The position numbers and the translations under genes were made by a program. A DNA stretch of 61,983 nt, taken from NCBI GenBank assembly GCA_016280445.1, contig JAEEGS010000077.1, forward strand, positions 1 through 61,983, given 5' to 3'. Source of the stretch: Bacteroidaceae bacterium (GTDB taxonomy: Bacteria; Bacteroidota; Bacteroidia; Bacteroidales; Bacteroidaceae). This document shows positions 1 through 61,983 of this stretch, piece by piece (the stretch's first letter is position 1; the number at the start of each line of letters is the position of its first letter). A model generated the notes under the pieces. That model made no database searches. It was not told the origin of the DNA and worked only from the letters and a program-made list of their open reading frames with translations.

Positions 1-456
1 ACACCCGCCTCATTGCGTGTGCCGGATGAGGAGCTGAAGGGTATCACAGACGGTCAACAGCTCTTCGAGAACATCGTTAAGCCATTCAAGGGGTATGTCA
101 TCTATGTGGATGTATGGGGAACATGGTGCGGTCCCTGCCGTGCCCAAATGGAAAATGTGCCCGACCTGAAGAAGGCACTGGAAGGTAAGCCTGTGGTATA
201 TCTTTATTTCTGCAACAACAGTCCCGAGGACTCGTGGCGCACCTTTATCATCCAAAAGCATCTCGATACCGACAATGCCGTCCACTACAACCTGCCTCGT
301 GAACAGGAGAGTGCCATCGAGCGTTATTTGGAGGTAAGCGGCTTTCCCACCTACCGTCTTGTAGATACCAAGGGCCAGCTTATGCCAGGCGCGGCCCAAT
401 GGCCCTCCAATATCAGCGGCGTTGTCGCAGCCGTAGAGCAATTGCTGAATAAATGA
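1..456 (+). CDS. Thioredoxin-like (TlpA/ResA type) protein, 5' end outside window
   Basis: The reading frame is open at the left edge, so only the C-terminal part (about 152 residues) is present. It holds a thioredoxin fold with the redox motif WCGPC after the strand YVDVWGT, and a cis-Pro strand SGFPTYRLVD near the end. Proteins of this TlpA/ResA class are usually envelope-bound thiol-disulfide reductases in Bacteroidota, often with an N-terminal DUF4369-like domain that would lie upstream of this window. A second thioredoxin-like gene follows 87 bases downstream, so the two form a tandem family. The substrate cannot be told from sequence. Confidence 0.85.
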   Translation, partial: TPASLRVPDEELKGITDGQQLFENIVKPFKGYVIYVDVWGTWCGPCRAQMENVPDLKKALEGKPVVYLYFCNNSPEDSWRTFIIQKHLDTDNAVHYNLPREQESAIERYLEVSGFPTYRLVDTKGQLMPGAAQWPSNISGVVAAVEQLLNK

Positions 457-543
457 ACAAATAATCGAGAAATCAACATGATGTAGAACCATTTAACGAA
501 GAATTTGCACGATTTAAGAAGATAAAATAAAAACGAAACAAAT

Positions 544-1635
544 ATGAAGAAAACCATCATTACCATCCTGCTTGTCCTCGTCACAATGGCGGGGCAGGGG
601 CAAGTGAAATGCCACGTAACGGGTACGGTTGCCGAAGGGACTAAGGCCGTCGGACTTGTCATCTACCGCGACGGCACTGACCCGAAGGACAGCCCACTGA
701 AACTGACCGTGAAGGATGGGCGTTTCGAGTGCGATGTGGAGGATACGCAGGTTGAACGGTGGCACATCGTGGACTTCGGCGAGGTTCTGGAGAAAGGCAT
801 GACGAGCCGCAGCGATGCATTCTTTTCTGAGGACGGGGCGAACATCACCATCAGCCTCGATGGCGACAAGTTCAAGGTCACTTCTACGGGCAAGGAGTAT
901 CAGCAATGGCAGGCAATGGAGCAAGCCACCAATGCAAAGTTCCGACCACTTTATGAGGCGTTGGATGGGAACGACGAGACGGCAGCGAACGAACTGGAGC
1001 GCCGATACCATCAGTGGACGCTCAACTACTATAAAGCTCACCCGATGCTTGGTTTCCTGCTTGAACTTGACGGGCGGCTCAAAGGCTTCCACTACAATGA
1101 TACTGGCCTTGCCGCCATGCTCGACATCTATCATCGCCTTTATGCCGACCTTTACAGCGACCATCCCGTTCACCAGCGTATTGCCGAACAGGAGGCCTTA
1201 GGCTATCAGATTTGTGGTCACAAGTACAGCGATTATGACATTCGCACGATGGACGGTCAGCAAGTCCACGCTTCCGACTATTACAAAGACCGCCTAACGC
1301 TCGTCATCTGCTGGGCATCGTGGTGTGCTCCCTGCATCCGCGAGGCCAACGACATTATACCTCTCTACAACCAGTATCACGACCGAGGTCTGAACATGTT
1401 CAGCCTTGCTCATGAGTTCAAGTCCACCGATGCCATGCGCAAGGCCGTCGAGCGCAACGGCTACCCGTGGCCCTGCCTCGTTGACCTCGACGATGAGTTC
1501 GGAGTGTTCAAGAAGCACGGCACCGCCAACAGTGCCCTGTTCCTCATCGACCGCGACGGCACCATCATCTCCGTACCCAACAGTGTAGAGGAACTCGAAC
1601 AGCAATTGCAGAAGATTTTTAAAGAAAATAAATAA
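544..1635 (+). CDS. Secreted TlpA-like thiol-disulfide oxidoreductase
   Basis: The 363-residue protein starts with a signal peptide (MKKTIITILLVLVTMAGQGQ). A beta-rich N-terminal region of about 25-130 resembles the DUF4369 domain, followed by a helical linker. A C-terminal thioredoxin domain (about 230-360) carries the motif CWASWCAPC with redox cysteines near 261 and 264. The family is expected to act in the periplasm or at the outer membrane in thiol-disulfide exchange. It is the second member of a tandem pair. The first bases of the gene (ATGAAGAAAACCATCAT) resemble two orphan start-like sequences at 1648 and 2376, which suggests further copies once stood downstream. Confidence 0.85.
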   Translation: MKKTIITILLVLVTMAGQGQVKCHVTGTVAEGTKAVGLVIYRDGTDPKDSPLKLTVKDGRFECDVEDTQVERWHIVDFGEVLEKGMTSRSDAFFSEDGANITISLDGDKFKVTSTGKEYQQWQAMEQATNAKFRPLYEALDGNDETAANELERRYHQWTLNYYKAHPMLGFLLELDGRLKGFHYNDTGLAAMLDIYHRLYADLYSDHPVHQRIAEQEALGYQICGHKYSDYDIRTMDGQQVHASDYYKDRLTLVICWASWCAPCIREANDIIPLYNQYHDRGLNMFSLAHEFKSTDAMRKAVERNGYPWPCLVDLDDEFGVFKKHGTANSALFLIDRDGTIISVPNSVEELEQQLQKIFKENK

Positions 1636-1647
1636 GAGAAACGAAAA

Positions 1648-1668
1648 ATGAACAAGAAAACCATCATC
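1648..1668 (+). repeat. 21-bp direct repeat, left copy (orphan start)
   Basis: A 21-base sequence starting ATGAACAAGAAAACCATC is identical to the sequence at 2376-2396. Here it opens a nine-codon frame that stops at once. Both copies resemble the start of the thioredoxin-like gene at 544 (shared AAGAAAACCATCAT), so they look like gene-start remnants. The two copies bracket the two small genes at 1674-2347. Confidence 0.8.
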
Positions 1669-1673
1669 ATTAA

Positions 1674-2000
1674 ATGATTTCTATGTTAGCATTTGAGATA
1701 AAGATAAATGATTCTGCGCCGATGGTAGTTGCTGCGGATAATCATGTTATTGCTGATTTTATCTATGGTGTTTCGGCAATCAACCCAAACAGCGTCTTAA
1801 TCGCTGGATTTGACGACTTCAACCGTTACATCTGGCTTGATGGGGAAATACATCATAATGATGAAGTCCATATCCGCTTGGTCGATGTTGGCAAAGATAA
1901 AGTATCAGTTCCATTAAAGACAACAAAGGAGAGTCTGGAACGCTTGAAAGAGAAATACGACAAACTCCAACAAGAACTAAAAAACAAGGGACTAATATGA
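1674..2000 (+). CDS. Small protein of unknown function (cassette gene 1)
   Basis: A 108-residue protein with no signal peptide; I do not recognise a named family. An alternative ATG lies at 1683 (MLAFEIKIN). It looks like a small beta-rich protein: FEIKIN at the start, then AGFDDF, IWLDGEI and DEVHIRLVDVG, ending in a charged helix (KESLERLKEKYDKLQQELKNK). The next gene overlaps by four bases (ATGA), so translation is coupled. The core motif (W, then G/N-D-E-V/I, then alternating hydrophobics) is shared with that neighbour, so the two are probably distant paralogues. Similar small proteins occur near toxin and immunity loci in Bacteroidales, but that role is only a guess. Confidence 0.7.
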   Translation: MISMLAFEIKINDSAPMVVAADNHVIADFIYGVSAINPNSVLIAGFDDFNRYIWLDGEIHHNDEVHIRLVDVGKDKVSVPLKTTKESLERLKEKYDKLQQELKNKGLI

Positions 2001-2347
2001 AAGGTATAATTGTAAAAAGCAGCGTTGCGGAAAAGGATGAGATTACTAAGGTTGCAATTCCAAATGGTATTGCAACTGCTATGCTGACAATTTCACGCAA
2101 TGACGAGGTTGTCTGGGGAATAGGAGCAATGACGATGCCTGAAGGCAAAAGCCTATCTTGGAATGGAGGAAGCATGAATGTCGGTGACATCATCTGTCTT
2201 AAGTTTACGGATGTCGACAAGCCAAGCCAACCGCTAAGCCAAGAGTCCATTGCTAACCAATCATCTGATGACACCAGAGAATGGGATTTCAAACTTGAAA
2301 GGTATCACAGATTAAAAGCATATCTTGAGGACGAACATGTGATTTAG
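1997..2347 (+). CDS. Small protein of unknown function (cassette gene 2)
   Basis: A 116-residue protein without signal peptide or membrane segment. It overlaps the preceding gene by ATGA. The middle reads LSWNGGSMNVGDIICLKFTD, which parallels IWLDGEIHHNDEVHIRLVD in gene 1, so the pair likely arose by duplication and divergence. The C-terminal third is charged and helical (REWDFKLERYHRLKAYLEDE). Function is unknown. The pair is bracketed by 21-bp direct repeats, which suggests it entered or was duplicated as a unit. Confidence 0.7.
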   Translation: MKGIIVKSSVAEKDEITKVAIPNGIATAMLTISRNDEVVWGIGAMTMPEGKSLSWNGGSMNVGDIICLKFTDVDKPSQPLSQESIANQSSDDTREWDFKLERYHRLKAYLEDEHVI

Positions 2348-2375
2348 TGGATTAAATGGTAAAAACAAAATGTAT

Positions 2376-2396
2376 ATGAACAAGAAAACCATCATC
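2376..2396 (+). repeat. 21-bp direct repeat, right copy (orphan start)
   Basis: Identical to 1648-1668. Here the ATG opens a frame that runs into GC-rich sequence of no recognisable family (KKTIIPTRSWTSQAS...) and stops at about 2513. From 2348 to 2689 I see no intact gene. The stretch holds this repeat, a GC-rich block (about 2397-2500) with small hairpins such as CTTGG/CCAAG, and a peptidase-like remnant at 2545-2610. Confidence 0.75.
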
Positions 2397-2544
2397 CCCA
2401 CACGTTCTTGGACGAGCCAAGCGTCTCCTTCGTCGTCGAGCGCCCGCTCGCCTGTTCGCGACGGGCGGCGGGGAGGTTTTCTTAGAGACGGCGCGAATAG
2501 TAAACAGATTGTTTAACCCTCTAAACAGGAAAGGACGGTGAACG

Positions 2545-2610
2545 GCACAGAGAGAAAGACGGACAGAAACCTCGGTCTCTAATGACGAAGCCATCAAGAT
2601 TTATGTTTGA
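2545..2610 (+). pseudogene. Remnant similar to the N-terminus of the M15 peptidase downstream
   Basis: Translated in frame from 2545, the segment gives AQRERRTETSVSNDEAIKIY and then V and a stop. The mature N-terminus of the next gene reads ALREWTPATVVSDEAIKAY. The shared core is V-S-(N)-D-E-A-I-K-x-Y, with one residue gap before it. The match is short (about 20 residues) and in the same orientation, so it is best explained as debris of a duplicated gene start. Chance cannot be fully excluded. Confidence 0.45.
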
Positions 2611-2689
2611 GCAGCTACTTATTGTCACATTTTTGAATGGGAAATGTGAAGTATTTACAACATTTTACTGAAATATGATTTCTTTTCCG

Positions 2690-2698
2690 TACTTTTGC
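2690..2698 (+). promoter_or_regulatory. -7 element TACTTTTGC of the M15 peptidase gene
   Basis: TACTTTTGC matches the Bacteroidota -7 consensus TAnnTTTG(C). It lies 25 bases before the ATG at 2723 and downstream of an in-frame ATG at 2675, so it rules out the upstream start. No good -33 TTG is seen at the ideal distance. Confidence 0.6.
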
Positions 2699-2722
2699 AA
2701 ACAAAAAACAAAACATGTGACA

Positions 2723-3436
2723 ATGAGAACAATTCTGTTATTCCTCCTCTCCATTCTTCTATGTTCTTTTTATGCTCCTGAAGAGACAAAAGCGTTGCGT
2801 GAATGGACACCTGCCACCGTCGTCAGCGACGAGGCAATAAAGGCATATAGTATCGACTCCTGCTTCAAGGCGTATCCTATCAGCGATGCCATCTTCAGCC
2901 GCATGCAGGGAAAGTCTTACAAGAAAGATTGTACAATACCGCGCTCTCATCTTCGCTATCTTCACGTCTTGCATCGCAACGTGGATGGCAATACGCAATT
3001 GGGAGAATTGGTGTGCAGCGCCGAGATTGCCAACGACCTGCTTGACATCTTCCGCAAACTATACGATGCCGGCTACAAGATTGAGCGCATGGTGCTAATC
3101 GATGAGTATGATGCCGACGACGAACGAAGTATGGCTGCCAATAACTCTTCCTGTTTCAATTTCCGTGTTGTGTCTGGCAGCAAAACACTCTCCAAGCATG
3201 CGCAAGGTCTTGCCATTGACATCAATCCTCTCTACAACCCCTGCATCCGCTTTAGCACAGGCAAAGTAGAGCCTGCCAATGGCAAACCATACGCAACCAA
3301 CCGAACAGCCAAACAAAAGACGCCTGTCCCGTTCATCAACACCTCCGACCTCTGTTATAAACTCTTCAAACAGCATGGTTTCATTTGGGGTGGTTCATGG
3401 ACTACCGTCAAAGACTATCAGCATTTCGAAAAATAG
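2723..3436 (+). CDS. Secreted M15-family peptidase (D-Ala-D-Ala carboxypeptidase-like)
   Basis: The start at 2723 gives 237 residues and puts a signal peptide first (MRTILLFLLSILLCSFYA). An upstream in-frame ATG at 2675 lies before the -7 element and is rejected. The zinc-peptidase motif is clear: SKHAQGLAIDINPLYNP (H-x(6)-D type, near residues 158-174) and the C-terminal DYQHFEK, which supplies another metal ligand. This matches the M15_4 (VanY/peptidoglycan L,D- or D,D-peptidase) group. It probably trims peptidoglycan peptides in the periplasm. It is monocistronic, with a stem-loop directly downstream. Confidence 0.85.
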   Translation: MRTILLFLLSILLCSFYAPEETKALREWTPATVVSDEAIKAYSIDSCFKAYPISDAIFSRMQGKSYKKDCTIPRSHLRYLHVLHRNVDGNTQLGELVCSAEIANDLLDIFRKLYDAGYKIERMVLIDEYDADDERSMAANNSSCFNFRVVSGSKTLSKHAQGLAIDINPLYNPCIRFSTGKVEPANGKPYATNRTAKQKTPVPFINTSDLCYKLFKQHGFIWGGSWTTVKDYQHFEK

Positions 3437-3469
3437 TTCTGTTTCACAACAATCACTTGAAAAACAAAA

Positions 3470-3497
3470 AAAGGGGTAGTCGCTTGACTACCCCTTT
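3470..3497 (-). terminator. Bidirectional terminator between M15 peptidase and tRNA-Ser
   Basis: Stem AAAGGGGTAGTC with GACTACCCCTTT and a four-base loop. On the minus strand it is followed by a long T-run (read from AAAAACAAAAAAA), so it ends the tRNA-Ser transcript well. On the plus strand the T-run is only three bases. Confidence 0.8.
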
Positions 3498-3500
3498 AAG

Positions 3501-3587
3501 CGGAAAGTGAGGGATTCGAACCCCCGGAACAGTTACCCGTTCACCGCATTTCGAGTGCGGCCCGATCGACCACTCCGGCAACTTTCC
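3501..3587 (-). tRNA. tRNA-Ser (anticodon CGA)
   Basis: Read on the minus strand, the acceptor stem is GGAAAGT/ACTTTCC with discriminator G. The anticodon stem-loop is CCGCA-CTCGAAA-TGCGG, anticodon CGA, reading UCG. A long class II variable arm and the T-arm GGGGGTTCGAATCCC follow. The 3' CCA is not encoded. No promoter lies directly upstream. The gene follows the structured RNA at 3629-3919, with a hairpin at 3592-3627 in between, so the two are likely co-transcribed and processed. Confidence 0.95.
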
Positions 3588-3628
3588 TTGCAAAGGGTGA
3601 ACCTATATGAAGATAGGCTCACCCTTTA

Positions 3629-3919
3629 TAAAAGCCGGGAGGAGATGTGATGAAACTCCGACGTGATAAGATTTGAGTATTTACCGTCCTTTGTAATCCA
3701 CCGACTCTATGGTTTCCAGAGGCCGAACCTCCATGTTCAGAGACATGGCGACTTCTGGGTTGTGGCCCGCCATTAAACGGTAAAATCATCTCGGTTTCAA
3801 TGTATAATTTGATGAGTATCCCGATCGATCCTGTACCCCGGCTATATGTATAAAATCAGACGATTCCTTCCTCTTTTCAGGGGTTCTTCTCTCTCGAAGT
3901 TGACCGTCTTCTTTCTTTT
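3629..3919 (-). ncRNA. Structured non-coding RNA, rod-like (6S-like candidate)
   Basis: No frame is open here. On the minus strand a perfect promoter ends at about 3926, and the transcript would run about 290 bases toward tRNA-Ser. Long-range pairs fold it into a rod. The outer stem is AGCCGGG (3837-3843) with CCCGGCT (about 3632-3638). Next is TGAAACCGA (3791-3799) with TCGGAGTTTCA (3652-3662). Then TTTACCGT (3777-3784) with ACGGTAAA (3680-3687). At the tip are two mutually exclusive hairpins: ATGGCG/CGCCAT (3745-3773) and CCATGT/ACATGG (3731-3748). A long double-stranded rod with its own housekeeping promoter fits 6S RNA. RNase P, tmRNA and SRP RNA hallmarks were not found. The family assignment is inference. 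Confidence 0.55.
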
Positions 3920-3925
3920 CTGTTA

Positions 3926-3957
3926 GCAAAGGTAACACATAATATAAACAAAAACAA
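3926..3957 (-). promoter_or_regulatory. Promoter of the structured RNA
   Basis: On the minus strand: TTG (3955-3957), 20 bases, then TACCTTTGC (3926-3934), a perfect Bacteroidota promoter. The -33 element lies inside the degQ terminator stem. Confidence 0.75.
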
Positions 3958-3993
3958 GGGATTTGAAGAAAATTTTCTCAAATCCCTTGTTTT
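3951..3993 (-). terminator. degQ terminator
   Basis: Perfect 16-bp stem AAAACAAGGGATTTGA with TCAAATCCCTTGTTTT around an 11-base loop, followed by a T-rich tail in the minus direction. It starts 18 bases after the degQ stop. Confidence 0.9.
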
Positions 3994-4010
3994 TTAACAT
4001 TCCAGCCCTC

Positions 4011-5543
4011 TTATTCACCCAAGTACACTGCAAATGACATGGCTCTGCCAGCAGGAGTCTTACCCCAAATAAAGAGCGTCTGTTCATCGCTTGCCTGCGC
4101 AGATCTGAAAACAGATTCCATGTCTGCCGAGGACTTTATATTCTGGTTGTTCGCCTTCAGAATGATAAATCCTTCAGGTACACCAGCATCCCTCAGATAA
4201 CCAGACTTCAAGTTGGTCACTTGGACACCATACGAGAGGTTCAGCGTCTTCTTTTGACTGTCGGTCAGTTCCTTGAACTCTGCACCCAACGCATCCACTT
4301 TCTGTGTCTTGATCACACTCGTACTACCCTTTGCGTTGCGGAACGTGATGGTTGTGGACTTCTGCTTCTTGTCACGGATGTAACCAATCTCGGCTTTGTC
4401 GCCAGGATGGAATTTGGTGGTAGATTCCTGCAACTCCGACATCTTCGTAATCTTCTTTCCATCGACGGACACAATGATATCACCACTCTTAATACCAGCC
4501 TCAGCTGCTGCTCCGTCTTCGAGCACTTCTGCCACATACACACCGTCAACCGTTCCAAAATCAGCTGTGAACTTATCATCTTTCGACTTTTGCTCGTCCA
4601 CATAGTCGCGCAACGTCATGCCACTCACGCCAAGCATGGCACGCTGAACCGTTCCATAAGCCTGCAAGTCGGCCACCACTTTCTTCATAATGGTGGTAGG
4701 AATGGCGAAACCGTATCCTGTGAAAGAGCCTGTCTGCGAATACAGCATAGCGTTGATGCCCACCAACTCACCACGAGTGTTCACCAGAGCACCACCCGAG
4801 TTGCCTGCATTGATGGCAGCATCCGTCTGAATGAATGACTCAATACCATTTTTGTGTGCACCCAAATTACGTGCCTTTGCCGACACGATGCCTGCCGTTA
4901 CAGTTGAAGTGAGGTTGAACGGATTGCCTACTGCAAGTACCCACTCGCCTACTTTCAACTGGTCGGAGTCGCCGATAACGATTGTTGGAAGTCCTTTGGC
5001 ATCAATCTTCAAGAGAGCAAGATCTGTGTCGGCATCCAAACCAATGACACGTGCCGTGAACTCACGGTTGTCGTTCAGCGTGATGGTAATTTCGTCTGCA
5101 TTCTCCACCACGTGATTGTTGGTTACGATATAACCATCCTCCGAGATGATGACACCCGACCCCGCCGACTCACGCTTGGGAGTTTCCACCTGACGGCGCT
5201 GCATACCGCCACCACGGCCGAAGAAGTCGCCAAAGAAATCCTCAAAGGGATCTCGATATTCTATGGTCTGCGTCTTACCTTTCTGTACAACTTTAATATA
5301 CACCACAGCGTTGCAAGCCTTTTCCGCCGCTTCTGTCAAGTCGACGGGCTGCACTGTTGGGGCTGTCACGTTTGAGAGTTGCATCAAGCCCGTGTTTTCA
5401 GTTGCGGGCTCCATCTTTGTAGTCACAGGTAAAAGTGAACTAACTGATTTTTGAGAGAGAGAATAGGCAAAAGCACCTGTCAATCCCGAAAAAAAGGCAA
5501 CACATACCAGTGTGCCATAAAATCTTTTTGTAGTCTGCTTCAT
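4011..5543 (-). CDS. degQ: Periplasmic serine protease of the Do/DegQ (HtrA) family
   Basis: A 510-residue protein with an N-terminal signal or anchor (LVCVAFFSGLTGAFAYSL). The trypsin-like domain (about 70-290) carries the full triad: His144 in TNNHVVENAD, Asp174 in DADTDLALLKI, Ser249 in NAGNSGGAL. Two PDZ domains follow (about 300-400 and 420-505; the second is divergent). An LA-loop-like insertion is rich in F and G (DPFEDFFGDFFGRGGG). It degrades or chaperones misfolded envelope proteins. The gene stands alone, with a strong terminator and a 370-base upstream region holding two palindromes that may control it. Confidence 0.95.
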   Translation of the reverse strand: MKQTTKRFYGTLVCVAFFSGLTGAFAYSLSQKSVSSLLPVTTKMEPATENTGLMQLSNVTAPTVQPVDLTEAAEKACNAVVYIKVVQKGKTQTIEYRDPFEDFFGDFFGRGGGMQRRQVETPKRESAGSGVIISEDGYIVTNNHVVENADEITITLNDNREFTARVIGLDADTDLALLKIDAKGLPTIVIGDSDQLKVGEWVLAVGNPFNLTSTVTAGIVSAKARNLGAHKNGIESFIQTDAAINAGNSGGALVNTRGELVGINAMLYSQTGSFTGYGFAIPTTIMKKVVADLQAYGTVQRAMLGVSGMTLRDYVDEQKSKDDKFTADFGTVDGVYVAEVLEDGAAAEAGIKSGDIIVSVDGKKITKMSELQESTTKFHPGDKAEIGYIRDKKQKSTTITFRNAKGSTSVIKTQKVDALGAEFKELTDSQKKTLNLSYGVQVTNLKSGYLRDAGVPEGFIILKANNQNIKSSADMESVFRSAQASDEQTLFIWGKTPAGRAMSFAVYLGE

Positions 5544-5659
5544 AGTCTTCTAACTATTCTTTTGGTTATCTTTTTGTTATGTTATTGTTCCACTTATCAT
5601 TGGATCGGTTCTCTTCCGACTCTATGCGTCTTGAGAAGGTCCATCCTCCGATTTCGGGC

Positions 5660-5690
5660 ACAAAATAACAACTATTTAGCGTCATGTCAA
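5660..5690 (-). promoter_or_regulatory. Possible degQ promoter
   Basis: On the minus strand TTG (in TTTTGACATG), about 20 bases, then TATTTTG. The -7 element is one T short of consensus, so this is tentative. It lies about 120 bases upstream of the degQ start. Confidence 0.35.
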
Positions 5691-5746
5691 AACATTTTTC
5701 CGCTATTTTTTCCTTTCTTTGATGTAGTTTAACAAATCCCCTTCAA

Positions 5747-5800
5747 GTGTTAACACCGATTAAGGGAGATTCTTAAATTTTTCACATTGTGTTAACACAA
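5747..5800. promoter_or_regulatory. Paired GTGTTAACAC palindromes upstream of degQ
   Basis: GTGTTAACAC occurs at 5747-5756 and again at 5789-5798, where it extends to TTGTGTTAACACAA. The centres are exactly 42 bases apart, four helical turns. This arrangement suits a dimeric regulator binding two sites on one face of the DNA. The region from 5544 to 5850 contains no gene; it holds these sites, the tentative degQ promoter and AT-rich sequence. Confidence 0.5.
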
Positions 5801-5850
5801 TCATTTGACTTGATTCTTTATCCCTCAACTTTGCCTATCAAATAAAAAAA

Positions 5851-5887
5851 TCCTCCGTAGTAACACCCTATTTGTCACTACGAAGGA
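5851..5887 (-). terminator. Terminator of the polysaccharide export gene
   Basis: Stem TCCTCCGTAGT with ACTACGAAGGA (one mismatch), followed in the minus direction by a T-run (A-run at 5844-5850). Confidence 0.8.
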
Positions 5888-5913
5888 CTCTATCAAATAT
5901 CTATGCGATTCTC

Positions 5914-6714
5914 TTATCGGAGAATGTTGTAGAGCAGAGAAGCCAACGAAACAAGAATGCTGGTGGAAGTGAACCACAGGCTTGTTTCAGAGCCAATACC
6001 AGAGTTCTTCGACTTGGCTTTGTTAGGCGTCACATAGATGATGTCGTTTTGCTGCAACTGATAGTAAGGAGAGTTGATGACATTGGCATCGTTCAGGTTG
6101 AGAGACACAATTTTCTTCTCACCTTGAGCACTTTCGCGAATAAGTTTCACGCAGTCACGCTGTCCCCAGATGGTCAGGTCGCCAGCCAATGCCAAGGCTT
6201 CAAAAATGTTCACTTTGCCTGTGCTGGCAGTATATTGCCCCGGACGTGCCACTTCGCCAAGAACTGAAATTTTGTAGTTGGACATTTGGACATACACCAA
6301 AGGAGTCTCTTTCGTGTAAGCACCCTGAATCTTGCTGGCAATCAGATTTTCCAATCCTGTCTTCGTCAAGCCCTGCACATACAACCTTCCCAAAATCGGG
6401 TAATTGATGTATCCCTCGTTATCCACCAGATAACTTTGCAGCTGCGTCTGAGAACTGAATCGCGTAGTTGTTGAATTGACGGTGTTGTCTATCTGCGTGG
6501 TCAAGTTGAACATCTTGACAGCCTCAGGGTCAACGGGATAGTTCACATGGATGACTAACTGATCCTTGGGCATGATTTTGGCATCGTAGAGCATCGTTGC
6601 AGGCGAGAGGTCCACGCTCTCACTATTCTGGAGATATGGAACGTTCTTGTAGGAAGTGCAACTGGCCATCGTCAACAAAACGGCCAACACATATATAAAT
6701 AAGGACTTTTTCAT
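5914..6714 (-). CDS. Polysaccharide export outer-membrane lipoprotein (Wza/EpsD-like)
   Basis: A 266-residue protein with a lipoprotein signal (LAVLLTMASC, Cys19) and the start of the mature protein typical of the family (TSYKNVPYLQNSE). The Poly_export domain (PKDQLVIHVNYPVDPEAVKMFN and YLVDNEGYINYPILGRLYVQG) is followed by an SLBB-type repeat (ISVLGEVARPGQYTAS...VNIFEALALAGDLT). A C-terminal hydrophobic helix (STSILVSLASLLYNIL) likely spans the outer membrane, as in Wza. It exports capsule or exopolysaccharide. The usual Wzc-like co-polymerase and glycosyltransferases are absent here. It lies 48 bases downstream of guaA with no promoter seen between, so read-through is possible. Confidence 0.85.
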   Translation of the reverse strand: MKKSLFIYVLAVLLTMASCTSYKNVPYLQNSESVDLSPATMLYDAKIMPKDQLVIHVNYPVDPEAVKMFNLTTQIDNTVNSTTTRFSSQTQLQSYLVDNEGYINYPILGRLYVQGLTKTGLENLIASKIQGAYTKETPLVYVQMSNYKISVLGEVARPGQYTASTGKVNIFEALALAGDLTIWGQRDCVKLIRESAQGEKKIVSLNLNDANVINSPYYQLQQNDIIYVTPNKAKSKNSGIGSETSLWFTSTSILVSLASLLYNILR

Positions 6715-6762
6715 ACTGGAAACTTCAATGTTTTATATTCTATTTTCTCAATTTCTGATTTC

Positions 6763-8370
6763 TCACTCCCACTCGATGGTTGCTGGCGGTTTGGACGATA
6801 CATCGTAACAAACACGGTTGACACCCTTGACGTTGCGGATGATTTGGTTGCTCACCTCGGCCAAGAATTCGTATGGGAGTTTTGCCCAGTCGGCCGTCAT
6901 TGCATCGGCAGAAGTGACAGCACGGAGAGCCACAGGATTCTCGTAGGTGCGCTCATCGCCCATCACACCGACACTCTTCACGTCGGAGAGGAGGATGGCA
7001 CCGGCTTGCCAAATCTGGTCGTAAAGAGATACTTCGATTTCACCATCCTTCATGTCGGCTGGCACACCGGCTGCAAGCACCTTGCGAGCCTCTTCGCCTG
7101 AGAGTTTCACTTTCCAGTTGCGAAGGCCACGGATGAAGATATCATCGGCATCCTGCAACACACGCACCTTCTCTGGCGTGATGTCGCCAAGAATACGAAC
7201 AGCCAAACCAGGTCCCGGGAACGGATGGCGCGTGATGAGGTGTTCTGGCATCTGAAGTTGGCGACCCACACGGCGCACCTCGTCCTTGAAGAGCCACTTC
7301 AACGGCTCGCATAGTTTCAGGCCCATCTTTTCAGGCAGGCCACCCACATTGTGGTGGGACTTGATGACCTTGCCCGTAATATTCAGCGATTCGATGCGGT
7401 CGGGATAGATAGTGCCCTGAGCAAGCCACTTCGCACCCTCAATCTTCTTGGCCTCGGCTTCGAACACGTCGATGAAGCCAGCACCGATAATCTTGCGCTT
7501 CTTCTCTGGTTCAGACACACCTGCCAGTTCCGTGTAGAACTTCTGCGAAGCATCGACACCCACCACATTGAGGCCGAGACACTCATAGTCGCGGAGCACA
7601 TCGGTGAACTCGTTCTTGCGAAGGAGTCCGTTGTTGACGAAGATGCATGTGAGGTTCTTGCCGATGGCGCGGTTGAGCAACACGGCTGCCACCGAAGAAT
7701 CCACACCACCCGAAAGGCCGAGAATCACCTTGTCATCGCCAACCTGTTCACGCAACTCCGCCACCGTCTGGTCGACGAACGAGGCAGGTGACCAATCCTG
7801 TTTGCCACCACAGATGTCCACCACAAAGTTCTTCAGCAACAAGGTGCCGTCGATGCTGTGGAACACCTCGGGATGATACTGTACACCCCAAATCTTTTCG
7901 TCGTTGGCAGCGTAGGCAGCATACTTGACGGTGGCTGTCGAGGCGATGCAACGGAAACCCTCAGGCAGTTTCGTAATGGTGTCGCCGTGCGACATCCATA
8001 CCTGGCTGTTTTCGGCAAAGCCCTTCAGAAGCGGATTGCCCGCTTCCATATATTCAAGATTGGCACGTCCATACTCGCGAGTGCCCTCCGGCTCCACTTT
8101 ACCACCAAACGTGTGTGCCATCAACTGGGCACCGTAGCAGATGCCGAGAATTGGATACTTGCCACGAATCTGAGCAAAGTCAAGTTTGAAAGCGCGCTCC
8201 TCATAAACGCTATAAGGAGAGCCCGACAGAATCACGCCAATCACATCGGGGTCATTCTGCGGGAACTTGTTGTAAGGCATGATTTCGCAGAACATGTTCA
8301 ACTCACGCACACGACGGCCAATCAGCTGCGTGGTCTGCGAACCAAAGTCCAAAATGATAATTTTCTGCAT
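6763..8370 (-). CDS. guaA: GMP synthase (glutamine-hydrolysing)
   Basis: The protein of 535 residues makes GMP from XMP, ATP and glutamine. The N-terminal class I amidotransferase has the nucleophile Cys78 in GICYGAQ and the His/Glu of [10 protein letters not shown]. The ATP pyrophosphatase domain has the P-loop [12 protein letters not shown]. The C-terminal dimerisation domain ends in the invariant [11 protein letters not shown]. The start [12 protein letters not shown] at 8370 is chosen because it gives the family N-terminus and lies 36 bases after a perfect -7 element; the frame runs open farther upstream through the promoter but that is not coding. Confidence 0.97.
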
Positions 8371-8405
8371 ATATATATAAATATGTGTAAATTCTCTTGA
8401 GTGAT

Positions 8406-8436
8406 GCAAAGGTAGTGATTTTTTTTCGAAACTCAA
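8406..8436 (-). promoter_or_regulatory. guaA promoter
   Basis: On the minus strand: TTG (8434-8436), 19 bases, TACCTTTGC (8406-8414). It diverges from the promoter of repeat element A. Confidence 0.75.
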
Positions 8437-8464
8437 CTTTTTACTCCCATAAAAAAGAAAACTC

Positions 8465-8495
8465 TTGACAAAGCCGAAAAAAAATCGTAACTTTG
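8465..8495 (+). promoter_or_regulatory. Promoter of repeat element A
   Basis: TTG (8465-8467), 20 bases, TAACTTTG (8488-8495). It is nearly identical to the promoter at 45939-45969: both contain CTTGACAAAG, CGAAAAAAA and TTTGTACT. No gene follows, only the 21-bp array, so it likely makes a small RNA. Confidence 0.7.
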
Positions 8496-8567
8496 TACTC
8501 TGAAACAGAAGAACCTTTCCCTGTTGAACAAGGCCGAAAGCCCCCCTTCCCGTTTCAACCCACATCC

Positions 8568-8651
8568 ATCAATTCGTTCTACGAATTCATCAATTCCTTG
8601 TACTAATCGATCAATTCCTTCTTTAAATCGATCAATTAGTACAAGGAATTT
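8568..8651 (+). repeat. Element A: four 21-bp tandem units forming a hairpin
   Basis: Four units of exactly 21 bases start at 8568, 8589, 8610 and 8631; each begins ATCAATT. Most continue with CCTT and end in AATCG. AATTCCTTGTACTAAT (8592-8607) is the perfect complement of ATTAGTACAAGGAATT (8635-8650). Inside, after one C-A mismatch, GATC pairs with GATC. The same design with different outer-stem bases is seen at 46007-46090. The rest of 8371-8800 holds three promoters (guaA, this element, the SDR gene) and no gene. Confidence 0.8.
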
Positions 8652-8722
8652 ATTTTTGCACTTACACAATCGTAATTGCGGCAACGCGTAAAGTAAAGAG
8701 TGGATACTATTCTATCGAAAAC

Positions 8723-8753
8723 TTGGTGGTTTCAGCAATTTGTGTTACCTTTG
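8723..8753 (+). promoter_or_regulatory. Promoter of the SDR gene
   Basis: TTG (8723-8725), 20 bases, TACCTTTG (8746-8753). It sits 48 bases before the ATG at 8801 and excludes in-frame starts farther upstream. Confidence 0.8.
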
Positions 8754-8800
8754 TATTTCAGAAGGACAAACGAACAATACAGGACAATCGGAAGGAATAC

Positions 8801-9544
8801 ATGAGAGAGAAACGAGCAATCATCATGGGTGCCACATCGGGCATCGGTTTGGAGGTGGTCACTGTGCTGACGTCACAAGGATGGCAGGTGGGCATTGCCG
8901 GACGCAGAATGGACGTGTTGCAACAGATACAGAGCAAGAATCTGAATGTGGTGGCCACAGAGTGCATCGATGTGACCCGAGAGGATGCCGTGCAGCATCT
9001 GCAGACGTTGATTGGCAAGACGGGAGGCATGGACTTGTATCTGCACAGTTCGGGCATTGGCTACCAGAACCCGGCATTGGATTTGGAAAAAGAGATTCAA
9101 ACGGTGGAGACGAATGCGGTGGGTGTGACACGCATGGTCGGCGCAGCCTTTCACTATTTTGAGGAACATCCTTCCACAAACGGCCACATTGCCGTCATCA
9201 GCAGCATAGCAGGCACAAAGGGATTGGGAGCCGCACCTGCCTATTCTTCCACGAAACGCTATGTGAGCCACTATCTGGAATGCCTCACCCAACTCTGCCA
9301 CATCAGAGGCATCAAAAACATCCGCGTTCACGACATACGCCCCGGCTTTGTCCGCACACCCCTCATTGCCGACGGCAACCACTACCCTGTTCAACTGGAT
9401 GTCCGCAAAGTGGCCAAAGAGATAGTTCGAGGCATCGAGCATGGACACTCCATCATCACCATCGACTGGAAATATCGCCTTCTCGTGTTCTTCTGGCGAC
9501 TCATTCCCCGTTGGATTTGGGTGAGAATGAAAGTGAAAAGTTAA
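8801..9544 (+). CDS. Short-chain dehydrogenase/reductase (SDR family)
   Basis: A 247-residue classical SDR. The NAD(P)-binding motif is GATSGIG near residue 11, the structural motif HSSGIG corresponds to NNAG, and the catalytic residues are Ser in VISSIAG and Tyr/Lys in YSSTKRY. The C-terminus is hydrophobic (LLVFFWRLIPRWIWVRMK) and may lie on the membrane. The oxidised substrate is not predictable. The start is fixed by the promoter at 8723-8753. It is monocistronic. Confidence 0.9.
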   Translation: MREKRAIIMGATSGIGLEVVTVLTSQGWQVGIAGRRMDVLQQIQSKNLNVVATECIDVTREDAVQHLQTLIGKTGGMDLYLHSSGIGYQNPALDLEKEIQTVETNAVGVTRMVGAAFHYFEEHPSTNGHIAVISSIAGTKGLGAAPAYSSTKRYVSHYLECLTQLCHIRGIKNIRVHDIRPGFVRTPLIADGNHYPVQLDVRKVAKEIVRGIEHGHSIITIDWKYRLLVFFWRLIPRWIWVRMKVKS

Positions 9545-9620
9545 TCGCATGACATTGGGTCTTTAGAGGCTGTAGAAACAAAAAAAATGAGTTTTTCTTC
9601 TGTTTCTCCAAAATAAGTCG

Positions 9621-9629
9621 TACTTTTGC
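9621..9629 (+). promoter_or_regulatory. -7 element TACTTTTGC of the phosphatase gene
   Basis: TACTTTTGC lies 25 bases before the ATG at 9655. No clear -33 TTG is seen at the proper spacing. Confidence 0.55.
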
Positions 9630-9654
9630 AACAGAATCATACATCTTTTAGAAT

Positions 9655-12075
9655 ATGAAACACAGATTTTGGCTGATAAGGTCATTTTCAGCCCGTCTCA
9701 GCCTCTGGGTTATAGTGACAGCCACTATCATTTTGTTGGTAACCGCCATGGTGATGAACATAGTGGTGCGTGAGGGCATTCTCCGTGAGGAGGAACTGAG
9801 AGCCAGCTATGCGCTGGAAAATGCCGAGCAACACATTAACGGTGTGTTCATTGCGGTGGAAACAGCCGTCAAGAACCACGCCAACGAAATCAGGCAAAAT
9901 CTCAATGCTCCCCACGAGGAGATGTATCGTATTACCCGTGAAATGCTGGAGACCAACCCCATGATTGTCGGTTCTGCCATCGCTTTTGAACCCAATTATT
10001 ATCCAGATCAAGGGCGTTGGTTCTCTCCCTATAGTTATCGCGACGTGACATCCGCGGAAGAACAAGGCACGAAAACGGACTATGTCATCCATGAGAAACA
10101 GTTGGGCAACAGTTCCTATGACTATCATAACAAGGAGTGGTATCAAACACCAAGAAACCTGAAGCAAGGCTATTGGAGTGAGCCATATTGTGACACAGGT
10201 GGCGGCGAAATAACGATGATCACCTACAGTTATCCGTTGCAGGACGAGCAAGGCAACGTCTTTGCTGTGGTGACAGCCGATGTGTCGCTGGAGTGGTTGT
10301 CGCAACTGATGGATTCGTTAAAGTATTACGACCAGTCTTACAGTTTTGTGCTGTCCCGTAACGGAACCTTCATCACCCACCCCAGAACGGAAGTGGTGTT
10401 GAATCAAACCATCTTTTCGTTCGCCGAATCGGTGGGGGACTCTGCTATGGCAAAGATTGGAGAGAAAATGGTGGCTGGAAAAATGGACATGGAGCCCATG
10501 AGGTCGCCAAGATTGGGAAAGGCATTCATCTTTTTCAAGCCGGTGAAGCACACGGGATGGTCAATGGCCATGGTCTGCGGTACCGAAGTTTTCTTCAGAA
10601 CTGCCACTCGGGCAGGAATCCTTGTTGGGACGCTCATCCTGCTGATGCTGTTGATTCTCACTTTCATCATGCACAAAGGCGTGAAGCGGCTTACACTTCC
10701 ATTAGCTCTTTTCACACAAGCGGTGGATGAAGTAGCACATGGCAACCTGCAAGCCACTCTTCCCCCAATACACACGAAAGACGAGATGCTACGATTGCGC
10801 AACTCTTTCTGTACCATGCAGAAGTCGTTGACTCAGCAGATGGAGGAACTGAAACGCGTGAACGAGCAAAAGGGGCGCATTGAGAGTGAACTGAAAATAG
10901 CAAGCAACATTCAGCGGGCCATGCTTCCCAAAACGTTCCCGCCCTATCCTGACCGCGACGACATCGACATCTATGGACAACTGACTCCAGCCAAGGAGGT
11001 GGGCGGTGACCTTTTCGACTTTTATATCCATGACGAAAAACTCTTCTTCTGTATCGGTGACGTTTCAGGCAAAGGTGTACCTGCATCGTTGGTCATGGCG
11101 GTAATGCGTTCCTTGTTCCGCACGCTTTCCGCACATGAGCACCACCCCGAACGCATCATTTCACAGATGAACGACCGCATGGCTGAGAACAACGAAGAAA
11201 GCATGTTCGTCACGCTCTTTATCGGTGTACTGGATTTGCCAACAGGGAAACTGCGTTACTGCAACGCGGGGCACAACGCTCCCCTGCTCCTCACAGAGAA
11301 GGACAATAAGAAACAAATGACATTCCTGCCTTGTGACAACAACATCCCCGTTGGGGTGATAGATGGGTGGAAATTCTCACTCCAAGAGATGACTGTGGAC
11401 ACCAACACCACGATATTCCTTTACACGGACGGATTGACTGAGGCTGAAAATGTGGAGCATCAACTGTTTGGCGAGGAAAGAATGAAAGACGCCATCGTCT
11501 TCGCCACTTCTCAGGAAATCGTTGACCGCATGACTGACGCTGTCCACGCTTTCACCGGCGATGCAGAACAGAGTGATGACTTGACCATGCTCGCCATCCG
11601 ATATTCCCAAGGCCCTAACACGGTGTGCTTCCATCAGAAAATCACGTTGAGCAACGATGTGAAACAAGTGCCTCTTCTCTCGGAATTTGTCGACAATGTG
11701 TGTGAATCATTAGGTTTCGATGCTGCCACCACCATGCAAATGAACCTTGCCCTTGAAGAGGCTGTGGTCAATGTAATGAACTATGCTTATCCTCCAGAAA
11801 CTCATGGAGACATCTACATTATGGCTGAAGCCGACGAAAAGCGCTTGAAGTTCACCATCAGCGATAATGGCATGCCGTTCGACCCTACTGCTCACCATTC
11901 TGTGGACACCACGCTCTCGGCAGAGGAACGCCCCATCGGAGGACTCGGCATCCACCTCATCACACAACTCATGGACAGCGTCAACTATGAACGCAAGAAC
12001 AACAAGAATGTCCTTACGCTTCGCAAAAAGTTACCTCAGATGAGTCACAATGATGAGTTAGAAATTAGAAGTTAA
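9655..12075 (+). CDS. Membrane sensor with PP2C (SpoIIE/RsbU) phosphatase fused to RsbW-like kinase
   Basis: The 806-residue protein combines parts that are usually separate. Transmembrane helices at about 15-38 and 317-342 flank a periplasmic Cache-type sensor. A HAMP segment (about 343-395) and coiled coil lead to a SpoIIE/RsbU PP2C domain (about 440-650; EVGGDLFDF, DVSGKGVPASL, YTDGLTEAEN, SDDLTMLAIRY). The C-terminus (about 665-800) is an RsbW/SpoIIAB-like GHKL ATPase with N-box LALEEAVVNVMNYAYP and G-box GGLGIHLI. Thus phosphatase and serine kinase for a STAS protein sit in one chain. The STAS protein is encoded 31 bases downstream. The output target is not in the window. Confidence 0.9.
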   Translation: MKHRFWLIRSFSARLSLWVIVTATIILLVTAMVMNIVVREGILREEELRASYALENAEQHINGVFIAVETAVKNHANEIRQNLNAPHEEMYRITREMLETNPMIVGSAIAFEPNYYPDQGRWFSPYSYRDVTSAEEQGTKTDYVIHEKQLGNSSYDYHNKEWYQTPRNLKQGYWSEPYCDTGGGEITMITYSYPLQDEQGNVFAVVTADVSLEWLSQLMDSLKYYDQSYSFVLSRNGTFITHPRTEVVLNQTIFSFAESVGDSAMAKIGEKMVAGKMDMEPMRSPRLGKAFIFFKPVKHTGWSMAMVCGTEVFFRTATRAGILVGTLILLMLLILTFIMHKGVKRLTLPLALFTQAVDEVAHGNLQATLPPIHTKDEMLRLRNSFCTMQKSLTQQMEELKRVNEQKGRIESELKIASNIQRAMLPKTFPPYPDRDDIDIYGQLTPAKEVGGDLFDFYIHDEKLFFCIGDVSGKGVPASLVMAVMRSLFRTLSAHEHHPERIISQMNDRMAENNEESMFVTLFIGVLDLPTGKLRYCNAGHNAPLLLTEKDNKKQMTFLPCDNNIPVGVIDGWKFSLQEMTVDTNTTIFLYTDGLTEAENVEHQLFGEERMKDAIVFATSQEIVDRMTDAVHAFTGDAEQSDDLTMLAIRYSQGPNTVCFHQKITLSNDVKQVPLLSEFVDNVCESLGFDAATTMQMNLALEEAVVNVMNYAYPPETHGDIYIMAEADEKRLKFTISDNGMPFDPTAHHSVDTTLSAEERPIGGLGIHLITQLMDSVNYERKNNKNVLTLRKKLPQMSHNDELEIRS

Positions 12076-12106
12076 ATTATTCACTATAAATCAATCAACA
12101 ACAATT

Positions 12107-12412
12107 ATGATGAAAACAACATTAAAAGAAGAGAACAATGATTATGTGATGTACTTCGAAGGACGTCTCGATACAGCGACTGCTTCGCAGGTACAACTGG
12201 ATGTAAAGCCACTTATTGATAACACCGAGCATGACATCATCCTCGACTGCTCCAAACTGGAGTATATCTCATCAAGCGGTCTCCGCATCTTCCTTAGCAT
12301 CCTCAAAAGCGCAAAGACTCATGGCAATCACGTTTATATCCGTGAATTGAACAATGACCTCCGACAGGTGTTCACCATGACTGGCTTCATCAATCTCTTC
12401 GAATTCAAATAA
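12107..12412 (+). CDS. STAS-domain anti-sigma factor antagonist (RsbV/SpoIIAA-like)
   Basis: A 101-residue single STAS domain. The segment LDCSKLEYISSSGLRIFLS holds the conserved serine that is phosphorylated by RsbW-type kinases and dephosphorylated by PP2C partners. It follows the fused phosphatase/kinase in the same operon and is almost certainly its substrate. In partner switching the dephosphorylated form binds the kinase domain or another target. A downstream effector gene is not present. Confidence 0.92.
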   Translation: MMKTTLKEENNDYVMYFEGRLDTATASQVQLDVKPLIDNTEHDIILDCSKLEYISSSGLRIFLSILKSAKTHGNHVYIRELNNDLRQVFTMTGFINLFEFK

Positions 12413-12441
12413 AGCCAACCATCCCGAACGCATCTGTGCGG

Positions 12442-13155
12442 CTACAAAAAGGCTTCTGCTTTTGCAATGGAATCCAATTTGCCCACATCGAGCAACTGCA
12501 GTTGTGAATCGAAGTAGCATTTGATTTCCACCTTGTCGCAAATGGAAAGGTAGAAGTCAATAATGGAGAACTTGCCCTGCCAAGAATCCATCAGAGGCAG
12601 CAAAGAAGGATGGAAGACCTGAATGCCAGAGAAAGCCAACCCACGTGCAGGACGTTCTTGTATATCAGGGAAAGGTGACTTATACTCTCCCGTGGCAATG
12701 TTCGTCCAACCGATGAGACGATTCGTTTCATCAAAAAGAAGGTAACGTTGGGTGTCACGTTGAGAGACAAGAAGAGTGGTCGTCTCTGCATGATTGTAGA
12801 GAGAAAACAGGTCAGCATTGCTGAGGATATCCACATTGTGAACAAGAATAGGCTGTTCGTCAGAGAAGAGACGGGCAGCCTTTTTCAGCCCTCCACCCGT
12901 CTCGAGCAACATATCGGTTTCATCGCTGAACTTGATATTAATGCCAAAACTGTTGTTGGCTTCCACGAAATCGATGATTTGCTGGGCAAAGTGATGGACA
13001 TTAATGACTATTTCAGTCACGCCAATGCCTTTCAGTTTCTCTATGAGAATCTGCACGAGAGGCTTGCCGTTGACTGGTACCATTGCCTTGGGCATGGTGT
13101 CGGTAAGAGGTTTGAGGCGGGTACCAAGACCTGCTGCGAATATGAGTGCGTTCAT
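12442..13155 (-). CDS. MurU-like nucleotidyltransferase (NDP-sugar pyrophosphorylase)
   Basis: A 237-residue Rossmann-type nucleotidyltransferase. The N-terminus has the signature FAAGLGTRLKPLTDTMPKAMVPVNGKP cut across residues 7-33 (G-x-G-T-R-L-x-P, then P-K), and metal-binding Asp lies in HNVDILS. It is closest in layout to MurU (MurNAc-1-phosphate uridylyltransferase) and GMP-mannose pyrophosphorylases. The gene overlaps the upstream AmgK-like kinase by four bases. That AmgK-MurU pairing is known from the peptidoglycan recycling bypass in Pseudomonas, so a UDP-MurNAc-forming role is the best inference. Confidence 0.8.
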   Translation of the reverse strand: MNALIFAAGLGTRLKPLTDTMPKAMVPVNGKPLVQILIEKLKGIGVTEIVINVHHFAQQIIDFVEANNSFGINIKFSDETDMLLETGGGLKKAARLFSDEQPILVHNVDILSNADLFSLYNHAETTTLLVSQRDTQRYLLFDETNRLIGWTNIATGEYKSPFPDIQERPARGLAFSGIQVFHPSLLPLMDSWQGKFSIIDFYLSICDKVEIKCYFDSQLQLLDVGKLDSIAKAEAFL

Positions 13156-14690
13156 TTGAGTTGCTGTGTGATATTTTGTTCTCTATGGCAAATGTGTACT
13201 TCAACACCAAACTTCTCATGGATGTGTTCGGCAACATGCTGAGCACTGTAGACAGAACGGTGACGACCACCTGTGCATCCGAAACAAATCTGCATGTTAG
13301 CAAAGCCACGCTCCTTGAAACGGGCAACATGGAAATCGACGATTTTGTACACACTCTCAAGGAAGGTGAGAATCTCGCCATCTGCTTCGAGAAAGTCGAT
13401 AACTGGTTGATCTAAACCCGTAAGGGGCTTGTATTCGTCGTAACGTCCAGGGTTGTGTGTGCTACGACAATCAAAAACATAGCCGCCACCATTTCCTGAC
13501 TCATCTTCTGGAATGCCTCTTTTGAAAGAGAATGAGAAGACACGAACAAGGAGTGGTGTTGGTTCGTCGTTCTTCAAATAAGTGTTGTCTTTTTGCAGAT
13601 AGGCAGCCACCTTTTGTTTCTTCGCCACCTCTTCTGCCCCACTCTTTTCTTTCTCTGCATTCCACGCAATAAGAGATTGACATATTTCTTTGAGAAATGG
13701 ATAAGCATCACATGTGCCCAGTGAAAGTTCTTGCTGCAAGTTGTTGATGGCCAATGGAATGCTATTAGCGAAATAGGTCTTCTTCTCCCACAAACCTCTA
13801 TAGCCATATGCACCGAGCACCTGCAGAATACGGAAAAGCACATACAGGTGGAGACGTTGCAGAAAGACCTCCTTTGCGATGTTCTTGTATGATTGCAAAG
13901 CCGTGAGATATTCGTCAATCAACAGGTTGCGTACCTCTTCGGAAAACTTTGCCGATGACTGCCAAAGAAAAGATGCCACATCATAATAGATAGGACCGCG
14001 ACGTCCACCCTGAAAATCGATGAGAAAAGGCTTTCCATCCTTCAACATGACATTGCGCGATTGGAAGTCACGATAAAGGAAAGTGTTTTCCTTCTCCATC
14101 AACAAATCATCTGCCAAGCGTTCAAAATCGTGCTGCAGTTTGAACTCATTGAACTCCACACCCACCAGTTTCAAGAAACAATACTTGAAATAGTTGAGGT
14201 CGAACATAACGCTGGTTCTATCCATCTCACGTTGCGGATAGCAATGAACAAACACATCCTCTGCATCTGTCTTGCCGACAGTTGAAAACTGAAAGCGTGG
14301 CAGCACCTGAATGGTTTGACGCAATGCCGTGAGGGCTTCTGCATCCAAAGTTCCATCCTCCTGACGATGCTGTGCCATAAAGGAATACAGAGACACATCA
14401 CCACAATCTTCCTGCAGATACACCATCCTATCCTCTGAAACTGCCAACACTGATGGTACAGGCAAATCATTTTTCCGAAAGAAGTGAGATAGATAAACGA
14501 AAGCATCATTCTCTTCTTGATTGGTTCCAATAACAGCGATGAGAGTTGACTGTTGGTGGTTGAGAGTTGAGAGTTCTTCTCCACCCGTCACTCGGAAGTA
14601 TTGGCGATTGCTACCAGCACCTGCCAACGGAATAATGCTTTGAGGCTCTACGCCTGATAAGCCTTTATAGAGATGAATGATTCTTTCCAT
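13152..14690 (-). CDS. AmgK-like sugar kinase fused to a RapZ C-terminal domain
   Basis: The 512-residue protein has two parts. Residues 1-340 form an aminoglycoside-phosphotransferase-type kinase like AmgK (MurNAc/GlcNAc anomeric kinase): loop GAGSNRQYFRV, catalytic YRDFQSRNVM and metal-binding IDFQGGRRGPIYYDVASFL. Residues about 377-505 match the RapZ C-terminal domain (FSFKRGIP, YVFDCR..HNPGR, PLTGLDQPV, GCTGGRHRSVY, CHRE). In E. coli RapZ this domain binds glucosamine-6-phosphate. RapZ's N-terminal P-loop ATPase is absent. A short stretch (ELSTLNHQQST) near residue 40 is encoded by an intergenic-type repeat. Confidence 0.88.
   Translation of the reverse strand: MERIIHLYKGLSGVEPQSIIPLAGAGSNRQYFRVTGGEELSTLNHQQSTLIAVIGTNQEENDAFVYLSHFFRKNDLPVPSVLAVSEDRMVYLQEDCGDVSLYSFMAQHRQEDGTLDAEALTALRQTIQVLPRFQFSTVGKTDAEDVFVHCYPQREMDRTSVMFDLNYFKYCFLKLVGVEFNEFKLQHDFERLADDLLMEKENTFLYRDFQSRNVMLKDGKPFLIDFQGGRRGPIYYDVASFLWQSSAKFSEEVRNLLIDEYLTALQSYKNIAKEVFLQRLHLYVLFRILQVLGAYGYRGLWEKKTYFANSIPLAINNLQQELSLGTCDAYPFLKEICQSLIAWNAEKEKSGAEEVAKKQKVAAYLQKDNTYLKNDEPTPLLVRVFSFSFKRGIPEDESGNGGGYVFDCRSTHNPGRYDEYKPLTGLDQPVIDFLEADGEILTFLESVYKIVDFHVARFKERGFANMQICFGCTGGRHRSVYSAQHVAEHIHEKFGVEVHICHREQNITQQLK
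14541..14576 (-). repeat. Micro-repeat inside the kinase gene
   Basis: On the minus strand the bases read ACTCTCAACTCTCAAC, then CACCAACAGTCAACTC, a pattern of CTCAAC repeats. It encodes ELSTLNHQQST in frame and interrupts an otherwise conserved N-lobe between RVTGG and LIAVIGT. Confidence 0.5.
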
Positions 14691-14693
14691 AAA

Positions 14694-15905
14694 TCAGTCC
14701 TTTCTTTTCCAAATACTCATCACTTTGCCATACACGGCAATGATGTTGAAAATGCTCACAACAACCAGTAACCCCATGCCAACAACCAATGCCTGCCAAA
14801 TGCCTGGCACTTGAAGGTCGGGGAAGAAGTTTTCGAACATCTCCAGATAGACACCTCTCACCAACAGCATGACGATTACCGCCAAAACAAAAACCAATAC
14901 GTTCAACCCCACCGTCAATGCCTGATATGGGAACGACACTTTGGCAGGTGAATAACCGATAAGCAACAAGTTCTCCAGTTTGGTGCTGTTCTTCTGCACA
15001 AGAAGGAACACGCTCAACATCAAGATGTAGATAGAAAGGATACTGATGACGACACCCACCACCATAACGATGCTGACAATGACACGCAAAATGAAGGTTG
15101 TCTTTGAAGCATCCAGTTTATCTTCATCTGTCTCATAGTCACGTTCCTGCAGATAACTTGTGATACGATCATCGGTTGGATTGTTCACCTCCATAATCAG
15201 ACGCGTCGGTTCTTTCACGGTCTCACCGCCAGCATATTGCCGATTCGCCCATTGCATGAATTTTTCAGGTACCAAAATAGTGTTGAGGCGTGAAGAGAAA
15301 CCGACAATGCGTCCGTCGAAACTATCATTGTTTCCATTGCCAGCAATCAAAACATTCAGTTTCATCGCCCCAAGGATGCCCTCGCTGAGTTTAGGCAATC
15401 CTTTTCCCTGCGCATAACCGAAATTATAGAGGTCAAGATAGTTCTTTGGCAAAATGATGGGAATTTCACTACTCCCCTCCTGATAATCCCACGCATCACT
15501 CTTCACATCGACAAACTCATCAGGCACACTCTCGAAAAACATCTCTGTGGAGAAATTCACAAAACCCTCCACGTCGAAACGAGCCTTCACATTGAACGAA
15601 CTGGGCGTGAAAGCACCGATGCGCTCCACAAAATCCTCATTTTTCAATTCCTCTATTTCCGCACCGCTAAATGCATTGTTCTTGCCCGTCAACCCTGAAA
15701 GTGCTCCTATCTTTTTATTGACAATCAGATAGTCAGCCTTCATGAAACTGTCTTCGTTATCAAGTGCCTTATAATCGTTGTAGAACTGCACACCCAGCAA
15801 GATGATGACCACACCCACCAGATTGGCAAAGAAGAACCCCAAAAACTGCGGGATACTGATATGCTGTCGTAATAGTTTCCAAACCAGTTTCATCTTCATC
15901 GCCAT
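14694..15905 (-). CDS. ABC transporter permease (FtsX/MacB-like)
   Basis: A 403-residue membrane protein with one N-terminal helix (about 17-40), a large external domain (about 45-285) and three C-terminal helices (about 290-315, 335-360, 375-398). This is the MacB/FtsX permease layout. It starts directly after the stop of the ATPase gene and ends three bases before the kinase gene. The substrate is unknown. Because it lies between a DUF4836 lipoprotein and wall-sugar enzymes, an envelope role is likely. Permeases of this type are often mechanotransmitters rather than importers. Confidence 0.8.
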   Translation of the reverse strand: MAMKMKLVWKLLRQHISIPQFLGFFFANLVGVVIILLGVQFYNDYKALDNEDSFMKADYLIVNKKIGALSGLTGKNNAFSGAEIEELKNEDFVERIGAFTPSSFNVKARFDVEGFVNFSTEMFFESVPDEFVDVKSDAWDYQEGSSEIPIILPKNYLDLYNFGYAQGKGLPKLSEGILGAMKLNVLIAGNGNNDSFDGRIVGFSSRLNTILVPEKFMQWANRQYAGGETVKEPTRLIMEVNNPTDDRITSYLQERDYETDEDKLDASKTTFILRVIVSIVMVVGVVISILSIYILMLSVFLLVQKNSTKLENLLLIGYSPAKVSFPYQALTVGLNVLVFVLAVIVMLLVRGVYLEMFENFFPDLQVPGIWQALVVGMGLLVVVSIFNIIAVYGKVMSIWKRKD

Positions 15906-16550
15906 TTATAGGTTAAACACTCTTTCATACTCCAAGTCTATATGCTTGCCAATGCTCGTTGCAATGATGCCCGCACCTTGTTTATCTGCTTCAGCGGTCA
16001 TGATGCGTCCCATGATGGCCGAGTTGGTGTCGTCCAAGTGGCTGATAGGTTCATCCACAAACAAGAAATCAAAAGGCTGACACAAGGCACGAATCAATGC
16101 GACACGTTGCTGTTGACCAAACGACATACGTCCCATCTTGGCATTCAATTTGTCGGTGATGCCCAGCATGTCAAACCACTCAAGAATCTGCTCTTTGGTT
16201 TGATACCCCGTCAGTTTATTCTTGATTTCCACATTCTCCCAAGCAGTCAGTTCGGGAAACATACGCAACTCCTGCCACAAAAGGGCAAAGTGATTCTTGC
16301 GGATGTCTGTCCACTTTGCCACAGCATATCTGCGGATGTCCTCACCATCGAAAAGAATTTGTCCCTGATAGTCGTGGCGATATCCATAAATATAACTGCA
16401 CAGCGACGATTTGCCTGTGCCTGAATTGGCTTCTACCAGATACCTCTTGCCCTTCTCGAAAGTCACATCTTGCTTCCAGATGTCGCTTACAATGTCTGTG
16501 CGGCTCTGGAACACGTTGGGCAGCGTATGAATCAGTTGTATCTTATTCAT
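15906..16550 (-). CDS. ABC transporter ATP-binding protein
   Basis: A 214-residue nucleotide-binding subunit. Walker A is EANSGTGKSSLC, the Q-loop is LLWQELRMFPELT, the signature is MSFGQQQRVALIRAL (FGQQQ instead of the standard SGGQQ), and Walker B is DFLFVDEPISHLD. The H-loop histidine region is replaced by IATSIGKH. It pairs with the permease that follows immediately and overlaps the preceding lipoprotein gene by four bases. Confidence 0.88.
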   Translation of the reverse strand: MNKIQLIHTLPNVFQSRTDIVSDIWKQDVTFEKGKRYLVEANSGTGKSSLCSYIYGYRHDYQGQILFDGEDIRRYAVAKWTDIRKNHFALLWQELRMFPELTAWENVEIKNKLTGYQTKEQILEWFDMLGITDKLNAKMGRMSFGQQQRVALIRALCQPFDFLFVDEPISHLDDTNSAIMGRIMTAEADKQGAGIIATSIGKHIDLEYERVFNL

Positions 16551-18031
16551 TGAAAAAGTTGTTTCAAGAAATTCTCATCCTTGTTCTCCTGCACAATGGT
16601 CAGAGCCATTCCGTTTGCTGCCCATGATTGCAGGATGATGCTCTTGATGTGGAGCTTATGTCCGAACATCTGCGATGCCAAAGCCACGCTGCTCGCTCCG
16701 CCTTCTCTTCCCAATGCATCCAAATCTATAAGCATGTACACTTGACTACTCTTAATTGCTTTCTCGTATGGCCTCAAAAAGGCGCCTGTCGATTCCTTCG
16801 AATGATTGAAGACCTGAACAGTTCCCCAATAGAGGTCATCATCCTGAACACCCCATTCGTATGTCTGTCCGTCGAATGTAAGCAGATATTGGTTGTTTCC
16901 TTTGTCTTTCATGTCGATGCCAAAATCTTTGTGGCTCTGCTTCCAGTCATCCACATCAGCAAGGAACTTCGAGTTGTCCAACTTTGCATACATCATGTAT
17001 TCCACATCGTTTGGGTTCACTTCTGAAGCGGAAAGTTCCAAAGAGACATCTCCATCAATTGCTTGGAGCATCTGCCCCGCATCAACTGCCCGTTCTGAAG
17101 CAAACAGCAAACCGTTCAGCGTCTTGTTCGCCTTGATTTTCTCCAGCAACCACTTTCCTTTCACGCCTGCACCCATCCAAATCACAGCATTGTCAGACAC
17201 CTTGTCGAGATAACGGCCTTCTATCTTGCTCATGTTCTCGTTCGCCTCATCAATCAACTTCTGCGCCTCATCAGTCTTAGCAATCAAAGCCGTAGTGAGG
17301 GTTGCCGTTCCTTTCTCAAAGTTGAGGTCAGCCACAACGTCCACGTCTGAAGGTTTGATGTTCTTAGGGAAGAGCTCCAGCAATGGAGTCATCACCTCCT
17401 TGGGCAAATTGCCACCGCAGGCATAGCATTTCACTTGACCATACAGCTCAGTTTTCCAAACATCTTTCACATAGAAGAAACTGTCTTCTTTCTTCTGATC
17501 CATCAACCGTTGCGCCAATTTTGTATTTTTTGCGCCACCACTTTTCTCCAACGATGCCAGCAACAGGAATGTTGTGCCATCATAGGTGTAAGTCATGTCA
17601 TCCAACAAGGTACCAGATATCAGTTCATTCTTCTCCTGCGGCTTGGAAGCCATACCTTGCTTGTTGAGCAGCAACAGGAAATCCTTCACGGCATCCTCAT
17701 CATCCACCTTCATGGTCAAACCCAACGTCTGCATGTCCACCATAAACGCATAGACAGGCTCACTAAAATCGAAGCCCATCGACATGGGGTCTTCAATGTA
17801 TCCTTTCACCTTATCCATGTCCTTGGCAGCAACAACAACCGATAGGCCCTTCTCCAACTCTTGCCTACTTTTCGATTGCTGAAACTCGCTCTTTTCTGCA
17901 ATCGAGCGTATATCGACTTCCATCACCAATGGTGCATTAGCAGGTATCACATTCTTATAATCAGTGTTGGTACAAGAACTCAGCGCCAGAACCGCCAGCA
18001 CCACTGCTGCAATAAAATGAAACTTTTTCAT
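16547..18031 (-). CDS. DUF4836-type lipoprotein
   Basis: A 494-residue lipoprotein (signal FIAAVVLAVLALSSC, Cys20). The mature start YKNVIPANAPLVMEVDIRSI is typical of the Bacteroidota DUF4836 family, whose function is unknown. The remainder is a mixed alpha/beta ectodomain without enzyme motifs. The gene lies between rsmE (4 bases upstream) and the ABC ATPase (4-base overlap), so it may be the extracytoplasmic partner of that transporter. Confidence 0.8.
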   Translation of the reverse strand: MKKFHFIAAVVLAVLALSSCTNTDYKNVIPANAPLVMEVDIRSIAEKSEFQQSKSRQELEKGLSVVVAAKDMDKVKGYIEDPMSMGFDFSEPVYAFMVDMQTLGLTMKVDDEDAVKDFLLLLNKQGMASKPQEKNELISGTLLDDMTYTYDGTTFLLLASLEKSGGAKNTKLAQRLMDQKKEDSFFYVKDVWKTELYGQVKCYACGGNLPKEVMTPLLELFPKNIKPSDVDVVADLNFEKGTATLTTALIAKTDEAQKLIDEANENMSKIEGRYLDKVSDNAVIWMGAGVKGKWLLEKIKANKTLNGLLFASERAVDAGQMLQAIDGDVSLELSASEVNPNDVEYMMYAKLDNSKFLADVDDWKQSHKDFGIDMKDKGNNQYLLTFDGQTYEWGVQDDDLYWGTVQVFNHSKESTGAFLRPYEKAIKSSQVYMLIDLDALGREGGASSVALASQMFGHKLHIKSIILQSWAANGMALTIVQENKDENFLKQLFQ

Positions 18032-18035
18032 GATG

Positions 18036-18782
18036 TTATTGATTGATTAAGTTAATAATATGCACCGCCACCAGAGCCGCTGTTTCTGTTCTCAGTCGGC
18101 TCCTGCCCAATGTCACGCTTTGAAAACCTTTCGCCTCAGCCTTTTTCACCTCTTCGATGGAAAAATCTCCTTCTGGCCCTACCATCACCAGCACATCTTC
18201 ACCTCTTCTCACGGCATCTTTCAATGCCACCTTCTCACCCAAGTCCTCCTCTTCGTAGCAATGACAGATAAATTTTTGCATCGGCTTTCCGCTTTCCTTT
18301 TCGTGCTCTTCTACCTCTTGCACAAATGTCTTGAAGTCCACCATCTCATTCAGCACAGGCTTCCAAGCCTTATGGCTCTGTTTCATGGCTGACACCAATA
18401 TTTTCTCAACACGTTCCGTCTTGATGACAGTTCGTTCCGACCATCGGCAACGCAAGAAAGAGAGTTCGTCAAAACCAATCTCTGTCGCTTTCTCTGCAAA
18501 CCACTCCGTCCTATCCATATTCTTTGTAGGTGCCATTGCCAAATGCAGATGCGGTTGCCATTGCCGCTCCTGTGGCAAGGTCTCTTCTATACGGAAAAGG
18601 CAACGTTTCTTGGTCGCTTCGATCACAATGGCACGATAGAAGGTGCCCTGTCCATCCATCAGCATCATCTCATCACCCCTCTCCATACGGAGCACACGCA
18701 CAGCATGCTGAGCCTCCTCTTCAGGCAACTCATTCACGCTCGAAGCATTAGGGACATAGAAAAAACGGGCCTCTTTCATCAC
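18036..18782 (-). CDS. rsmE: 16S rRNA m3U1498 methyltransferase
   Basis: A 248-residue SPOUT methyltransferase. The N-terminal PUA-like segment includes HAVRVLRMERGDEMMLMDG. The knotted SAM-binding region includes MVGPEGDFSIEEV and SLGRSRLRTETAALVAV, hallmarks of RsmE. It methylates N3 of U1498 in 16S rRNA. It lies 9 bases after tsaD. Its ATG (18782) sits at the end of an octamer repeat. A second ATG follows directly (MMKEARFF). Confidence 0.93.
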   Translation of the reverse strand: MMKEARFFYVPNASSVNELPEEEAQHAVRVLRMERGDEMMLMDGQGTFYRAIVIEATKKRCLFRIEETLPQERQWQPHLHLAMAPTKNMDRTEWFAEKATEIGFDELSFLRCRWSERTVIKTERVEKILVSAMKQSHKAWKPVLNEMVDFKTFVQEVEEHEKESGKPMQKFICHCYEEEDLGEKVALKDAVRRGEDVLVMVGPEGDFSIEEVKKAEAKGFQSVTLGRSRLRTETAALVAVHIINLINQ

Positions 18783-18807
18783 TTCAATTTTTCAATTCTT
18801 CAACTTT
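18780..18807 (-). repeat. Octamer repeat tract at the tsaD-rsmE junction
   Basis: On the minus strand: GTTGAAGA, ATTGAAAA, ATTGAAGT, then GATGAAAG. The period is 8 bases. The tract encodes the last residues of TsaD (LKN), supplies its TGA stop, and leads straight into the rsmE ATG. Confidence 0.7.
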
Positions 18808-19814
18808 TCCACTCTTGCATACGCAGGCAAGTCAATCGAGGCAAAGTCCTTGTCGAGATACTTGAAGTAGCCCGTAATGCCAATCATGGCCGCATTGTCA
18901 GTCGTATAGGAGAACTTTGGAATGAAAATCTTCCATTTGTAACGCTTCGCATGGTCGCGGAATGCGTTGCGAAGTCCGTTGTTGGCACTCACACCACCAG
19001 CCACAGCCACCTGTTTGATGCCCGTGTCTTTCACAGCCTTGCGGAGTTTCTTCATCAGGATGTCCACGATGGTCTTCTCCAATGAGGCCGCCAAATCTTC
19101 CTTGTGATGCTCGATGAAGTCAGGGTCGTCTTTGAGCCAATCTCTCAGATGATAGAGGAACGAGGTCTTCAAGCCCGAGAAACTGTAGTCATATCCAGCA
19201 ATGTCTGGCTTCGAGAACTCAAATGCTGCCGGATTGCCCTGACGCGCCAACTTGTCGATGATAGGTCCACCTGGATAGCCAAGCCCCATCACCTTCGAGC
19301 ATTTGTCAATCGCCTCACCTGCCGCATCGTCGATGGTTTGACCCAATATCTCCATATCCTTATACGAGTTCACCTTCACAATCTGGCTGTTGCCGCCGCT
19401 GACGAGCAGGCACAGATACGGGAAAGTCGGCTGGTCGTTGTCGTCCTCCGACTCTCGGATAAAGTGTGCCAGCACATGTCCTTGCAAGTGGTTCACGTCA
19501 ATCATCGGAATGCCCAGACTTCTTGCAAAGCCTTTGGCAAAACTCACACCCACCAACAGGCTTCCCATCAAGCCAGGTCCTCTCGTGAAGGCAACGGCAT
19601 TGAGGTCTTCCTTCGTGATGCCTGCCCGTTTGATGGCAGCATCCACCACAGGCACGATGTTCTGCTGATGTGCACGGCTGGCCAATTCTGGCACCACACC
19701 ACCATACTCTTCATGCACAGCCTGCGAGGCAGTCACATTGCTCAGCAAGATGCCATCTTTCAGCACCGCTGCACTCGTATCATCGCACGAACTTTCTATT
19801 GCAAGTATATACAT
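18792..19814 (-). CDS. tsaD: tRNA t6A37 threonylcarbamoyltransferase subunit
   Basis: A 340-residue member of the Kae1/TsaD family, which transfers the threonylcarbamoyl group to A37 of ANN-reading tRNAs. Motifs include ESSCDDTSAAVL at the N-terminus, the metal-binding DVNHLQGHVLAHF, VSGGNSQIV and AVAGGVSANNGLR. It is 3 bases from map and 9 from rsmE in a minus-strand operon, a set of translation genes. Confidence 0.96.
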   Translation of the reverse strand: MYILAIESSCDDTSAAVLKDGILLSNVTASQAVHEEYGGVVPELASRAHQQNIVPVVDAAIKRAGITKEDLNAVAFTRGPGLMGSLLVGVSFAKGFARSLGIPMIDVNHLQGHVLAHFIRESEDDNDQPTFPYLCLLVSGGNSQIVKVNSYKDMEILGQTIDDAAGEAIDKCSKVMGLGYPGGPIIDKLARQGNPAAFEFSKPDIAGYDYSFSGLKTSFLYHLRDWLKDDPDFIEHHKEDLAASLEKTIVDILMKKLRKAVKDTGIKQVAVAGGVSANNGLRNAFRDHAKRYKWKIFIPKFSYTTDNAAMIGITGYFKYLDKDFASIDLPAYARVEKLKN

Positions 19815-19817
19815 ATT

Positions 19818-20681
19818 TCAATATGTCAAAGTTTCCAATCCTTCTTCCGTCATCAGATAGGTGTGTTCCCATTGCGCTGAGTCGCTGTAGTCGTCGGTCA
19901 CCACCGTCCAGTCATCTTCGCTATCGACAAACACTTGCCAACCTCCAGCGTTAATCATCGGTTCGATGGTGAACACCATACCTGGCACAAGCAGCATGCC
20001 CGTACCTTTCTTTCCATAGTGCTCCATGTCAGGATCTTCGTGGAACGCATTGCCCACTCCATGCCCACACAGGTCACGAACCACCGTGCAACCATTCTTG
20101 TGCGCATGCTTGGTAATGGCTGCGGCAGAATCGCCCACAAACGTGTAAGGCTTGCATGCCTCAGCACCAATCTCCATACATTCCTTGGCAATCTGCACCA
20201 AGCGTTCACGCTCTGGAGTGGTGCGGCCGATGATGAACATACGGCTGGCATCTGCAAAGTAGCCATTCAGAATGGTCGTGCAATCCACATTGATGATATC
20301 GCCCTCTTCCAACACGTCCTCTTCATTCGGAATGCCGTGACAAACCACCTCGTTAATGCTGGTGCAACAACTCTTCGGAAAGCCCTCGTAGTTGAGCGGA
20401 GCAGGAATGCCTCCGTTTTTGGTGGTGAAGTCATACACCAGTTGGTCAATCTCCAGCGTCGACATACCCTCATGGATTTTCTCCGCCACAAGGTCAAGCA
20501 CAGCGGTGTTGAGCACACCCGCCTTGCGGATGCCCTCTATCTGTTCAGGAGTCTTGATCAAGTCACGTGTCGGAACGAGACATCCTTTGTTCTGAAAATA
20601 CAGAATCCGCTTATCCATTTCCGTAAGCGGTTGACCGCTCTTCACGTGCCAATTCCTTGGATTCTTCTTCAACAATCCCAT
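19818..20681 (-). CDS. map: Type I methionine aminopeptidase
   Basis: Removes the initiator methionine. Metal ligands are visible: Asp in INVDCTTILNGYFADASR, His in CGHGVGNAFHEDP, Glu in FTIEPMIN and Glu in AQWEHTYLMT. The N-terminus has a short basic extension (MGLLKKNPRNWHVKSGQ). An upstream in-frame ATG at 20711 lies directly against the -7 hexamer TACCTTTGC, so a normal leader would start inside it. The ATG at 20681 (287 residues) is preferred; leaderless use of 20711 is the alternative. It is the first gene of the eight-gene minus-strand run. Confidence 0.9.
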   Translation of the reverse strand: MGLLKKNPRNWHVKSGQPLTEMDKRILYFQNKGCLVPTRDLIKTPEQIEGIRKAGVLNTAVLDLVAEKIHEGMSTLEIDQLVYDFTTKNGGIPAPLNYEGFPKSCCTSINEVVCHGIPNEEDVLEEGDIINVDCTTILNGYFADASRMFIIGRTTPERERLVQIAKECMEIGAEACKPYTFVGDSAAAITKHAHKNGCTVVRDLCGHGVGNAFHEDPDMEHYGKKGTGMLLVPGMVFTIEPMINAGGWQVFVDSEDDWTVVTDDYSDSAQWEHTYLMTEEGLETLTY

Positions 20682-20711
20682 GTCTTCAAATTTGTTTCGA
20701 TAAAATTTCAT

Positions 20712-20755
20712 GCAAAGGTAGGAATTATGAACATAAAAATACTTATCTTTGCATC
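20712..20755. promoter_or_regulatory. Divergent promoters of map and the lipoprotein gene
   Basis: Minus strand: TACCTTTGC at 20712-20720, touching the upstream map ATG. Plus strand: TATCTTTGC at about 20745-20753, 33 bases before the lipoprotein ATG. The two -7 elements face apart within 45 bases. Confidence 0.65.
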
Positions 20756-20785
20756 ATAAATAACAAAAAATAACACCCCATACCT

Positions 20786-21376
20786 ATGAGAACATTCAAA
20801 ACAGCCGCCGCAGCACTCCTCGCTTTGATGACTGTGGCATGTAACAACGAACAGAAGCCAGCCACAACGGGCCGCGTGGTGGAAGACACAGATCCAACGA
20901 CAGGCGTCATCACTCTGCGGAACTACACCATCAAGGACACCATCACGGTAGGAGGCGCACTCTACAACTACACCTGCACATTCGAACCAGTTGACACGAT
21001 GCCTGTGCTCATCAACCCTCAAGGACTCGAATATCACGAGAGCCGTGTGCGCATCGACATCCGTCGCGACAGCACGCATGTGTTCAACAAGACTTTCTAC
21101 AAGAGCAACTTCCACGAGTATGTTCCAGCCAATGTCCTGAAAACCTCCACTATGGTAGGTGTGAACTATCACTTCATCAAAGGCGAAGAAGACCGTTCCG
21201 CATTCTACTTCATCGTAACGGTGGGCGACCCCGACGAAACGTCCGATATGTCCTACCCACTTGAATTGAAAGTGACCACCGACGGTTCCTACTCATTCAA
21301 GAAAGCAGAAAATCTGGAAACGGAGCCCCTACGCCCAGGATTGAACATCGACCCAGGTGAAGACGGAACCATCTAA
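20786..21376 (+). CDS. Lipoprotein of unknown function
   Basis: A 196-residue lipoprotein (signal AAAALLALMTVAC, Cys19, then NNEQKPAT). The mature part is mainly beta-strand (ITLRNYTIKDTITVGGALYNYTC, VRIDIRRDSTHVFNKTF) and resembles DUF4738-type Bacteroidales lipoproteins, but I am not certain of the family. It is monocistronic with its own promoter and a good terminator. Confidence 0.8.
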   Translation: MRTFKTAAAALLALMTVACNNEQKPATTGRVVEDTDPTTGVITLRNYTIKDTITVGGALYNYTCTFEPVDTMPVLINPQGLEYHESRVRIDIRRDSTHVFNKTFYKSNFHEYVPANVLKTSTMVGVNYHFIKGEEDRSAFYFIVTVGDPDETSDMSYPLELKVTTDGSYSFKKAENLETEPLRPGLNIDPGEDGTI

Positions 21377-21404
21377 ACAACAACGACATAACAACCACAT
21401 CGGA

Positions 21405-21429
21405 AGCCTCCTCAATGGAGGCTTTTTTT
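21405..21429 (+). terminator. Terminator after the lipoprotein gene
   Basis: Stem AGCCTCC/GGAGGCT with a five-base loop and a seven-base T-run. Confidence 0.92.
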
Positions 21430-21472
21430 GTGTGTCATAGTCATCGCGACGGGCACGAAACAACCACCTATA

Positions 21473-21564
21473 CAGCAACGACGTTGCCGTAATTACCTCA
21501 ACGAGGTTACCGTAATTACGTTAGTGGCGTAAACGTAATTACGGCTACGACGCTCCTGTTGGAG
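21473..21564. repeat. Array of four 23-bp tandem units (GTAATTAC core)
   Basis: Units start at 21473, 21496, 21519 and 21542. The first three end in CGTAATTA. GTAATTAC occurs at 21489, 21512 and 21535, exactly 23 bases apart. Between the cores lie small dyads such as GCAACGACGTTGC and ACCTCAACGAGGT. The fourth unit keeps only the first half. A weak extra unit (10 of 23 matches) may precede it at 21450. There is no gene in 21377-21642. Confidence 0.75.
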
Positions 21565-21642
21565 CACAAAAAAGTGATGAGTCTCCACAGAAACTCATCA
21601 CTCATTTTCAGTCAATTGCCAAGCGAACTTGGCAGATAGTTT

Positions 21643-23751
21643 TTACTTCTGGTAAACCACGCGGCCGTTCTTGATAACGAAGCCCTTGTAGCCGGCATTG
21701 ACACGCTGACCTGCAACGTTGTACGTACCACGAGACTTAGCAGTCTTGGCAGCGATGCCTTCTACTGCAACCAGTTCTTCTGGCACCTCAGGCAGTTCAT
21801 CGTAAGTGTAGATGTCGATGTTGTAAACATAGACACTTTGACCAATTGAGAGTTCGCAACCCGTGGCAGAAGCCTCTGACTTCGTTACGGTCGTGCCACC
21901 ATTCGTGTTCAGAACCACATATTCACCATACTGCACAGGCTGAACATTGATGGTACCTCTGCTCATGAAGTAAAGTCCCTTATTATTACCTGGGACAGCG
22001 TAAATAGCTATAGTGGAATAACTTGGATGTGAGTTATCAACCACCAAGTCATGGAAGATACCTGTTTGTTCATCTGCATACACAGCACTTTCACGAGTCG
22101 TAGTTGGAATACCTTCTCCATCTAAAACATACGTTACAATTTCTGTTCTCCAGAAACGACCTCCATCACGAGCATCAAGCGCATCCCAACCGAAATACTT
22201 CTGGATTGGTTTCAATTCTGCACCTTCTGGATATTCGTTGTTTTCATACTGTTCTATCGTAAAGATCTCGAGTTCCTCTCCATTATCACCAAGAATAGCA
22301 TAGTGGTCAATCACTTGCCCGTTAATCATGGAAGATACTTCCTCTGTGAGGTTCTGGAAATCCCAATCGTGAAGAGGTTCTTGCTGCTCATTAGTACCAG
22401 GATTGAACTTACGCTTGAATACGATGCCAGGCACATCTGCATCCTGAGTGCATACACCATCTTCGTATGCGTTACCTGCAGAAACTGTCACAACCACATT
22501 CTGAGAGAAACTGATAACATCTCCAACGGATATCTCCACCGCCGAATTACCGTCAGCTTCATATGTAACAGTATATTCTACATCATTACCCACATTGCTC
22601 GTCCAGTTAACCTTGTACAAACGCTCTGTTCCATCGAAACCAACCAGCGTGAGAGTTGGGGCGTTCAGTTGGATATAGCTTACATCCACCTTCAGGTCAA
22701 CGATTTCAGAAATCACACCTGTTGAAGATACTGCCACAGCCTTCACGGTCACAATATTGTCCTCTACACCATCGCTGGATTCATCATCGTTGGCATCCAC
22801 ATGCACATAAACACCCGACTCTGAAGGCATACCATCGCCTATATAACCATCAGGAATATCGTCAAGGCTGCCGAAAGTGTTCTCTACATCCAACAGACCT
22901 TCTTCCGTCAAGGCAATTGGCATTTCACCATCAACAGAATAGAACACATATACAGGATTTCCGTAGGTTGAAGGACTTGTCTTGAAGATAATTTCACGAG
23001 CGCTTCCATTTGTCTCAGCAACTTCAAATGTTGGAGCGGCAACAACTTCATCTTCACCATTAGGCGACCAAATTTGGAAACGAGAAAGGTAGTTTGGAGT
23101 GGCTGTTCCATTCACCTTTCCACCTTTGAAATTAATGTAAAGAGGACCTTCATTAATCACCTCATAATAAACGAAGGAATCAGCACCGCCCTCTTGAGCG
23201 TCACCACCTTCCTGACTCTCTTCTTGACCAGCAGCAAGCTCCTGCAACTCATGAATCTCATCCGAAATAGGTTGAGCAATCAGCGGATCAACAGGAACAT
23301 CGTCCCAGTTAGCCGTGTTTTTATCCACACCACCAGAATTCACCATGAAACGACTGGCATCTGAAACTTCAAAAACAAGGATTTGGCCGACACGCAAATT
23401 AGAAATAGATATCCATCGTTCATTGGAACTTGAAGAAAGAGCTTTACCCTCACTCCATCCGATATTATTCTTCATCGTGTGGACTGCTAGGAATTCCAAA
23501 CCTGTATTAGTTACCTTGTCAAGGGCAGTACCATTGATTTTATAGTCAGTCTGACCGTTAAACTGCAAACCTGTAGCAGGTGTGATTGGCTCACCATTCA
23601 CGGCTGAACCCACGAAATTCACATCTGTTTCTAGACGGTAGCCATCTTTATAGTTGGCGAGCGTCTCATTTTCTTCTGTCATTGTCTGGGCATTGACTGC
23701 CAAAGGCATAGCCACAAGCGCTGACAACACAAGTGAGTAAAATTTTCTCAT
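21643..23751 (-). CDS. Large secreted protein of unknown function
   Basis: A 702-residue protein with a signal peptide (MRKFYSLVLSALVAMPLAVNA). The N-terminal half is a beta-sandwich-like region. A central segment (VYVFYSVDGEMPIALTEEGLL) looks like a chitobiase C-terminal-type beta module common in Prevotella surface proteins. The C-terminus ends TYNVAGQRVNAGYKGFVIKNG, a motif found at the end of many secreted Prevotella/Bacteroides proteins and probably linked to export or surface retention. There is an acidic Q/E/G-rich linker near residue 175. No catalytic motif is seen. It has its own promoter. Confidence 0.8.
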   Translation of the reverse strand: MRKFYSLVLSALVAMPLAVNAQTMTEENETLANYKDGYRLETDVNFVGSAVNGEPITPATGLQFNGQTDYKINGTALDKVTNTGLEFLAVHTMKNNIGWSEGKALSSSSNERWISISNLRVGQILVFEVSDASRFMVNSGGVDKNTANWDDVPVDPLIAQPISDEIHELQELAAGQEESQEGGDAQEGGADSFVYYEVINEGPLYINFKGGKVNGTATPNYLSRFQIWSPNGEDEVVAAPTFEVAETNGSAREIIFKTSPSTYGNPVYVFYSVDGEMPIALTEEGLLDVENTFGSLDDIPDGYIGDGMPSESGVYVHVDANDDESSDGVEDNIVTVKAVAVSSTGVISEIVDLKVDVSYIQLNAPTLTLVGFDGTERLYKVNWTSNVGNDVEYTVTYEADGNSAVEISVGDVISFSQNVVVTVSAGNAYEDGVCTQDADVPGIVFKRKFNPGTNEQQEPLHDWDFQNLTEEVSSMINGQVIDHYAILGDNGEELEIFTIEQYENNEYPEGAELKPIQKYFGWDALDARDGGRFWRTEIVTYVLDGEGIPTTTRESAVYADEQTGIFHDLVVDNSHPSYSTIAIYAVPGNNKGLYFMSRGTINVQPVQYGEYVVLNTNGGTTVTKSEASATGCELSIGQSVYVYNIDIYTYDELPEVPEELVAVEGIAAKTAKSRGTYNVAGQRVNAGYKGFVIKNGRVVYQK

Positions 23752-23837
23752 AAAGTTAAAATTGAGTTAGTTAAAAATTGAGTTAGTAATGTATAAATTA
23801 TAGAATTTTTGATTCTTCTAATATATGCGAATTCGCG

Positions 23838-23868
23838 GCAAAGATAAAAAGAAAAGGACAAACGACAA
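23838..23868 (-). promoter_or_regulatory. Promoter of the large secreted protein gene
   Basis: Minus strand: TTG (23866-23868), 19 bases, TATCTTTGC (23838-23846). The leader is about 80 bases and contains two copies of AATTGAGTTAGT (about 23760-23785). Confidence 0.65.
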
Positions 23869-23918
23869 AAGGAAAGGCTGTCAAATGCCTAACTTTTAAC
23901 ATTTTGCCGCTTCAACTA

Positions 23919-24947
23919 TCATTGTCTGAGCACCAGCGACACAATCCGCTTGTTCTCGTTAAGCACAGCCACACCCGTGAAATGCTTCACATCCTCAGGC
24001 TTTGGCCCTTCTGCGTCAGCATCGCCACCAGCGGCTGCATCACCCCCTGTTCTAGCAGGACGGGCAGCACGCGAATAGGTCTCTTCGTCAAGGACAAACT
24101 GCACATTGTAAAGTACACTTCCAGTCATTTCCATCTTGGTGACAACGGGATTTTTCACCAAGAACACAATGGTACGTGATGTGGAGTGCATCGATCGCAT
24201 ATACGCATAGATGTCCTCCATCTCTGGAGCGTTCTTCCCAAGATAAGAATTGATGGTCTCAGCCAAAGTGGCTGCCACACCTGCACGGTCGTTTGTGGCC
24301 AAAGCATCAAAGTGAGCAGAAACAACCTCTTGAACGGCAGCCTTTTCTTCGACGGTGATGGCCACATTGTCCAAGTCCTCCATCAATTCACGCGCTTCTT
24401 TCAAATAGGCTCCCTCTGGGAACTGCGCAAGATACTGTTCGTAAGCATCACGGGTATCTGCCTCAGAAGCAGCACGAAAAGAGAGTGAATCCATCAAATG
24501 GTTGGCTTGTTTGAGGTAGACACCATCAGGATGCACATCGAGGAAATGGCGCATGGCATCGACAGACATGATGCCCTGAGCAGCCTGCCAGTCAGCACGT
24601 TCAGTAAAGAATTTCTCACGTAAATCCTTCATTTGCAGATAGTGGCCGGCATCCGAATCGTATACGTCGAAGTAGGCTTCCAGCGCCTCTGCCAAAGAGT
24701 CGAGCTGGTTCTCGTTCTGAAAGCGAACAATACGCTCGTAAGCAGCACGTTCATCGCTATCGTCTCCACCTCTCAAGAACATATACGACACACCGGCACC
24801 CGCCAGCGCAACAATCACCAACGAAAGAATCACAATCGTGGCCGTAGCCGATTTGTTAGAGTTTTTTTGTTTACATCCACAATGTGGACATGATGCGGCC
24901 TTGTCACTGATGTCTTGGCCGCATTCTGGACATTTTACTAATGACAT
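23919..24947 (-). CDS. Zinc-ribbon membrane protein with helical ectodomain
   Basis: A 342-residue protein. The N-terminus is a zinc ribbon (VKCPECGQDISDKAASCPHCGC, four Cys in CxxC pairs), followed by one transmembrane helix (about 33-58: ATIVILSLVIVALAGAGVSYMFL). The rest is a helical, TPR-like repeat region (about 65-230) and a small beta domain (VTKMEMTGSVLYNVQFVLDEE) with a G/A/D-rich insert. Such zinc-ribbon anchors occur in bacterial proteins of unknown role. It is monocistronic and nothing in the context hints at function. Confidence 0.8.
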   Translation of the reverse strand: MSLVKCPECGQDISDKAASCPHCGCKQKNSNKSATATIVILSLVIVALAGAGVSYMFLRGGDDSDERAAYERIVRFQNENQLDSLAEALEAYFDVYDSDAGHYLQMKDLREKFFTERADWQAAQGIMSVDAMRHFLDVHPDGVYLKQANHLMDSLSFRAASEADTRDAYEQYLAQFPEGAYLKEARELMEDLDNVAITVEEKAAVQEVVSAHFDALATNDRAGVAATLAETINSYLGKNAPEMEDIYAYMRSMHSTSRTIVFLVKNPVVTKMEMTGSVLYNVQFVLDEETYSRAARPARTGGDAAAGGDADAEGPKPEDVKHFTGVAVLNENKRIVSLVLRQ

Positions 24948-25035
24948 TTTCTTAAAAAAAATAAATCTTTGTTGTTTTCTGCGGCAAAATTAGATATTAT
25001 TGTCGGATAACACACATGATAAGGAGAAAAAATCG

Positions 25036-25044
25036 TACCTTTGC
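25036..25044 (+). promoter_or_regulatory. -7 element TACCTTTGC of the RsiV-like gene
   Basis: TACCTTTGC lies 22 bases before the ATG at 25067 and inside the longer in-frame extension, which is therefore not translated. Confidence 0.7.
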
Positions 25045-25066
25045 GCCCGAATTTGACAAAAGAACG

Positions 25067-25888
25067 ATGAAAAGGTACCGCAGATATTGCACATTATTGT
25101 TTTTAGGAGCACACTTTACCTTTCTGCTGACAGCGTGTCAGTCGAACACACGTTGGAACGATTTGGAGTTCTACAACGTGGAAAAACTGGAACGTCTGCA
25201 AGAGACACCTCAACCCTCTGAAGAAGGAACCCCAAACCTACACGAGGAACAGAAACGCGAAATGGATGTGAAGGTGGACATGCAGTTCGTGAGGTCGAAC
25301 AACGAAATGAACGAGAAGGCATGCAAACTCATCAACGACCAACTGAAGGAAATTATCCTGAATCAGCCGAGCGAACTCTCAGTGGACGAAGCCGTTGCTC
25401 AATATATAGAAGATGTGAAGTCAGAGTTTCACGGCGATGACATCGTCGAGGTGTACTATGACCACCTGACTGGCCGCGCTGAATATGGAATGGAAAACGT
25501 CATCAACTACCGACTGGTGGAGGATGTGTTCACGGGAGGTGCTCACCCTTGCAAAGAAACCACGATTCTACGATTCGATGCCACCACTGGAGAGTTTATC
25601 TCCCTGGAGGCCATCTTCCCGCTCGAAAAACAACGGGAACTCAAGAAACTGCTGCTGAACCGGCTGATGGAAAGCACTCACGCGAAGTCGCTGGCCGACC
25701 TCCAGGCAAAAGGCTTTCTGGATATGGGCGATATGGTCATCAGCCACAATTTCGCATTGCGAGAAGACAGCATCGAATTCCACTACAACGAATACGACAT
25801 CGCACCCTATGCCTATGGCACCTGCACCATCTGTCTGAGTTACGACGAAGCCAAAGAGGTGATGGCCATTCAGACAGTGAATCCGTAG
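25067..25888 (+). CDS. RsiV-like (DUF3298) lipoprotein
   Basis: The start at 25067 gives 273 residues with a lipoprotein signal (TLLFLGAHFTFLLTAC). The C-terminal part matches DUF4163/DUF3298 proteins such as RsiV: YRLVEDVFTGGAHPCKETTILRFD, LEAIFPLEK and the end motif YDIAPYAYGTCTICLSYDEAKE. In Bacillus RsiV binds lysozyme, but Bacteroidota homologues lack the anti-sigma part and have unknown function. The 3' end overlaps the convergent Lrp-type gene by 19 bases. Confidence 0.82.
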   Translation: MKRYRRYCTLLFLGAHFTFLLTACQSNTRWNDLEFYNVEKLERLQETPQPSEEGTPNLHEEQKREMDVKVDMQFVRSNNEMNEKACKLINDQLKEIILNQPSELSVDEAVAQYIEDVKSEFHGDDIVEVYYDHLTGRAEYGMENVINYRLVEDVFTGGAHPCKETTILRFDATTGEFISLEAIFPLEKQRELKKLLLNRLMESTHAKSLADLQAKGFLDMGDMVISHNFALREDSIEFHYNEYDIAPYAYGTCTICLSYDEAKEVMAIQTVNP

Positions 25889-26343
25889 GTGAGTTTGAGG
25901 GTGTCCATCACAAAGCAGGAACTGACTTTCGAAATGTAGGGAAAGTCGCCGAGTTTGTCGAGGATGAATTGCTGATAGCGCTGCATGCTGCTCACACACA
26001 CTTTCAGCAGATAGTCACCATCGCCGGAAATGTTGTAACACTCCGTCACTTCAGGCCATCCGCCAACGGTTTCACAAAAATCGTTGGCGATTTTTTTGTT
26101 GATTTGCTTCATCGACACGCTACAGAAGACCATAAAACCACGTTCAAGCTTGTTGGCATCCAGCACCGCCACATAGCCTTTGATATACCCCATGCGTTCG
26201 AGGCGGCGCTGACGCTCGTAGGTGGGCGTGACTGACAAATGAATCTGCTGTGCTAATTCCTTGGTGGTCAAACGGCTGTTTTCTTGCAGAATACGAAGAA
26301 TCCGCAAGTCGGTTTCGTCTAATTCGTGAATGTATGTTTCCAT
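25870..26343 (-). CDS. Lrp/AsnC-family transcriptional regulator
   Basis: A 157-residue protein. The N-terminal winged helix has the family motif LDETDLRILRILQENSRLTTKELA with recognition helix LSVTPTYERQRRLERMGYI. The C-terminal RAM (amino-acid sensing) domain includes VGGWPEVTECYNISGDGDYLLKV. It likely senses an amino acid and controls its metabolism; the target is unknown. It lies 21 bases downstream of maf in the same direction. Confidence 0.93.
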   Translation of the reverse strand: METYIHELDETDLRILRILQENSRLTTKELAQQIHLSVTPTYERQRRLERMGYIKGYVAVLDANKLERGFMVFCSVSMKQINKKIANDFCETVGGWPEVTECYNISGDGDYLLKVCVSSMQRYQQFILDKLGDFPYISKVSSCFVMDTLKLTYGFTV

Positions 26344-26364
26344 GTGATAATTTTGTCGGAGTTG

Positions 26365-26970
26365 TTAGAAAGAGAATGTTTTCAGTTCGGTGTAGAGTCG
26401 TTGGATAGGCAATCCCATCACGTTGAAGTAGGAGCCTTCGATACGGGTGACGGCCACATAGCCAATCCACTCCTGGATACCATAGGCACCAGCCTTGTCA
26501 AAAGGTTGATAATGATCCACATAATCAATAATTTCCTCATCAGTCAAGGATGCGAAAAACACTTTAGATGTGGAGGCGAATTGGGAGGTCTTTTCCTTTG
26601 TCACAATCGACACGCCTGTAATGACTTCATGGGCATGTCCAGAGAGTTGGCGCAACATCTGGATGGCCTCTTCCCTATCCTTAGGTTTGCCTAACACTTG
26701 CCCGTTGTCATAGACGATGGTGTCTGCCGTGATAATCATCTCGTCGTCGGCCATCATGCGCTGGTAGGCTTCGGCTTTCTTGCCAGATATGTACATGGGG
26801 ATTTCCTCGCCACGAAGGGTGTCGGGATAACTCTCGTCGATACCACTCAACGTGCGCACCTCGAAAGGAATGCCAAGTCCTCCCAACAGTTCTTTGCGCC
26901 GAGGTGAGTTGCTGGCCAATATCACTTTGTAGCCTTCTACCAACCGAAGGCCGTGCTGTTGTGCATCCAT
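26365..26970 (-). CDS. maf: Maf-like nucleotide pyrophosphatase (dTTP/UTP type)
   Basis: The start at 26970 gives 201 residues. The Maf signature is clear: [17 protein letters not shown], then the catalytic [22 protein letters not shown] and the C-terminal [13 protein letters not shown]...[10 protein letters not shown]. The family hydrolyses non-canonical or excess nucleoside triphosphates. The start overlaps the upstream kdsC-like gene by 34 bases in another frame; the only internal alternative would cut into the family core, and a longer frame reaching 27015 adds non-conserved residues. Confidence 0.9.
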
Positions 26971-27455
26971 AAATCCTGTGCTTTCAAAATTTGTTCCAAT
27001 ATGTCGCGCACACATCCCTGTCCTCCGTTCTTGTGAGAGATATAGGTGCAGACATCCTTAATTTCAGGTGCCGCATCGGCTGGGCAACAAGACAATCCAC
27101 AAATGCTGAGCACTTCATAGTCGGGAATGTCATCGCCAACGTATGCAATCTCCTCGTCCTTGAGGCTGTACTTCTCTTTTAAGTCATTGTAGGTCTGAAT
27201 TTTAACGGCGGCACCCAAGATGACATCTTTCAATCCAAGCCCCTCGTAACGGATGCGCACAGCTTCCGTTCTACCACCTGTAATGATGGCAAGAATCAAA
27301 CCACACTTCACGGCATGCTGCATAGCATAGCCATCCTTGATGTTGACGGTTCGCATCGGGTCGCCATTCGGATGCTGCGGAATGGTTTCGCAGGAGAGAA
27401 CACCATCCACATCGAAGAAGACGGCGCGTATTTTTGTGAGGTCATAATTAATCAT
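26937..27455 (-). CDS. kdsC: KDO 8-phosphate phosphatase-like HAD protein
   Basis: A 172-residue HAD phosphatase of the C0 (capless) type. Motif I is FFDVDGVLS, motif II region is AIITGGRT, motif IV is [12 protein letters not shown]. The length and the DxD...GDDxxD spacing match KdsC, which forms Kdo for lipid A core. kdsB is in the same window at 53193, consistent with the pathway. The 3' end overlaps maf. Confidence 0.88.
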
Positions 27456-27467
27456 AAACTTCTATTT

Positions 27468-27523
27468 TTAAAGTCTTCAACTCTTCCATTTTTCAATCCT
27501 TCTATCCTTCAATTCTTTAACCC
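27468..27523 (-). repeat. Octamer repeat tract between the DUF2520-type gene and kdsC
   Basis: On the minus strand about seven units with period 8: GTTAAAGA, ATTGAAGG, ATAGAAGG, ATTGAAAA, ATGGAAGA, GTTGAAGA, CTTTAAAA. The TGA stop of the upstream gene (27509-27511) lies within the second unit, and the encoded C-terminus is LKN, as in TsaD. Confidence 0.7.
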
Positions 27524-28282
27524 TTCCTCGTGTATGCTTTTACTGAGTAGTTTGTAAATCTTTTGACAGTTGGGCGTGTCAGAAAGGAGTTGCAGGTGCT
27601 TGTCCATCACATTGGTGTCCCAACGTACCGCAGGACCCGTCTGTGCCTCTTGGGGAGAGAGCGTATGGAGTTTGCCTGCCGTCTCGTCAATCAAGGGGAG
27701 CATCACACTGAACGGGATATTACCGTGTTCTTTCAGCAAATCGGCACTTAACGCAAAGCAATGATTTGCGAAATTGCAACAGAAGACAGCAGCCAAATGG
27801 AGGTACTTGCGGTTCTCGCTATCGAGTTCATAGACGGTGTCGGAGATGGTCAAAGCGAGTTTCTTCAACAGCTGAGCATCATCCTCGTTTGTTGCTTCAA
27901 TAAAACAAGGTATTATACAGAAGTCCACTTCCTTATTTTTAGAAAAAGTCTGCATCGGATAGAATACGCCTCGCCGTTCAAAGGGCAATTCATCCATCGA
28001 CATGCTGCCTGCCGTATGAACGAACAACTGTCCTTCGCGACCGACTTGCAGAGATGATGCCACAGATGGAAGCGCGGCATCTTTCACCGCCACCACAAAC
28101 ACGTCAGCCTCTCTCACCACGTCTTCTGTCTGAGTTGTGTAAGGGCATTTCAGAACGGAAGCCAAGGTCTTGGCCGATTCCTCCGTTCGGCTATACACCT
28201 GCACGATTTCATGTCCTGCACGAAACAGCGCCTTACCCAAATTGGTGGCAAGATTGCCCGCTCCTATCAAAACCACTTTCAT
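27509..28282 (-). CDS. Rossmann-fold oxidoreductase-like protein (DUF2520 type)
   Basis: A 257-residue protein from the ATG at 28282 (MKVVLIGAGNLATNLGKAL); an ATG four codons upstream is possible. The N-terminal NAD(P)-binding motif is GAGNLATNLG. The C-terminal helical DUF2520 region includes YLHLAAVFCCNFANHCFALS and QTGPAVRWDTNVMDKHLQLL. The family is related to pyrroline-5-carboxylate reductase and F420-dependent oxidoreductases; the substrate is unknown. It is transcribed with the nitroreductase upstream and kdsC downstream. Confidence 0.85.
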   Translation of the reverse strand: MKVVLIGAGNLATNLGKALFRAGHEIVQVYSRTEESAKTLASVLKCPYTTQTEDVVREADVFVVAVKDAALPSVASSLQVGREGQLFVHTAGSMSMDELPFERRGVFYPMQTFSKNKEVDFCIIPCFIEATNEDDAQLLKKLALTISDTVYELDSENRKYLHLAAVFCCNFANHCFALSADLLKEHGNIPFSVMLPLIDETAGKLHTLSPQEAQTGPAVRWDTNVMDKHLQLLSDTPNCQKIYKLLSKSIHEEGLKN

Positions 28283-28290
28283 AAACGGCT

Positions 28291-28340
28291 CCAATCATTC
28301 AACTCTTCAACACTTCAATCCTTCAATTTTTCAATCCTCC
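28291..28340 (-). repeat. Octamer repeat tract between nitroreductase and DUF2520-type gene
   Basis: Six units with period 8 on the minus strand: ATTGAAAA, ATTGAAGG, ATTGAAGT, GTTGAAGA, GTTGAATG, ATTGGAGC. The nitroreductase TGA stop (28331-28333) is formed at the start of the tract. Confidence 0.75.
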
Positions 28341-28870
28341 TCAGGAAAAGGCCCAACATGCACGTTCTCCCACTTCAAGTTGTCTTCATCCTGTGGTTTA
28401 CGTTCGATGGCAGGATAGCCGAGGCCGATGACACACTCTGCAGTCAGGTTTTCTGGATAGCGGAGCAAGAAACGGAGCACATTGTCTGATGGTTCTCCAT
28501 TCTCCATGAAGCGGTTGCGAATCTGGCACCAACAGGAACCCAAACCGAGGTCTGCTGCCTGATACTGCATGGTGACGGCTGCCAACGATGCATCTTCACA
28601 CCAAGCGTCAGTCACGTCTCTGTCGCCCAACACAACGATAGCCACTTTGGCTCCTGCGAGGAATTGGCTGCCCATCGGGCGGCAAAGCGAAATCTTCTCC
28701 AACAAAGCCTTATCGTCCACCACCACAAATTGCCAGGCACGAGTGCCTTTGCTGGTAGGTGACATCAATGCAGCACGAAGAATCGTCTGCAAATCTTCCG
28801 CCTTGATGTCCTCGTCGGTGAACTTGCGCACGCTACGGCGCTTCTGTACTAAATCTCTAAAGTTTTCCAT
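28331..28870 (-). CDS. Nitroreductase-family protein
   Basis: A 179-residue FMN-dependent nitroreductase-like enzyme. The N-terminal FMN-binding motif is KRRSVRKFTDEDI, then ALMSPTSKGTRAWQFVVV. The C-terminal region has ADLGLGSCWCQIRNR and CVIGLGYPAIERKPQ. The physiological substrate is unknown. It leads a four- or five-gene minus-strand run (nitroreductase, DUF2520 type, kdsC, maf, lrp). Confidence 0.9.
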   Translation of the reverse strand: MENFRDLVQKRRSVRKFTDEDIKAEDLQTILRAALMSPTSKGTRAWQFVVVDDKALLEKISLCRPMGSQFLAGAKVAIVVLGDRDVTDAWCEDASLAAVTMQYQAADLGLGSCWCQIRNRFMENGEPSDNVLRFLLRYPENLTAECVIGLGYPAIERKPQDEDNLKWENVHVGPFPEED

Positions 28871-28921
28871 TGCTTCTATTGAGGGTTTATTTGTTATGAT
28901 CTGTTGTTCGTTATATCGTTT

Positions 28922-28930
28922 GCAAAGGTA
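28922..28930 (-). promoter_or_regulatory. -7 element of the nitroreductase run
   Basis: TACCTTTGC on the minus strand, 51 bases before the ATG at 28870. Confidence 0.65.
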
Positions 28931-29046
28931 GAGAATTTATCTGAAATACTTCACATACCTCCAACATTTTTTCTCCACATTCATCGTTTTTCAGGATGAC
29001 CCGCTGAAAACTTCGCAAATCCCTTTACCATTTCATTAGTATTTCT

Positions 29047-29055
29047 TACCTTTGC
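29047..29055 (+). promoter_or_regulatory. -7 element of mltG
   Basis: TACCTTTGC lies 20 bases before the ATG at 29076. An in-frame ATG at 29052 overlaps it and is rejected. Confidence 0.7.
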
Positions 29056-29075
29056 CACATTATTTATATAAAAAG

Positions 29076-30119
29076 ATGGCAAAAAAGAAGAAGTATATAT
29101 GGATTTGGGTGCTGCTGTGCATCGTCGTGATGGCGGGTGCTGGTGCGTGGTGGGTGTACAGGAGCGGCTTCCAATTGAGTGAACCCACCTATATTTACAT
29201 TGACGCAGACGACACGGTGGACTCCATCGCCATGAAGGTGGAAAAGCAGACAAACCCCGAAAGCATGCGGGTGTTCCACCTCTATGCAGGGCTGCTGAAA
29301 CTGGAAGAGCGCATCCGAACGGGACGCTATGAAGTGACGGCCGAACTGACCATGCTGAACTTCATCCGCGACATCCGCAACCACAACGAGAAACCAATCA
29401 TGCTGGTGGTTCCGTCGGTCAGAACCTTGGATTTGATGGCCGGACGAATGGGTCATCAGTTGATGGTTGACTCGGCCAGCATCGTGGAATATCTGAACGA
29501 CGAAGCCAACATCAAGGCATTGGGTTACACGAAGGAATCGCTGCCCGGAATGTTCATTCCCAACACCTACGAGGTGTACTGGGACATGAGCGTTGAGCAA
29601 CTCATGGAGCGGATGGCAAAGGAGTATAAGCGGTTCTGGAATGCTGAACGTCTCGGCAAACTGAAAGAAGTGAGCGAATATGCTGGCGAGGAGATGACGA
29701 AGGAGAAGGTCATCACGCTGGCTTCCATCGTGGACAGCGAGACGGCCAACAACGGTGAGAAGCCGATGATTGCCGCCCTCTACCTGAACAGGCTTCGCAA
29801 GAAGATGGCGCTGCAAAGCGACCCGACGGTCATCTATGCTGTGGGCGACTTCTCCATCCGCAGAGTGCTGAACGAGCATCTGGCAGTGGAATCGCCCTAC
29901 AACACCTACCGCAACGCGGGTCTTCCTCCCGGCCCCATCCGCGTGCCCAGCATTGCTGGCATCGATGCCGTGTTGAATCACGACCGAAACGAATATATTT
30001 ACATGTGCGCCAAGGAAGACTTCTCGGGCACACACAACTATGCCGTATCTTACGGCGAACACCAACGGAACGCCGCTCGCTACATTCGTGCACTGAATGA
30101 GAGAGGAATACGCCGTTAA
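29076..30119 (+). CDS. mltG: Endolytic peptidoglycan transglycosylase MltG
   Basis: A 347-residue YceG-like protein. Basic N-terminus MAKKKKYIW, one transmembrane helix (about 8-26), a LysM-like subdomain (about 40-110) and the catalytic YceG domain. Hallmarks are LASIVDSETANNGEKPMIAALYLNRL (catalytic Glu in SETA), MALQSDPTVIYA, SPYNTYRNAGLPPGPI and the end FSGTHNYAVSYGEHQRNAARY. It cleaves nascent glycan strands in the inner membrane and so sets their length. Confidence 0.95.
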   Translation: MAKKKKYIWIWVLLCIVVMAGAGAWWVYRSGFQLSEPTYIYIDADDTVDSIAMKVEKQTNPESMRVFHLYAGLLKLEERIRTGRYEVTAELTMLNFIRDIRNHNEKPIMLVVPSVRTLDLMAGRMGHQLMVDSASIVEYLNDEANIKALGYTKESLPGMFIPNTYEVYWDMSVEQLMERMAKEYKRFWNAERLGKLKEVSEYAGEEMTKEKVITLASIVDSETANNGEKPMIAALYLNRLRKKMALQSDPTVIYAVGDFSIRRVLNEHLAVESPYNTYRNAGLPPGPIRVPSIAGIDAVLNHDRNEYIYMCAKEDFSGTHNYAVSYGEHQRNAARYIRALNERGIRR

Positions 30120-30132
30120 CGTATTTTCGCCA

Positions 30133-30230
30133 CCGACAGTAACGAACTTACGGTACTGACACTACCGAAAAGACGGCAACGACAGTAGAGAAATCGTTCA
30201 TAAGTTATGAATAATTATCCGTAAGTTATG
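30133..30230. repeat. Array of three 23-bp units followed by an AT-rich inverted repeat
   Basis: Units start at 30133, 30156 and 30179. Column 3-6 is GACA in all three, followed by TA and then GA at fixed positions. After them GTTCATAA (30196-30203) pairs with TTATGAAC (about 30225-30232), with TAAGTTATGAA repeated at a 21-base interval. The array lies between mltG and the GH43 gene; no gene fits here. The words TTACGGTA and TTACCGTAA are shared with the array at 21473. Confidence 0.6.
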
Positions 30231-30274
30231 AACAACGCAGAAGAAGATTTGTTTAGATTATTAGATTAGTTTAT

Positions 30275-33178
30275 ATGAAAATGGAAATGAAAAGATTTGT
30301 TTTACCGCTCCTGCTGATGGCGTCGACCACCTTGTCTGCCCAGCAGCGACCGAGAGAGTACACACCATCGCCCGTTGCGGGCACCGCTTGGAATGCACCA
30401 GGGAATGCCAACCCCTTCATTCCAGGTTACTTCGCCGACCCCACCATCAGAAAGTTTGGCGACACGTATTATCTGTATGCCACCACCGACGGAACGGGCA
30501 ACGGATATGGCCCTGCACAGGTGTGGGTGAGCAAGGATTTCGTCAACTGGAAGAACATCGTGATGAACTGGCCGACTACCGAAGTGGTGTGGGCACCCGA
30601 TGTGGTGCAGATGCCCAACGGGAAATACCGCTACTTCTACTGCGAACCCTGCAACATCAACATCGGCGAAAGCGACTCCCCCATCGGCCCTTGGCATAAC
30701 ATTCTCGGAAAGGAAGATGCCGTGATGGTGCCCGACCGATATGTACACAATGTGATTACGCTCGACCCACAACTGTTTGTGGATGATGACCAAAGCCAGT
30801 ATCTCTATTTCACTACATGGGGCATATACAAAGGTTTCGGCTGCGGTGTGGCGAAACTCAAGGATGGTGATTTCGACTTGTCTGCATTGAAAGAAAACGT
30901 GGCGAAAGATGCTCGCCGATGGAATGAGAACCGTCCCTTCCCCATCGCTGCCGACGAGTTCTTCACGGAGAAACGGCTGATTCCCAACACGGAACTGAAA
31001 GACATCTTTGAGGCACCTTTCGTGTTCAAACGCAACGGCATTTATTACTTCACCTACTCCAGCGGCTCTTGCCACACAGACACTTATCGTGTGCAGTACG
31101 CCACTTCCACCGTAGGGCCAATGGGTCCTTTCGAATATAAAGGCGAACTCCTCACTACCAACGAGGATGAGACGGTACATGGCCCTGGCCACCACTCCAT
31201 CATCGATATCGACGGCAAGTATTACATTGTCTATCACCGCCATAACAATCCGAAATCCATTCACGGATTCAATCGTCAGGTGTGCATCGACGAACTGAGG
31301 TTTGACGCACAGGGCAATATCATCCCCATCATCCCCACGCACAACGCTCAAAACGTGGGCATCTTCAAGGGAGCCTCGAAATACAAGAACCTCGCATACG
31401 GAGCGAAAGTGACCGCCTCTTCTTACTATGATGAGTGGTTTAAGCCAGAGTATGCGGTAGATGACAATAATGCCACTTTGTGGAAGGCACAAAAGTGCAA
31501 TTGGGATAGCAGAGAACCTTCTACTGCACATGAAGAATGGTTGCAGATTGACCTCGGCAAACCCATGAAGTTTAACGAAGTGTGGACACAATTTGAGTAT
31601 GCCACCTTCTTCTATCAGTATAAGATAGAGACTTCCTTAGATGGCAAAAACTGGACACTCTATGCCGACCGCACCAACAACACCATGCAGGGTTCTCCCA
31701 TGATTGACAAAGGAACCGTGAAGGCACAATATGTGCGCATCATTATCACCGACACCCAGAAGAACGGACACATGCCAGCCATCTGGAACATGAAAGTGTG
31801 GGCAAAAGCCCCTGCCCTGCCTGAAACAAACGTGGAGAGCAACGACGGTTATCCAGGTATGCACAAGAAAGATGTGGAAGCAAACAAGAGAGATATAAAC
31901 ACTTCTGTCATCACTCTTATTGTTGAACAGCTTGCCCTCAAAAGTGCTAACAAGCCCTTTGATGTAACAGAGGTGGAATGCGGCGGTGAAAGCTATCCAT
32001 CCATGATATTCAAAGCCAACAAACCCATCCGTGCTCGTGTGAAGGATGGCATGTGGGGACTTTTCTTCAATGGCACACAGCAACTGGTCAGCGAGCAACC
32101 ATTGCCACATATCTATCGCTACAATGCCCCCTACACCATTGCCGCATGGGTGTTGAGCACCAAAGTGGGACCAGTTTCCACCGTAGCGTCACTTTCATCC
32201 TCTCATGCTGACCTCGCCACCACAGAGTTCCGTTTGGGTACAGACCCATCGACAGGACTCATCAACCACAACGGCTCTTTCGAGAGCAGCGGCGCTCCTA
32301 AGGAAATCCAGGAAGGTGAAGGCCAATGGCAGTTCTGGACGGTCACCTTTGACGGATGGATGGAAAAAGTTTATCTGAACGGAAAACTCTTGAAAGAGAA
32401 GAACAACTTCCTGATGATACGTCTAGATGGTAGAATCACCATTGGTGCTGATGGGACAGGAGCCAACAACTTCATGGGCTACCTCAACTTCCTGGGCATC
32501 TATCCACAATCACTTCCAGCAGAGGCAATTCAATTCCTCTACAAATCAACCAGAACAAATCTTCCGTCTCTCGGTGACGATGACTTTGAAGAAATCGACC
32601 CCGACAGCAAGTTTTTCCTCTCGCCTGACATGAAATCCACCTTTGAGAAGAAGGATGAGTTCACGCTTTCGACCCAATCGGGCGACTTCAACAACGCTCC
32701 TTTAGAGAACGGAGGTGAAATATATCAAGAAGTGACAGGAGACTTTGTGGTGATGGCAACCGTCGCTGATATGGAAGGAATGAAAGAGCGTAATGTGAAG
32801 GGCTACAATGAAGGCGGCATCCTCATCTCCTCCCCTCTTGGGGGAGGTCGGGAGGGGGCTACCTACTACCAATTGGGAGCCTTTCCCCTCTACAACTGCG
32901 GCAATATGCTCACCATGTTGAGCGGTCATGGCCGTCCTCAGTTCCCTAACTACAAGGGTTATGACTTCGACTCCATCATGCAGTTCGAGCGTCGCGGCAA
33001 CCAACTCTTTGCCCGCACCAGCAAAGATGGCAAGACTTGGAACAACATGCCAGGCTCTCCCATTGAAGTGAACAGCCCTACGCTGAAAGTGGGTGCCTAC
33101 CAAACCACCTACACGGAGAACCCGTCGTGGGTGAAACTCAAAGATTTTATCATCTATCAAAAGAAAAAGACCAATTAA
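30275..33178 (+). CDS. Secreted GH43 glycosidase with carbohydrate-binding modules
   Basis: A 967-residue secreted enzyme (signal VLPLLLMASTTLSAQQ). The five-bladed GH43 domain (about 45-365) has the catalytic residues Asp55 in FADPTIRKFGDTYY, Asp164 in LDPQLFVDD and Glu246 in EAPFVFKRNGIYY. A discoidin (F5/8 C, CBM32-like) domain follows (about 370-510), then a LamG-like sandwich (about 600-760) and a DUF1349-like sandwich (about 775-965). It should release arabinose or xylose units from plant glycans. It precedes a GH2 enzyme by 11 bases. An in-frame GC-rich palindrome encodes SSPLGGGREGA near residue 855. Confidence 0.92.
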   Translation: MKMEMKRFVLPLLLMASTTLSAQQRPREYTPSPVAGTAWNAPGNANPFIPGYFADPTIRKFGDTYYLYATTDGTGNGYGPAQVWVSKDFVNWKNIVMNWPTTEVVWAPDVVQMPNGKYRYFYCEPCNINIGESDSPIGPWHNILGKEDAVMVPDRYVHNVITLDPQLFVDDDQSQYLYFTTWGIYKGFGCGVAKLKDGDFDLSALKENVAKDARRWNENRPFPIAADEFFTEKRLIPNTELKDIFEAPFVFKRNGIYYFTYSSGSCHTDTYRVQYATSTVGPMGPFEYKGELLTTNEDETVHGPGHHSIIDIDGKYYIVYHRHNNPKSIHGFNRQVCIDELRFDAQGNIIPIIPTHNAQNVGIFKGASKYKNLAYGAKVTASSYYDEWFKPEYAVDDNNATLWKAQKCNWDSREPSTAHEEWLQIDLGKPMKFNEVWTQFEYATFFYQYKIETSLDGKNWTLYADRTNNTMQGSPMIDKGTVKAQYVRIIITDTQKNGHMPAIWNMKVWAKAPALPETNVESNDGYPGMHKKDVEANKRDINTSVITLIVEQLALKSANKPFDVTEVECGGESYPSMIFKANKPIRARVKDGMWGLFFNGTQQLVSEQPLPHIYRYNAPYTIAAWVLSTKVGPVSTVASLSSSHADLATTEFRLGTDPSTGLINHNGSFESSGAPKEIQEGEGQWQFWTVTFDGWMEKVYLNGKLLKEKNNFLMIRLDGRITIGADGTGANNFMGYLNFLGIYPQSLPAEAIQFLYKSTRTNLPSLGDDDFEEIDPDSKFFLSPDMKSTFEKKDEFTLSTQSGDFNNAPLENGGEIYQEVTGDFVVMATVADMEGMKERNVKGYNEGGILISSPLGGGREGATYYQLGAFPLYNCGNMLTMLSGHGRPQFPNYKGYDFDSIMQFERRGNQLFARTSKDGKTWNNMPGSPIEVNSPTLKVGAYQTTYTENPSWVKLKDFIIYQKKKTN
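32829..32858. repeat. GC-rich palindromic repeat inside the GH43 gene
   Basis: CCTCCCC (32829-32835), loop TCTTG, GGGGAGG (32841-32847), then TCGGGAGGGGG. It keeps the reading frame and encodes SPLGGGREG. Its base composition differs sharply from the surrounding gene. Palindromes of this type are dispersed in Bacteroidota genomes, usually between genes. Confidence 0.7.
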
Positions 33179-33189
33179 CTAACACATTT

Positions 33190-35715
33190 ATGTATATGAC
33201 TATCTATCACAACATCCTCAAGGGGCTGATGCTCGTCGGTATGGCTGCAGCAACGCTCTCTGTCAACGCTCAGCGGAAAGAGACCATTCTGCGTGACGGA
33301 TGGAAGTTCTCGCGTGGCGAAGGGCTTGATACCACCGCACCTGCTCAAGTCGGCTACAATGACAAGAAGTGGCAAACCGTACAAGTGCCGCACGACTGGG
33401 CCATCAGCGGTCCTTTCGACAAGGAAATTGACAAACAAACCGTAGCCATCGTGCAGAACGGCGAGAAGGAAGCCAGCGAAAAGACTGGACGTTCAGGTTC
33501 TCTGCCTTGGATTGGAGAAGGCTGGTACCGCACCACGTTCACGGTGGCGAAAGACTGTCCCCGCGCCTTGCTCAACTTCGATGGTGCCATGTCGGAACCT
33601 GTGGTATATGTGAACGGTCAGAAGGCTGGCGAATGGAAATATGGTTACAGCAGTTTCAATGTGGACATCACACCTTTCGTTAACAAGGACGGTTCACCCA
33701 ACACCTTGGCTGTTCATTTGCAGAATGTGGAAGAAAGCAGCCGCTGGTATCCCGGCGCTGGCTTATACCGTCCTGTCACCCTCATTCAGACCCCTAAGGT
33801 GGCCATTGAACAATGGAGCATCGAGGCCAACACCTTATCACTCGTTCAGAGCGGTTTTGCTCCATCCGTCCGCCCCAACCAACTTTATGGTTGTGCCATG
33901 GAGTTCAAAGCACAAGTGACAGGCATGCAACCCAAAGCACGATATGCCTTCGAATTCTCCATCAAGAACGATATGGGCAAGCAACAAACCTTCTTGGCAA
34001 AAGCAGATGAAAACGGCATCGCTCAGATTTTCGGCAATATCGAGAACGTGACCTCATGGTCGCCAGAGAATCCAAAACTCTACAACCTGCAAGTGACGCT
34101 CTACACCATCCGCGACGGTGCCCCCGACCGCATCCTCGACAAACAGGTGAAGAAGATAGGTTTCCGCACCGTAAAATGCTCAGCCGAAGGAGGTTTCCAA
34201 CTGAACGGCAAAACCCGCAAGTTCAAGGGTGTGTGTCTGCATCACGACCTCGGCATGCTGGGTGCTGCCATCAACAAGAGTGCCCTCATCCGTCAGGTAG
34301 AACTGCTGAAGAGCATGGGATGCGATGCCATCCGCACGGCTCACAACTGTCCCAGCCAGATGCAGATGGAAGTGTACGACTCTCTCGGCATGATGGTCAT
34401 GGCTGAGAGTTTCGACATGTGGATTTATCCCAAATGCAAAAACGGTTATGCACGTTTCTTCAAGGAATGGAGCGACCGAGACATCGAAAATCTTGTACGC
34501 GCCAACCGTCTGCACCCCAGCGTTGTGATGTGGAGCGTCGGCAACGAGATTCCCGAGCAGTGGTCGGCTGAAGGAGCCAAGATACTGCGCCACTTGCAAG
34601 ACCTGGTGCACAAGTTCGACACCACTCGTCCCATCACCAACGGCATGGATCGCATCGAGGCTGCCATCAAGAGCGGTTTTGCCGACGTGGCCGATGTGCC
34701 TGGCATGAACTATCGTACACACCTCTACAAGAAAGCATATGAGAGTCTCGGGCAAGGATATGTGCTGGGCAGCGAGACCGCTTCCACCATTTCCTCCCGT
34801 GGCGTTTATAAATTCCCGCTCACAGAACAGAAAGGCATTGCTTACGATGATGGTCAATGCTCCAGTTACGACCTGACCGCATGCTCATGGAGCAACCTGC
34901 CCGAAGACGACTGGTTCCTGCAAGATGATGAGTCATGGGTGATTGGCGAGTTCGTCTGGACAGGCTTCGACTATCTTGGCGAGCCCACTCCCTACGATGA
35001 ATACTGGCCAAGCCGTTCCTCCTACTTCGGCATTTTCGACTTGGCAGGTCTTCCCAAGGACCGCTATTACCTCTACCGTTCCCACTGGAACAAGCAGGAC
35101 AAGACCATTCATCTCCTGCCACACTGGACATTCCCAGGCAGAGAAGGAGAAATCACTCCCGTTTTCTGCTATACCAACTACCCTACCGCTGAGCTTTTTG
35201 TGAACGGCAAGAGCCAAGGGAAAATAACTAAAAATCCAGCAGAACGTCTTGACCGCTACCGCCTCCGTTGGAACAATGTCAAGTACGAGCCAGGCGAAAT
35301 CAAAGTGGTGGTGTATGACGAACAAGGCAAGCAGGCGGGCACCCAAACTGTCAAGACTGCAGGTGCCGCCTCACAGATTCAACTGACAGGCGACCTCGGT
35401 GCCGACATCAAGCCCCTCAAAGCCAATGGCGATGACATGACCTTCATCACTGTCAACATTCTTGACAAAGACGGCAACCTCGTTCCTGATGCTGACCAGC
35501 AACTGAACGTTTCAGTCACAGGGGCTGCCAACTTCAAGGGTATTTGCAATGGCGACGCCACCAGCACCGAAGTCTTCACCAAACCTACCATGAAGGCATT
35601 CCATGGTCAACTCGTCATCGGCATCCAAAGCAACGGAAAGCAAGGCACCGCCACCGTGAAAGTGACTGCAAAGGGACTGACATCAGCCACCGCCACTATC
35701 CAATGTGAAATGTAA
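33190..35715 (+). CDS. Secreted GH2 glycosidase (beta-galactosidase type)
   Basis: The start at 33190 gives 841 residues with a signal peptide (ILKGLMLVGMAAATLSVNAQ); earlier in-frame starts lie inside the GH43 gene. Layout: sugar-binding sandwich (about 30-210), immunoglobulin-like domain (about 215-320), TIM barrel (about 325-620) and C-terminal sandwich domains of the DUF4982 type (about 625-840). Acid/base Glu453 is in WSVGNEIPEQ and nucleophile Glu587 in GEFVWTGFDYLGEP. The GH43-GH2 pair is a small glycan-degrading unit, though no SusC/SusD pair is next to it. Confidence 0.93.
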   Translation: MYMTIYHNILKGLMLVGMAAATLSVNAQRKETILRDGWKFSRGEGLDTTAPAQVGYNDKKWQTVQVPHDWAISGPFDKEIDKQTVAIVQNGEKEASEKTGRSGSLPWIGEGWYRTTFTVAKDCPRALLNFDGAMSEPVVYVNGQKAGEWKYGYSSFNVDITPFVNKDGSPNTLAVHLQNVEESSRWYPGAGLYRPVTLIQTPKVAIEQWSIEANTLSLVQSGFAPSVRPNQLYGCAMEFKAQVTGMQPKARYAFEFSIKNDMGKQQTFLAKADENGIAQIFGNIENVTSWSPENPKLYNLQVTLYTIRDGAPDRILDKQVKKIGFRTVKCSAEGGFQLNGKTRKFKGVCLHHDLGMLGAAINKSALIRQVELLKSMGCDAIRTAHNCPSQMQMEVYDSLGMMVMAESFDMWIYPKCKNGYARFFKEWSDRDIENLVRANRLHPSVVMWSVGNEIPEQWSAEGAKILRHLQDLVHKFDTTRPITNGMDRIEAAIKSGFADVADVPGMNYRTHLYKKAYESLGQGYVLGSETASTISSRGVYKFPLTEQKGIAYDDGQCSSYDLTACSWSNLPEDDWFLQDDESWVIGEFVWTGFDYLGEPTPYDEYWPSRSSYFGIFDLAGLPKDRYYLYRSHWNKQDKTIHLLPHWTFPGREGEITPVFCYTNYPTAELFVNGKSQGKITKNPAERLDRYRLRWNNVKYEPGEIKVVVYDEQGKQAGTQTVKTAGAASQIQLTGDLGADIKPLKANGDDMTFITVNILDKDGNLVPDADQQLNVSVTGAANFKGICNGDATSTEVFTKPTMKAFHGQLVIGIQSNGKQGTATVKVTAKGLTSATATIQCEM

Positions 35716-35737
35716 AATGTAAAACGTCAATATAATT

Positions 35738-37708
35738 ATGAATTACGGTTTTGTGAAAGTAGCGTCCGCCATCCCTTCTCTGAAAGTGGCCGACTGCACC
35801 TACAACATCCAGCAAATCGAAAGCCTCATCATTCAGGCAGAAGGCAAGGGTGTTGAAATCATCGTATTCCCCGAACTCTGCATGAGCGGTTACACCTGCC
35901 AAGACCTCTTCGGTCAGCAGCTCCTCCTCGAGAAGTGTGAAGAAAGCCTCTTCAAGTTGCTTGACTTCACCCGTTCCCTGCAAATCATCTCCATCGTCGG
36001 CATGCCCATCATGGTCGATTCGTTGCTGATGAACTGTGCCGTGGTCGTACAGGGCGGCAAAATACTCGGTGTGGTGCCCAAGACCTATCTACCCAACTAT
36101 AAAGAGTTCTACGAACAGCGTTGGTTCGCCCCTTCGTCGGCCATTGACGACACACAGATTCACCTCTGTGCACAGACTGTCAACTTTGGCAGCAACCTAC
36201 TCTTCCACACCCAGAAGACCACCTTCGGCATTGAAATCTGCGAAGACCTTTGGGCACCCATTCCTCCGAGCAGCGAACTTGCATTAAAAGGGGCTGAAAT
36301 CATCTTCAACCTGAGTGCCAGCAACGAACTCATTGGCAAGAACCAGTACCTGCTCTCCCTCATCAGTCAGCAAAGTGCCCGATGCATTGCTGGCTACGTA
36401 TACAGTTCCTGCGGATTTGGCGAGAGCACACAAGACGTGGTCTTTGCAGGCAATGCCCTCATCTACGAGAACGGCAGCCTCATCGCCCACAGCAAGCGAT
36501 TCAGCCTTGAAGAGCAGATGGTCATCTCCGAGATAGACACTGAGCGACTCCTCACCGAGCGTCGCCACAACACCACTTTCAGTGAGAACGTACGACTCGC
36601 TGACACCGCGAATCGTGTGGACATCCAGTGCCAGACAGTCAATCCCACCTACGACTTCGAACTGACCAGATGGATTAACCCCCATCCTTTTGTTCCAAGT
36701 GGTTCGGCGTTGAATGAACGTTGCGAAGAAATCTTCGCCATCCAGACTTCAGGACTCGCCAAGCGCATCGTTCACACAGGTGCTCGCAGCATCGTCGTCG
36801 GTATCAGCGGCGGACTTGACTCCACGCTCGCCCTGCTCGTATGCGTCAAGACCATGGACATGCTCCAGCGTCCCCGCAAAGAAGTCATCGGCATCACCAT
36901 GCCAGGCTTCGGCACCACCGACCGCACCTACAACAATGCCCTATCCCTCATGCAGTCGCTTGACATCACCATCAAGGAAATCAGCATCAAGGAAGCCTGC
37001 ATCCGCCACTTCCTCGACATTGGTCACGACCTCAACAACCACGACGTCACCTACGAGAACAGCCAGGCACGTGAACGCACCCAGATACTCATGGACGTGG
37101 CCAACCAATGCAACGGTTTTGTAGTCGGCACCGGTGACCTCAGCGAACTGGCCCTCGGATGGTGCACCTACAACGCTGACCACATGTCCAACTACGGTGT
37201 CAATGCCTCCATTCCCAAAACCCTCGTCAAGCACCTCGTCAAGTGGGTGGCTATGACCAGCGTGGATGAGGCATCGAAAGAGACTCTGCTCGACATCATC
37301 GAGACCCCCATCTCGCCCGAGCTCATCCCTGCCAATGCCGACGGCACCATCCAGCAGAAGACAGAAGACCTGGTAGGACCATACGAACTCCACGACTTCT
37401 TCCTCTACCACTTCCTTCGCCTCGGTTTCCGTCCCGCCAAGATATTCTACTTGGCACAGCAAGCCTTCATCAAGCAAGCCGCCCCTACAGCCGACGATGG
37501 CATCCTCAGCATGGAGCGCGGCACCTACGACGAAGACACCATCCGCAAATGGCTCCAGACCTTCTGCCGCCGTTTCTTCACCCAGCAGTTCAAGCGCAGC
37601 TGTCTGCCCGATGGCCCGAAAGTCGGTTCTGTGTCCCTCTCACCCCGTGGCGACTGGCGCATGCCGAGTGATGCCAGCAGTGCCGACTGGTTGGCAGATC
37701 TCGATTAA
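35738..37708 (+). CDS. nadE: Glutamine-dependent NAD+ synthetase
   Basis: A 656-residue two-domain enzyme. The N-terminal nitrilase-type glutaminase has Glu in [14 protein letters not shown], Lys in [16 protein letters not shown] and the nucleophile Cys in [12 protein letters not shown]. The C-terminal synthetase has the PP-loop [15 protein letters not shown] and [15 protein letters not shown]-type motif ([15 protein letters not shown]). It makes NAD from deamido-NAD, ATP and glutamine. It starts 22 bases after the GH2 gene, so it may be co-transcribed, although function is unrelated. Confidence 0.97.
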
Positions 37709-37765
37709 ACATTCAATAAATCAACTCTAAACTTTAACCCATAAACATTATAAATCCCCTTTCTT

Positions 37766-39463
37766 ATGCCAACAGTTGACGACAAGAAAGTGATATTCTC
37801 GATGGTCGGAGTGAGCAAGACCATCCAGCAGAATCAGAAACAAGTGCTCAAGAACATCTATCTCTCCTTCTTCTACGGTGCCAAGATAGGCATTGTGGGT
37901 TTGAATGGTGCAGGTAAGTCGACGCTGATGAAGATTATCGCCGGCCTTGACCAGCAATATCAGGGACAAGTGGTGTGGGCTCCAGGATACTCAGTGGGCT
38001 ACTTGCCACAGGATCCACCACTCAACGAAGAGAAAACTGTGAAGGAGAACGTGATGGAAGGAGTACAGTACATCTACGACACACTGAAGGAATACGACGA
38101 AATCAATGAGAAGTTCGGCTTAGAGGAATACTATGGCGACCCTGATAAGATGGAGAAACTGATGAACCGTCAGGCCGAACTACAGGACATCATCGATGCC
38201 ACCGACGCATGGAACATCGACTCCAAACTCGACCGGGCTATGGATGCACTCCACTGCCCTCCTGCCGACTGGAGCGTGACAAACCTCTCAGGTGGTGAAC
38301 GTCGCCGTGTTGCTCTCTGCCGTCTCCTCCTGCAACAGCCCGATGTCCTCCTACTCGACGAGCCAACTAACCACCTTGATGCAGAAAGCATCGACTGGCT
38401 TGAACAGCACCTGCAACAATATGCAGGCACCGTCATCGCTGTCACTCACGACCGCTACTTCCTCGACGACGTGTCGGAGTGGATTCTCGAACTCGACCGT
38501 GGTGAAGGCATCCCATGGAAAGGCAACTACTCCAGCTGGCTCGACCAAAAATCGAAGCGCATGGCACAAGAGGAGAAGACTGCTTCAAAGCGTCGCAAGG
38601 CACTCGAACGAGAACTTGAATGGGTGCGCATGGCTCCGAAGGCACGTCAGGCAAAGGGAAAAGCACGTCTGAACTCTTACGACCGAATGCTGAACGAGGA
38701 GCAGAAAGAGAAGGAGGAGAAACTCGAAATCTTCATTCCCAACGGCCCACGTCTCGGCAACAAGGTCATCGAGGCTCAACATGTTGCCAAAGCATTCGGC
38801 GAGAAGGTACTTTACACAGACCTCAACTTCAACTTGCCTCCTAACGGTATCGTGGGAGTCATCGGTCCAAACGGTGCTGGCAAGACAACCCTTTTCCGCC
38901 TCATCATGGAACTTGACAAGCCTGATGCTGGCACATTCGAGGTGGGTGAAACCGTCAAACTCGCATACGTGGATCAGCAACACAAGGACATTGAGCCTGC
39001 ACAGACGGTGTATCAGGTGGTGAGTGGAGGCAATGAAATCATCCGCATGGGTGGCCGCGATGTGAATGTGCGTGCCTACCTCAGCAAGTTCAACTTCAGT
39101 GGTGCCGATCAGGAGAAACTCTGCGGTGTACTCTCAGGCGGTGAACGTAACCGTCTGCAACTAGCTCTTGCCCTGAAACAGGAAGGCAACGTACTCTTGC
39201 TCGACGAGCCGACTAACGACATCGACGTAAACACTCTCCGTGCTCTTGAAGAAGGTCTAGAGAACTTTGCGGGCTGTGCCGTCGTTATCAGCCACGACCG
39301 CTGGTTCCTCGACCGTATCTGCACCCACATCCTCGCTTTCGAGGGCGACGGCAACGTCTTCTACTTCGAGGGTTCCTACACCGACTACGAGGTTAACAAA
39401 GCTAAGCGACTCGGACTCGAAGAGCCTAAGCGCATCCGCTACCGTAAGTTGATGGACGAGTAG
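37766..39463 (+). CDS. ettA: ABC-F protein EttA (energy-dependent translational throttle)
   Basis: A 565-residue soluble protein with two ABC cassettes. Walker A motifs are GLNGAGKST and GPNGAGKTT; signatures are NLSGGERRRVALCRLL and LSGGERNRLQLALAL; Walker B motifs end in LLLDEPTNHLD and LLLDEPTNDID. The interdomain linker (about 240-320) is charged and helical, as in ABC-F. Length and the ending (KRIRYRKLMDE) match EttA, which acts at the ribosomal E site according to the ATP/ADP ratio. Confidence 0.95.
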   Translation: MPTVDDKKVIFSMVGVSKTIQQNQKQVLKNIYLSFFYGAKIGIVGLNGAGKSTLMKIIAGLDQQYQGQVVWAPGYSVGYLPQDPPLNEEKTVKENVMEGVQYIYDTLKEYDEINEKFGLEEYYGDPDKMEKLMNRQAELQDIIDATDAWNIDSKLDRAMDALHCPPADWSVTNLSGGERRRVALCRLLLQQPDVLLLDEPTNHLDAESIDWLEQHLQQYAGTVIAVTHDRYFLDDVSEWILELDRGEGIPWKGNYSSWLDQKSKRMAQEEKTASKRRKALERELEWVRMAPKARQAKGKARLNSYDRMLNEEQKEKEEKLEIFIPNGPRLGNKVIEAQHVAKAFGEKVLYTDLNFNLPPNGIVGVIGPNGAGKTTLFRLIMELDKPDAGTFEVGETVKLAYVDQQHKDIEPAQTVYQVVSGGNEIIRMGGRDVNVRAYLSKFNFSGADQEKLCGVLSGGERNRLQLALALKQEGNVLLLDEPTNDIDVNTLRALEEGLENFAGCAVVISHDRWFLDRICTHILAFEGDGNVFYFEGSYTDYEVNKAKRLGLEEPKRIRYRKLMDE

Positions 39464-39504
39464 AAGGAGGTAAATATAAAATTTAAAGTTGAGAGTTTAT
39501 CTCC

Positions 39505-42348
39505 TCACTCCATTTTCCGACAATACTCTATGAACTGCTGATACAGCGTATTCTGTGTCAGCAGTTTTTCATCGCCTAAAATGAACAATTGCTTGCGAGC
39601 ACGGGTGATAGCCACATTCAGTTTACGGTCAACCTGCCCCGAAGGCATTTCGACGATATTGGAAAGTATGTCGAGTTCGTATGGTTGAGTGATAGTGGTT
39701 CCATAGATGATGATGTCGCGTTGTGAACCTTGATATCGTTCAACAGTATCTATCAGCAAATCGGAAGCCACCTGAGGCAACAACTTGGCGATTTCGGAAC
39801 GAACGAATGAAATCTGACGACGGAAGGGCACAATGATGCCGACCTGACGGGCGGGTACAAGGGGCTGGTGATTCTTCTCATGCAGCACAACCAACGCCTT
39901 TAGCAGTTTGGCAATCATTTGTGCTTCCAACTTGTTGGCTTTGGGCATGCGTTCCTCCAGCGACGGACTAGGCACATGGATGAATGCACAGCGACGTGTG
40001 GCGGCAAGACATTCCATAGAGTCATCGGGATTGTAAACAGCATATGCAAGTGTCTCTCTCTGATGGGGCAAACCAACGGGAAGCAGACACCCCTCATAAA
40101 AAGCATCGGAGGCAAATTCAGCGATGGCTGGATGCATACGTCCCTGATGGTTGAGCATGGAAACCACTTCGGCATTGTGACGGTTCTGTTCGTAAAGACG
40201 CTCAAACAATGAATTACGACAATTGGTCAACCCAATGGCATGTAACAGAGATGAGGTCACCGCTGACTCCTGCGCATCCTGCACCACAACGGCTGGCAAC
40301 TGCTTATGATCACCTATCATCACAAACTTGTCAATGGCCGAGGAGGTAAAGATGCCCATGATTTGGGGTTCGAGCAGTTGCGATGCTTCATCGAAGATGG
40401 CCACTTGGAAGTTTTTTAACTGAAGGAGTGCCATATTGCCGTTCATCGAAGCGACGGTGCTGACGAACACATGAGTCTGTTCAATCAGCGAAAGGACTTG
40501 CTGGCGGGTGGTCAATGGTTCCACCACTCGCGCCAGCAGATGCTCCTGATAAGGAGGTGCACACGAAAGTTCACGCCCCATACGAATATAATCTACTTGA
40601 GGTGTAATGGTACTGAGCATTTCACAAATCTCATCTACCGCACGATTGGTGTATGCCAGCAAAAGAATGTCATGCTGTTGTTGAAGGTGTTGTTCCACCA
40701 TCTGTTTGAGAGCCACCGAGGTTTTCCCTGTGCCTGGAGGTCCCATCAGGAGAAAGAGGTCATCGGCTGTGGGCTGGCGTTGACAAAGAAGCAGGTCGCG
40801 ACGATGCTTGTCACAGGTTATCAATGAGAAGAGTCCACTATAAAGACTTCGGTAGTTGGCATCAACATGATCGTGCTCAATGGCATAGAGGTCGTTACGA
40901 CTGAACACACCCTTATTGTGTTGAGGGTTCTTCAGTCTCAGCCAAATGCGTTCTCCCTCATAGGCTTCCACGCCACAACGAACCACCTGCTGAGTGACAG
41001 CAGAGTCCATTTCTGTATTTCGTTGATATAAAATAACGGAATCGCCAATGCGGAAGTTGGGCAGGCTATCACCATCGTCGGTACGTTCCAGACAGACAGC
41101 CTCCACACCATCCTTCCAGCGCAGGTCGACGATTCGAAGGTTGAGGAAGATGTCACCATTGGCCATTTTCATCTGGAGGTCGGCATTCCACAGGGAGGAG
41201 AGTGTGCGTGTGGAGTCGGGCCGTGTGTCAGTCATCTTACTCGCAAACTGTTCGTGTTCGATGAATTGCAGGAAGGTGTAGAAGTATTCAGCCGTAAGTT
41301 CATCCATGCCATGCAGCGCATCGGTGACGGGCTTGATATCGGGCAAGCACCACACGGTCCAGAATTTCTCGCTGCAATTCGGATTGCGTCTCAAAGCCTG
41401 GGGGGTGAGACGTGGCACCCATTTCCTGGCTTCTCCATGCAGTAATCCCATCTCCATGGCCACGATGCTGTTGCGGATGTTCATGGCACGAAACACCATC
41501 TCCTGATAACTGCTCTGTTCCTGCAAATGTGGATATTTGGAATAGAGCAAGTTACCCATCACGTCAGTCTGCTGTACATCCATGTTGTAGAAGAGGATTT
41601 CTTTGTAGAGGAGCATCTGCATCAGGTGTTCCTCTTTGGAACGGTTGCGATACTCATCCCATTTGCCTGATTTCAACTCGATGAGGAATTTCTTGCCCTC
41701 GTCGTCAAGGTCAATCAGACAGTCCATACGTCCCTGCAATCCTAACGCTTCACAAAAAAAGGAAGGCTCGATATGAATGTTCACATTGCCACTGTGCATG
41801 AAGGGCTGCTCGTAGAGTTCCCTCACCACTTGCTTGATATTGGCAAACTGGCGCTTCGTCTCCTCGAAAAATGAACCATTGATGCGTTGGCAGGCACAGA
41901 TGTCGATGGCACGATCGGCAAACACCTTATGCATCGATGTGAGATAGTCGGCATCAGGCTGGTTGAAGGCATCGTCGAGAAATTGATTGGCAAAATCACC
42001 CAACAACGTGTAAACGGTGCTGTCGGATGGTTTGAACTTCGCGATGAAATGATTGAAAGCCGACTCGCCCCACCCTTTGATGCAACTGGTCACACTCGTT
42101 GTGTCGAGCAAAAAATCTGGCTCCAAAACAATATAAAGAGGGTGATAGACACCTTCATCGTCAATCGTGAAGGACAGGGCATTGAATTGCATGCCCTCCT
42201 TCAACATCTGCGCTGCCTGTAACGTGTGCTGATTCATGGAAACATCCACCCGAAAGATATCCTCCGATGGCATCTCTCGTGAAAACGCATAAATGTAAGG
42301 TTCCTCTATGCGCTGCACCACGAAACGGACACGCTTCTGACTGCTCAT
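39505..42348 (-). CDS. Nuclease-helicase fusion (PD-(D/E)xK plus DNA2/UPF1-like SF1 helicase)
   Basis: A 947-residue protein. The N-terminal third has a PD-(D/E)xK nuclease core: [25 protein letters not shown] cut across about residues 210-235 (D...E-x-K). The C-terminal part is an SF1 helicase: Walker [14 protein letters not shown] (about 535), [33 protein letters not shown] and [18 protein letters not shown]. The layout resembles Dna2. It likely acts in DNA repair or replication. It overlaps pyrD by four bases, so it is the last gene of pyrK-pyrD-helicase. Confidence 0.9.
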
Positions 42349-43256
42349 GCATCCAGTTGTCCAATGATTTCACCGACAGACTGACAACCATGACGGTCAA
42401 GCCACTCATTGATGCCATTCACCACTTTCACCGTCACAGCCGGGTCGATGAAATTGGCCGTACCTATCTCCACAGCCGAGGCACCAGCCATGAGGAACTC
42501 TATGGCATCCTCTGCATTCATGATGCCTCCCAAGCCAATCACTGGAATATTCACAGCCTTAGCCACCTGCCACACACAACGCACAGCGACCGGTTTCACC
42601 GCTGGACCAGACATGCCACCTGTGGCAATGCTCAACACAGGCTTGCGCTTCTCAATGTCGATGACCATGCCCATCAGCGTGTTGATGAGCGAAACGGCAT
42701 CGGCACCTGCATCCTGTACAGCCAATGCTATATCAGAAATAGAAGTAACATTTGGCGATAATTTGACAATCAACGTCTTATGGTAAGCCTCTCGCACTGC
42801 CTTCACTACAGCAGCTGCACCCTCGGCCGTCACGCCAAAGGCCATGCCACCTTGCTTCACATTAGGACACGAGATGTTCAGTTCTATGGCTGGAATCCCT
42901 TCAAGTTCATTCACGCGGGCAGCACATTCTGCATAATCTTCAGGCGATGAGCCGCTCACGTTAACCAAGAAGTTCGTCTTGATATCCTTAATCTCGGGAT
43001 AGATGTGTTGGCAGAAATAGTCAACACCCTTGTTCTGCAAGCCCACGCAATTCAGCATACCGCTAGCCGTCTCCACCATACGTGGATAATCGTTTCCTTC
43101 ACGCGGATGAAGCGTGGTGCCTTTCACAATGATACCGCCTATCTCTTCCAGATTCACAAAGTCAGCAAACTCCACACCATAACCGAATGTGCCCGATGCG
43201 GTCATCACGGGATTCTTCATCTCAAGACCCGCTATTTTTGTCCTTAAATCTGCCAT
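42345..43256 (-). CDS. pyrD: Dihydroorotate dehydrogenase B, catalytic subunit
   Basis: A 303-residue FMN TIM barrel. Motifs include [13 protein letters not shown], the active-site Cys in [20 protein letters not shown] and [26 protein letters not shown], the phosphate-binding end of the barrel. It makes orotate in pyrimidine synthesis. It lies 3 bases after pyrK; together they form the NAD-dependent class 1B heterotetramer. Confidence 0.96.
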
Positions 43257-43259
43257 ACC

Positions 43260-44036
43260 TTAAATGTTCCAAGTTAAATCGTTAATGTCAAACACTGGGC
43301 CTTCCTTGCACACACACACATTGCCCTTCACGGTCTTCTCCACACAACACAAACAGGCTCCCACACCGCAAGCCATCATGTTTTCCAGACTCACCTCGCA
43401 GGGAGTGCCGCTGCTCTTGGCATATCTTGCCACACTCACCATCATGGGCTTGGGCCCACACACCGAGATGCGGTCGAAATGCTCTATATTTAATAATGTG
43501 TGCTGTGTGACGAAGCCCTTCTCGCCTTCCGAACCGTCTTCAGTCGTCACATACACAGGGGCTATCGACTTGAACAAATCCTGTTCGAGCAGGTCGCTTT
43601 TACTCCTTGCGCCCAACAGAAAAACAGGATTAGCACCATGAGCCTTCAGATAGTTCCCATAATCCAACAAAGGAGCCACACCAACACCGCCGCCCACTAG
43701 CAGCACCTTCTCGCCCTGCTTCTGAACAGGTGAAAATCCATTGCCAAGCGGAAAGACAAGATTGAGCATGTCACCCTCCTTCAGTTCTGCCAACTTGTGT
43801 GTTCCCTCGCCCACCTTCTTAATGAGCAGCCACAGTTCGTTCTTTTCCCTATCCACAAAATTGATAGAGATGGGACGCCGCAAGAATGTCTGGGGGCTTC
43901 CCTCCACTTTCACTTCCACAAATTGTCCCGGAAAGGTTTCTGGCAACGGCTCCGAGTCCGTCAGTTTCAGCAGGACATACAGTTCATGAGGAAACTCAAC
44001 CTGCTTCACCACTAAATCTTTTACGTATTTCTTCAT
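43260..44036 (-). CDS. pyrK: Dihydroorotate dehydrogenase B, electron transfer subunit
   Basis: A 258-residue ferredoxin-reductase-like protein. The FAD-binding domain has FLRRPISI, the NAD-binding domain has KVLLVGGGVGVAPLL, and the C-terminal [2Fe-2S] site is CGVGACLCCVEKTV...VCVCKEGPVF. It passes electrons from the PyrD FMN to NAD. Confidence 0.95.
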   Translation of the reverse strand: MKKYVKDLVVKQVEFPHELYVLLKLTDSEPLPETFPGQFVEVKVEGSPQTFLRRPISINFVDREKNELWLLIKKVGEGTHKLAELKEGDMLNLVFPLGNGFSPVQKQGEKVLLVGGGVGVAPLLDYGNYLKAHGANPVFLLGARSKSDLLEQDLFKSIAPVYVTTEDGSEGEKGFVTQHTLLNIEHFDRISVCGPKPMMVSVARYAKSSGTPCEVSLENMMACGVGACLCCVEKTVKGNVCVCKEGPVFDINDLTWNI

Positions 44037-44082
44037 ATTGCGTTTATTGTTTTCAGATGAATACGGATACTCCTAACTCTCA

Positions 44083-45054
44083 CTAAATACCCCAAGCTGC
44101 TGGATTACATTCTCGTTCCAGTTCCTTCTCCTGCTTGTCATCCAAACGATAGAAGAAGTCCATACCTGTCACTTTCTCCACCTTGTCCACCGAAACAGCA
44201 TAGTCGCGCATATCGCCACTGCATGGCTTGTTCGGATAGATGAATCCAATGGCTTTCGGCACACGCCCCAAGGTCAGCAACACCTTGAAGAAACGGTCTG
44301 GCACAGCAATCCGCATATTGTGACGCTGTCCAATGGTCTTCGGGGGCTCATTGTCGAAGATGGGACCACAGCAGATGTAAATCGTACCGTAATTCTTTGC
44401 CCACGAACGGCACTGCATCTCAAGGTCGTTCCAAGCACCCATGTTGAGGTCGTGATTCTGCGGACAGATGTTAGTCATACAGAACGACTCATCCATCGCT
44501 TTCTCCGTGTTCTTGTTGTCACCCGCAGGACACATGTGCCCACGGTCATATCCGGAGCCGTTGTAGTCGAAATGCTCCACGCAGATTTCCTCCTTCATGG
44601 ATGGATCACCATGAAAGTTGTTGGTGCGCTGCACCTTTCCATAGGCCCGGTTCGCATCCAAGTTCCAGCACACGTAGTTGGGGCACAGCCTCGTCGTGTT
44701 GTACGAAATCAGGAACTGCGTCTTGTAGATCAGCATCTCCTTGGCATTTCCCAAAGAGGCAGGCTGTTCCAGATTGTCCTGCAATTCCTGCTGAAACTCG
44801 CTCTCGCTGATTTCAGCCGTCTCCTCGTTGGCATGAGCACGTGCTTCCACAAAGGAGGCCTCCTCCTGCTCCTGAGCCTCATACTGGGCATTCCGTTCCT
44901 CGCTGGTCGATGGGGCAAAAGCGCCGCCATTCACATCGGCAGGAAGCGAGTCGCCACATCCCACACAAGCCCACAGATTGTTCAAGCCCACCACTGCCAG
45001 AATGAGCATAATGCAGGTAGCTAGAATTGACCAAGATTTACTCTTTTTCCCCAT
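44083..45054 (-). CDS. Secreted or anchored DNA/RNA non-specific endonuclease
   Basis: The start at 45054 gives 323 residues with an N-terminal signal or anchor (SWSILATCIMLILAVVGLNNLWAC). A charged E/A-rich linker (about 45-100) leads to the NucA/EndA nuclease domain: YDRGHMCPAGDNK (catalytic His and the DRGH motif), FCMTNICPQNHDLNMGAWNDLE (metal-binding Asn). The longer frame to 45108 begins inside the -7 element and is rejected. It may degrade external nucleic acids. Confidence 0.9.
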   Translation of the reverse strand: MGKKSKSWSILATCIMLILAVVGLNNLWACVGCGDSLPADVNGGAFAPSTSEERNAQYEAQEQEEASFVEARAHANEETAEISESEFQQELQDNLEQPASLGNAKEMLIYKTQFLISYNTTRLCPNYVCWNLDANRAYGKVQRTNNFHGDPSMKEEICVEHFDYNGSGYDRGHMCPAGDNKNTEKAMDESFCMTNICPQNHDLNMGAWNDLEMQCRSWAKNYGTIYICCGPIFDNEPPKTIGQRHNMRIAVPDRFFKVLLTLGRVPKAIGFIYPNKPCSGDMRDYAVSVDKVEKVTGMDFFYRLDDKQEKELERECNPAAWGI

Positions 45055-45105
45055 TTTCCACTTTGTTTTTGTCGCCACGAAAGCGCATTTTCCATTATTA
45101 AGGCA

Positions 45106-45113
45106 CAAATTTA
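45106..45113 (-). promoter_or_regulatory. -7 element of the nuclease gene
   Basis: TAAATTTG on the minus strand, 51 bases before the ATG at 45054. Confidence 0.5.
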
Positions 45114-45135
45114 TGAAACATTTAACAAAAAGTTG

Positions 45136-45166
45136 TTGTCATCACAAAAAAAAGTATTACCTTTGC
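45136..45166 (+). promoter_or_regulatory. tRNA-Thr promoter
   Basis: TTG (45136-45138), 19 bases, TACCTTTGC (45158-45166). Confidence 0.8.
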
Positions 45167-45208
45167 AGCGCTTTTAACAAAAAGACACATTCTTTTTGAC
45201 ATCAGCAC

Positions 45209-45282
<74 letters not shown>

Positions 45283-45293
45283 CAAGAAAGCGA

Positions 45294-45323
45294 GGGTGTG
45301 CCACAGCGGTACACCCCTTTTTT
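45294..45323 (+). terminator. Terminator after tRNA-Thr
   Basis: Stem GGGTGT/ACACCC with an 11-base loop and a T-run of six or more. It lies just before ruvC, so ruvC must be read through it or start within it. Confidence 0.7.
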
Positions 45324-45336
45324 ATCCTCCACGCGC

Positions 45337-45912
45337 ATGACGAGACAGACCCCCAACATAGAGAAAATCATCCTCGGAATAGACCCCGGCACCAACCTGA
45401 TGGGCTATGGGGTGCTGCGTGTGGTGGGCAACAAAGCCGAACTCATGGCGATGGGAGTCATTGAACTGAAGAAGTACGAAAGCCATTATCTGCGGCTCGG
45501 CAAAATCTTCGAACGCATCACCAACATCATTGACTCCTACCATCCCGACGAAATGGCCATCGAAGCACCTTTCTACGGCAAGAACGTGCAATCCATGCTC
45601 AAACTCGGACGCGCACAAGGAGTCGCCATCACAGCCGCCATCATGCGCGACATCCCCATCACCGAATACGAGCCACGCAAAATCAAGGTCGCCATCACCG
45701 GCAATGGCTCCGCCTCCAAGGAGCAAGTGGCAGGCATGATGCAACGACTGCTCCACATCTCCAAGGAAGACATGGACGTGCAATTCGATGCCACCGATGC
45801 CCTCGGAGCCGCCTACTGCCACTTCATCCAGATGGGCAAACCCGAAGTGGAACACAAATTCAGCTCATGGAAAGACTTTGTGAAGAAAAACGAAGACAAA
45901 GTACACAGCTAA
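45337..45912 (+). CDS. ruvC: Holliday junction resolvase RuvC
   Basis: The start at 45337 gives 191 residues ([19 protein letters not shown]). Earlier in-frame starts lie in the tRNA gene. The four acidic catalytic residues are present: Asp in [12 protein letters not shown], Glu in [10 protein letters not shown], and the Asp pair in [14 protein letters not shown]. It cuts four-way junctions after RuvAB branch migration. ruvAB are not adjacent. Confidence 0.95.
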
Positions 45913-45938
45913 TTTAAGGCTCAAAAAGAGATAAACAC

Positions 45939-45969
45939 TTGACAAAGTCGAAAAAAATTCGTACCTTTG
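45939..45969 (+). promoter_or_regulatory. Promoter of repeat element B
   Basis: TTG (45939-45941), 20 bases, TACCTTTG (45962-45969). It matches the element A promoter at 8465-8495 nearly base for base. No gene follows for 500 bases. Confidence 0.7.
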
Positions 45970-46006
45970 TACTGGAAATTTGGAAATGAACATCCAAATT
46001 CTCTTC

Positions 46007-46090
46007 ATAAATTCCTTCCATGAATTGATCAATTCCTTCTACCAATCGATCAATTCCTTCTATGAATTGATCAATTCCAAGAAGGAATCG
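46007..46090 (+). repeat. Element B: four 21-bp tandem units forming a hairpin
   Basis: Units start at 46007, 46028, 46049 and 46070, exactly 21 bases each; most begin ATCAATTCC. GATCAATTC pairs with GAATTGATC around a seven-base loop. Outside come the same C-A mismatch and AAT/ATT pair as in element A, then ATTCCTTCT against AGAAGGAAT. Base changes in the outer stem relative to element A are matched on both sides, which suggests the fold is kept. CACTTACAC follows both arrays. Confidence 0.8.
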
Positions 46091-46098
46091 AGTTTATC

Positions 46099-46236
46099 AC
46101 TTACACTAACCCAGTCGAGGATGTTCCAGTGAGTCAGTGGAGGAACTTACACTAACCCAGTCGAGCATATTACAGTCATTGGGCAGAGCATGTTACACTA
46201 AGCCTGCAACACATATTACACAAGCCTGCGAGAGAA
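46099..46236. repeat. Array of six 23-bp tandem units following element B
   Basis: Units start at 46099, 46122, 46145, 46168, 46191 and 46214. The pattern is T/A-n-TTACACTA near the start and CAGTCGAG or CTGCGAG-like near the end. Units 1 and 3 are 22 of 23 identical; others diverge. The region 45913-46510 holds element B, this array, an AT-rich stretch and the mutA promoter; no gene is seen. Confidence 0.75.
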
Positions 46237-46390
46237 CCCGTCACAAGGGTTCTCCTACGCCATACAAGCTAGGTGAACGTTTAACAAAAAATATATGGAG
46301 AAAAAGAATGAGTTGTGGAATATGTTTTTTGCAAAAGTGCTGCATGTTTTGTTGCAAACAAACATTTTCCAGGAAAAAGTCTTCTTTCCT

Positions 46391-46421
46391 TTGTTGGTAA
46401 CAAAAAAAAGATGTACCTTTG
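46391..46421 (+). promoter_or_regulatory. Promoter of mutAB
   Basis: TTG (46391-46393), 20 bases, TACCTTTG (46414-46421). The leader is about 85 bases. Confidence 0.7.
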
Positions 46422-46510
46422 TGAACTTTTTCACGCGTATGCCCACGTACACGTGAACTTTAACAAGTATAATGCAAAACACTTTTCAACACTTTTTTAA
46501 TTGATTTTTT

Positions 46511-48358
46511 ATGGCTAACATGAAAGAAAAACTCTTCTCGGAGTTTCAGGCACCTACCACACAAGAGTGGTTGGACAAGATTGAGGTGGACCTCAAGGGT
46601 GCAGACTTCCAGAAGAGATTGGTCTGGAGAACCAATGAAGGCTTCAACGTGCAGCCTTTCTATCGCCGCGAAGACTTGGCAGACCTCAAGGCTGTCGATT
46701 CTCTTCCAGGAGAATTTCCGTTCATCCGTGGTAACAAGAAGGACAACAACCTCTGGTTTGTGCGACAGGAGATTGATGCAGCAGATGCGAAGGCGGCTAA
46801 CGCCAAGGCGCTCGACATCCTGAACAAGGGTGTTGACTCGCTCGGCTTCAAGGTGCCGGGCAAGAGCGTGAACAAGGAGTTCATCGCCACCCTGCTCGAC
46901 GGCATCTTGCCTCAGTATGTGGAACTGAACTTCAAGACTTGCCAGCGTCATTGTGTGGAACTGGCACAGGTTCTTGTCGAGTATTTCAAAGAGAAGAAAT
47001 ACCCGCTGGCTGAACTGAAGGGTTCCATCAATTTCGACCCCATCAGCAAGGTGCTCTGCAAAGGCAAGGATGTAACAGCCGTGCTTGAATGCGCCAAACC
47101 GCTTATTGAAGCATTGGTGGAACTTCCAGGATACAAGTGCATCAACGTCAACACGGTAGCACTGAACAATGCTGGTGCTTACATTTATCAGGAACTTGGC
47201 TATGCCCTCGCTTGGGGTGCTGAATATCTGAACATCCTCACCGAGGCTGGCGTGGAGGCTACCGAAGCTGCCAAGCGCATAAAATTCAACATGGGCGTAA
47301 GCGAGAACTACTTCATGGAGATTGCCAAATTCCGTGCAGCCCGTATGCTTTGGGCACAAATTGTGAAGCAGTATGAGCCTAAGTGCGACTGCGCTTGCCA
47401 GATGCATGTCTGCGCCTTCACTTCTGAGTACAACCAGACGCTGTTCGACTCTTACGTGAACCTGCTCCGCTCTCAGACAGAAGCCATGTCGGCAGCCATC
47501 GCCAATGTGGATTCTATCGTGGTGACTCCATTCGACAAGCCTTACGAAGTGCCGACAGACTTTGCAGAGCGCATTGCCCGCAACCAGCAGCTGCTGCTGA
47601 AGGAAGAGGCACACTTCGACAAACTCGTCGATGTGGCTGGCGGCTCTTACACCATCGAACATCTGACCGATGCCATCGCGAAGGAAGGCTGGAAACTCTT
47701 CCTCGAAGTGGAGAACGCAGGCGGTTTCTTGGCCGAAGCACTCAACGGCAACATCGTGAAGGCTGTGAATGCATCGAACGACAAGCGTCATGCCGATGCT
47801 GCCAAGCGTAAGGAATTCATTCTCGGAACGAACCAATTCCCTAACTTCACCGAGACTTCCGAGGGCAAGGCTCCAATGGCTTGCTGCTGTTCATGCCATG
47901 AGGACGGTACACTGCCAGCTCTCAACAAGGAGCGTCTGGCTTCAGAGTTTGAGACCTTGCGTCTCTCGACCGAGAAGGCTGCCAAACAGCCTATCGCGTT
48001 CATGCTCACCATCGGCAACCTCGCCATGCGCCAGGCTCGCGCACAATTCTCTTGCAACTTCCTCGCCGCAGCAGGCTACAAGGTGATGGACAACCTCGGC
48101 TTTAAGACCGTCGAGGAAGGTGTTGATGCTGCCCTCGCAGCAGGTGCCGACATCGTTGTCATTTGTTCTTCCGACGATGAGTACGCAGAGTACGCTATCC
48201 CAGCATTCCAGTACCTCAATGGTCGCGCCATGTATGTAGTGGCAGGTGCACCCGCATGCTCCGAAGACCTGAAGGCTGCCGGCATCGAGAATTTCATTCA
48301 TGTTAAGTCAAACCAGCTCGAAACGCTCAAGGCGTACAATGCTAAACTCGGAATCTAA
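46511..48358 (+). CDS. mutA: Methylmalonyl-CoA mutase, small subunit
   Basis: A 615-residue protein homologous to the MutB barrel but without the B12-binding DxHxxG motif, as expected of the small (alpha) subunit. Family features include [34 protein letters not shown] and the TIM-barrel end [13 protein letters not shown]. The C-terminal Rossmann-like domain has [17 protein letters not shown]. It lies two bases before mutB. The pair interconverts succinyl-CoA and methylmalonyl-CoA for propionate formation. Confidence 0.96.
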
Positions 48359-48360
48359 TT

Positions 48361-50526
48361 ATGGCACGCAAGAATTTTAATGATATAGATATCTACGCTG
48401 GCATTCAGCAGAAGAATGGTCAGCAGTGGCAGAAAGAGAATGGCATCAGCGCTAACTGGAGAACTCCTGAGCAGATTGACATTCAGCCCGTTTATACAAA
48501 GGAAGACCTCGAAGGCATGGAGCATCTCGACTTCACAGCCGGTATTCCACCCTATCTCCGTGGTCCTTACTCGATGATGTACCCCTTCCGTCCTTGGACC
48601 CTCCGTCAGTATGCAGGTTTCTCTACGGCTGAGGAATCCAACGCTTTCTACAGAAGAAACCTCGCATCTGGTCAGAAGGGACTTTCAGTGGCATTCGACC
48701 TCCCCACTCACCGCGGTTACGACCCCGACAATGCTCGTGTGGTGGGTGACGTAGGTAAGGCTGGTGTGTCCATCTGTTCTCTCGAGAACATGAAGGTGCT
48801 CTTCGCAGGCATCCCATTGAACAAGATGTCCGTCTCCATGACGATGACCGGTGGTGTGCTCCCTATCCTCGCCTTCTACATCAACGCAGGTTTGGAGCAG
48901 GGTGCGAAACTCGAAGAGATGGCTGGTACCATCCAGAACGACATCTTGAAGGAGTTCATGGTGCGTAACACCTATATTTATCCACCAGCATTCTCCATGA
49001 AGATTATCGCCGACATCTTCGAGTACACTTCTCAGAAGATGCCTAAGTTCAACTCTATCTCCATCTCTGGTTATCACATGCAGGAAGCAGGTGCCACCGC
49101 CGACATCGAGTTGGCATACACACTTGCCGACGGTATGGATTACCTCCGCACAGGTGTGAACGCTGGTATCGACGTGGATGCTTTCGCTCCTCGCCTCTCC
49201 TTCTTCTGGGCCATCGGCATGAACCACTTCATGGAGATTGCCAAGATGCGCGCAGGCCGTCTGTTGTGGGCAAAGATTGTAAAGAGCTTCGGTGCCAAGA
49301 ACCCCAAGTCACTTGCACTTCGTACACACTCACAGACATCTGGTTGGTCACTCACAGAGCAAGACCCATTCAACAACGTAGGTCGTACTTGTATCGAGGC
49401 AATGGCAGCCGTGCTGGGTCACACTCAGTCACTCCACACCAACGCCCTTGACGAGGCCATCGCCCTGCCAACCGACTTCTCGGCTCGTATTGCACGTAAC
49501 ACCCAGATTTACATCCAGAACGAGACCAAGGTCTGCAAGCAGATTGACCCATGGGCAGGTTCTTACTACGTGGAGACCCTGACCAACGAACTCGTTCACA
49601 AGGCTTGGGAGCACATTCAGGAAATCGAGAAGCTGGGCGGTATGGCCAAGGCTATCGAGACTGGTCTTCCAAAGATGCGTATCGAGGAAGCAGCCGCACG
49701 TACTCAGGCTCGCATCGACTCTGGCACTCAGACCATCGTCGGCACCAACAAGTACCGTCTCGACCACGAAGACCCACTCGACATTCTCGAGGTGGACAAC
49801 ACAGCCGTTCGTCTGCAGCAGGAAGCAGCCCTCAAGGAGCTCAAGGCCAACCGCGACGAAGCCGCTTGTCAGGCAGCCTTGGCAGAAATCACCAAGTGTG
49901 TGCAGGAGTTCAAGGACGGCAAGAAGAGCGAGAACAACCTCCTCGACCTCGCTGTGAAGGCAGCAGGTCTGCGTTGTACGCTCGGTGAGATTTCCGACGC
50001 TTGCGAAGCCGTCGTAGGTCGTTATAAAGCAATCATCAGAACCATCAGCAACGTGTATAGTTCAGAATCCAAGAGCGACAAGGCCTTCGAAGAGGCTTGC
50101 GCTGCCACCGAGAAGTTTGCTCAGGCAAATGGTCGTCGTCCACGCATCATGATAGCCAAGATGGGACAGGACGGTCACGACCGTGGTGCCAAGGTGTGTG
50201 CAACAGGTTATGCCGACTGCGGTATGGACGTGGACATGGGTCCTCTCTTCCAAACCCCTGCCGAGTCAGCCCGCCAGGCTGTGGAGAACGACGTCGATGT
50301 GCTCGGCGTTTCCTCTCTCGCCGCTGGTCACAAGACGCTTGTGCCACAGGTTATCGAAGAACTGAAGAAACTCGGCCGTGAGGATATCCTCGTCATCGCC
50401 GGCGGTGTGATTCCTGCTCAGGACTACGACTTCCTTTACAAAGCAGGTGTCGCAGCCATCTTTGGTCCTGGCACTTCTGTGGCCAAGGCTTGTTGCGAAA
50501 TCATGAAGATTCTCAACGAAGATTAA
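48361..50526 (+). CDS. mutB: Methylmalonyl-CoA mutase, large subunit
   Basis: The 721-residue catalytic subunit. The barrel has [18 protein letters not shown], the substrate-binding [11 protein letters not shown] and [16 protein letters not shown]. The C-terminal cobalamin domain has the base-off motif [24 protein letters not shown] and the flavodoxin-like end [23 protein letters not shown]. MeaB-type chaperone and epimerase genes do not follow here. Confidence 0.97.
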
Positions 50527-50547
50527 AACTTACACATTATTATATTT

Positions 50548-50582
50548 AAAGGGCGGTGCATCCGATGTGATGCACCGCCCTT
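50548..50582 (+). terminator. mutAB terminator
   Basis: Perfect stem AAGGGCGGTGCATC/GATGCACCGCCCTT around a six-base loop. The T-run is short, so it may act with Rho or as a 3' stabiliser. Confidence 0.75.
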
Positions 50583-50681
50583 CATGCTTTGTGGTGAACA
50601 AAACAACGACAATTTTGCCGAAAGGTGAGGGAGTTTGAAGAAAAAGTGCCCTTTTTGCCTCTCACTTCATTAAAAAATTCA

Positions 50682-50690
50682 TACCTTTGC
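50682..50690 (+). promoter_or_regulatory. -7 element of the PBP1A gene
   Basis: TACCTTTGC lies 30 bases before the ATG at 50721 and inside a longer in-frame extension, which is rejected. Confidence 0.7.
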
Positions 50691-50720
50691 ACATCTATTC
50701 GACATATAACAGCGAAGGTT

Positions 50721-53132
50721 ATGGACAATAAAAAGAAAACCGACAATACTGATAGTGTGAACAAGGCCATTAGAGGATGGTGGATTGTAACAGGCTTCAT
50801 CATCTTCATGATGTTTTTTGGCGTGTTTGCCATCTCTCAAGGATGGTTGGGCAAGTTGCCTCCTGTAAGCGACTTGCAGAACCCCATCAACAAATATGCC
50901 TCCCGTGTTTATTCTTCTGACAACCAGTTGATAGGAACATGGAGTTACGCGAGCGAGAACCGCGTGATGGTGCCCTACGACTCTCTCCCAGAGAATCTGG
51001 TGAATGCGTTGATAGCAACAGAGGACGCCCGTTTCTACGACCATTCGGGCGTCGATGTGAAAGCTATCGGACGTGCGGTGGTGAAGCGCTTAATGATGGG
51101 ACAGAAGAGTGCAGGTGGCGGTTCGACTATCACACAGCAGTTGGCAAAACAGCTCTACTCTGATGTGGCAAGAACAGACGGAGCACGTATGATGCAGAAG
51201 CCCATCGAGTGGTTCATCGCAGTACAGTTGGAGAGATACTACACGAAGGAGGAAATCATCACGATGTATCTCAACTACTTCGACTTCCTCTACATGGGTG
51301 TAGGTGTAAGACAGGCCTGTCACACCTACTTCGGCAAGAACCCCATCGACCTCGATCTGAACGAATGTGCCACCTTGGTGGGCATGTGCAAGAACCCATC
51401 ACTCTACAATCCTTACAGAAAGGAGAATGGAAAATACTACCCCAGCGAACGATGCAGAGAACGCCGCAATGTGGTATTGGCACAGATGGAGAAGGAGGGA
51501 TACATCACCTCCGCACAGATGGCTGAAGTGCAGAGCAAGCCTCTGTCGCTCTTGCCCAAACCAAAAATCACCTCTCACAAGGAGGGTGCTGCACCTTACT
51601 TCCGCGAGTATCTGCGCACCATCATGATGGCCAAACGTCCTGAGCGCGACCAGTATGCCTCATGGCAAGGTCAGAAATATCACGACGACTCACTTGCCTG
51701 GGAGACAGACCCCCTTTATGGATGGTGCAACAAGAACACCAAAAAGGATGGTTCGCACTACAACATCTACACCGACGGTCTCAAAATATACACCAGCATC
51801 GACACACGCATGCAGAAGATGGCAGAAGAGGCCCTCTTTGAACATGTGGCACAATATCTGCAACCTGCCTTTAACCGCGAGATTCAGAATTCGCCAACAG
51901 GTCCTTACAAGGGGATGACCGTCGAAAAGATGAACAGACTCATCGACACGGAAATGCGTCGAAGCGAACGTTGGCGCGCCATGAAGGCAGACGGCCATAG
52001 CGATGCGGAAATCATCCAGGCTTTCAACACACCGATGGAGATGCGCCTGTTCAAATATGGCAACTCCTACGACGAGCCAGAAGTGGTGGAGATGCGCATG
52101 ACACCACGCGACTCCATCATGTACTATAAGAAATTCTTGCGCGCATCCGTTTGTGCCATCGACGCCCAAAACGGACAGGTGAAGGCATACGTGCCAGGTT
52201 TGAGTTTCGAATACTTCAAGTGGGACAACGTGCTTGGCGGCGGACACCGTCAGGTGGGTTCTACCATCAAGCCCCTGCTCTATTCGTTGGCTCTTTCCAG
52301 CCAGAGTTTCACCCCTTGCGACAAGGTTGATGCAACTCCTAAGAACTATGGCGGATGGACTCCTAAGGGAGGTGCATTGGGTATGGTGCCGCTGAAGACA
52401 GCACTCGCCCACTCCAACAACCACGCTTCCGTCTATCTGCTCAACCTCATTCGTCCGCAGAACTTCATGAACTATCTGGAAAACGACCTCAAGATTTCCA
52501 CCTACTCCATGCACCCCAACCTAACCCTCGCACTTGGTTCGGGTGACGTGAGCATCGGCGAGATGGCCAGTGCCTACACCATCTTCCCAGGCATGGGCAT
52601 CCACTATGCCCCTCTTCTCGTCACACGCATCGAGGATGCTGAAGGCAACGTCATCGCTAACTTCACGCCACGCATGAACGAAGTGCTCTCGAAGGAGAAA
52701 GCCTGGCAGATGATTGACATGCTCAAGGCGGTTATCAACCAAGGTACGGGTCGTGCCCTGCGCGGTGGAGCCTACCACCTCAGCGGCGACTTGGGCGGCA
52801 AAACAGGTACGACAAACAAGAATGCCGACGGTTGGTTCATCGGCTTCTGTCCGAAACTGGTGATTGCCAGCTGGGTGGGCGGTGACGACCCCAACATCCA
52901 CTTTGGCAGCATGGCCTACGGACAGGGAGCAAGAGCCGCATTGCCGATCTTCGGTAAACTCCTGAGAAAAGTCTACAACACGAATCTTCTGGGCATCAGC
53001 GAGAAAGACAAATTTGACATTCCAGCCGATTACCAACCGTGTGACAATGACCTCATGGATCTTCCAAGTGCTGAAGGCATCCTTCACCCGATTGAAGAAG
53101 AGGTGATTGACTACGACGAAGAGTTCTTCTAA
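50721..53132 (+). CDS. Class A penicillin-binding protein (PBP1A type)
   Basis: The start at 50721 gives 803 residues. A cytosolic tail is followed by one helix (about 18-42: GWWIVTGFIIFMMFFGVFAI). The GT51 glycosyltransferase has ATEDARFYDHSGVD (catalytic Glu) and SAGGGSTITQQLAKQLY. The transpeptidase has the serine motif GSTIKPLLY, the SxN motif SNNHASVY and the KTGTTNKNADGWFIGF motif. It polymerises and cross-links peptidoglycan. It stands before kdsB with 60 bases between. Confidence 0.95.
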   Translation: MDNKKKTDNTDSVNKAIRGWWIVTGFIIFMMFFGVFAISQGWLGKLPPVSDLQNPINKYASRVYSSDNQLIGTWSYASENRVMVPYDSLPENLVNALIATEDARFYDHSGVDVKAIGRAVVKRLMMGQKSAGGGSTITQQLAKQLYSDVARTDGARMMQKPIEWFIAVQLERYYTKEEIITMYLNYFDFLYMGVGVRQACHTYFGKNPIDLDLNECATLVGMCKNPSLYNPYRKENGKYYPSERCRERRNVVLAQMEKEGYITSAQMAEVQSKPLSLLPKPKITSHKEGAAPYFREYLRTIMMAKRPERDQYASWQGQKYHDDSLAWETDPLYGWCNKNTKKDGSHYNIYTDGLKIYTSIDTRMQKMAEEALFEHVAQYLQPAFNREIQNSPTGPYKGMTVEKMNRLIDTEMRRSERWRAMKADGHSDAEIIQAFNTPMEMRLFKYGNSYDEPEVVEMRMTPRDSIMYYKKFLRASVCAIDAQNGQVKAYVPGLSFEYFKWDNVLGGGHRQVGSTIKPLLYSLALSSQSFTPCDKVDATPKNYGGWTPKGGALGMVPLKTALAHSNNHASVYLLNLIRPQNFMNYLENDLKISTYSMHPNLTLALGSGDVSIGEMASAYTIFPGMGIHYAPLLVTRIEDAEGNVIANFTPRMNEVLSKEKAWQMIDMLKAVINQGTGRALRGGAYHLSGDLGGKTGTTNKNADGWFIGFCPKLVIASWVGGDDPNIHFGSMAYGQGARAALPIFGKLLRKVYNTNLLGISEKDKFDIPADYQPCDNDLMDLPSAEGILHPIEEEVIDYDEEFF

Positions 53133-53192
53133 AACAGCCCACGCGCTGGGCGATGGTTTCCGTTCGACCAAATAATCATAAACTTCTTAAGT

Positions 53193-53948
53193 ATGAAATT
53201 CATTGGAATCATTCCTGCGAGATATGCCTCCACGCGCTTTCCAGCCAAACCTTTGGCCATCTTAGGTGGCAAGACCGTGATTGAACGAGTTTACCGCCAA
53301 GTGGAGGGTGTGCTCGACGACGTGTGCGTGGCCACCGACGACCAGCGCATCATGGATGCAGTTCAAGCATTTGGCGGCAAAGTCGTCATGACCAGCGTGA
53401 ATCACAAAAGTGGAACCGACCGCGTACAGGAGGCCTTCACAAAAGTGGGCAAAGGCTATGATGTGGTTGTCAACATACAAGGCGACGAACCTTTCATCCA
53501 GCCACAGCAGTTGGAGGCTATCCGTGAGTGTTTCGACGACGATACAGTCGACATCGCCACGCTTGTCAAGCCTTTCAAACCTGAAGACGGATTCGCAGCT
53601 CTGGAAAACGCCAACTCCCCCAAGGTGGTGGTGAACAAACGGATGGAAGCCCTCTACTTCTCCCGCAGCATCATCCCTTTCACCCGTGGAAAGGAGAAAA
53701 CAGAATGGCTCAGCGGCCACACCTACTACAAGCACATCGGCCTCTACGCCTATCGTGCTCAGGTGCTGAAGGAAATCACCGCACTCCCCCAATCCTCCCT
53801 CGAATTAGCTGAATCATTGGAGCAGTTGCGTTGGCTAGAGAACGGCTACAAGATTAAAGTGGGCATCAGCGAAATCGAGACCATCGGTATCGACACACCA
53901 GAAGATTTGGAACGTGCCGAGCAGTTTTTGCAGACGCACCAATTCTGA
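53193..53948 (+). CDS. kdsB: CMP-Kdo synthetase (3-deoxy-manno-octulosonate cytidylyltransferase)
   Basis: A 251-residue nucleotidyltransferase. The N-terminal IIPARYASTRFPAKPL and the Asp-containing NIQGDEPFI are diagnostic, with TLVKPF and GIDTPEDLERAE near the end. It activates Kdo for lipid A core. With kdsC at 26937, two steps of the pathway are in this window. Confidence 0.96.
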   Translation: MKFIGIIPARYASTRFPAKPLAILGGKTVIERVYRQVEGVLDDVCVATDDQRIMDAVQAFGGKVVMTSVNHKSGTDRVQEAFTKVGKGYDVVVNIQGDEPFIQPQQLEAIRECFDDDTVDIATLVKPFKPEDGFAALENANSPKVVVNKRMEALYFSRSIIPFTRGKEKTEWLSGHTYYKHIGLYAYRAQVLKEITALPQSSLELAESLEQLRWLENGYKIKVGISEIETIGIDTPEDLERAEQFLQTHQF

Positions 53949-53994
53949 ACCATCCGATTCCCAGGCAATTACACTCAACCATACCATATAACAG

Positions 53995-54027
53995 CACGAG
54001 GGTGTGTCAAATAGGCACACCCTCGTG
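53995..54027. terminator. Bidirectional terminator between kdsB and convergent genes
   Basis: Perfect stem CACGAGGGTGTG/CACACCCTCGTG with a nine-base loop. Both flanks are only modestly T- or A-rich. Confidence 0.75.
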
Positions 54028-54044
54028 AACAAATAAAGGAAACC

Positions 54045-54851
54045 CTATTTTTTCTTGACGGGTCGTATCTGCTTGCCTCTATACCGATATTCTTGAAAAA
54101 TATTTGTGCTTGCCGACTCGGATGTAGAAGTCACAGTAGCTCCTCCTCCAGAGTCAAGAGAGAAAGTGAAGTCTGCTGCCCAGAAATAGGTTCTTTGCAT
54201 ATAATCCTCCGCATTTTTTAAGTTTTTGTCCTCCATATAGCCACCTGAGAGCGGGATGATCAGCGTATTTCCATTGGGTCCTGTATACTCCACGCAATCA
54301 ACATCATTTATTTTCACGTTTGCACGTGTACAGTTGTCGAACAGTTCTTGGAATTGTTGTGCGGTAGGCATCATCCACGATTCACCCCACTTCTGTGTGG
54401 CTACATCGTATTTGGTTCCGGCAATGTTGCATTTGACATTCAGTACTACCGTAGAAACTTTAGTGCATGTGAGTAATCCATCAGCATACAAAGGGTCAGA
54501 GGAAGTACCACACGCAGATGAGGATGTACACATGTAGCTACTCCACGAATAGGTCAGTTTCTCCTCTGTCTCGCCAAGCGCATAGTAGCCACCGTGCTTC
54601 TCTGGTGCCGAGGCACCCACATTGATGTCTGCCCATAGGGTGCCGCTGGGCAGACCCAAATCTACGGGTTTGGGGTCGGCCACCTGCACGGGAGTCTTGT
54701 CGGCGTAATACGGGATGATACTGTCAACAGCAACGTATGGAAGTTTTTCCTGTGTGCCGTTACTCTTATAGATGATGATGCCTTGTGCCAGGCCGCTGCT
54801 GTACGTCACAACTGCCAGCAGCATTGAGAGCATGATTCTAATGGTTTTCAT
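54045..54851 (-). CDS. Secreted protein with 'GLPSGTLWA' (FISUMP-like) domain
   Basis: A 268-residue protein with signal peptide (MLSMLLAVVTYSSGLAQG). The body carries the widespread Bacteroidota motif PVDLGLPSGTLWADINVGASAPEKHGGYYALGE across about 60-95, followed by ESWMMPTAQQFQELFDNC and NTLIIPLSGGYMED, the same fold as the Fibrobacter paralogous domain. A probable surface protein of unknown function. It overlaps the preceding Ig-domain gene by four bases, so the two are coupled. Confidence 0.82.
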   Translation of the reverse strand: MKTIRIMLSMLLAVVTYSSGLAQGIIIYKSNGTQEKLPYVAVDSIIPYYADKTPVQVADPKPVDLGLPSGTLWADINVGASAPEKHGGYYALGETEEKLTYSWSSYMCTSSSACGTSSDPLYADGLLTCTKVSTVVLNVKCNIAGTKYDVATQKWGESWMMPTAQQFQELFDNCTRANVKINDVDCVEYTGPNGNTLIIPLSGGYMEDKNLKNAEDYMQRTYFWAADFTFSLDSGGGATVTSTSESASTNIFQEYRYRGKQIRPVKKK

Positions 54852-56359
54852 TTCTTGATGATTTTATAGGTGATACTTTCTATTTTAACAATGTGGATGC
54901 CTCGGGTCAAGCCGTCAACAGAGATTGTGAGACTACCATCCTGACCCATGCGATAGCCACCTTCGGCTTGTCCGTTGACGGTGAAGAGTTGGACGATGCT
55001 GTTGGGCGAGAAGCCTGAGAGACGGATGGCATTACCATCGAAGTTCATGGTTCCAGTTGTCTCGCCAGTCATGAGTTTCTGAACGCCCGTTTCCTCTGAG
55101 CCGTCTGACTCCAGCGATAACTTCTTCACGTCGAGTGCATCATACTCCACATCCACGGTAGCACTCTTGACAATGAACTTTTCTTCCTCAAACGTCATGT
55201 TAATCTGCTCACTCAACTTGATGTCGCTACGCTTTCCGTTGGCGAGCCAAATGGTCAGGACGTTCGGAATACCCTTCACGGTCACTTCATAAGAGTCTGT
55301 CAAGCTGGTGCCGTCAATACTGCCCGTAATCTTTGCTGTGCCTGGTCGCAAAGCCGTCACTTCACCTAAAGTGCTAACCTTAGCGACACTGTTGTTAGAA
55401 GAAGTCCATTGCAGCGTGTAGTTGGCATAGGAAGGCGTGACGGTGTAAGTAGGTCTCCAAGTGTCGCCTACATAGATGGTCTTCTTCGAGAATTCATCAG
55501 CAATATCAAATTGCTGTGGTGTTCGGTCCACATCCTTGACCGTGACTGCACAAGTGGCACTCAGACCGTTGTCCGTCGTCACTGTCACATTCGTCGTGCC
55601 AGGTTTGTTACCCGTCACCTTTCCATTCTGGTCAACGCTGGCTATCGAGGTTTTCTCCGATTTCCACGTCAGCGTGGGATTAGCATCCGAAGGTTTTAGC
55701 GTCGGATAGAGCATCTTAGAAGAATACACATCGACGTTCGCCGTAGCAGGCAACGATATCGACGTGGCAGCCACAGGAGAGGTGACAGTCACATAACATT
55801 TGGCATCGTAACCCATGTTCTGCTCGATAGTGATGGTGGCCGTACCTGTACCAACCGCTTTTACTTCACCGTAATTGTCCACAGTTGCAACGCTGTAGTT
55901 GCTCGATTTGAAAGTCAGCGTGACATTCTTCGATGGCGAGAGGGAATAACTGATATCCTGGGTCTGTCCCACCTTCATGGTCATGTTTTCATTCTGCACA
56001 TTGATGGTGACCGGGTTGCAAGTCACCGTATAAGATTCGGTGGCATCGCTCGTATAGGTTCCACTGCCGTTACTCCACTCGTATTTCACCCTACAGGTGA
56101 TGGTTTTCGAGTACTCGAAGTAAGAGGTGATTCTGACTTTCAAGCCTGTTGAGGTCTCATAGCAAGATATGCCATCCGAATACTGTCCAGACCACGTCAC
56201 ACTCTTTATTTTCGTGGCTAAGATGGACACACTGGGTTGGACTAACGTGAACTCGTCGCCAACATAGCCGCTGAAATGGGTTTGGACGGCGAAAGTGCTG
56301 ATAGGAAACATAATCGACCCAATGCAGCACAATAGCATTAGCAGGAATTTTCGTTTCAT
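54848..56359 (-). CDS. Secreted protein with bacterial Ig-like (BIG2) domains
   Basis: The start at 56359 (MKRKFLLMLLCCIGSIMF) gives 503 residues and a signal peptide; the longer frame to 56461 adds no plausible leader. After an N-terminal domain come three BIG2-like Ig repeats (about 120-380), each with the end pattern V-(D/S)-x-(N/Y/L)-G-(E/K)-V-(K/T)-x-(V/G/L). The C-terminal 80 residues (VQLFTVNGQAEGGYRMGQDG, ...LTRGIHIVKIES) resemble a type 9 secretion sorting domain. It is likely surface-exposed and adhesive. Confidence 0.85.
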   Translation of the reverse strand: MKRKFLLMLLCCIGSIMFPISTFAVQTHFSGYVGDEFTLVQPSVSILATKIKSVTWSGQYSDGISCYETSTGLKVRITSYFEYSKTITCRVKYEWSNGSGTYTSDATESYTVTCNPVTINVQNENMTMKVGQTQDISYSLSPSKNVTLTFKSSNYSVATVDNYGEVKAVGTGTATITIEQNMGYDAKCYVTVTSPVAATSISLPATANVDVYSSKMLYPTLKPSDANPTLTWKSEKTSIASVDQNGKVTGNKPGTTNVTVTTDNGLSATCAVTVKDVDRTPQQFDIADEFSKKTIYVGDTWRPTYTVTPSYANYTLQWTSSNNSVAKVSTLGEVTALRPGTAKITGSIDGTSLTDSYEVTVKGIPNVLTIWLANGKRSDIKLSEQINMTFEEEKFIVKSATVDVEYDALDVKKLSLESDGSEETGVQKLMTGETTGTMNFDGNAIRLSGFSPNSIVQLFTVNGQAEGGYRMGQDGSLTISVDGLTRGIHIVKIESITYKIIKK

Positions 56360-56477
56360 AATACCGCTGGTTGAATAGTTTATATTACATATTGCACATA
56401 ATGCTCGTGTGGAAACAATTGTCCTTCTATTCGTATTGGCACAAAAAGAAAACGTGGACAATTACTTGATCGTCTAC

Positions 56478-56595
56478 GTTCTTCGAGGTATCGCCAAACA
56501 CCTATGCACCATATACGAGTAAAAGCCCACGCATCAGCGTGAGCATCCTTGCTTTTACTCTTGGTGCTCTTCTTTGTTGGCGATTTTCGAAGAAC
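56478..56595. repeat. Long imperfect inverted repeat (118 bp)
   Basis: The arms begin GTTCTTCGA (56478-56486) and end TCGAAGAAC (56587-56595). Moving inward, ATCGCCAA pairs with TTGGCGAT, GCACC with GGTGC, GAGTAAAAGC (56517-56526) with GCTTTTACTC (56551-56560), and CCACGC with GCGTG. Bulges separate the stems. The region 56360-56674 has no gene; it holds this structure and a small hairpin AAGCG/GCTT followed by T's at 56604-56622. Confidence 0.75.
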
Positions 56596-56674
56596 AAGAT
56601 TCTAAGCGGACGCTTCTTTTTTATATGTCTTTATGTTTTGATGTTACATAGGCAGTTGGGTGTTGGTTATTGGA

Positions 56675-56938
56675 CTAAAGGGTTTTTACAACACTCATAA
56701 ATTCGGCCAGAGTTCTGACATCAACTTGTGGGAACTGGTAGTGTTTAAGTTCCTCAAAGTGGTGGTCATTGCTGACTATATAGGTAGCTCCCGCTGTGAC
56801 AGCACAATCAACGAACTTGTTGTCGTCGGGGTCTGCCGTAATCAGGTTAAGTGCTATGAGAGCTTTCCATACTTCCTAATAAGCAGCTTTTGGAAAGACG
56901 ATTTGCAAGATACAATTCGTGTCCAGGACTACTTTCAT
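56675..56938 (-). pseudogene. Broken PIN-domain toxin gene
   Basis: Read on the minus strand from 56938: MKVVLDTNCILQIVFPKAAY, then a TAG stop, then EVWKALIALNLITADPDDNK, FVDCAVTAGATYIVSNDHHF and EELKHYQFPQVDVRTLAEFM. This is a PIN ribonuclease: N-terminal Asp in LDTN, and ADPDDNKFVDCA with VSNDHHF near the end. Compared with full PIN toxins of about 135-140 residues, some 50 residues in the middle are missing, in addition to the nonsense codon. Its ATG overlaps the antitoxin stop (ATGA). Confidence 0.85.
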
Positions 56939-57153
56939 CTATATGGGAGACGTTCGTGAATATTTGCCAATTCATCCAGCTTCTGCTGGTCAAGACCAAG
57001 TTTATCCCATAACTCATTTGCCCGACTCTCCACTTTCTTTTGAAAGTAGTCAGACAAGACCTTTTGCACCTCTTTAAGTTCCTGCTCTGAGTTCATGCGT
57101 GCAAACATCTGTAGCAGATATAACTGAATGGGGTTAAAAACGGTTGCTTCCAT
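56935..57153 (-). CDS. Antitoxin partner of a PIN toxin
   Basis: A 72-residue protein, MEATVFNPIQLYLLQMFARM at the start, then a long charged helix (SEQELKEVQKVLSDYFQKKVESR) and LDELANIHERLPYR. This is the usual form of the antitoxin found before PIN genes in Bacteroidales. The gene is intact while the toxin is broken. A -7 element TATATTTGC (about 57182-57190, minus strand) lies upstream. Confidence 0.8.
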   Translation of the reverse strand: MEATVFNPIQLYLLQMFARMNSEQELKEVQKVLSDYFQKKVESRANELWDKLGLDQQKLDELANIHERLPYR

Positions 57154-57338
57154 GATTGGTGTCGTTTATGGTTTTCTGGTTGCAAATATACAACATATTT
57201 TTCATAAACAAATGTTTTTGAGGAAAAAATTGTGGTTGGCGGGATTTGGGGCGATGAAAGGGCTGGTGTGGGCTCACAGACGTAGCCTCCGCTGGCGTAC
57301 ACCCACTACCTCCTCTGGAGCACACTCACAGCCTCTGA

Positions 57339-57430
57339 ATCGATGTCGTCGAGGTCGACAAATCGACGTCGTCGACATCGACTGACCAACGTCGACGAGG
57401 TCGGCAAACCGATGTCGACGATGTCGGTTT
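57339..57430. repeat. Array of four 23-bp tandem units rich in GTCGAC words
   Basis: Units start at 57339, 57362, 57385 and 57408, each 23 bases. They begin ATCGA or ACC(A/G)A and contain GTCGTCGA or GTCGACGA followed by GGTCG or ATCG. Every unit has local dyads (GTCGAC, TCGACGTCGTCGA). No unit is identical to another. Confidence 0.75.
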
Positions 57431-57435
57431 TGAGG

Positions 57436-57573
57436 CAGTGGAAGGGAGGAATGGGAGGCTGTGGCGTTGAGGTAACGGAGGATGTGGCGTTAGGGTAACG
57501 GAGGATGTGGCGTTGAGATAACGGAGGATGTGACGCAAGAGCACTGGAGGTGATGGCACAAAGGGCTGCGGAT
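57436..57573. repeat. Array of four to six 23-bp tandem units (GTGGCGTTGAGGTAACGG type)
   Basis: Four clear units start at 57459, 57482, 57505 and 57528: (A/C)TGTGGCGTT(G/A)(A/G)GGTAACGGAGG, split here for length. The one before (57436) matches 16 of 23 positions; the one after (57551) matches weakly. It directly follows the array at 57339. The whole region 57154-57805 holds these two arrays, the hairpin at 57581, the antitoxin promoter and the gyrA promoter, but no gene. Confidence 0.8.
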
Positions 57574-57580
57574 TGGCGGA

Positions 57581-57619
57581 AAGTGCGCTGAAATGCCCCG
57601 TATGCGTTTCAGCACACTT
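57581..57619. repeat. Strong hairpin downstream of the 23-bp arrays
   Basis: AAGTGCGCTGAAATGC (57581-57596) pairs with GCGTTTCAGCACACTT (57604-57619) around a seven-base loop. The two non-matching positions become G-U pairs on one strand, consistent with an RNA structure. Confidence 0.6.
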
Positions 57620-57723
57620 CTTCGGCACCCCCTCGAAAATGACTAAAAAATTCAAAAACGAGGCTCTTTGGGGCAAAAATGGGGATTTGATGTTTTAAGA
57701 AGGGTTAAAAAGGGGGTCTTTTC

Positions 57724-57754
57724 TTGGTAGTGTCGGAAGGAATCGCTAACTTTG
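57724..57754 (+). promoter_or_regulatory. gyrA promoter
   Basis: TTG (57724-57726), 20 bases, TAACTTTG (57747-57754). The leader is about 45 bases. Confidence 0.8.
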
Positions 57755-57805
57755 TACACATATTTAATATATAGAGGACAAACAAAAAACATTCAATCAT
57801 AATCA

Positions 57806-60376
57806 ATGGAAGATTTAGACAGAATCATTAAAGTTGAGATTAACGAAACGATGAAGAAGAGCTACATCGACTACTCGATGTCGGTGATTGTGGCTCGTGC
57901 GCTTCCTGAAGTTCGTGACGGTTTCAAGCCCGTGCACCGTCGTATTCTCTACTCAATGGACAAGCACGGCAACACGTCGGACAAGCCAACTGTGAAGTGC
58001 GCCCGTATCGTGGGTGATGTGCTGGGTCACTTGCACCCACACGGCGACTCGTCGGTGTATGGCGCGCTGGTGCGTCTGGCTCAGCCTTGGGCGATGCGCT
58101 ACACGCTGGTGGATGGACAGGGTAACTTCGGCTCTGTGGATGGTGATGGTGCTGCGGCCATGCGTTACACGGAGGCTCGCCTCAGCAAGATTGGTGAGGC
58201 CATGCTTCAAGATATTGACAAGGAAACGGTGGACATGGTGGACAACTTCGACAACTCGGAGAAGGAACCGACCGTGCTGCCTACCCGCATCCCGAACCTC
58301 CTGGTGAACGGTGCAACGGGTATCGCTGTGGGTATGGCGACCAACATTCCTACGCACAATCTGAGCGAGGTGATTGATGGTTGCGTGGCTTACATCGACA
58401 ATCCTGAACTGACGAGCACGGACCTGATGCAGTACATCAAGGGTCCTGACTTCCCTACCGGCGGCATCATCTGCGGTGTGGACGGCATCAGGGACGCTTA
58501 CGAGACTGGTCGCGGTCGCATCGTGGTTCGTTCGAAGACTGAAATTGAAACTGAGGGTACACACGACAAGATTATCGTGAGCGAGATACCTTACAACGTG
58601 AACAAGTCGGAGCTGATCAAGAAGATTGCTGCGTTGGTGAACGAGAAGAAGATTGACGGCATCAGCAACGTGAACGACGAATCGGACCGCGAGGGTATGC
58701 GCATCGTCATCGACATCAAGCGTGAAGCCAACGCCAACGTGGTGCGCAACAAACTCTTCAAACTGACCGACCTGCAGAGCACCTTCGCCGTGAACTGCAT
58801 CGCCATCGCTGACCGCCGTCCGAAGCAACTCTCGCTGAAGGACTGCATCCGCTACTTTGTGAACCATCGCCACGATGTGGTGATTCGCCGCACAAAGTTT
58901 GACAAGCAGAAAGCCGAGGAGCGTGCACACTTGCTCGAAGCACTCATCATCGCCAGCGACAACATCGACGAAGTGGTACAAATCATCAAGTCGTCGGCAA
59001 CTCCACAGGAGGCTCAGACACGACTGATGGAACGTTTCGGATTCGATGAACCACAGGCGAAGTACGTGGTCGACATGCGACTCAGCCAGCTGACAGGTCT
59101 GCAGCAGGAAAAACTGCATGCTGAGTATAATGACCTGATGAAGTTGATTGAATACCTCCAGCAGATTCTGGATGACCCGGAACTGTGCAAGAAGGTGATG
59201 AAGGACGAACTTCTCGAGGTGAAGGAGAAGTGGGGCGACGAGCGCAAGACCGAAATCGACGTGACAGCCAGCGAGAACTTCGACCCAGAGCAGTTCTATG
59301 CAAAGGAAGAGGTTGTTGTGACAGTCAGCCACCTCGGCTACATCAAGCGCACCACCCTCACCGAGTTCCGCACGCAGGCCCGTGGTGGCATCGGTGTGAA
59401 AGGCGGTACGGCACGCGACAAGGACTTCATCGAGTTCATCTATCCGGCCAACACGCACAACACCATGATGTTCTTCACACAGAAGGGTCGCTGCTTCTGG
59501 ATGAAGGTGTACAACATCCCAGAAGGTTCACGCACCGACAAGGGTCGTGCCATCCAGAACCTGCTGAACATCGACAGCGACGACAAGGTGACGGCATTCA
59601 TCTGCATCGAGAACATCAACGATGAAGAATGGGTGAACAGCCACAACCTCATCTTCTGCACCCGCCAGGGCATCATCAAGAAGACGGCATTTGTCAACTA
59701 CTCACGTCCACGCAACAATGGTATCATCGCCATCAATCTGAACGAGGGCGACGAAGTGGTTGAAGTGCTCCTCACCAGCGGCAAGGACGAGATTCTGATT
59801 GCCAACCGCAACGGTCGCGCCATCCGCTTCAACGAAAGCACAGTACGCAACATGGGACGTGGTGCAACTGGTGTGAAGGCCATGCGTCTCGACGAGGATG
59901 AGGAAGACCAGATTGTCGGCATGATTGCACTCACGAAACCAGAGGGTTACGATGAGAACGCAGAAGATAATGAAACCGACAACGAAGAATTCTATCCAGA
60001 CATGCCAACCGTGCTTGTGCTCTCGGAGAAGGGTGTCGGCAAGCGCTCCACCATTGGCGAGTATCGCATCACGAACCGCAACGGTAAGGGTGTCAAGACC
60101 ATCAACATCACCGAGAAGACCGGCAAACTGGTGGCCATCAAGAAGGTGATGGAGGATGAGGACATCATGATTATCAACAAGAGCGGCGTGACAATTCGTC
60201 TGGCTGTCAGCGACATCAAGAAGTCTTCACGCAACACGCAAGGTGTGAAACTCATCGACATTCAGAAGCGCAACGACGTCATCAGTTCTGTCTGCGTGGT
60301 GGAACACTCGGAAGAGCCTGATGACCTGAATGAAGAAGGTGCAGAGACTCCTGAAGCAAGCAACACGCAAGAATAA
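57806..60376 (+). CDS. gyrA: DNA gyrase subunit A
   Basis: An 856-residue protein. The winged-helix breakage-reunion domain has the catalytic Tyr in [12 protein letters not shown], and the C-terminal part (about 500-820) holds the beta-pinwheel blades with the GyrA-box-like [11 protein letters not shown] and [11 protein letters not shown]. An acidic tail ends it. In the quinolone region ([14 protein letters not shown]) the position equal to E. coli Ser83 is Ser82, and that equal to Asp87 is Gly86. It introduces negative supercoils with GyrB. Confidence 0.97.
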
Positions 60377-60416
60377 CAAATAACCTGATTTATAAACTTT
60401 TAAAACCTAATCAATT

Positions 60417-61727
60417 ATGAAAAAATTAGTTTTGATGATGGTAGGCCTTTTCCTCATCGGTGGCACAGCATTGGCACAGGACAAGGAAGCGCTGAAGGCC
60501 GAAAAAGAGGCAAGAAAAGCCGCAGAATCGACGTTCAAGAAGGCCAAATCAACTTACGAGATGTCCATTCCAAACCAACAGTATGGACGTAAGGAGACCG
60601 ACTTCAGCAAACTGGATACAGCTGTACCTCTCATTGAGTCGGCCATAACCAACGAGTACACCAAAAACGAAGCGCCAACTTGGAAAGTGGCAGCCGACAT
60701 CTACCAGGAATACTACAAGGTTCAGGAAAATGCGGTGAAGGCTGACCCCGATAATGACCAAGCAAAAAAGCAGTTCATCGAGACAGCCTCCAAACTGCTC
60801 AATGCCTGCGTGAAATACGACTCGCTGCTGACTTTGGATCCAAAGATGAAGGCAGAAGAGAAGAAAGCACAACACACACAGTACCAGAACATGGCTGTCA
60901 ATCCTGCCGGACAACTGTTGCAGGCAACACAGAACTACTCTAACAGCGAAAATCAGGCAGATCTGAAACTGGCTACAAAATACGCTGAGCAGTTCCTGAG
61001 CGCCATGAATTCGTCTCTGATGGCTGACTTCAAAAATGACAGAATTAACATCGAAGACTGGAAGACCTATGCAAAAGCATTCCGTGCACAAGCCTATAAG
61101 GGTTTACCAGACACACCAGAGGAAACTATCGTGGCAGTATACGAAGAGATGATGCAAACCAACTACAAACCAGTAGCATACAGCGCACTCATTTCCTATT
61201 ACATCGAAAAGGAGAACTCAGCAAAGGTGTGCAAATATCTGCAGGAAGCCATTGATGCATTGAAAGGAAATGCGGAATGGAATGATCATCGTTCTCAATT
61301 TGCGTTCATGCTGATGCAGAGACAGTTCCAGGGAGGAGACAAGGAAGGTTTCAGAAAAACCATTCAACTGATAAAAGCAGAATTTGCCGACAATGAAAAT
61401 GCCATCAACGCCTATCTGATGGAAGGTCAAATGGCATTCGAAGACAAGGAATACGACAAGGCCAAAGGCATCTTCCTGGAAGCCAAAGAAAAATATCCAG
61501 ACGAATCAAGATGCCTTATGATGGCTGCACGTTCCGCATGGATGAAAGCACAAGTTGGCGGTTCAAAGAAGCCAGACATGGATGAAGCCATCAAACTCTT
61601 CAAGCAACTCGAAGCCGAGAATCCATCGGAACCCGAAATGTGGGGAGAAGCACTTTACATCCTCTACAACAACACACAACAGATGAATCTTGCCGCACAA
61701 TACAAGAAGTATTATAAGGCAAACTAA
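60417..61727 (+). CDS. Secreted TPR-repeat protein
   Basis: A 436-residue protein with signal peptide (MKKLVLMMVGLFLIGGTALAQ) and a mostly helical body. A Lys/Ala/Glu-rich helix (KEALKAEKEARKAAESTFKKA) comes first, then tetratricopeptide-like helix pairs, clearest at the C-terminus (LMEGQMAFEDKEYDKAKGIF and CLMMAARSAWMKAQ). Likely a periplasmic scaffold of unknown partner. It is 40 bases after gyrA with no clear promoter, so it may be co-transcribed. Confidence 0.85.
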   Translation: MKKLVLMMVGLFLIGGTALAQDKEALKAEKEARKAAESTFKKAKSTYEMSIPNQQYGRKETDFSKLDTAVPLIESAITNEYTKNEAPTWKVAADIYQEYYKVQENAVKADPDNDQAKKQFIETASKLLNACVKYDSLLTLDPKMKAEEKKAQHTQYQNMAVNPAGQLLQATQNYSNSENQADLKLATKYAEQFLSAMNSSLMADFKNDRINIEDWKTYAKAFRAQAYKGLPDTPEETIVAVYEEMMQTNYKPVAYSALISYYIEKENSAKVCKYLQEAIDALKGNAEWNDHRSQFAFMLMQRQFQGGDKEGFRKTIQLIKAEFADNENAINAYLMEGQMAFEDKEYDKAKGIFLEAKEKYPDESRCLMMAARSAWMKAQVGGSKKPDMDEAIKLFKQLEAENPSEPEMWGEALYILYNNTQQMNLAAQYKKYYKAN

Positions 61728-61776
61728 TTGAGTTCAAATAAAAGTGCGTGTCAAAAACACGCCAGACACATAAATG

Positions 61777-61817
61777 ACACCCCCGTTACCTACCAATTGG
61801 TAACGGGGGTGTTTTTG
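61777..61817 (+). terminator. Terminator after the TPR protein gene
   Basis: Perfect 14-bp stem ACACCCCCGTTACC/GGTAACGGGGGTGT, eight-base loop and T-run. Confidence 0.93.
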
Positions 61818-61848
61818 AGACACACCTTCATTATCCACAAACAAAAAA

Positions 61849-61878
61849 GACTCCCCGGAGCATCAGCTCCAGGGAGTC
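61849..61878 (-). terminator. Terminator of the rRNA operon
   Basis: Stem GACTCCC-x-GGAGC/GCTCC-x-GGGAGTC with one mismatch and a four-base loop; in the minus direction a T-run follows (A-run 61843-61848). Confidence 0.85.
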
Positions 61879-61885
61879 TCACAAG

Positions 61886-61983
61886 AAGGCGGCGACCTAC
61901 TCTCCCGCATTGCGGTGCAGTACCATCGGCGCGCCCGGGCTTAACTTCTCTGTTCGGGATGGGAAGAGGTGGAACACCGGGGC
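61886..61983 (-). rRNA. rrf: 5S rRNA, 3' part (5' end beyond the window)
   Basis: On the minus strand the segment reads CCGGTGTTCCACCTCTTCCC, ATCCCGAACAGAGAAGTTAA, GCCCGGGCGCGCCGATGGTA, CTGC, then GGGAGAGTAGGTCGCCGCC, which is the conserved core and 3' half of bacterial 5S rRNA. The gene runs off the right edge, so an rRNA operon oriented toward this window lies beyond it. The exact 3' end is uncertain by a few bases. Confidence 0.92.

What the first reader, a model, noticed from the sequence alone, without database searches (positions are those of the whole stretch)
57339..57573. Intergenic tandem arrays with a strict 23-bp (or 21-bp) period but array-specific sequence
At five places in 62 kb the gaps between genes hold short arrays: 8568 (4 x 21), 21473 (4 x 23), 30133 (3 x 23), 46007 (4 x 21) followed by 46099 (6 x 23), and 57339 (4 x 23) followed by 57436 (4-6 x 23). 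The period is exact in each, with no indels, although the units diverge by point changes. Except for the two 21-bp sister arrays, unit sequence is not shared between arrays; what is shared is period, copy number and richness in small dyads. Twice, two different families sit head to tail. Period 23 is not a multiple of three, so this is not coding. I know no named element with this form. Ideas (inference): binding platform for a multimeric protein, a helical-phase spacer, a product of templated copying, or small RNAs with repeated hairpins.
Basis: partly seen in the sequence, partly recalled or inferred. Interest (0 to 1): 0.82.

Follow-up and report, generated by a model that had tools for sequence, protein, structure and literature searches.

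The report
Fixed-number palindrome arrays between genes
Gaps between genes in this rumen bacterium hold several families of short DNA arrays, usually with a set number of mirror-like sites spaced 21 to 24 bases apart; most look like landing pads for proteins, and one family looks like a small-RNA gene.

Summary
The arrays are real and not chance, but not one-off: each belongs to a family dispersed through the genome. The array at 57339 belongs to family F1: constant inverted 17-bp arms (TTYNGAGGYWGTGGAAG) enclose adjacent quasi-palindromes on a 23-bp phase. Multi-unit cores have exactly three units in 18 of 21 own and 31 of 33 places in a close relative (places partly found with 3-4 unit queries); the window copy has four. 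The same arms enclose an unrelated 24-bp core (F5), so the design is modular. Family F2 has four sites in 17 of 19 relative copies, with palindrome positions little changed between species (2 of 168; 12 of 87 in centres and spacers). F1 shows no RNA-type covariation and no inward promoters; I read F1, F5 and F2 as multi-site protein-binding platforms that spread or convert between intergenic sites (inference; no protein found). The 46004 array differs: all 20 copies tested have a promoter box before it and 15 a 5' stem longer than chance, so it is probably a small-RNA gene family. BrickBuilt, REP/RAYT and parS were tested and not met. New variant of a known kind.

The parts
   Evidence: TRF period 23, 2.3 copies, score 62; left inner arm at 57323-57339 with 3 mismatches to the arm pattern
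57341..57426 (.). F1 core: four quasi-palindromes (CGANNTCNNNGANNTCG, one mismatch allowed) exactly 23 bp apart; centre triplets GTC, GTC, GAC, GAC
   Evidence: dyad symmetry p=0.003 against column-permuted units
57428..57444 (+). right inner arm TTTTGAGGCAGTGGAAG, exact match to the family arm pattern
57432..57573 (+). right arm: 23-bp directional units (GGAGGATGTGGCGTTGAGGTAAC), in phase with the core
   Evidence: TRF and period scan; not a dyad, p=0.73
57183..57211 (-). Bacteroidetes-type promoter pattern pointing away from the element
   Evidence: pattern TTG-N17..21-TAnnTTTG; consensus recalled
57724..57754 (+). Bacteroidetes-type promoter pattern before gyrA, pointing away from the element
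   Evidence: sequence
57806..60376 (+). gyrA (DNA gyrase subunit A), neighbour
   Evidence: Pfam PF00521, PF03989
45939..45969 (+). promoter pattern of the F3 unit, pointing into the array
45977..46000 (+). 5' stem-loop of the F3 unit (AATTTGGA / TCCAAATT); stem sequence differs between copies, pairing often kept
46004..46078 (+). F3 core: 3.5 units of 21 bp (dyad about GAATTGATCAATTC)
46099..46220 (+). F3 arm: directional 23-bp units
8564..8637 (+). second F3 copy, with an inward promoter pattern ending about 8495; its 5' stem is no better than chance (6 bp, p=0.11)
21471..21543 (.). F4 array (23 bp, CCGTAATTACGG dyads); dispersed family
30117..30193 (.). weak 23-bp array; the stretch after it (about 30195-30237) is a dispersed repeat

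Best explanation
The array at 57284-57573 is one copy of a dispersed intergenic DNA element: two inverted, outward-facing arms around a run of adjacent quasi-palindromes on a 23-bp phase, usually three (here four). Shown by sequence: the family, the peak at three units, the phase, the modular core, concerted change of whole cores between two related genomes, no inward promoters, and the lack of RNA-type covariation. Inferred: each quasi-palindrome is a site for a dimer of a DNA-binding protein, neighbouring dimers stack cooperatively about two helical turns apart to form a complex of set size, and the arms extend or bound it. F5 and F2 would be equivalent platforms for other specificities. The elements spread, or are converted, among intergenic sites that tolerate them, in co-directional gaps mostly nearer the upstream stop codon. 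The array at 46004 (F3) is a separate thing of like form: most likely a small-RNA gene with its own promoter, a 5' stem-loop and a tandem-dyad body.
For: Family and arms: 44 matching segments (both strands, about 20 F1 places) in the own genome; arm pattern 62 times in own, 100 in G013, 28 in G014, against 3, 3 and 4 for the control pattern in these genomes. Number: exactly 3 units in 18 of 21 own and 31 of 33 G013 multi-unit cores; in whole stretches of four own contigs (contigs chosen because they had hits) plus the window, 8 of 9. Modularity: same arms around F5 (CGGTSTGASTCASACCG, 24 bp, three units; L109, L121, L128, L156) and related cores (L235, L252, L255). Inverted order of centre triplets in 36 of 37 mixed cores of up to four units. 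Dyad symmetry (p up to 0.05) in 19 of 21 F1 cores, 4 of 4 F2, 2 of 2 F5, but 1 of 8 arm or unassigned 23-bp arrays. Not RNA: within-unit pairing 0.34 against 0.52 expected; no arm-arm covariation. F2: four sites in 17 of 19 G013 copies, five in 2; palindrome positions 2 of 168 changed, centres and spacers 12 of 87 (p=7e-5). Location: none of 28 F1/F5/F2 arrays has an inward promoter pattern within 250 bp, 11 have an outward one; in co-directional gaps 11 of 11 lie nearer the upstream stop, 12 of 14 if three with doubtful gene calls are added. F3 as RNA: 20 of 20 tested copies have TAnnTTTG upstream, 19 with TTG at -33 spacing; 5' stem of 8 bp or more in 11 of 20 copies against 8% of cross-copy pairs; stem longer than shuffles at p up to 0.05 in 15 of 20.
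Against: No cognate protein was found; 20 genes next to arrays checked by Pfam show no shared regulator. The rigid layout could be inherited from a master copy that spread, not kept by function. Ascertainment: most G013 and some own F1 places, and the G013 F2 places, were found with 3- or 4-unit queries and capped match lists, so shorter cores are under-counted; 7 own and 8 G013 one-unit matches were seen, some probably chance. Cores do change number between orthologues (3 to 2, 3 to 1, 3 to 3+3). 23 bp is not a whole number of B-DNA turns. The F2 selection test uses 3 orthologue pairs aligned without gaps; its flank rate (50 of 240) is inflated by stretches that no longer align. Two of 21 F1 cores fail the dyad test, and own L152 breaks the triplet order. 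Five of 20 F3 copies have no stem longer than chance, and some F3 copies are orthologues of each other.
Confidence: 0.48

Rival explanations
1. F1/F5 are purely selfish non-autonomous mobile elements (MITE-like): the inverted arms and palindromes are recognition sites of an unknown transposase or recombinase, with no host function.
For: Dispersion, inverted arms, genome-specific copy number (arm pattern 100 in G013, 62 in own, 11 in G002), presence/absence between orthologous gaps (G013 has one at L134 where own L123 has other sequence; own has one at L120 and L160 where G013 has other sequence), copies at different loci 80-90% alike over up to about 170 bp, in-phase addition of a second trimer (L136).
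Against: No clean empty site or target duplication was seen in the orthologue alignments, and arms fade gradually. RAYT-type transposases do not track with copy number; other transposases were not tested. F2 has no conserved flanks beyond outer half-sites, only conserved sites. In 8 of the 11 orthologous F1 gaps compared both genomes have an element (gaps chosen for having F1 in at least one genome).
Confidence: 0.3
2. F1 is an RNA element: hairpin arrays carried in transcripts of neighbouring genes (terminator, stability element, sRNA).
For: Low predicted folding energy on both strands (no shuffle control); frequent position nearer stop codons; F3, of like form, does look transcribed.
Against: No inward promoter pattern; no copy-specific complementarity of arms or core, and fewer paired YR positions than chance; the window copy lies between two outward promoters.
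Confidence: 0.08
3. Neutral minisatellites made by replication slippage, with palindromes only aiding slippage.
For: Unit loss in exact steps of 23 bp between orthologues (L149/L139, L124/L135).
Against: Number peaks sharply at 3 (F1, F5) and 4 (F2) (with the ascertainment bias stated); units are dispersed families, not local inventions; palindromes little changed between species in 3 F2 pairs.
Confidence: 0.06
4. REP/BIME elements mobilised by RAYT (Y1 transposase).
For: Intergenic palindromes in tens of copies, often near stops, genome-specific sequence.
Against: PF01797 has no match in G002, G010, G011 and G013, which carry many copies, and only a sub-threshold match (21.8 bits) in own (the genomes are 85-99% complete).
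Confidence: 0.03

Closest known systems
BrickBuilt MITE of Porphyromonas gingivalis (PMC4596501; abstract, section 5 and part 1 of 2 of section 7 read)
   Same: 23-nt tandem repeat without spacers, 19 dispersed intergenic copies, same order of bacteria, flanking sequences with inverted ends
   Different: 1 to 22.8 repeats per copy, one unit family, non-repetitive leader and tail with IS5-like terminal repeats; here mostly three or four dyads, several unit families, arms that are themselves 23-bp arrays, and no such terminal repeats (3 of 35 trimers have a 2-mismatch match within 400 bp, about the background rate)
Phage lambda OR operator (recalled)
   Same: three adjacent ~17-bp palindromes with 6-7 bp spacers, 23-24 bp centre to centre, bound cooperatively by dimers
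   Different: one site per phage with promoters inside; here tens of copies per chromosome, no inward promoter pattern, plus inverted arms
Plasmid iterons (recalled)
   Same: a few tandem sites about two helical turns apart, fixed number, bound by an initiator
   Different: iterons are directional and sit at one origin; here dyads, dispersed
BOX elements of Streptococcus pneumoniae (recalled; PMC3049150 seen in search listing only)
   Same: modular dispersed intergenic repeats with constant ends and tandem middle
   Different: unit lengths and number; no fixed 23-bp phase
REP/BIME/REPIN (PMC3733652, PMC3116915, PMC2817692 seen in search listing only)
   Same: intergenic palindromic repeats, high copy number
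   Different: no RAYT association here; fixed tandem phase and number
FopS paralogous sRNAs of Bacteroides thetaiotaomicron (PMC11697453; passages read)
   Same: multicopy sRNA family in Bacteroidaceae, compared with F3
   Different: the words tandem and stem-loop do not occur in that paper's main text; relation to F3 not tested by sequence

Membership tests
BrickBuilt MITE | 23-nt tandem repeats, intergenic, dispersed | tested here: met
BrickBuilt MITE | IS5-like terminal inverted repeats (GAGACCTTTGCA type) | tested here: not met
   9 matches in the window against 6.7 expected; 3 of 35 trimers have one within 400 bp, about background
BrickBuilt MITE | widely variable repeat number | tested here: not met
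   3 units in 18 of 21 own and 31 of 33 G013 multi-unit cores; one-unit matches 7 and 8
REP/BIME moved by RAYT | RAYT (Y1_Tnp) gene in genomes with many copies | tested here: not met
   none in G002, G010, G011, G013; sub-threshold in own; over the cut-off in G003 (29.9 bits, partial match in a 328-aa frame)
MITE in general | sharp ends and target site duplication at empty sites | tested here: inconclusive
   no clean empty site in the compared loci; arms fade gradually
chromosomal parS (for F2) | TGTTTCACGTGAAACA sites, few, origin-proximal (recalled) | tested here: not met
   only two parS-like sites (1 mismatch) in each of own and G013, 680 bp apart; F2 arrays are elsewhere, the nearest seen 3.3 kb away on G013:C58
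lambda-type operator | bound cooperatively by a dimeric repressor | not testable with these tools
   only the geometry was compared; lambda values recalled
Known Rfam RNA (for F3 and F1) | match to a covariance model at gathering score | tested here: not met
   window: 4 matches, none over the arrays; 12 loci: none
Small-RNA gene (F3) | own promoter | tested here: met
   TAnnTTTG in 20 of 20 tested copies, -33 TTG in 19 of 20; consensus recalled
Small-RNA gene (F3) | conserved secondary structure with covariation | tested here: met
   5' stem of 8 bp or more in 11 of 20 copies against 8.4% of cross-copy pairs; 5 of 20 no better than chance at p=0.05
Small-RNA gene (F3) | observed transcript | not testable with these tools
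   no RNA-seq on hand

The most novel reading that the evidence does not exclude
These genomes run several parallel sets of chromosomal binding platforms, each of set size (three or four stacked dimers on a 21-24 bp phase), for different DNA-binding proteins that organise the nucleoid or insulate genes. Cores are exchangeable cassettes inside constant arms, and the cassette specificity has been switched at most sites between two related species (GTC/GAC to CCC/GGG centre) by a drive-like in-phase replacement.
Probability: 0.18. Interest if true: 0.82.

Novelty: new variant of a known kind. Interest (0 to 1): 0.62.

Why it matters
Bacterial intergenic repeats are usually described by sequence. 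Here geometry (phase and number of sites) is shared while sequence differs between families and between related species. That makes a long-standing question, whether such repeats are selfish or bind host proteins, directly testable: a ~100-bp synthetic element with one to five units can be used as bait. It also gives a candidate family of tandem-dyad small RNAs with a constant promoter and body and a variable 5' stem-loop in rumen Bacteroidaceae.

Tried and rejected
REP/RAYT link: rejected. parS identity of F2: rejected. BrickBuilt terminal repeats: not found above background. Known Rfam family: none over the arrays. RNA covariation for F1: rejected. Global hairpin of F1 (unit 1 with unit 3, arm with arm): suggested by the order of centre triplets, but no copy-specific complementarity. 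Orientation preference of F1 gaps: none evident against background, not tested statistically. Recurrent neighbour gene or regulator: none in 20 proteins next to arrays; HU-family, MraZ and gyrA neighbours look incidental. Homology of F3 and F1 arms: only suggestive by eye (GGAGG... and ...TGAGTCA in both), not tested. Order of elements along the chromosome: not testable with 84 contigs. Literature: eight searches listed nothing closer than BrickBuilt for the arrays; only open-licence PMC papers were searched.

Full report
WHAT WAS CHECKED. Against dinucleotide shuffles four of five gaps stand far out (scores 22-47 against shuffle maxima of 10-12); the 30133 array is weak (11.9 in the gap alone against a maximum of 15.8; 14.9 with 20 more bases, 0 of 2000 shuffles). 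In the window, 8 segments with period 20-24 reach score 14; none does in 20 shuffles. In 438 kb of the own genome (window plus 20 stretches of four contigs, chosen because they had hits) intergenic arrays of period 6-100 fall at 23 bp (13), 21 (4; one probably coding), 24 (2), 46 (1), at 7-9 bp (11) and at 37-72 bp otherwise (4). In gyrA loci of relatives and other Bacteroidales (80 loci) 16 of 57 intergenic arrays have a period of 22-23 bp; the other large class is 7 bp (11). None of any period appears in five shuffles.

THE ELEMENT AT THE GIVEN COORDINATES (F1). The core is four units CGANNTCNNNGANNTCG, 23 bp apart. Right-arm units carry GAGGMTGTGG-type motifs every 23 bp, left-arm units the same type inverted, in phase with the core. 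The element lies between two promoter patterns that point away from it (gyrA on one side, a minus-strand one on the other).

A DISPERSED FAMILY. The window segment matches 44 stretches (both strands) of its own genome and 11 of 41 genomes searched, own included, all in one genus of 17. The arm pattern TTYNGAGGYWGTGGAAG (one mismatch) occurs 62 times in own, 100 in G013, 28 in G014, 20 in G003 and 11 in G002, with 3-4 matches of the control pattern in each of these.

NEAR-FIXED NUMBER. Among places with two or more units, 18 of 21 own and 31 of 33 G013 cores have exactly three; the rest are 2, 2 and 4 (own) and 2 and 6 (G013). One-unit matches number 7 and 8, some probably chance. Bias: many places were found with 3- or 4-unit queries and capped lists, which under-counts short cores but not long ones. 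In the stretches of C25, C48, C56 and C59 plus the window, 8 of 9 multi-unit cores have three.

MODULAR. Paired inverted arms also enclose a different core, CGGTSTGASTCASACCG on a 24-bp phase, again three units (L109, L121, L128, L156; one unit in L139), and related cores (L235, L252, L255). Centre triplets are ordered GTC before GAC, or CCC before GGG, in 36 of 37 mixed cores of up to four units; the exception is L152. Own units are mostly GTC/GAC (55 of 64, one spurious pair included) and G013 units CCC/GGG (90 of 107, two duplicate places included).

TURNOVER. Orthologous gaps in own and G013: both have an element in 8 of 11. Identical core (L122/L137; L155/L138 with a different right flank), point changes only (L151/L130), 3 to 2 units (L149/L139), 3 to 1 (L124/L135), all three centres changed together (L127/L142), four GNC units against three CCC units with matching left flank and arms (window/L129), and 3 to 3+3 units with the second trimer of the other type and, by eye, one more arm unit, in exact phase (L111/L136). 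L134 in G013 has an element where own has other sequence; L120 and L160 in own have one where G013 has other sequence. No clean empty site or target duplication was seen. The gaps were chosen for having F1 in at least one genome.

DNA RATHER THAN RNA FOR F1. Dyad symmetry beats column-permuted units (p up to 0.05) in 19 of 21 F1 cores, 4 of 4 F2, 2 of 2 F5 and 3 of 4 F3, but in 1 of 8 arm or unassigned 23-bp arrays. In 48 non-redundant trimers there is no copy-specific complementarity between arms or between units 1 and 3, and within-unit pairing of the variable YR steps is below chance (0.34 against 0.52). Of 28 F1/F5/F2 arrays none has an inward promoter pattern within 250 bp and 11 have outward ones. 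In co-directional gaps 11 of 11 arrays lie nearer the upstream stop than the downstream start; with three doubtful cases added, 12 of 14. REP elements are known to favour gene ends in a like way (recalled).

F2. TGTTACANNTGTAACA occurs as four sites, 23 bp apart, in 17 of 19 G013 copies and five in 2; own copies have 4, 4, 4 and 2 by the same criterion (about 3 by eye). In three orthologue pairs the 14 palindrome positions changed 2 times of 168, centres and spacers 12 of 87 (p=7e-5); flanks 50 of 240, inflated because the alignment has no gaps. This is the best evidence that the sites themselves are kept. F2 is not parS: two parS-like sites per genome lie 680 bp apart in one locus; one G013 F2 array is 3.3 kb away.

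F3, THE 46004 AND 8564 ARRAYS. Parts of window 45919-46277 match 15 further places in own (8564 among them) and 5 in G013, and no such place was listed in the eight other genomes of the genus searched. The alignment of the window and 18 fetched copies shows a conserved Bacteroidetes-type promoter before the core. In 20 of 20 tested copies (15 own, 5 G013; one own place left out) TAnnTTTG lies within 140 bp upstream of the core and in 19 a TTG sits at the -33 spacing; the two halves of a 5' stem differ between copies yet pair within a copy (8 bp or more in 11 of 20 against 8.4% of cross-copy pairs; better than shuffles at p up to 0.05 in 15, not in 5). Some of these copies are orthologues of each other. 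Some end in a hairpin plus T run (by eye). I read F3 as a small-RNA gene family. In G013 the gap orthologous to 46004 carries, by eye, another 21-bp array instead.

F4 AND THE REST. The 21471 array has about 14 places in each of own and G013, some weak. The stretch after 30193 is a repeat much amplified in G013 (83 matching segments, against 7 in own).

MECHANISM. Sites about two helical turns apart, in a near-fixed number and with nearly contiguous dyads, are what cooperative dimers need; lambda OR (three 17-bp operators, 23-24 bp apart) and plasmid iterons have this geometry (both recalled). That a protein binds is inferred. Spread or conversion between sites is shown by sequence; its machinery is unknown, and RAYT does not track with it.

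WHAT IT IS NOT. BrickBuilt is the nearest named element (abstract, section 5 and part 1 of section 7 of PMC4596501 read), but its terminal repeats and its variable number are not met. No Rfam family covers the arrays. Literature searches listed no description of such arrays beyond BrickBuilt; subscription papers were not searchable.

Noticed in passing
window 18783-18809, 27459-27526, 28292-28338: 8-bp tandem arrays (TTCAAYYC type) squeezed between or at the ends of genes; a different kind of array.
   Followed up: no
window 3627-3840 (-): 6S-like Bacteroidales-1 RNA (RF01693), 123.6 bits, next to a tRNA.
   Followed up: no
L298/L300 (G000:C55:30371 and 31051): Only two parS-like sites (one mismatch), 680 bp apart, in own and likewise in G013.
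   Followed up: partly
window 30195-30237; L207: A CATAAGTTATGAA-type repeat is much amplified in G013 and rare in own; in G013 a similar 21-bp array (by eye) sits where own has the F3 unit.
   Followed up: partly
L011-L090 intergenic regions: Arrays of 22-23 bp period also occur in gyrA loci of other Bacteroidales, with other sequences.
   Followed up: partly
window 8370-8565: The longest ORF of the GMP synthase gene may start too far upstream: the F3 promoter pattern ending about 8495 lies inside it.
   Followed up: no
L119:5064-5141 and L123 about 9950-10070: A further dyad array (CGTTATCAATTAATCGATAACGG); a similar motif, by eye, occurs where G013 has an F1 element.
   Followed up: no
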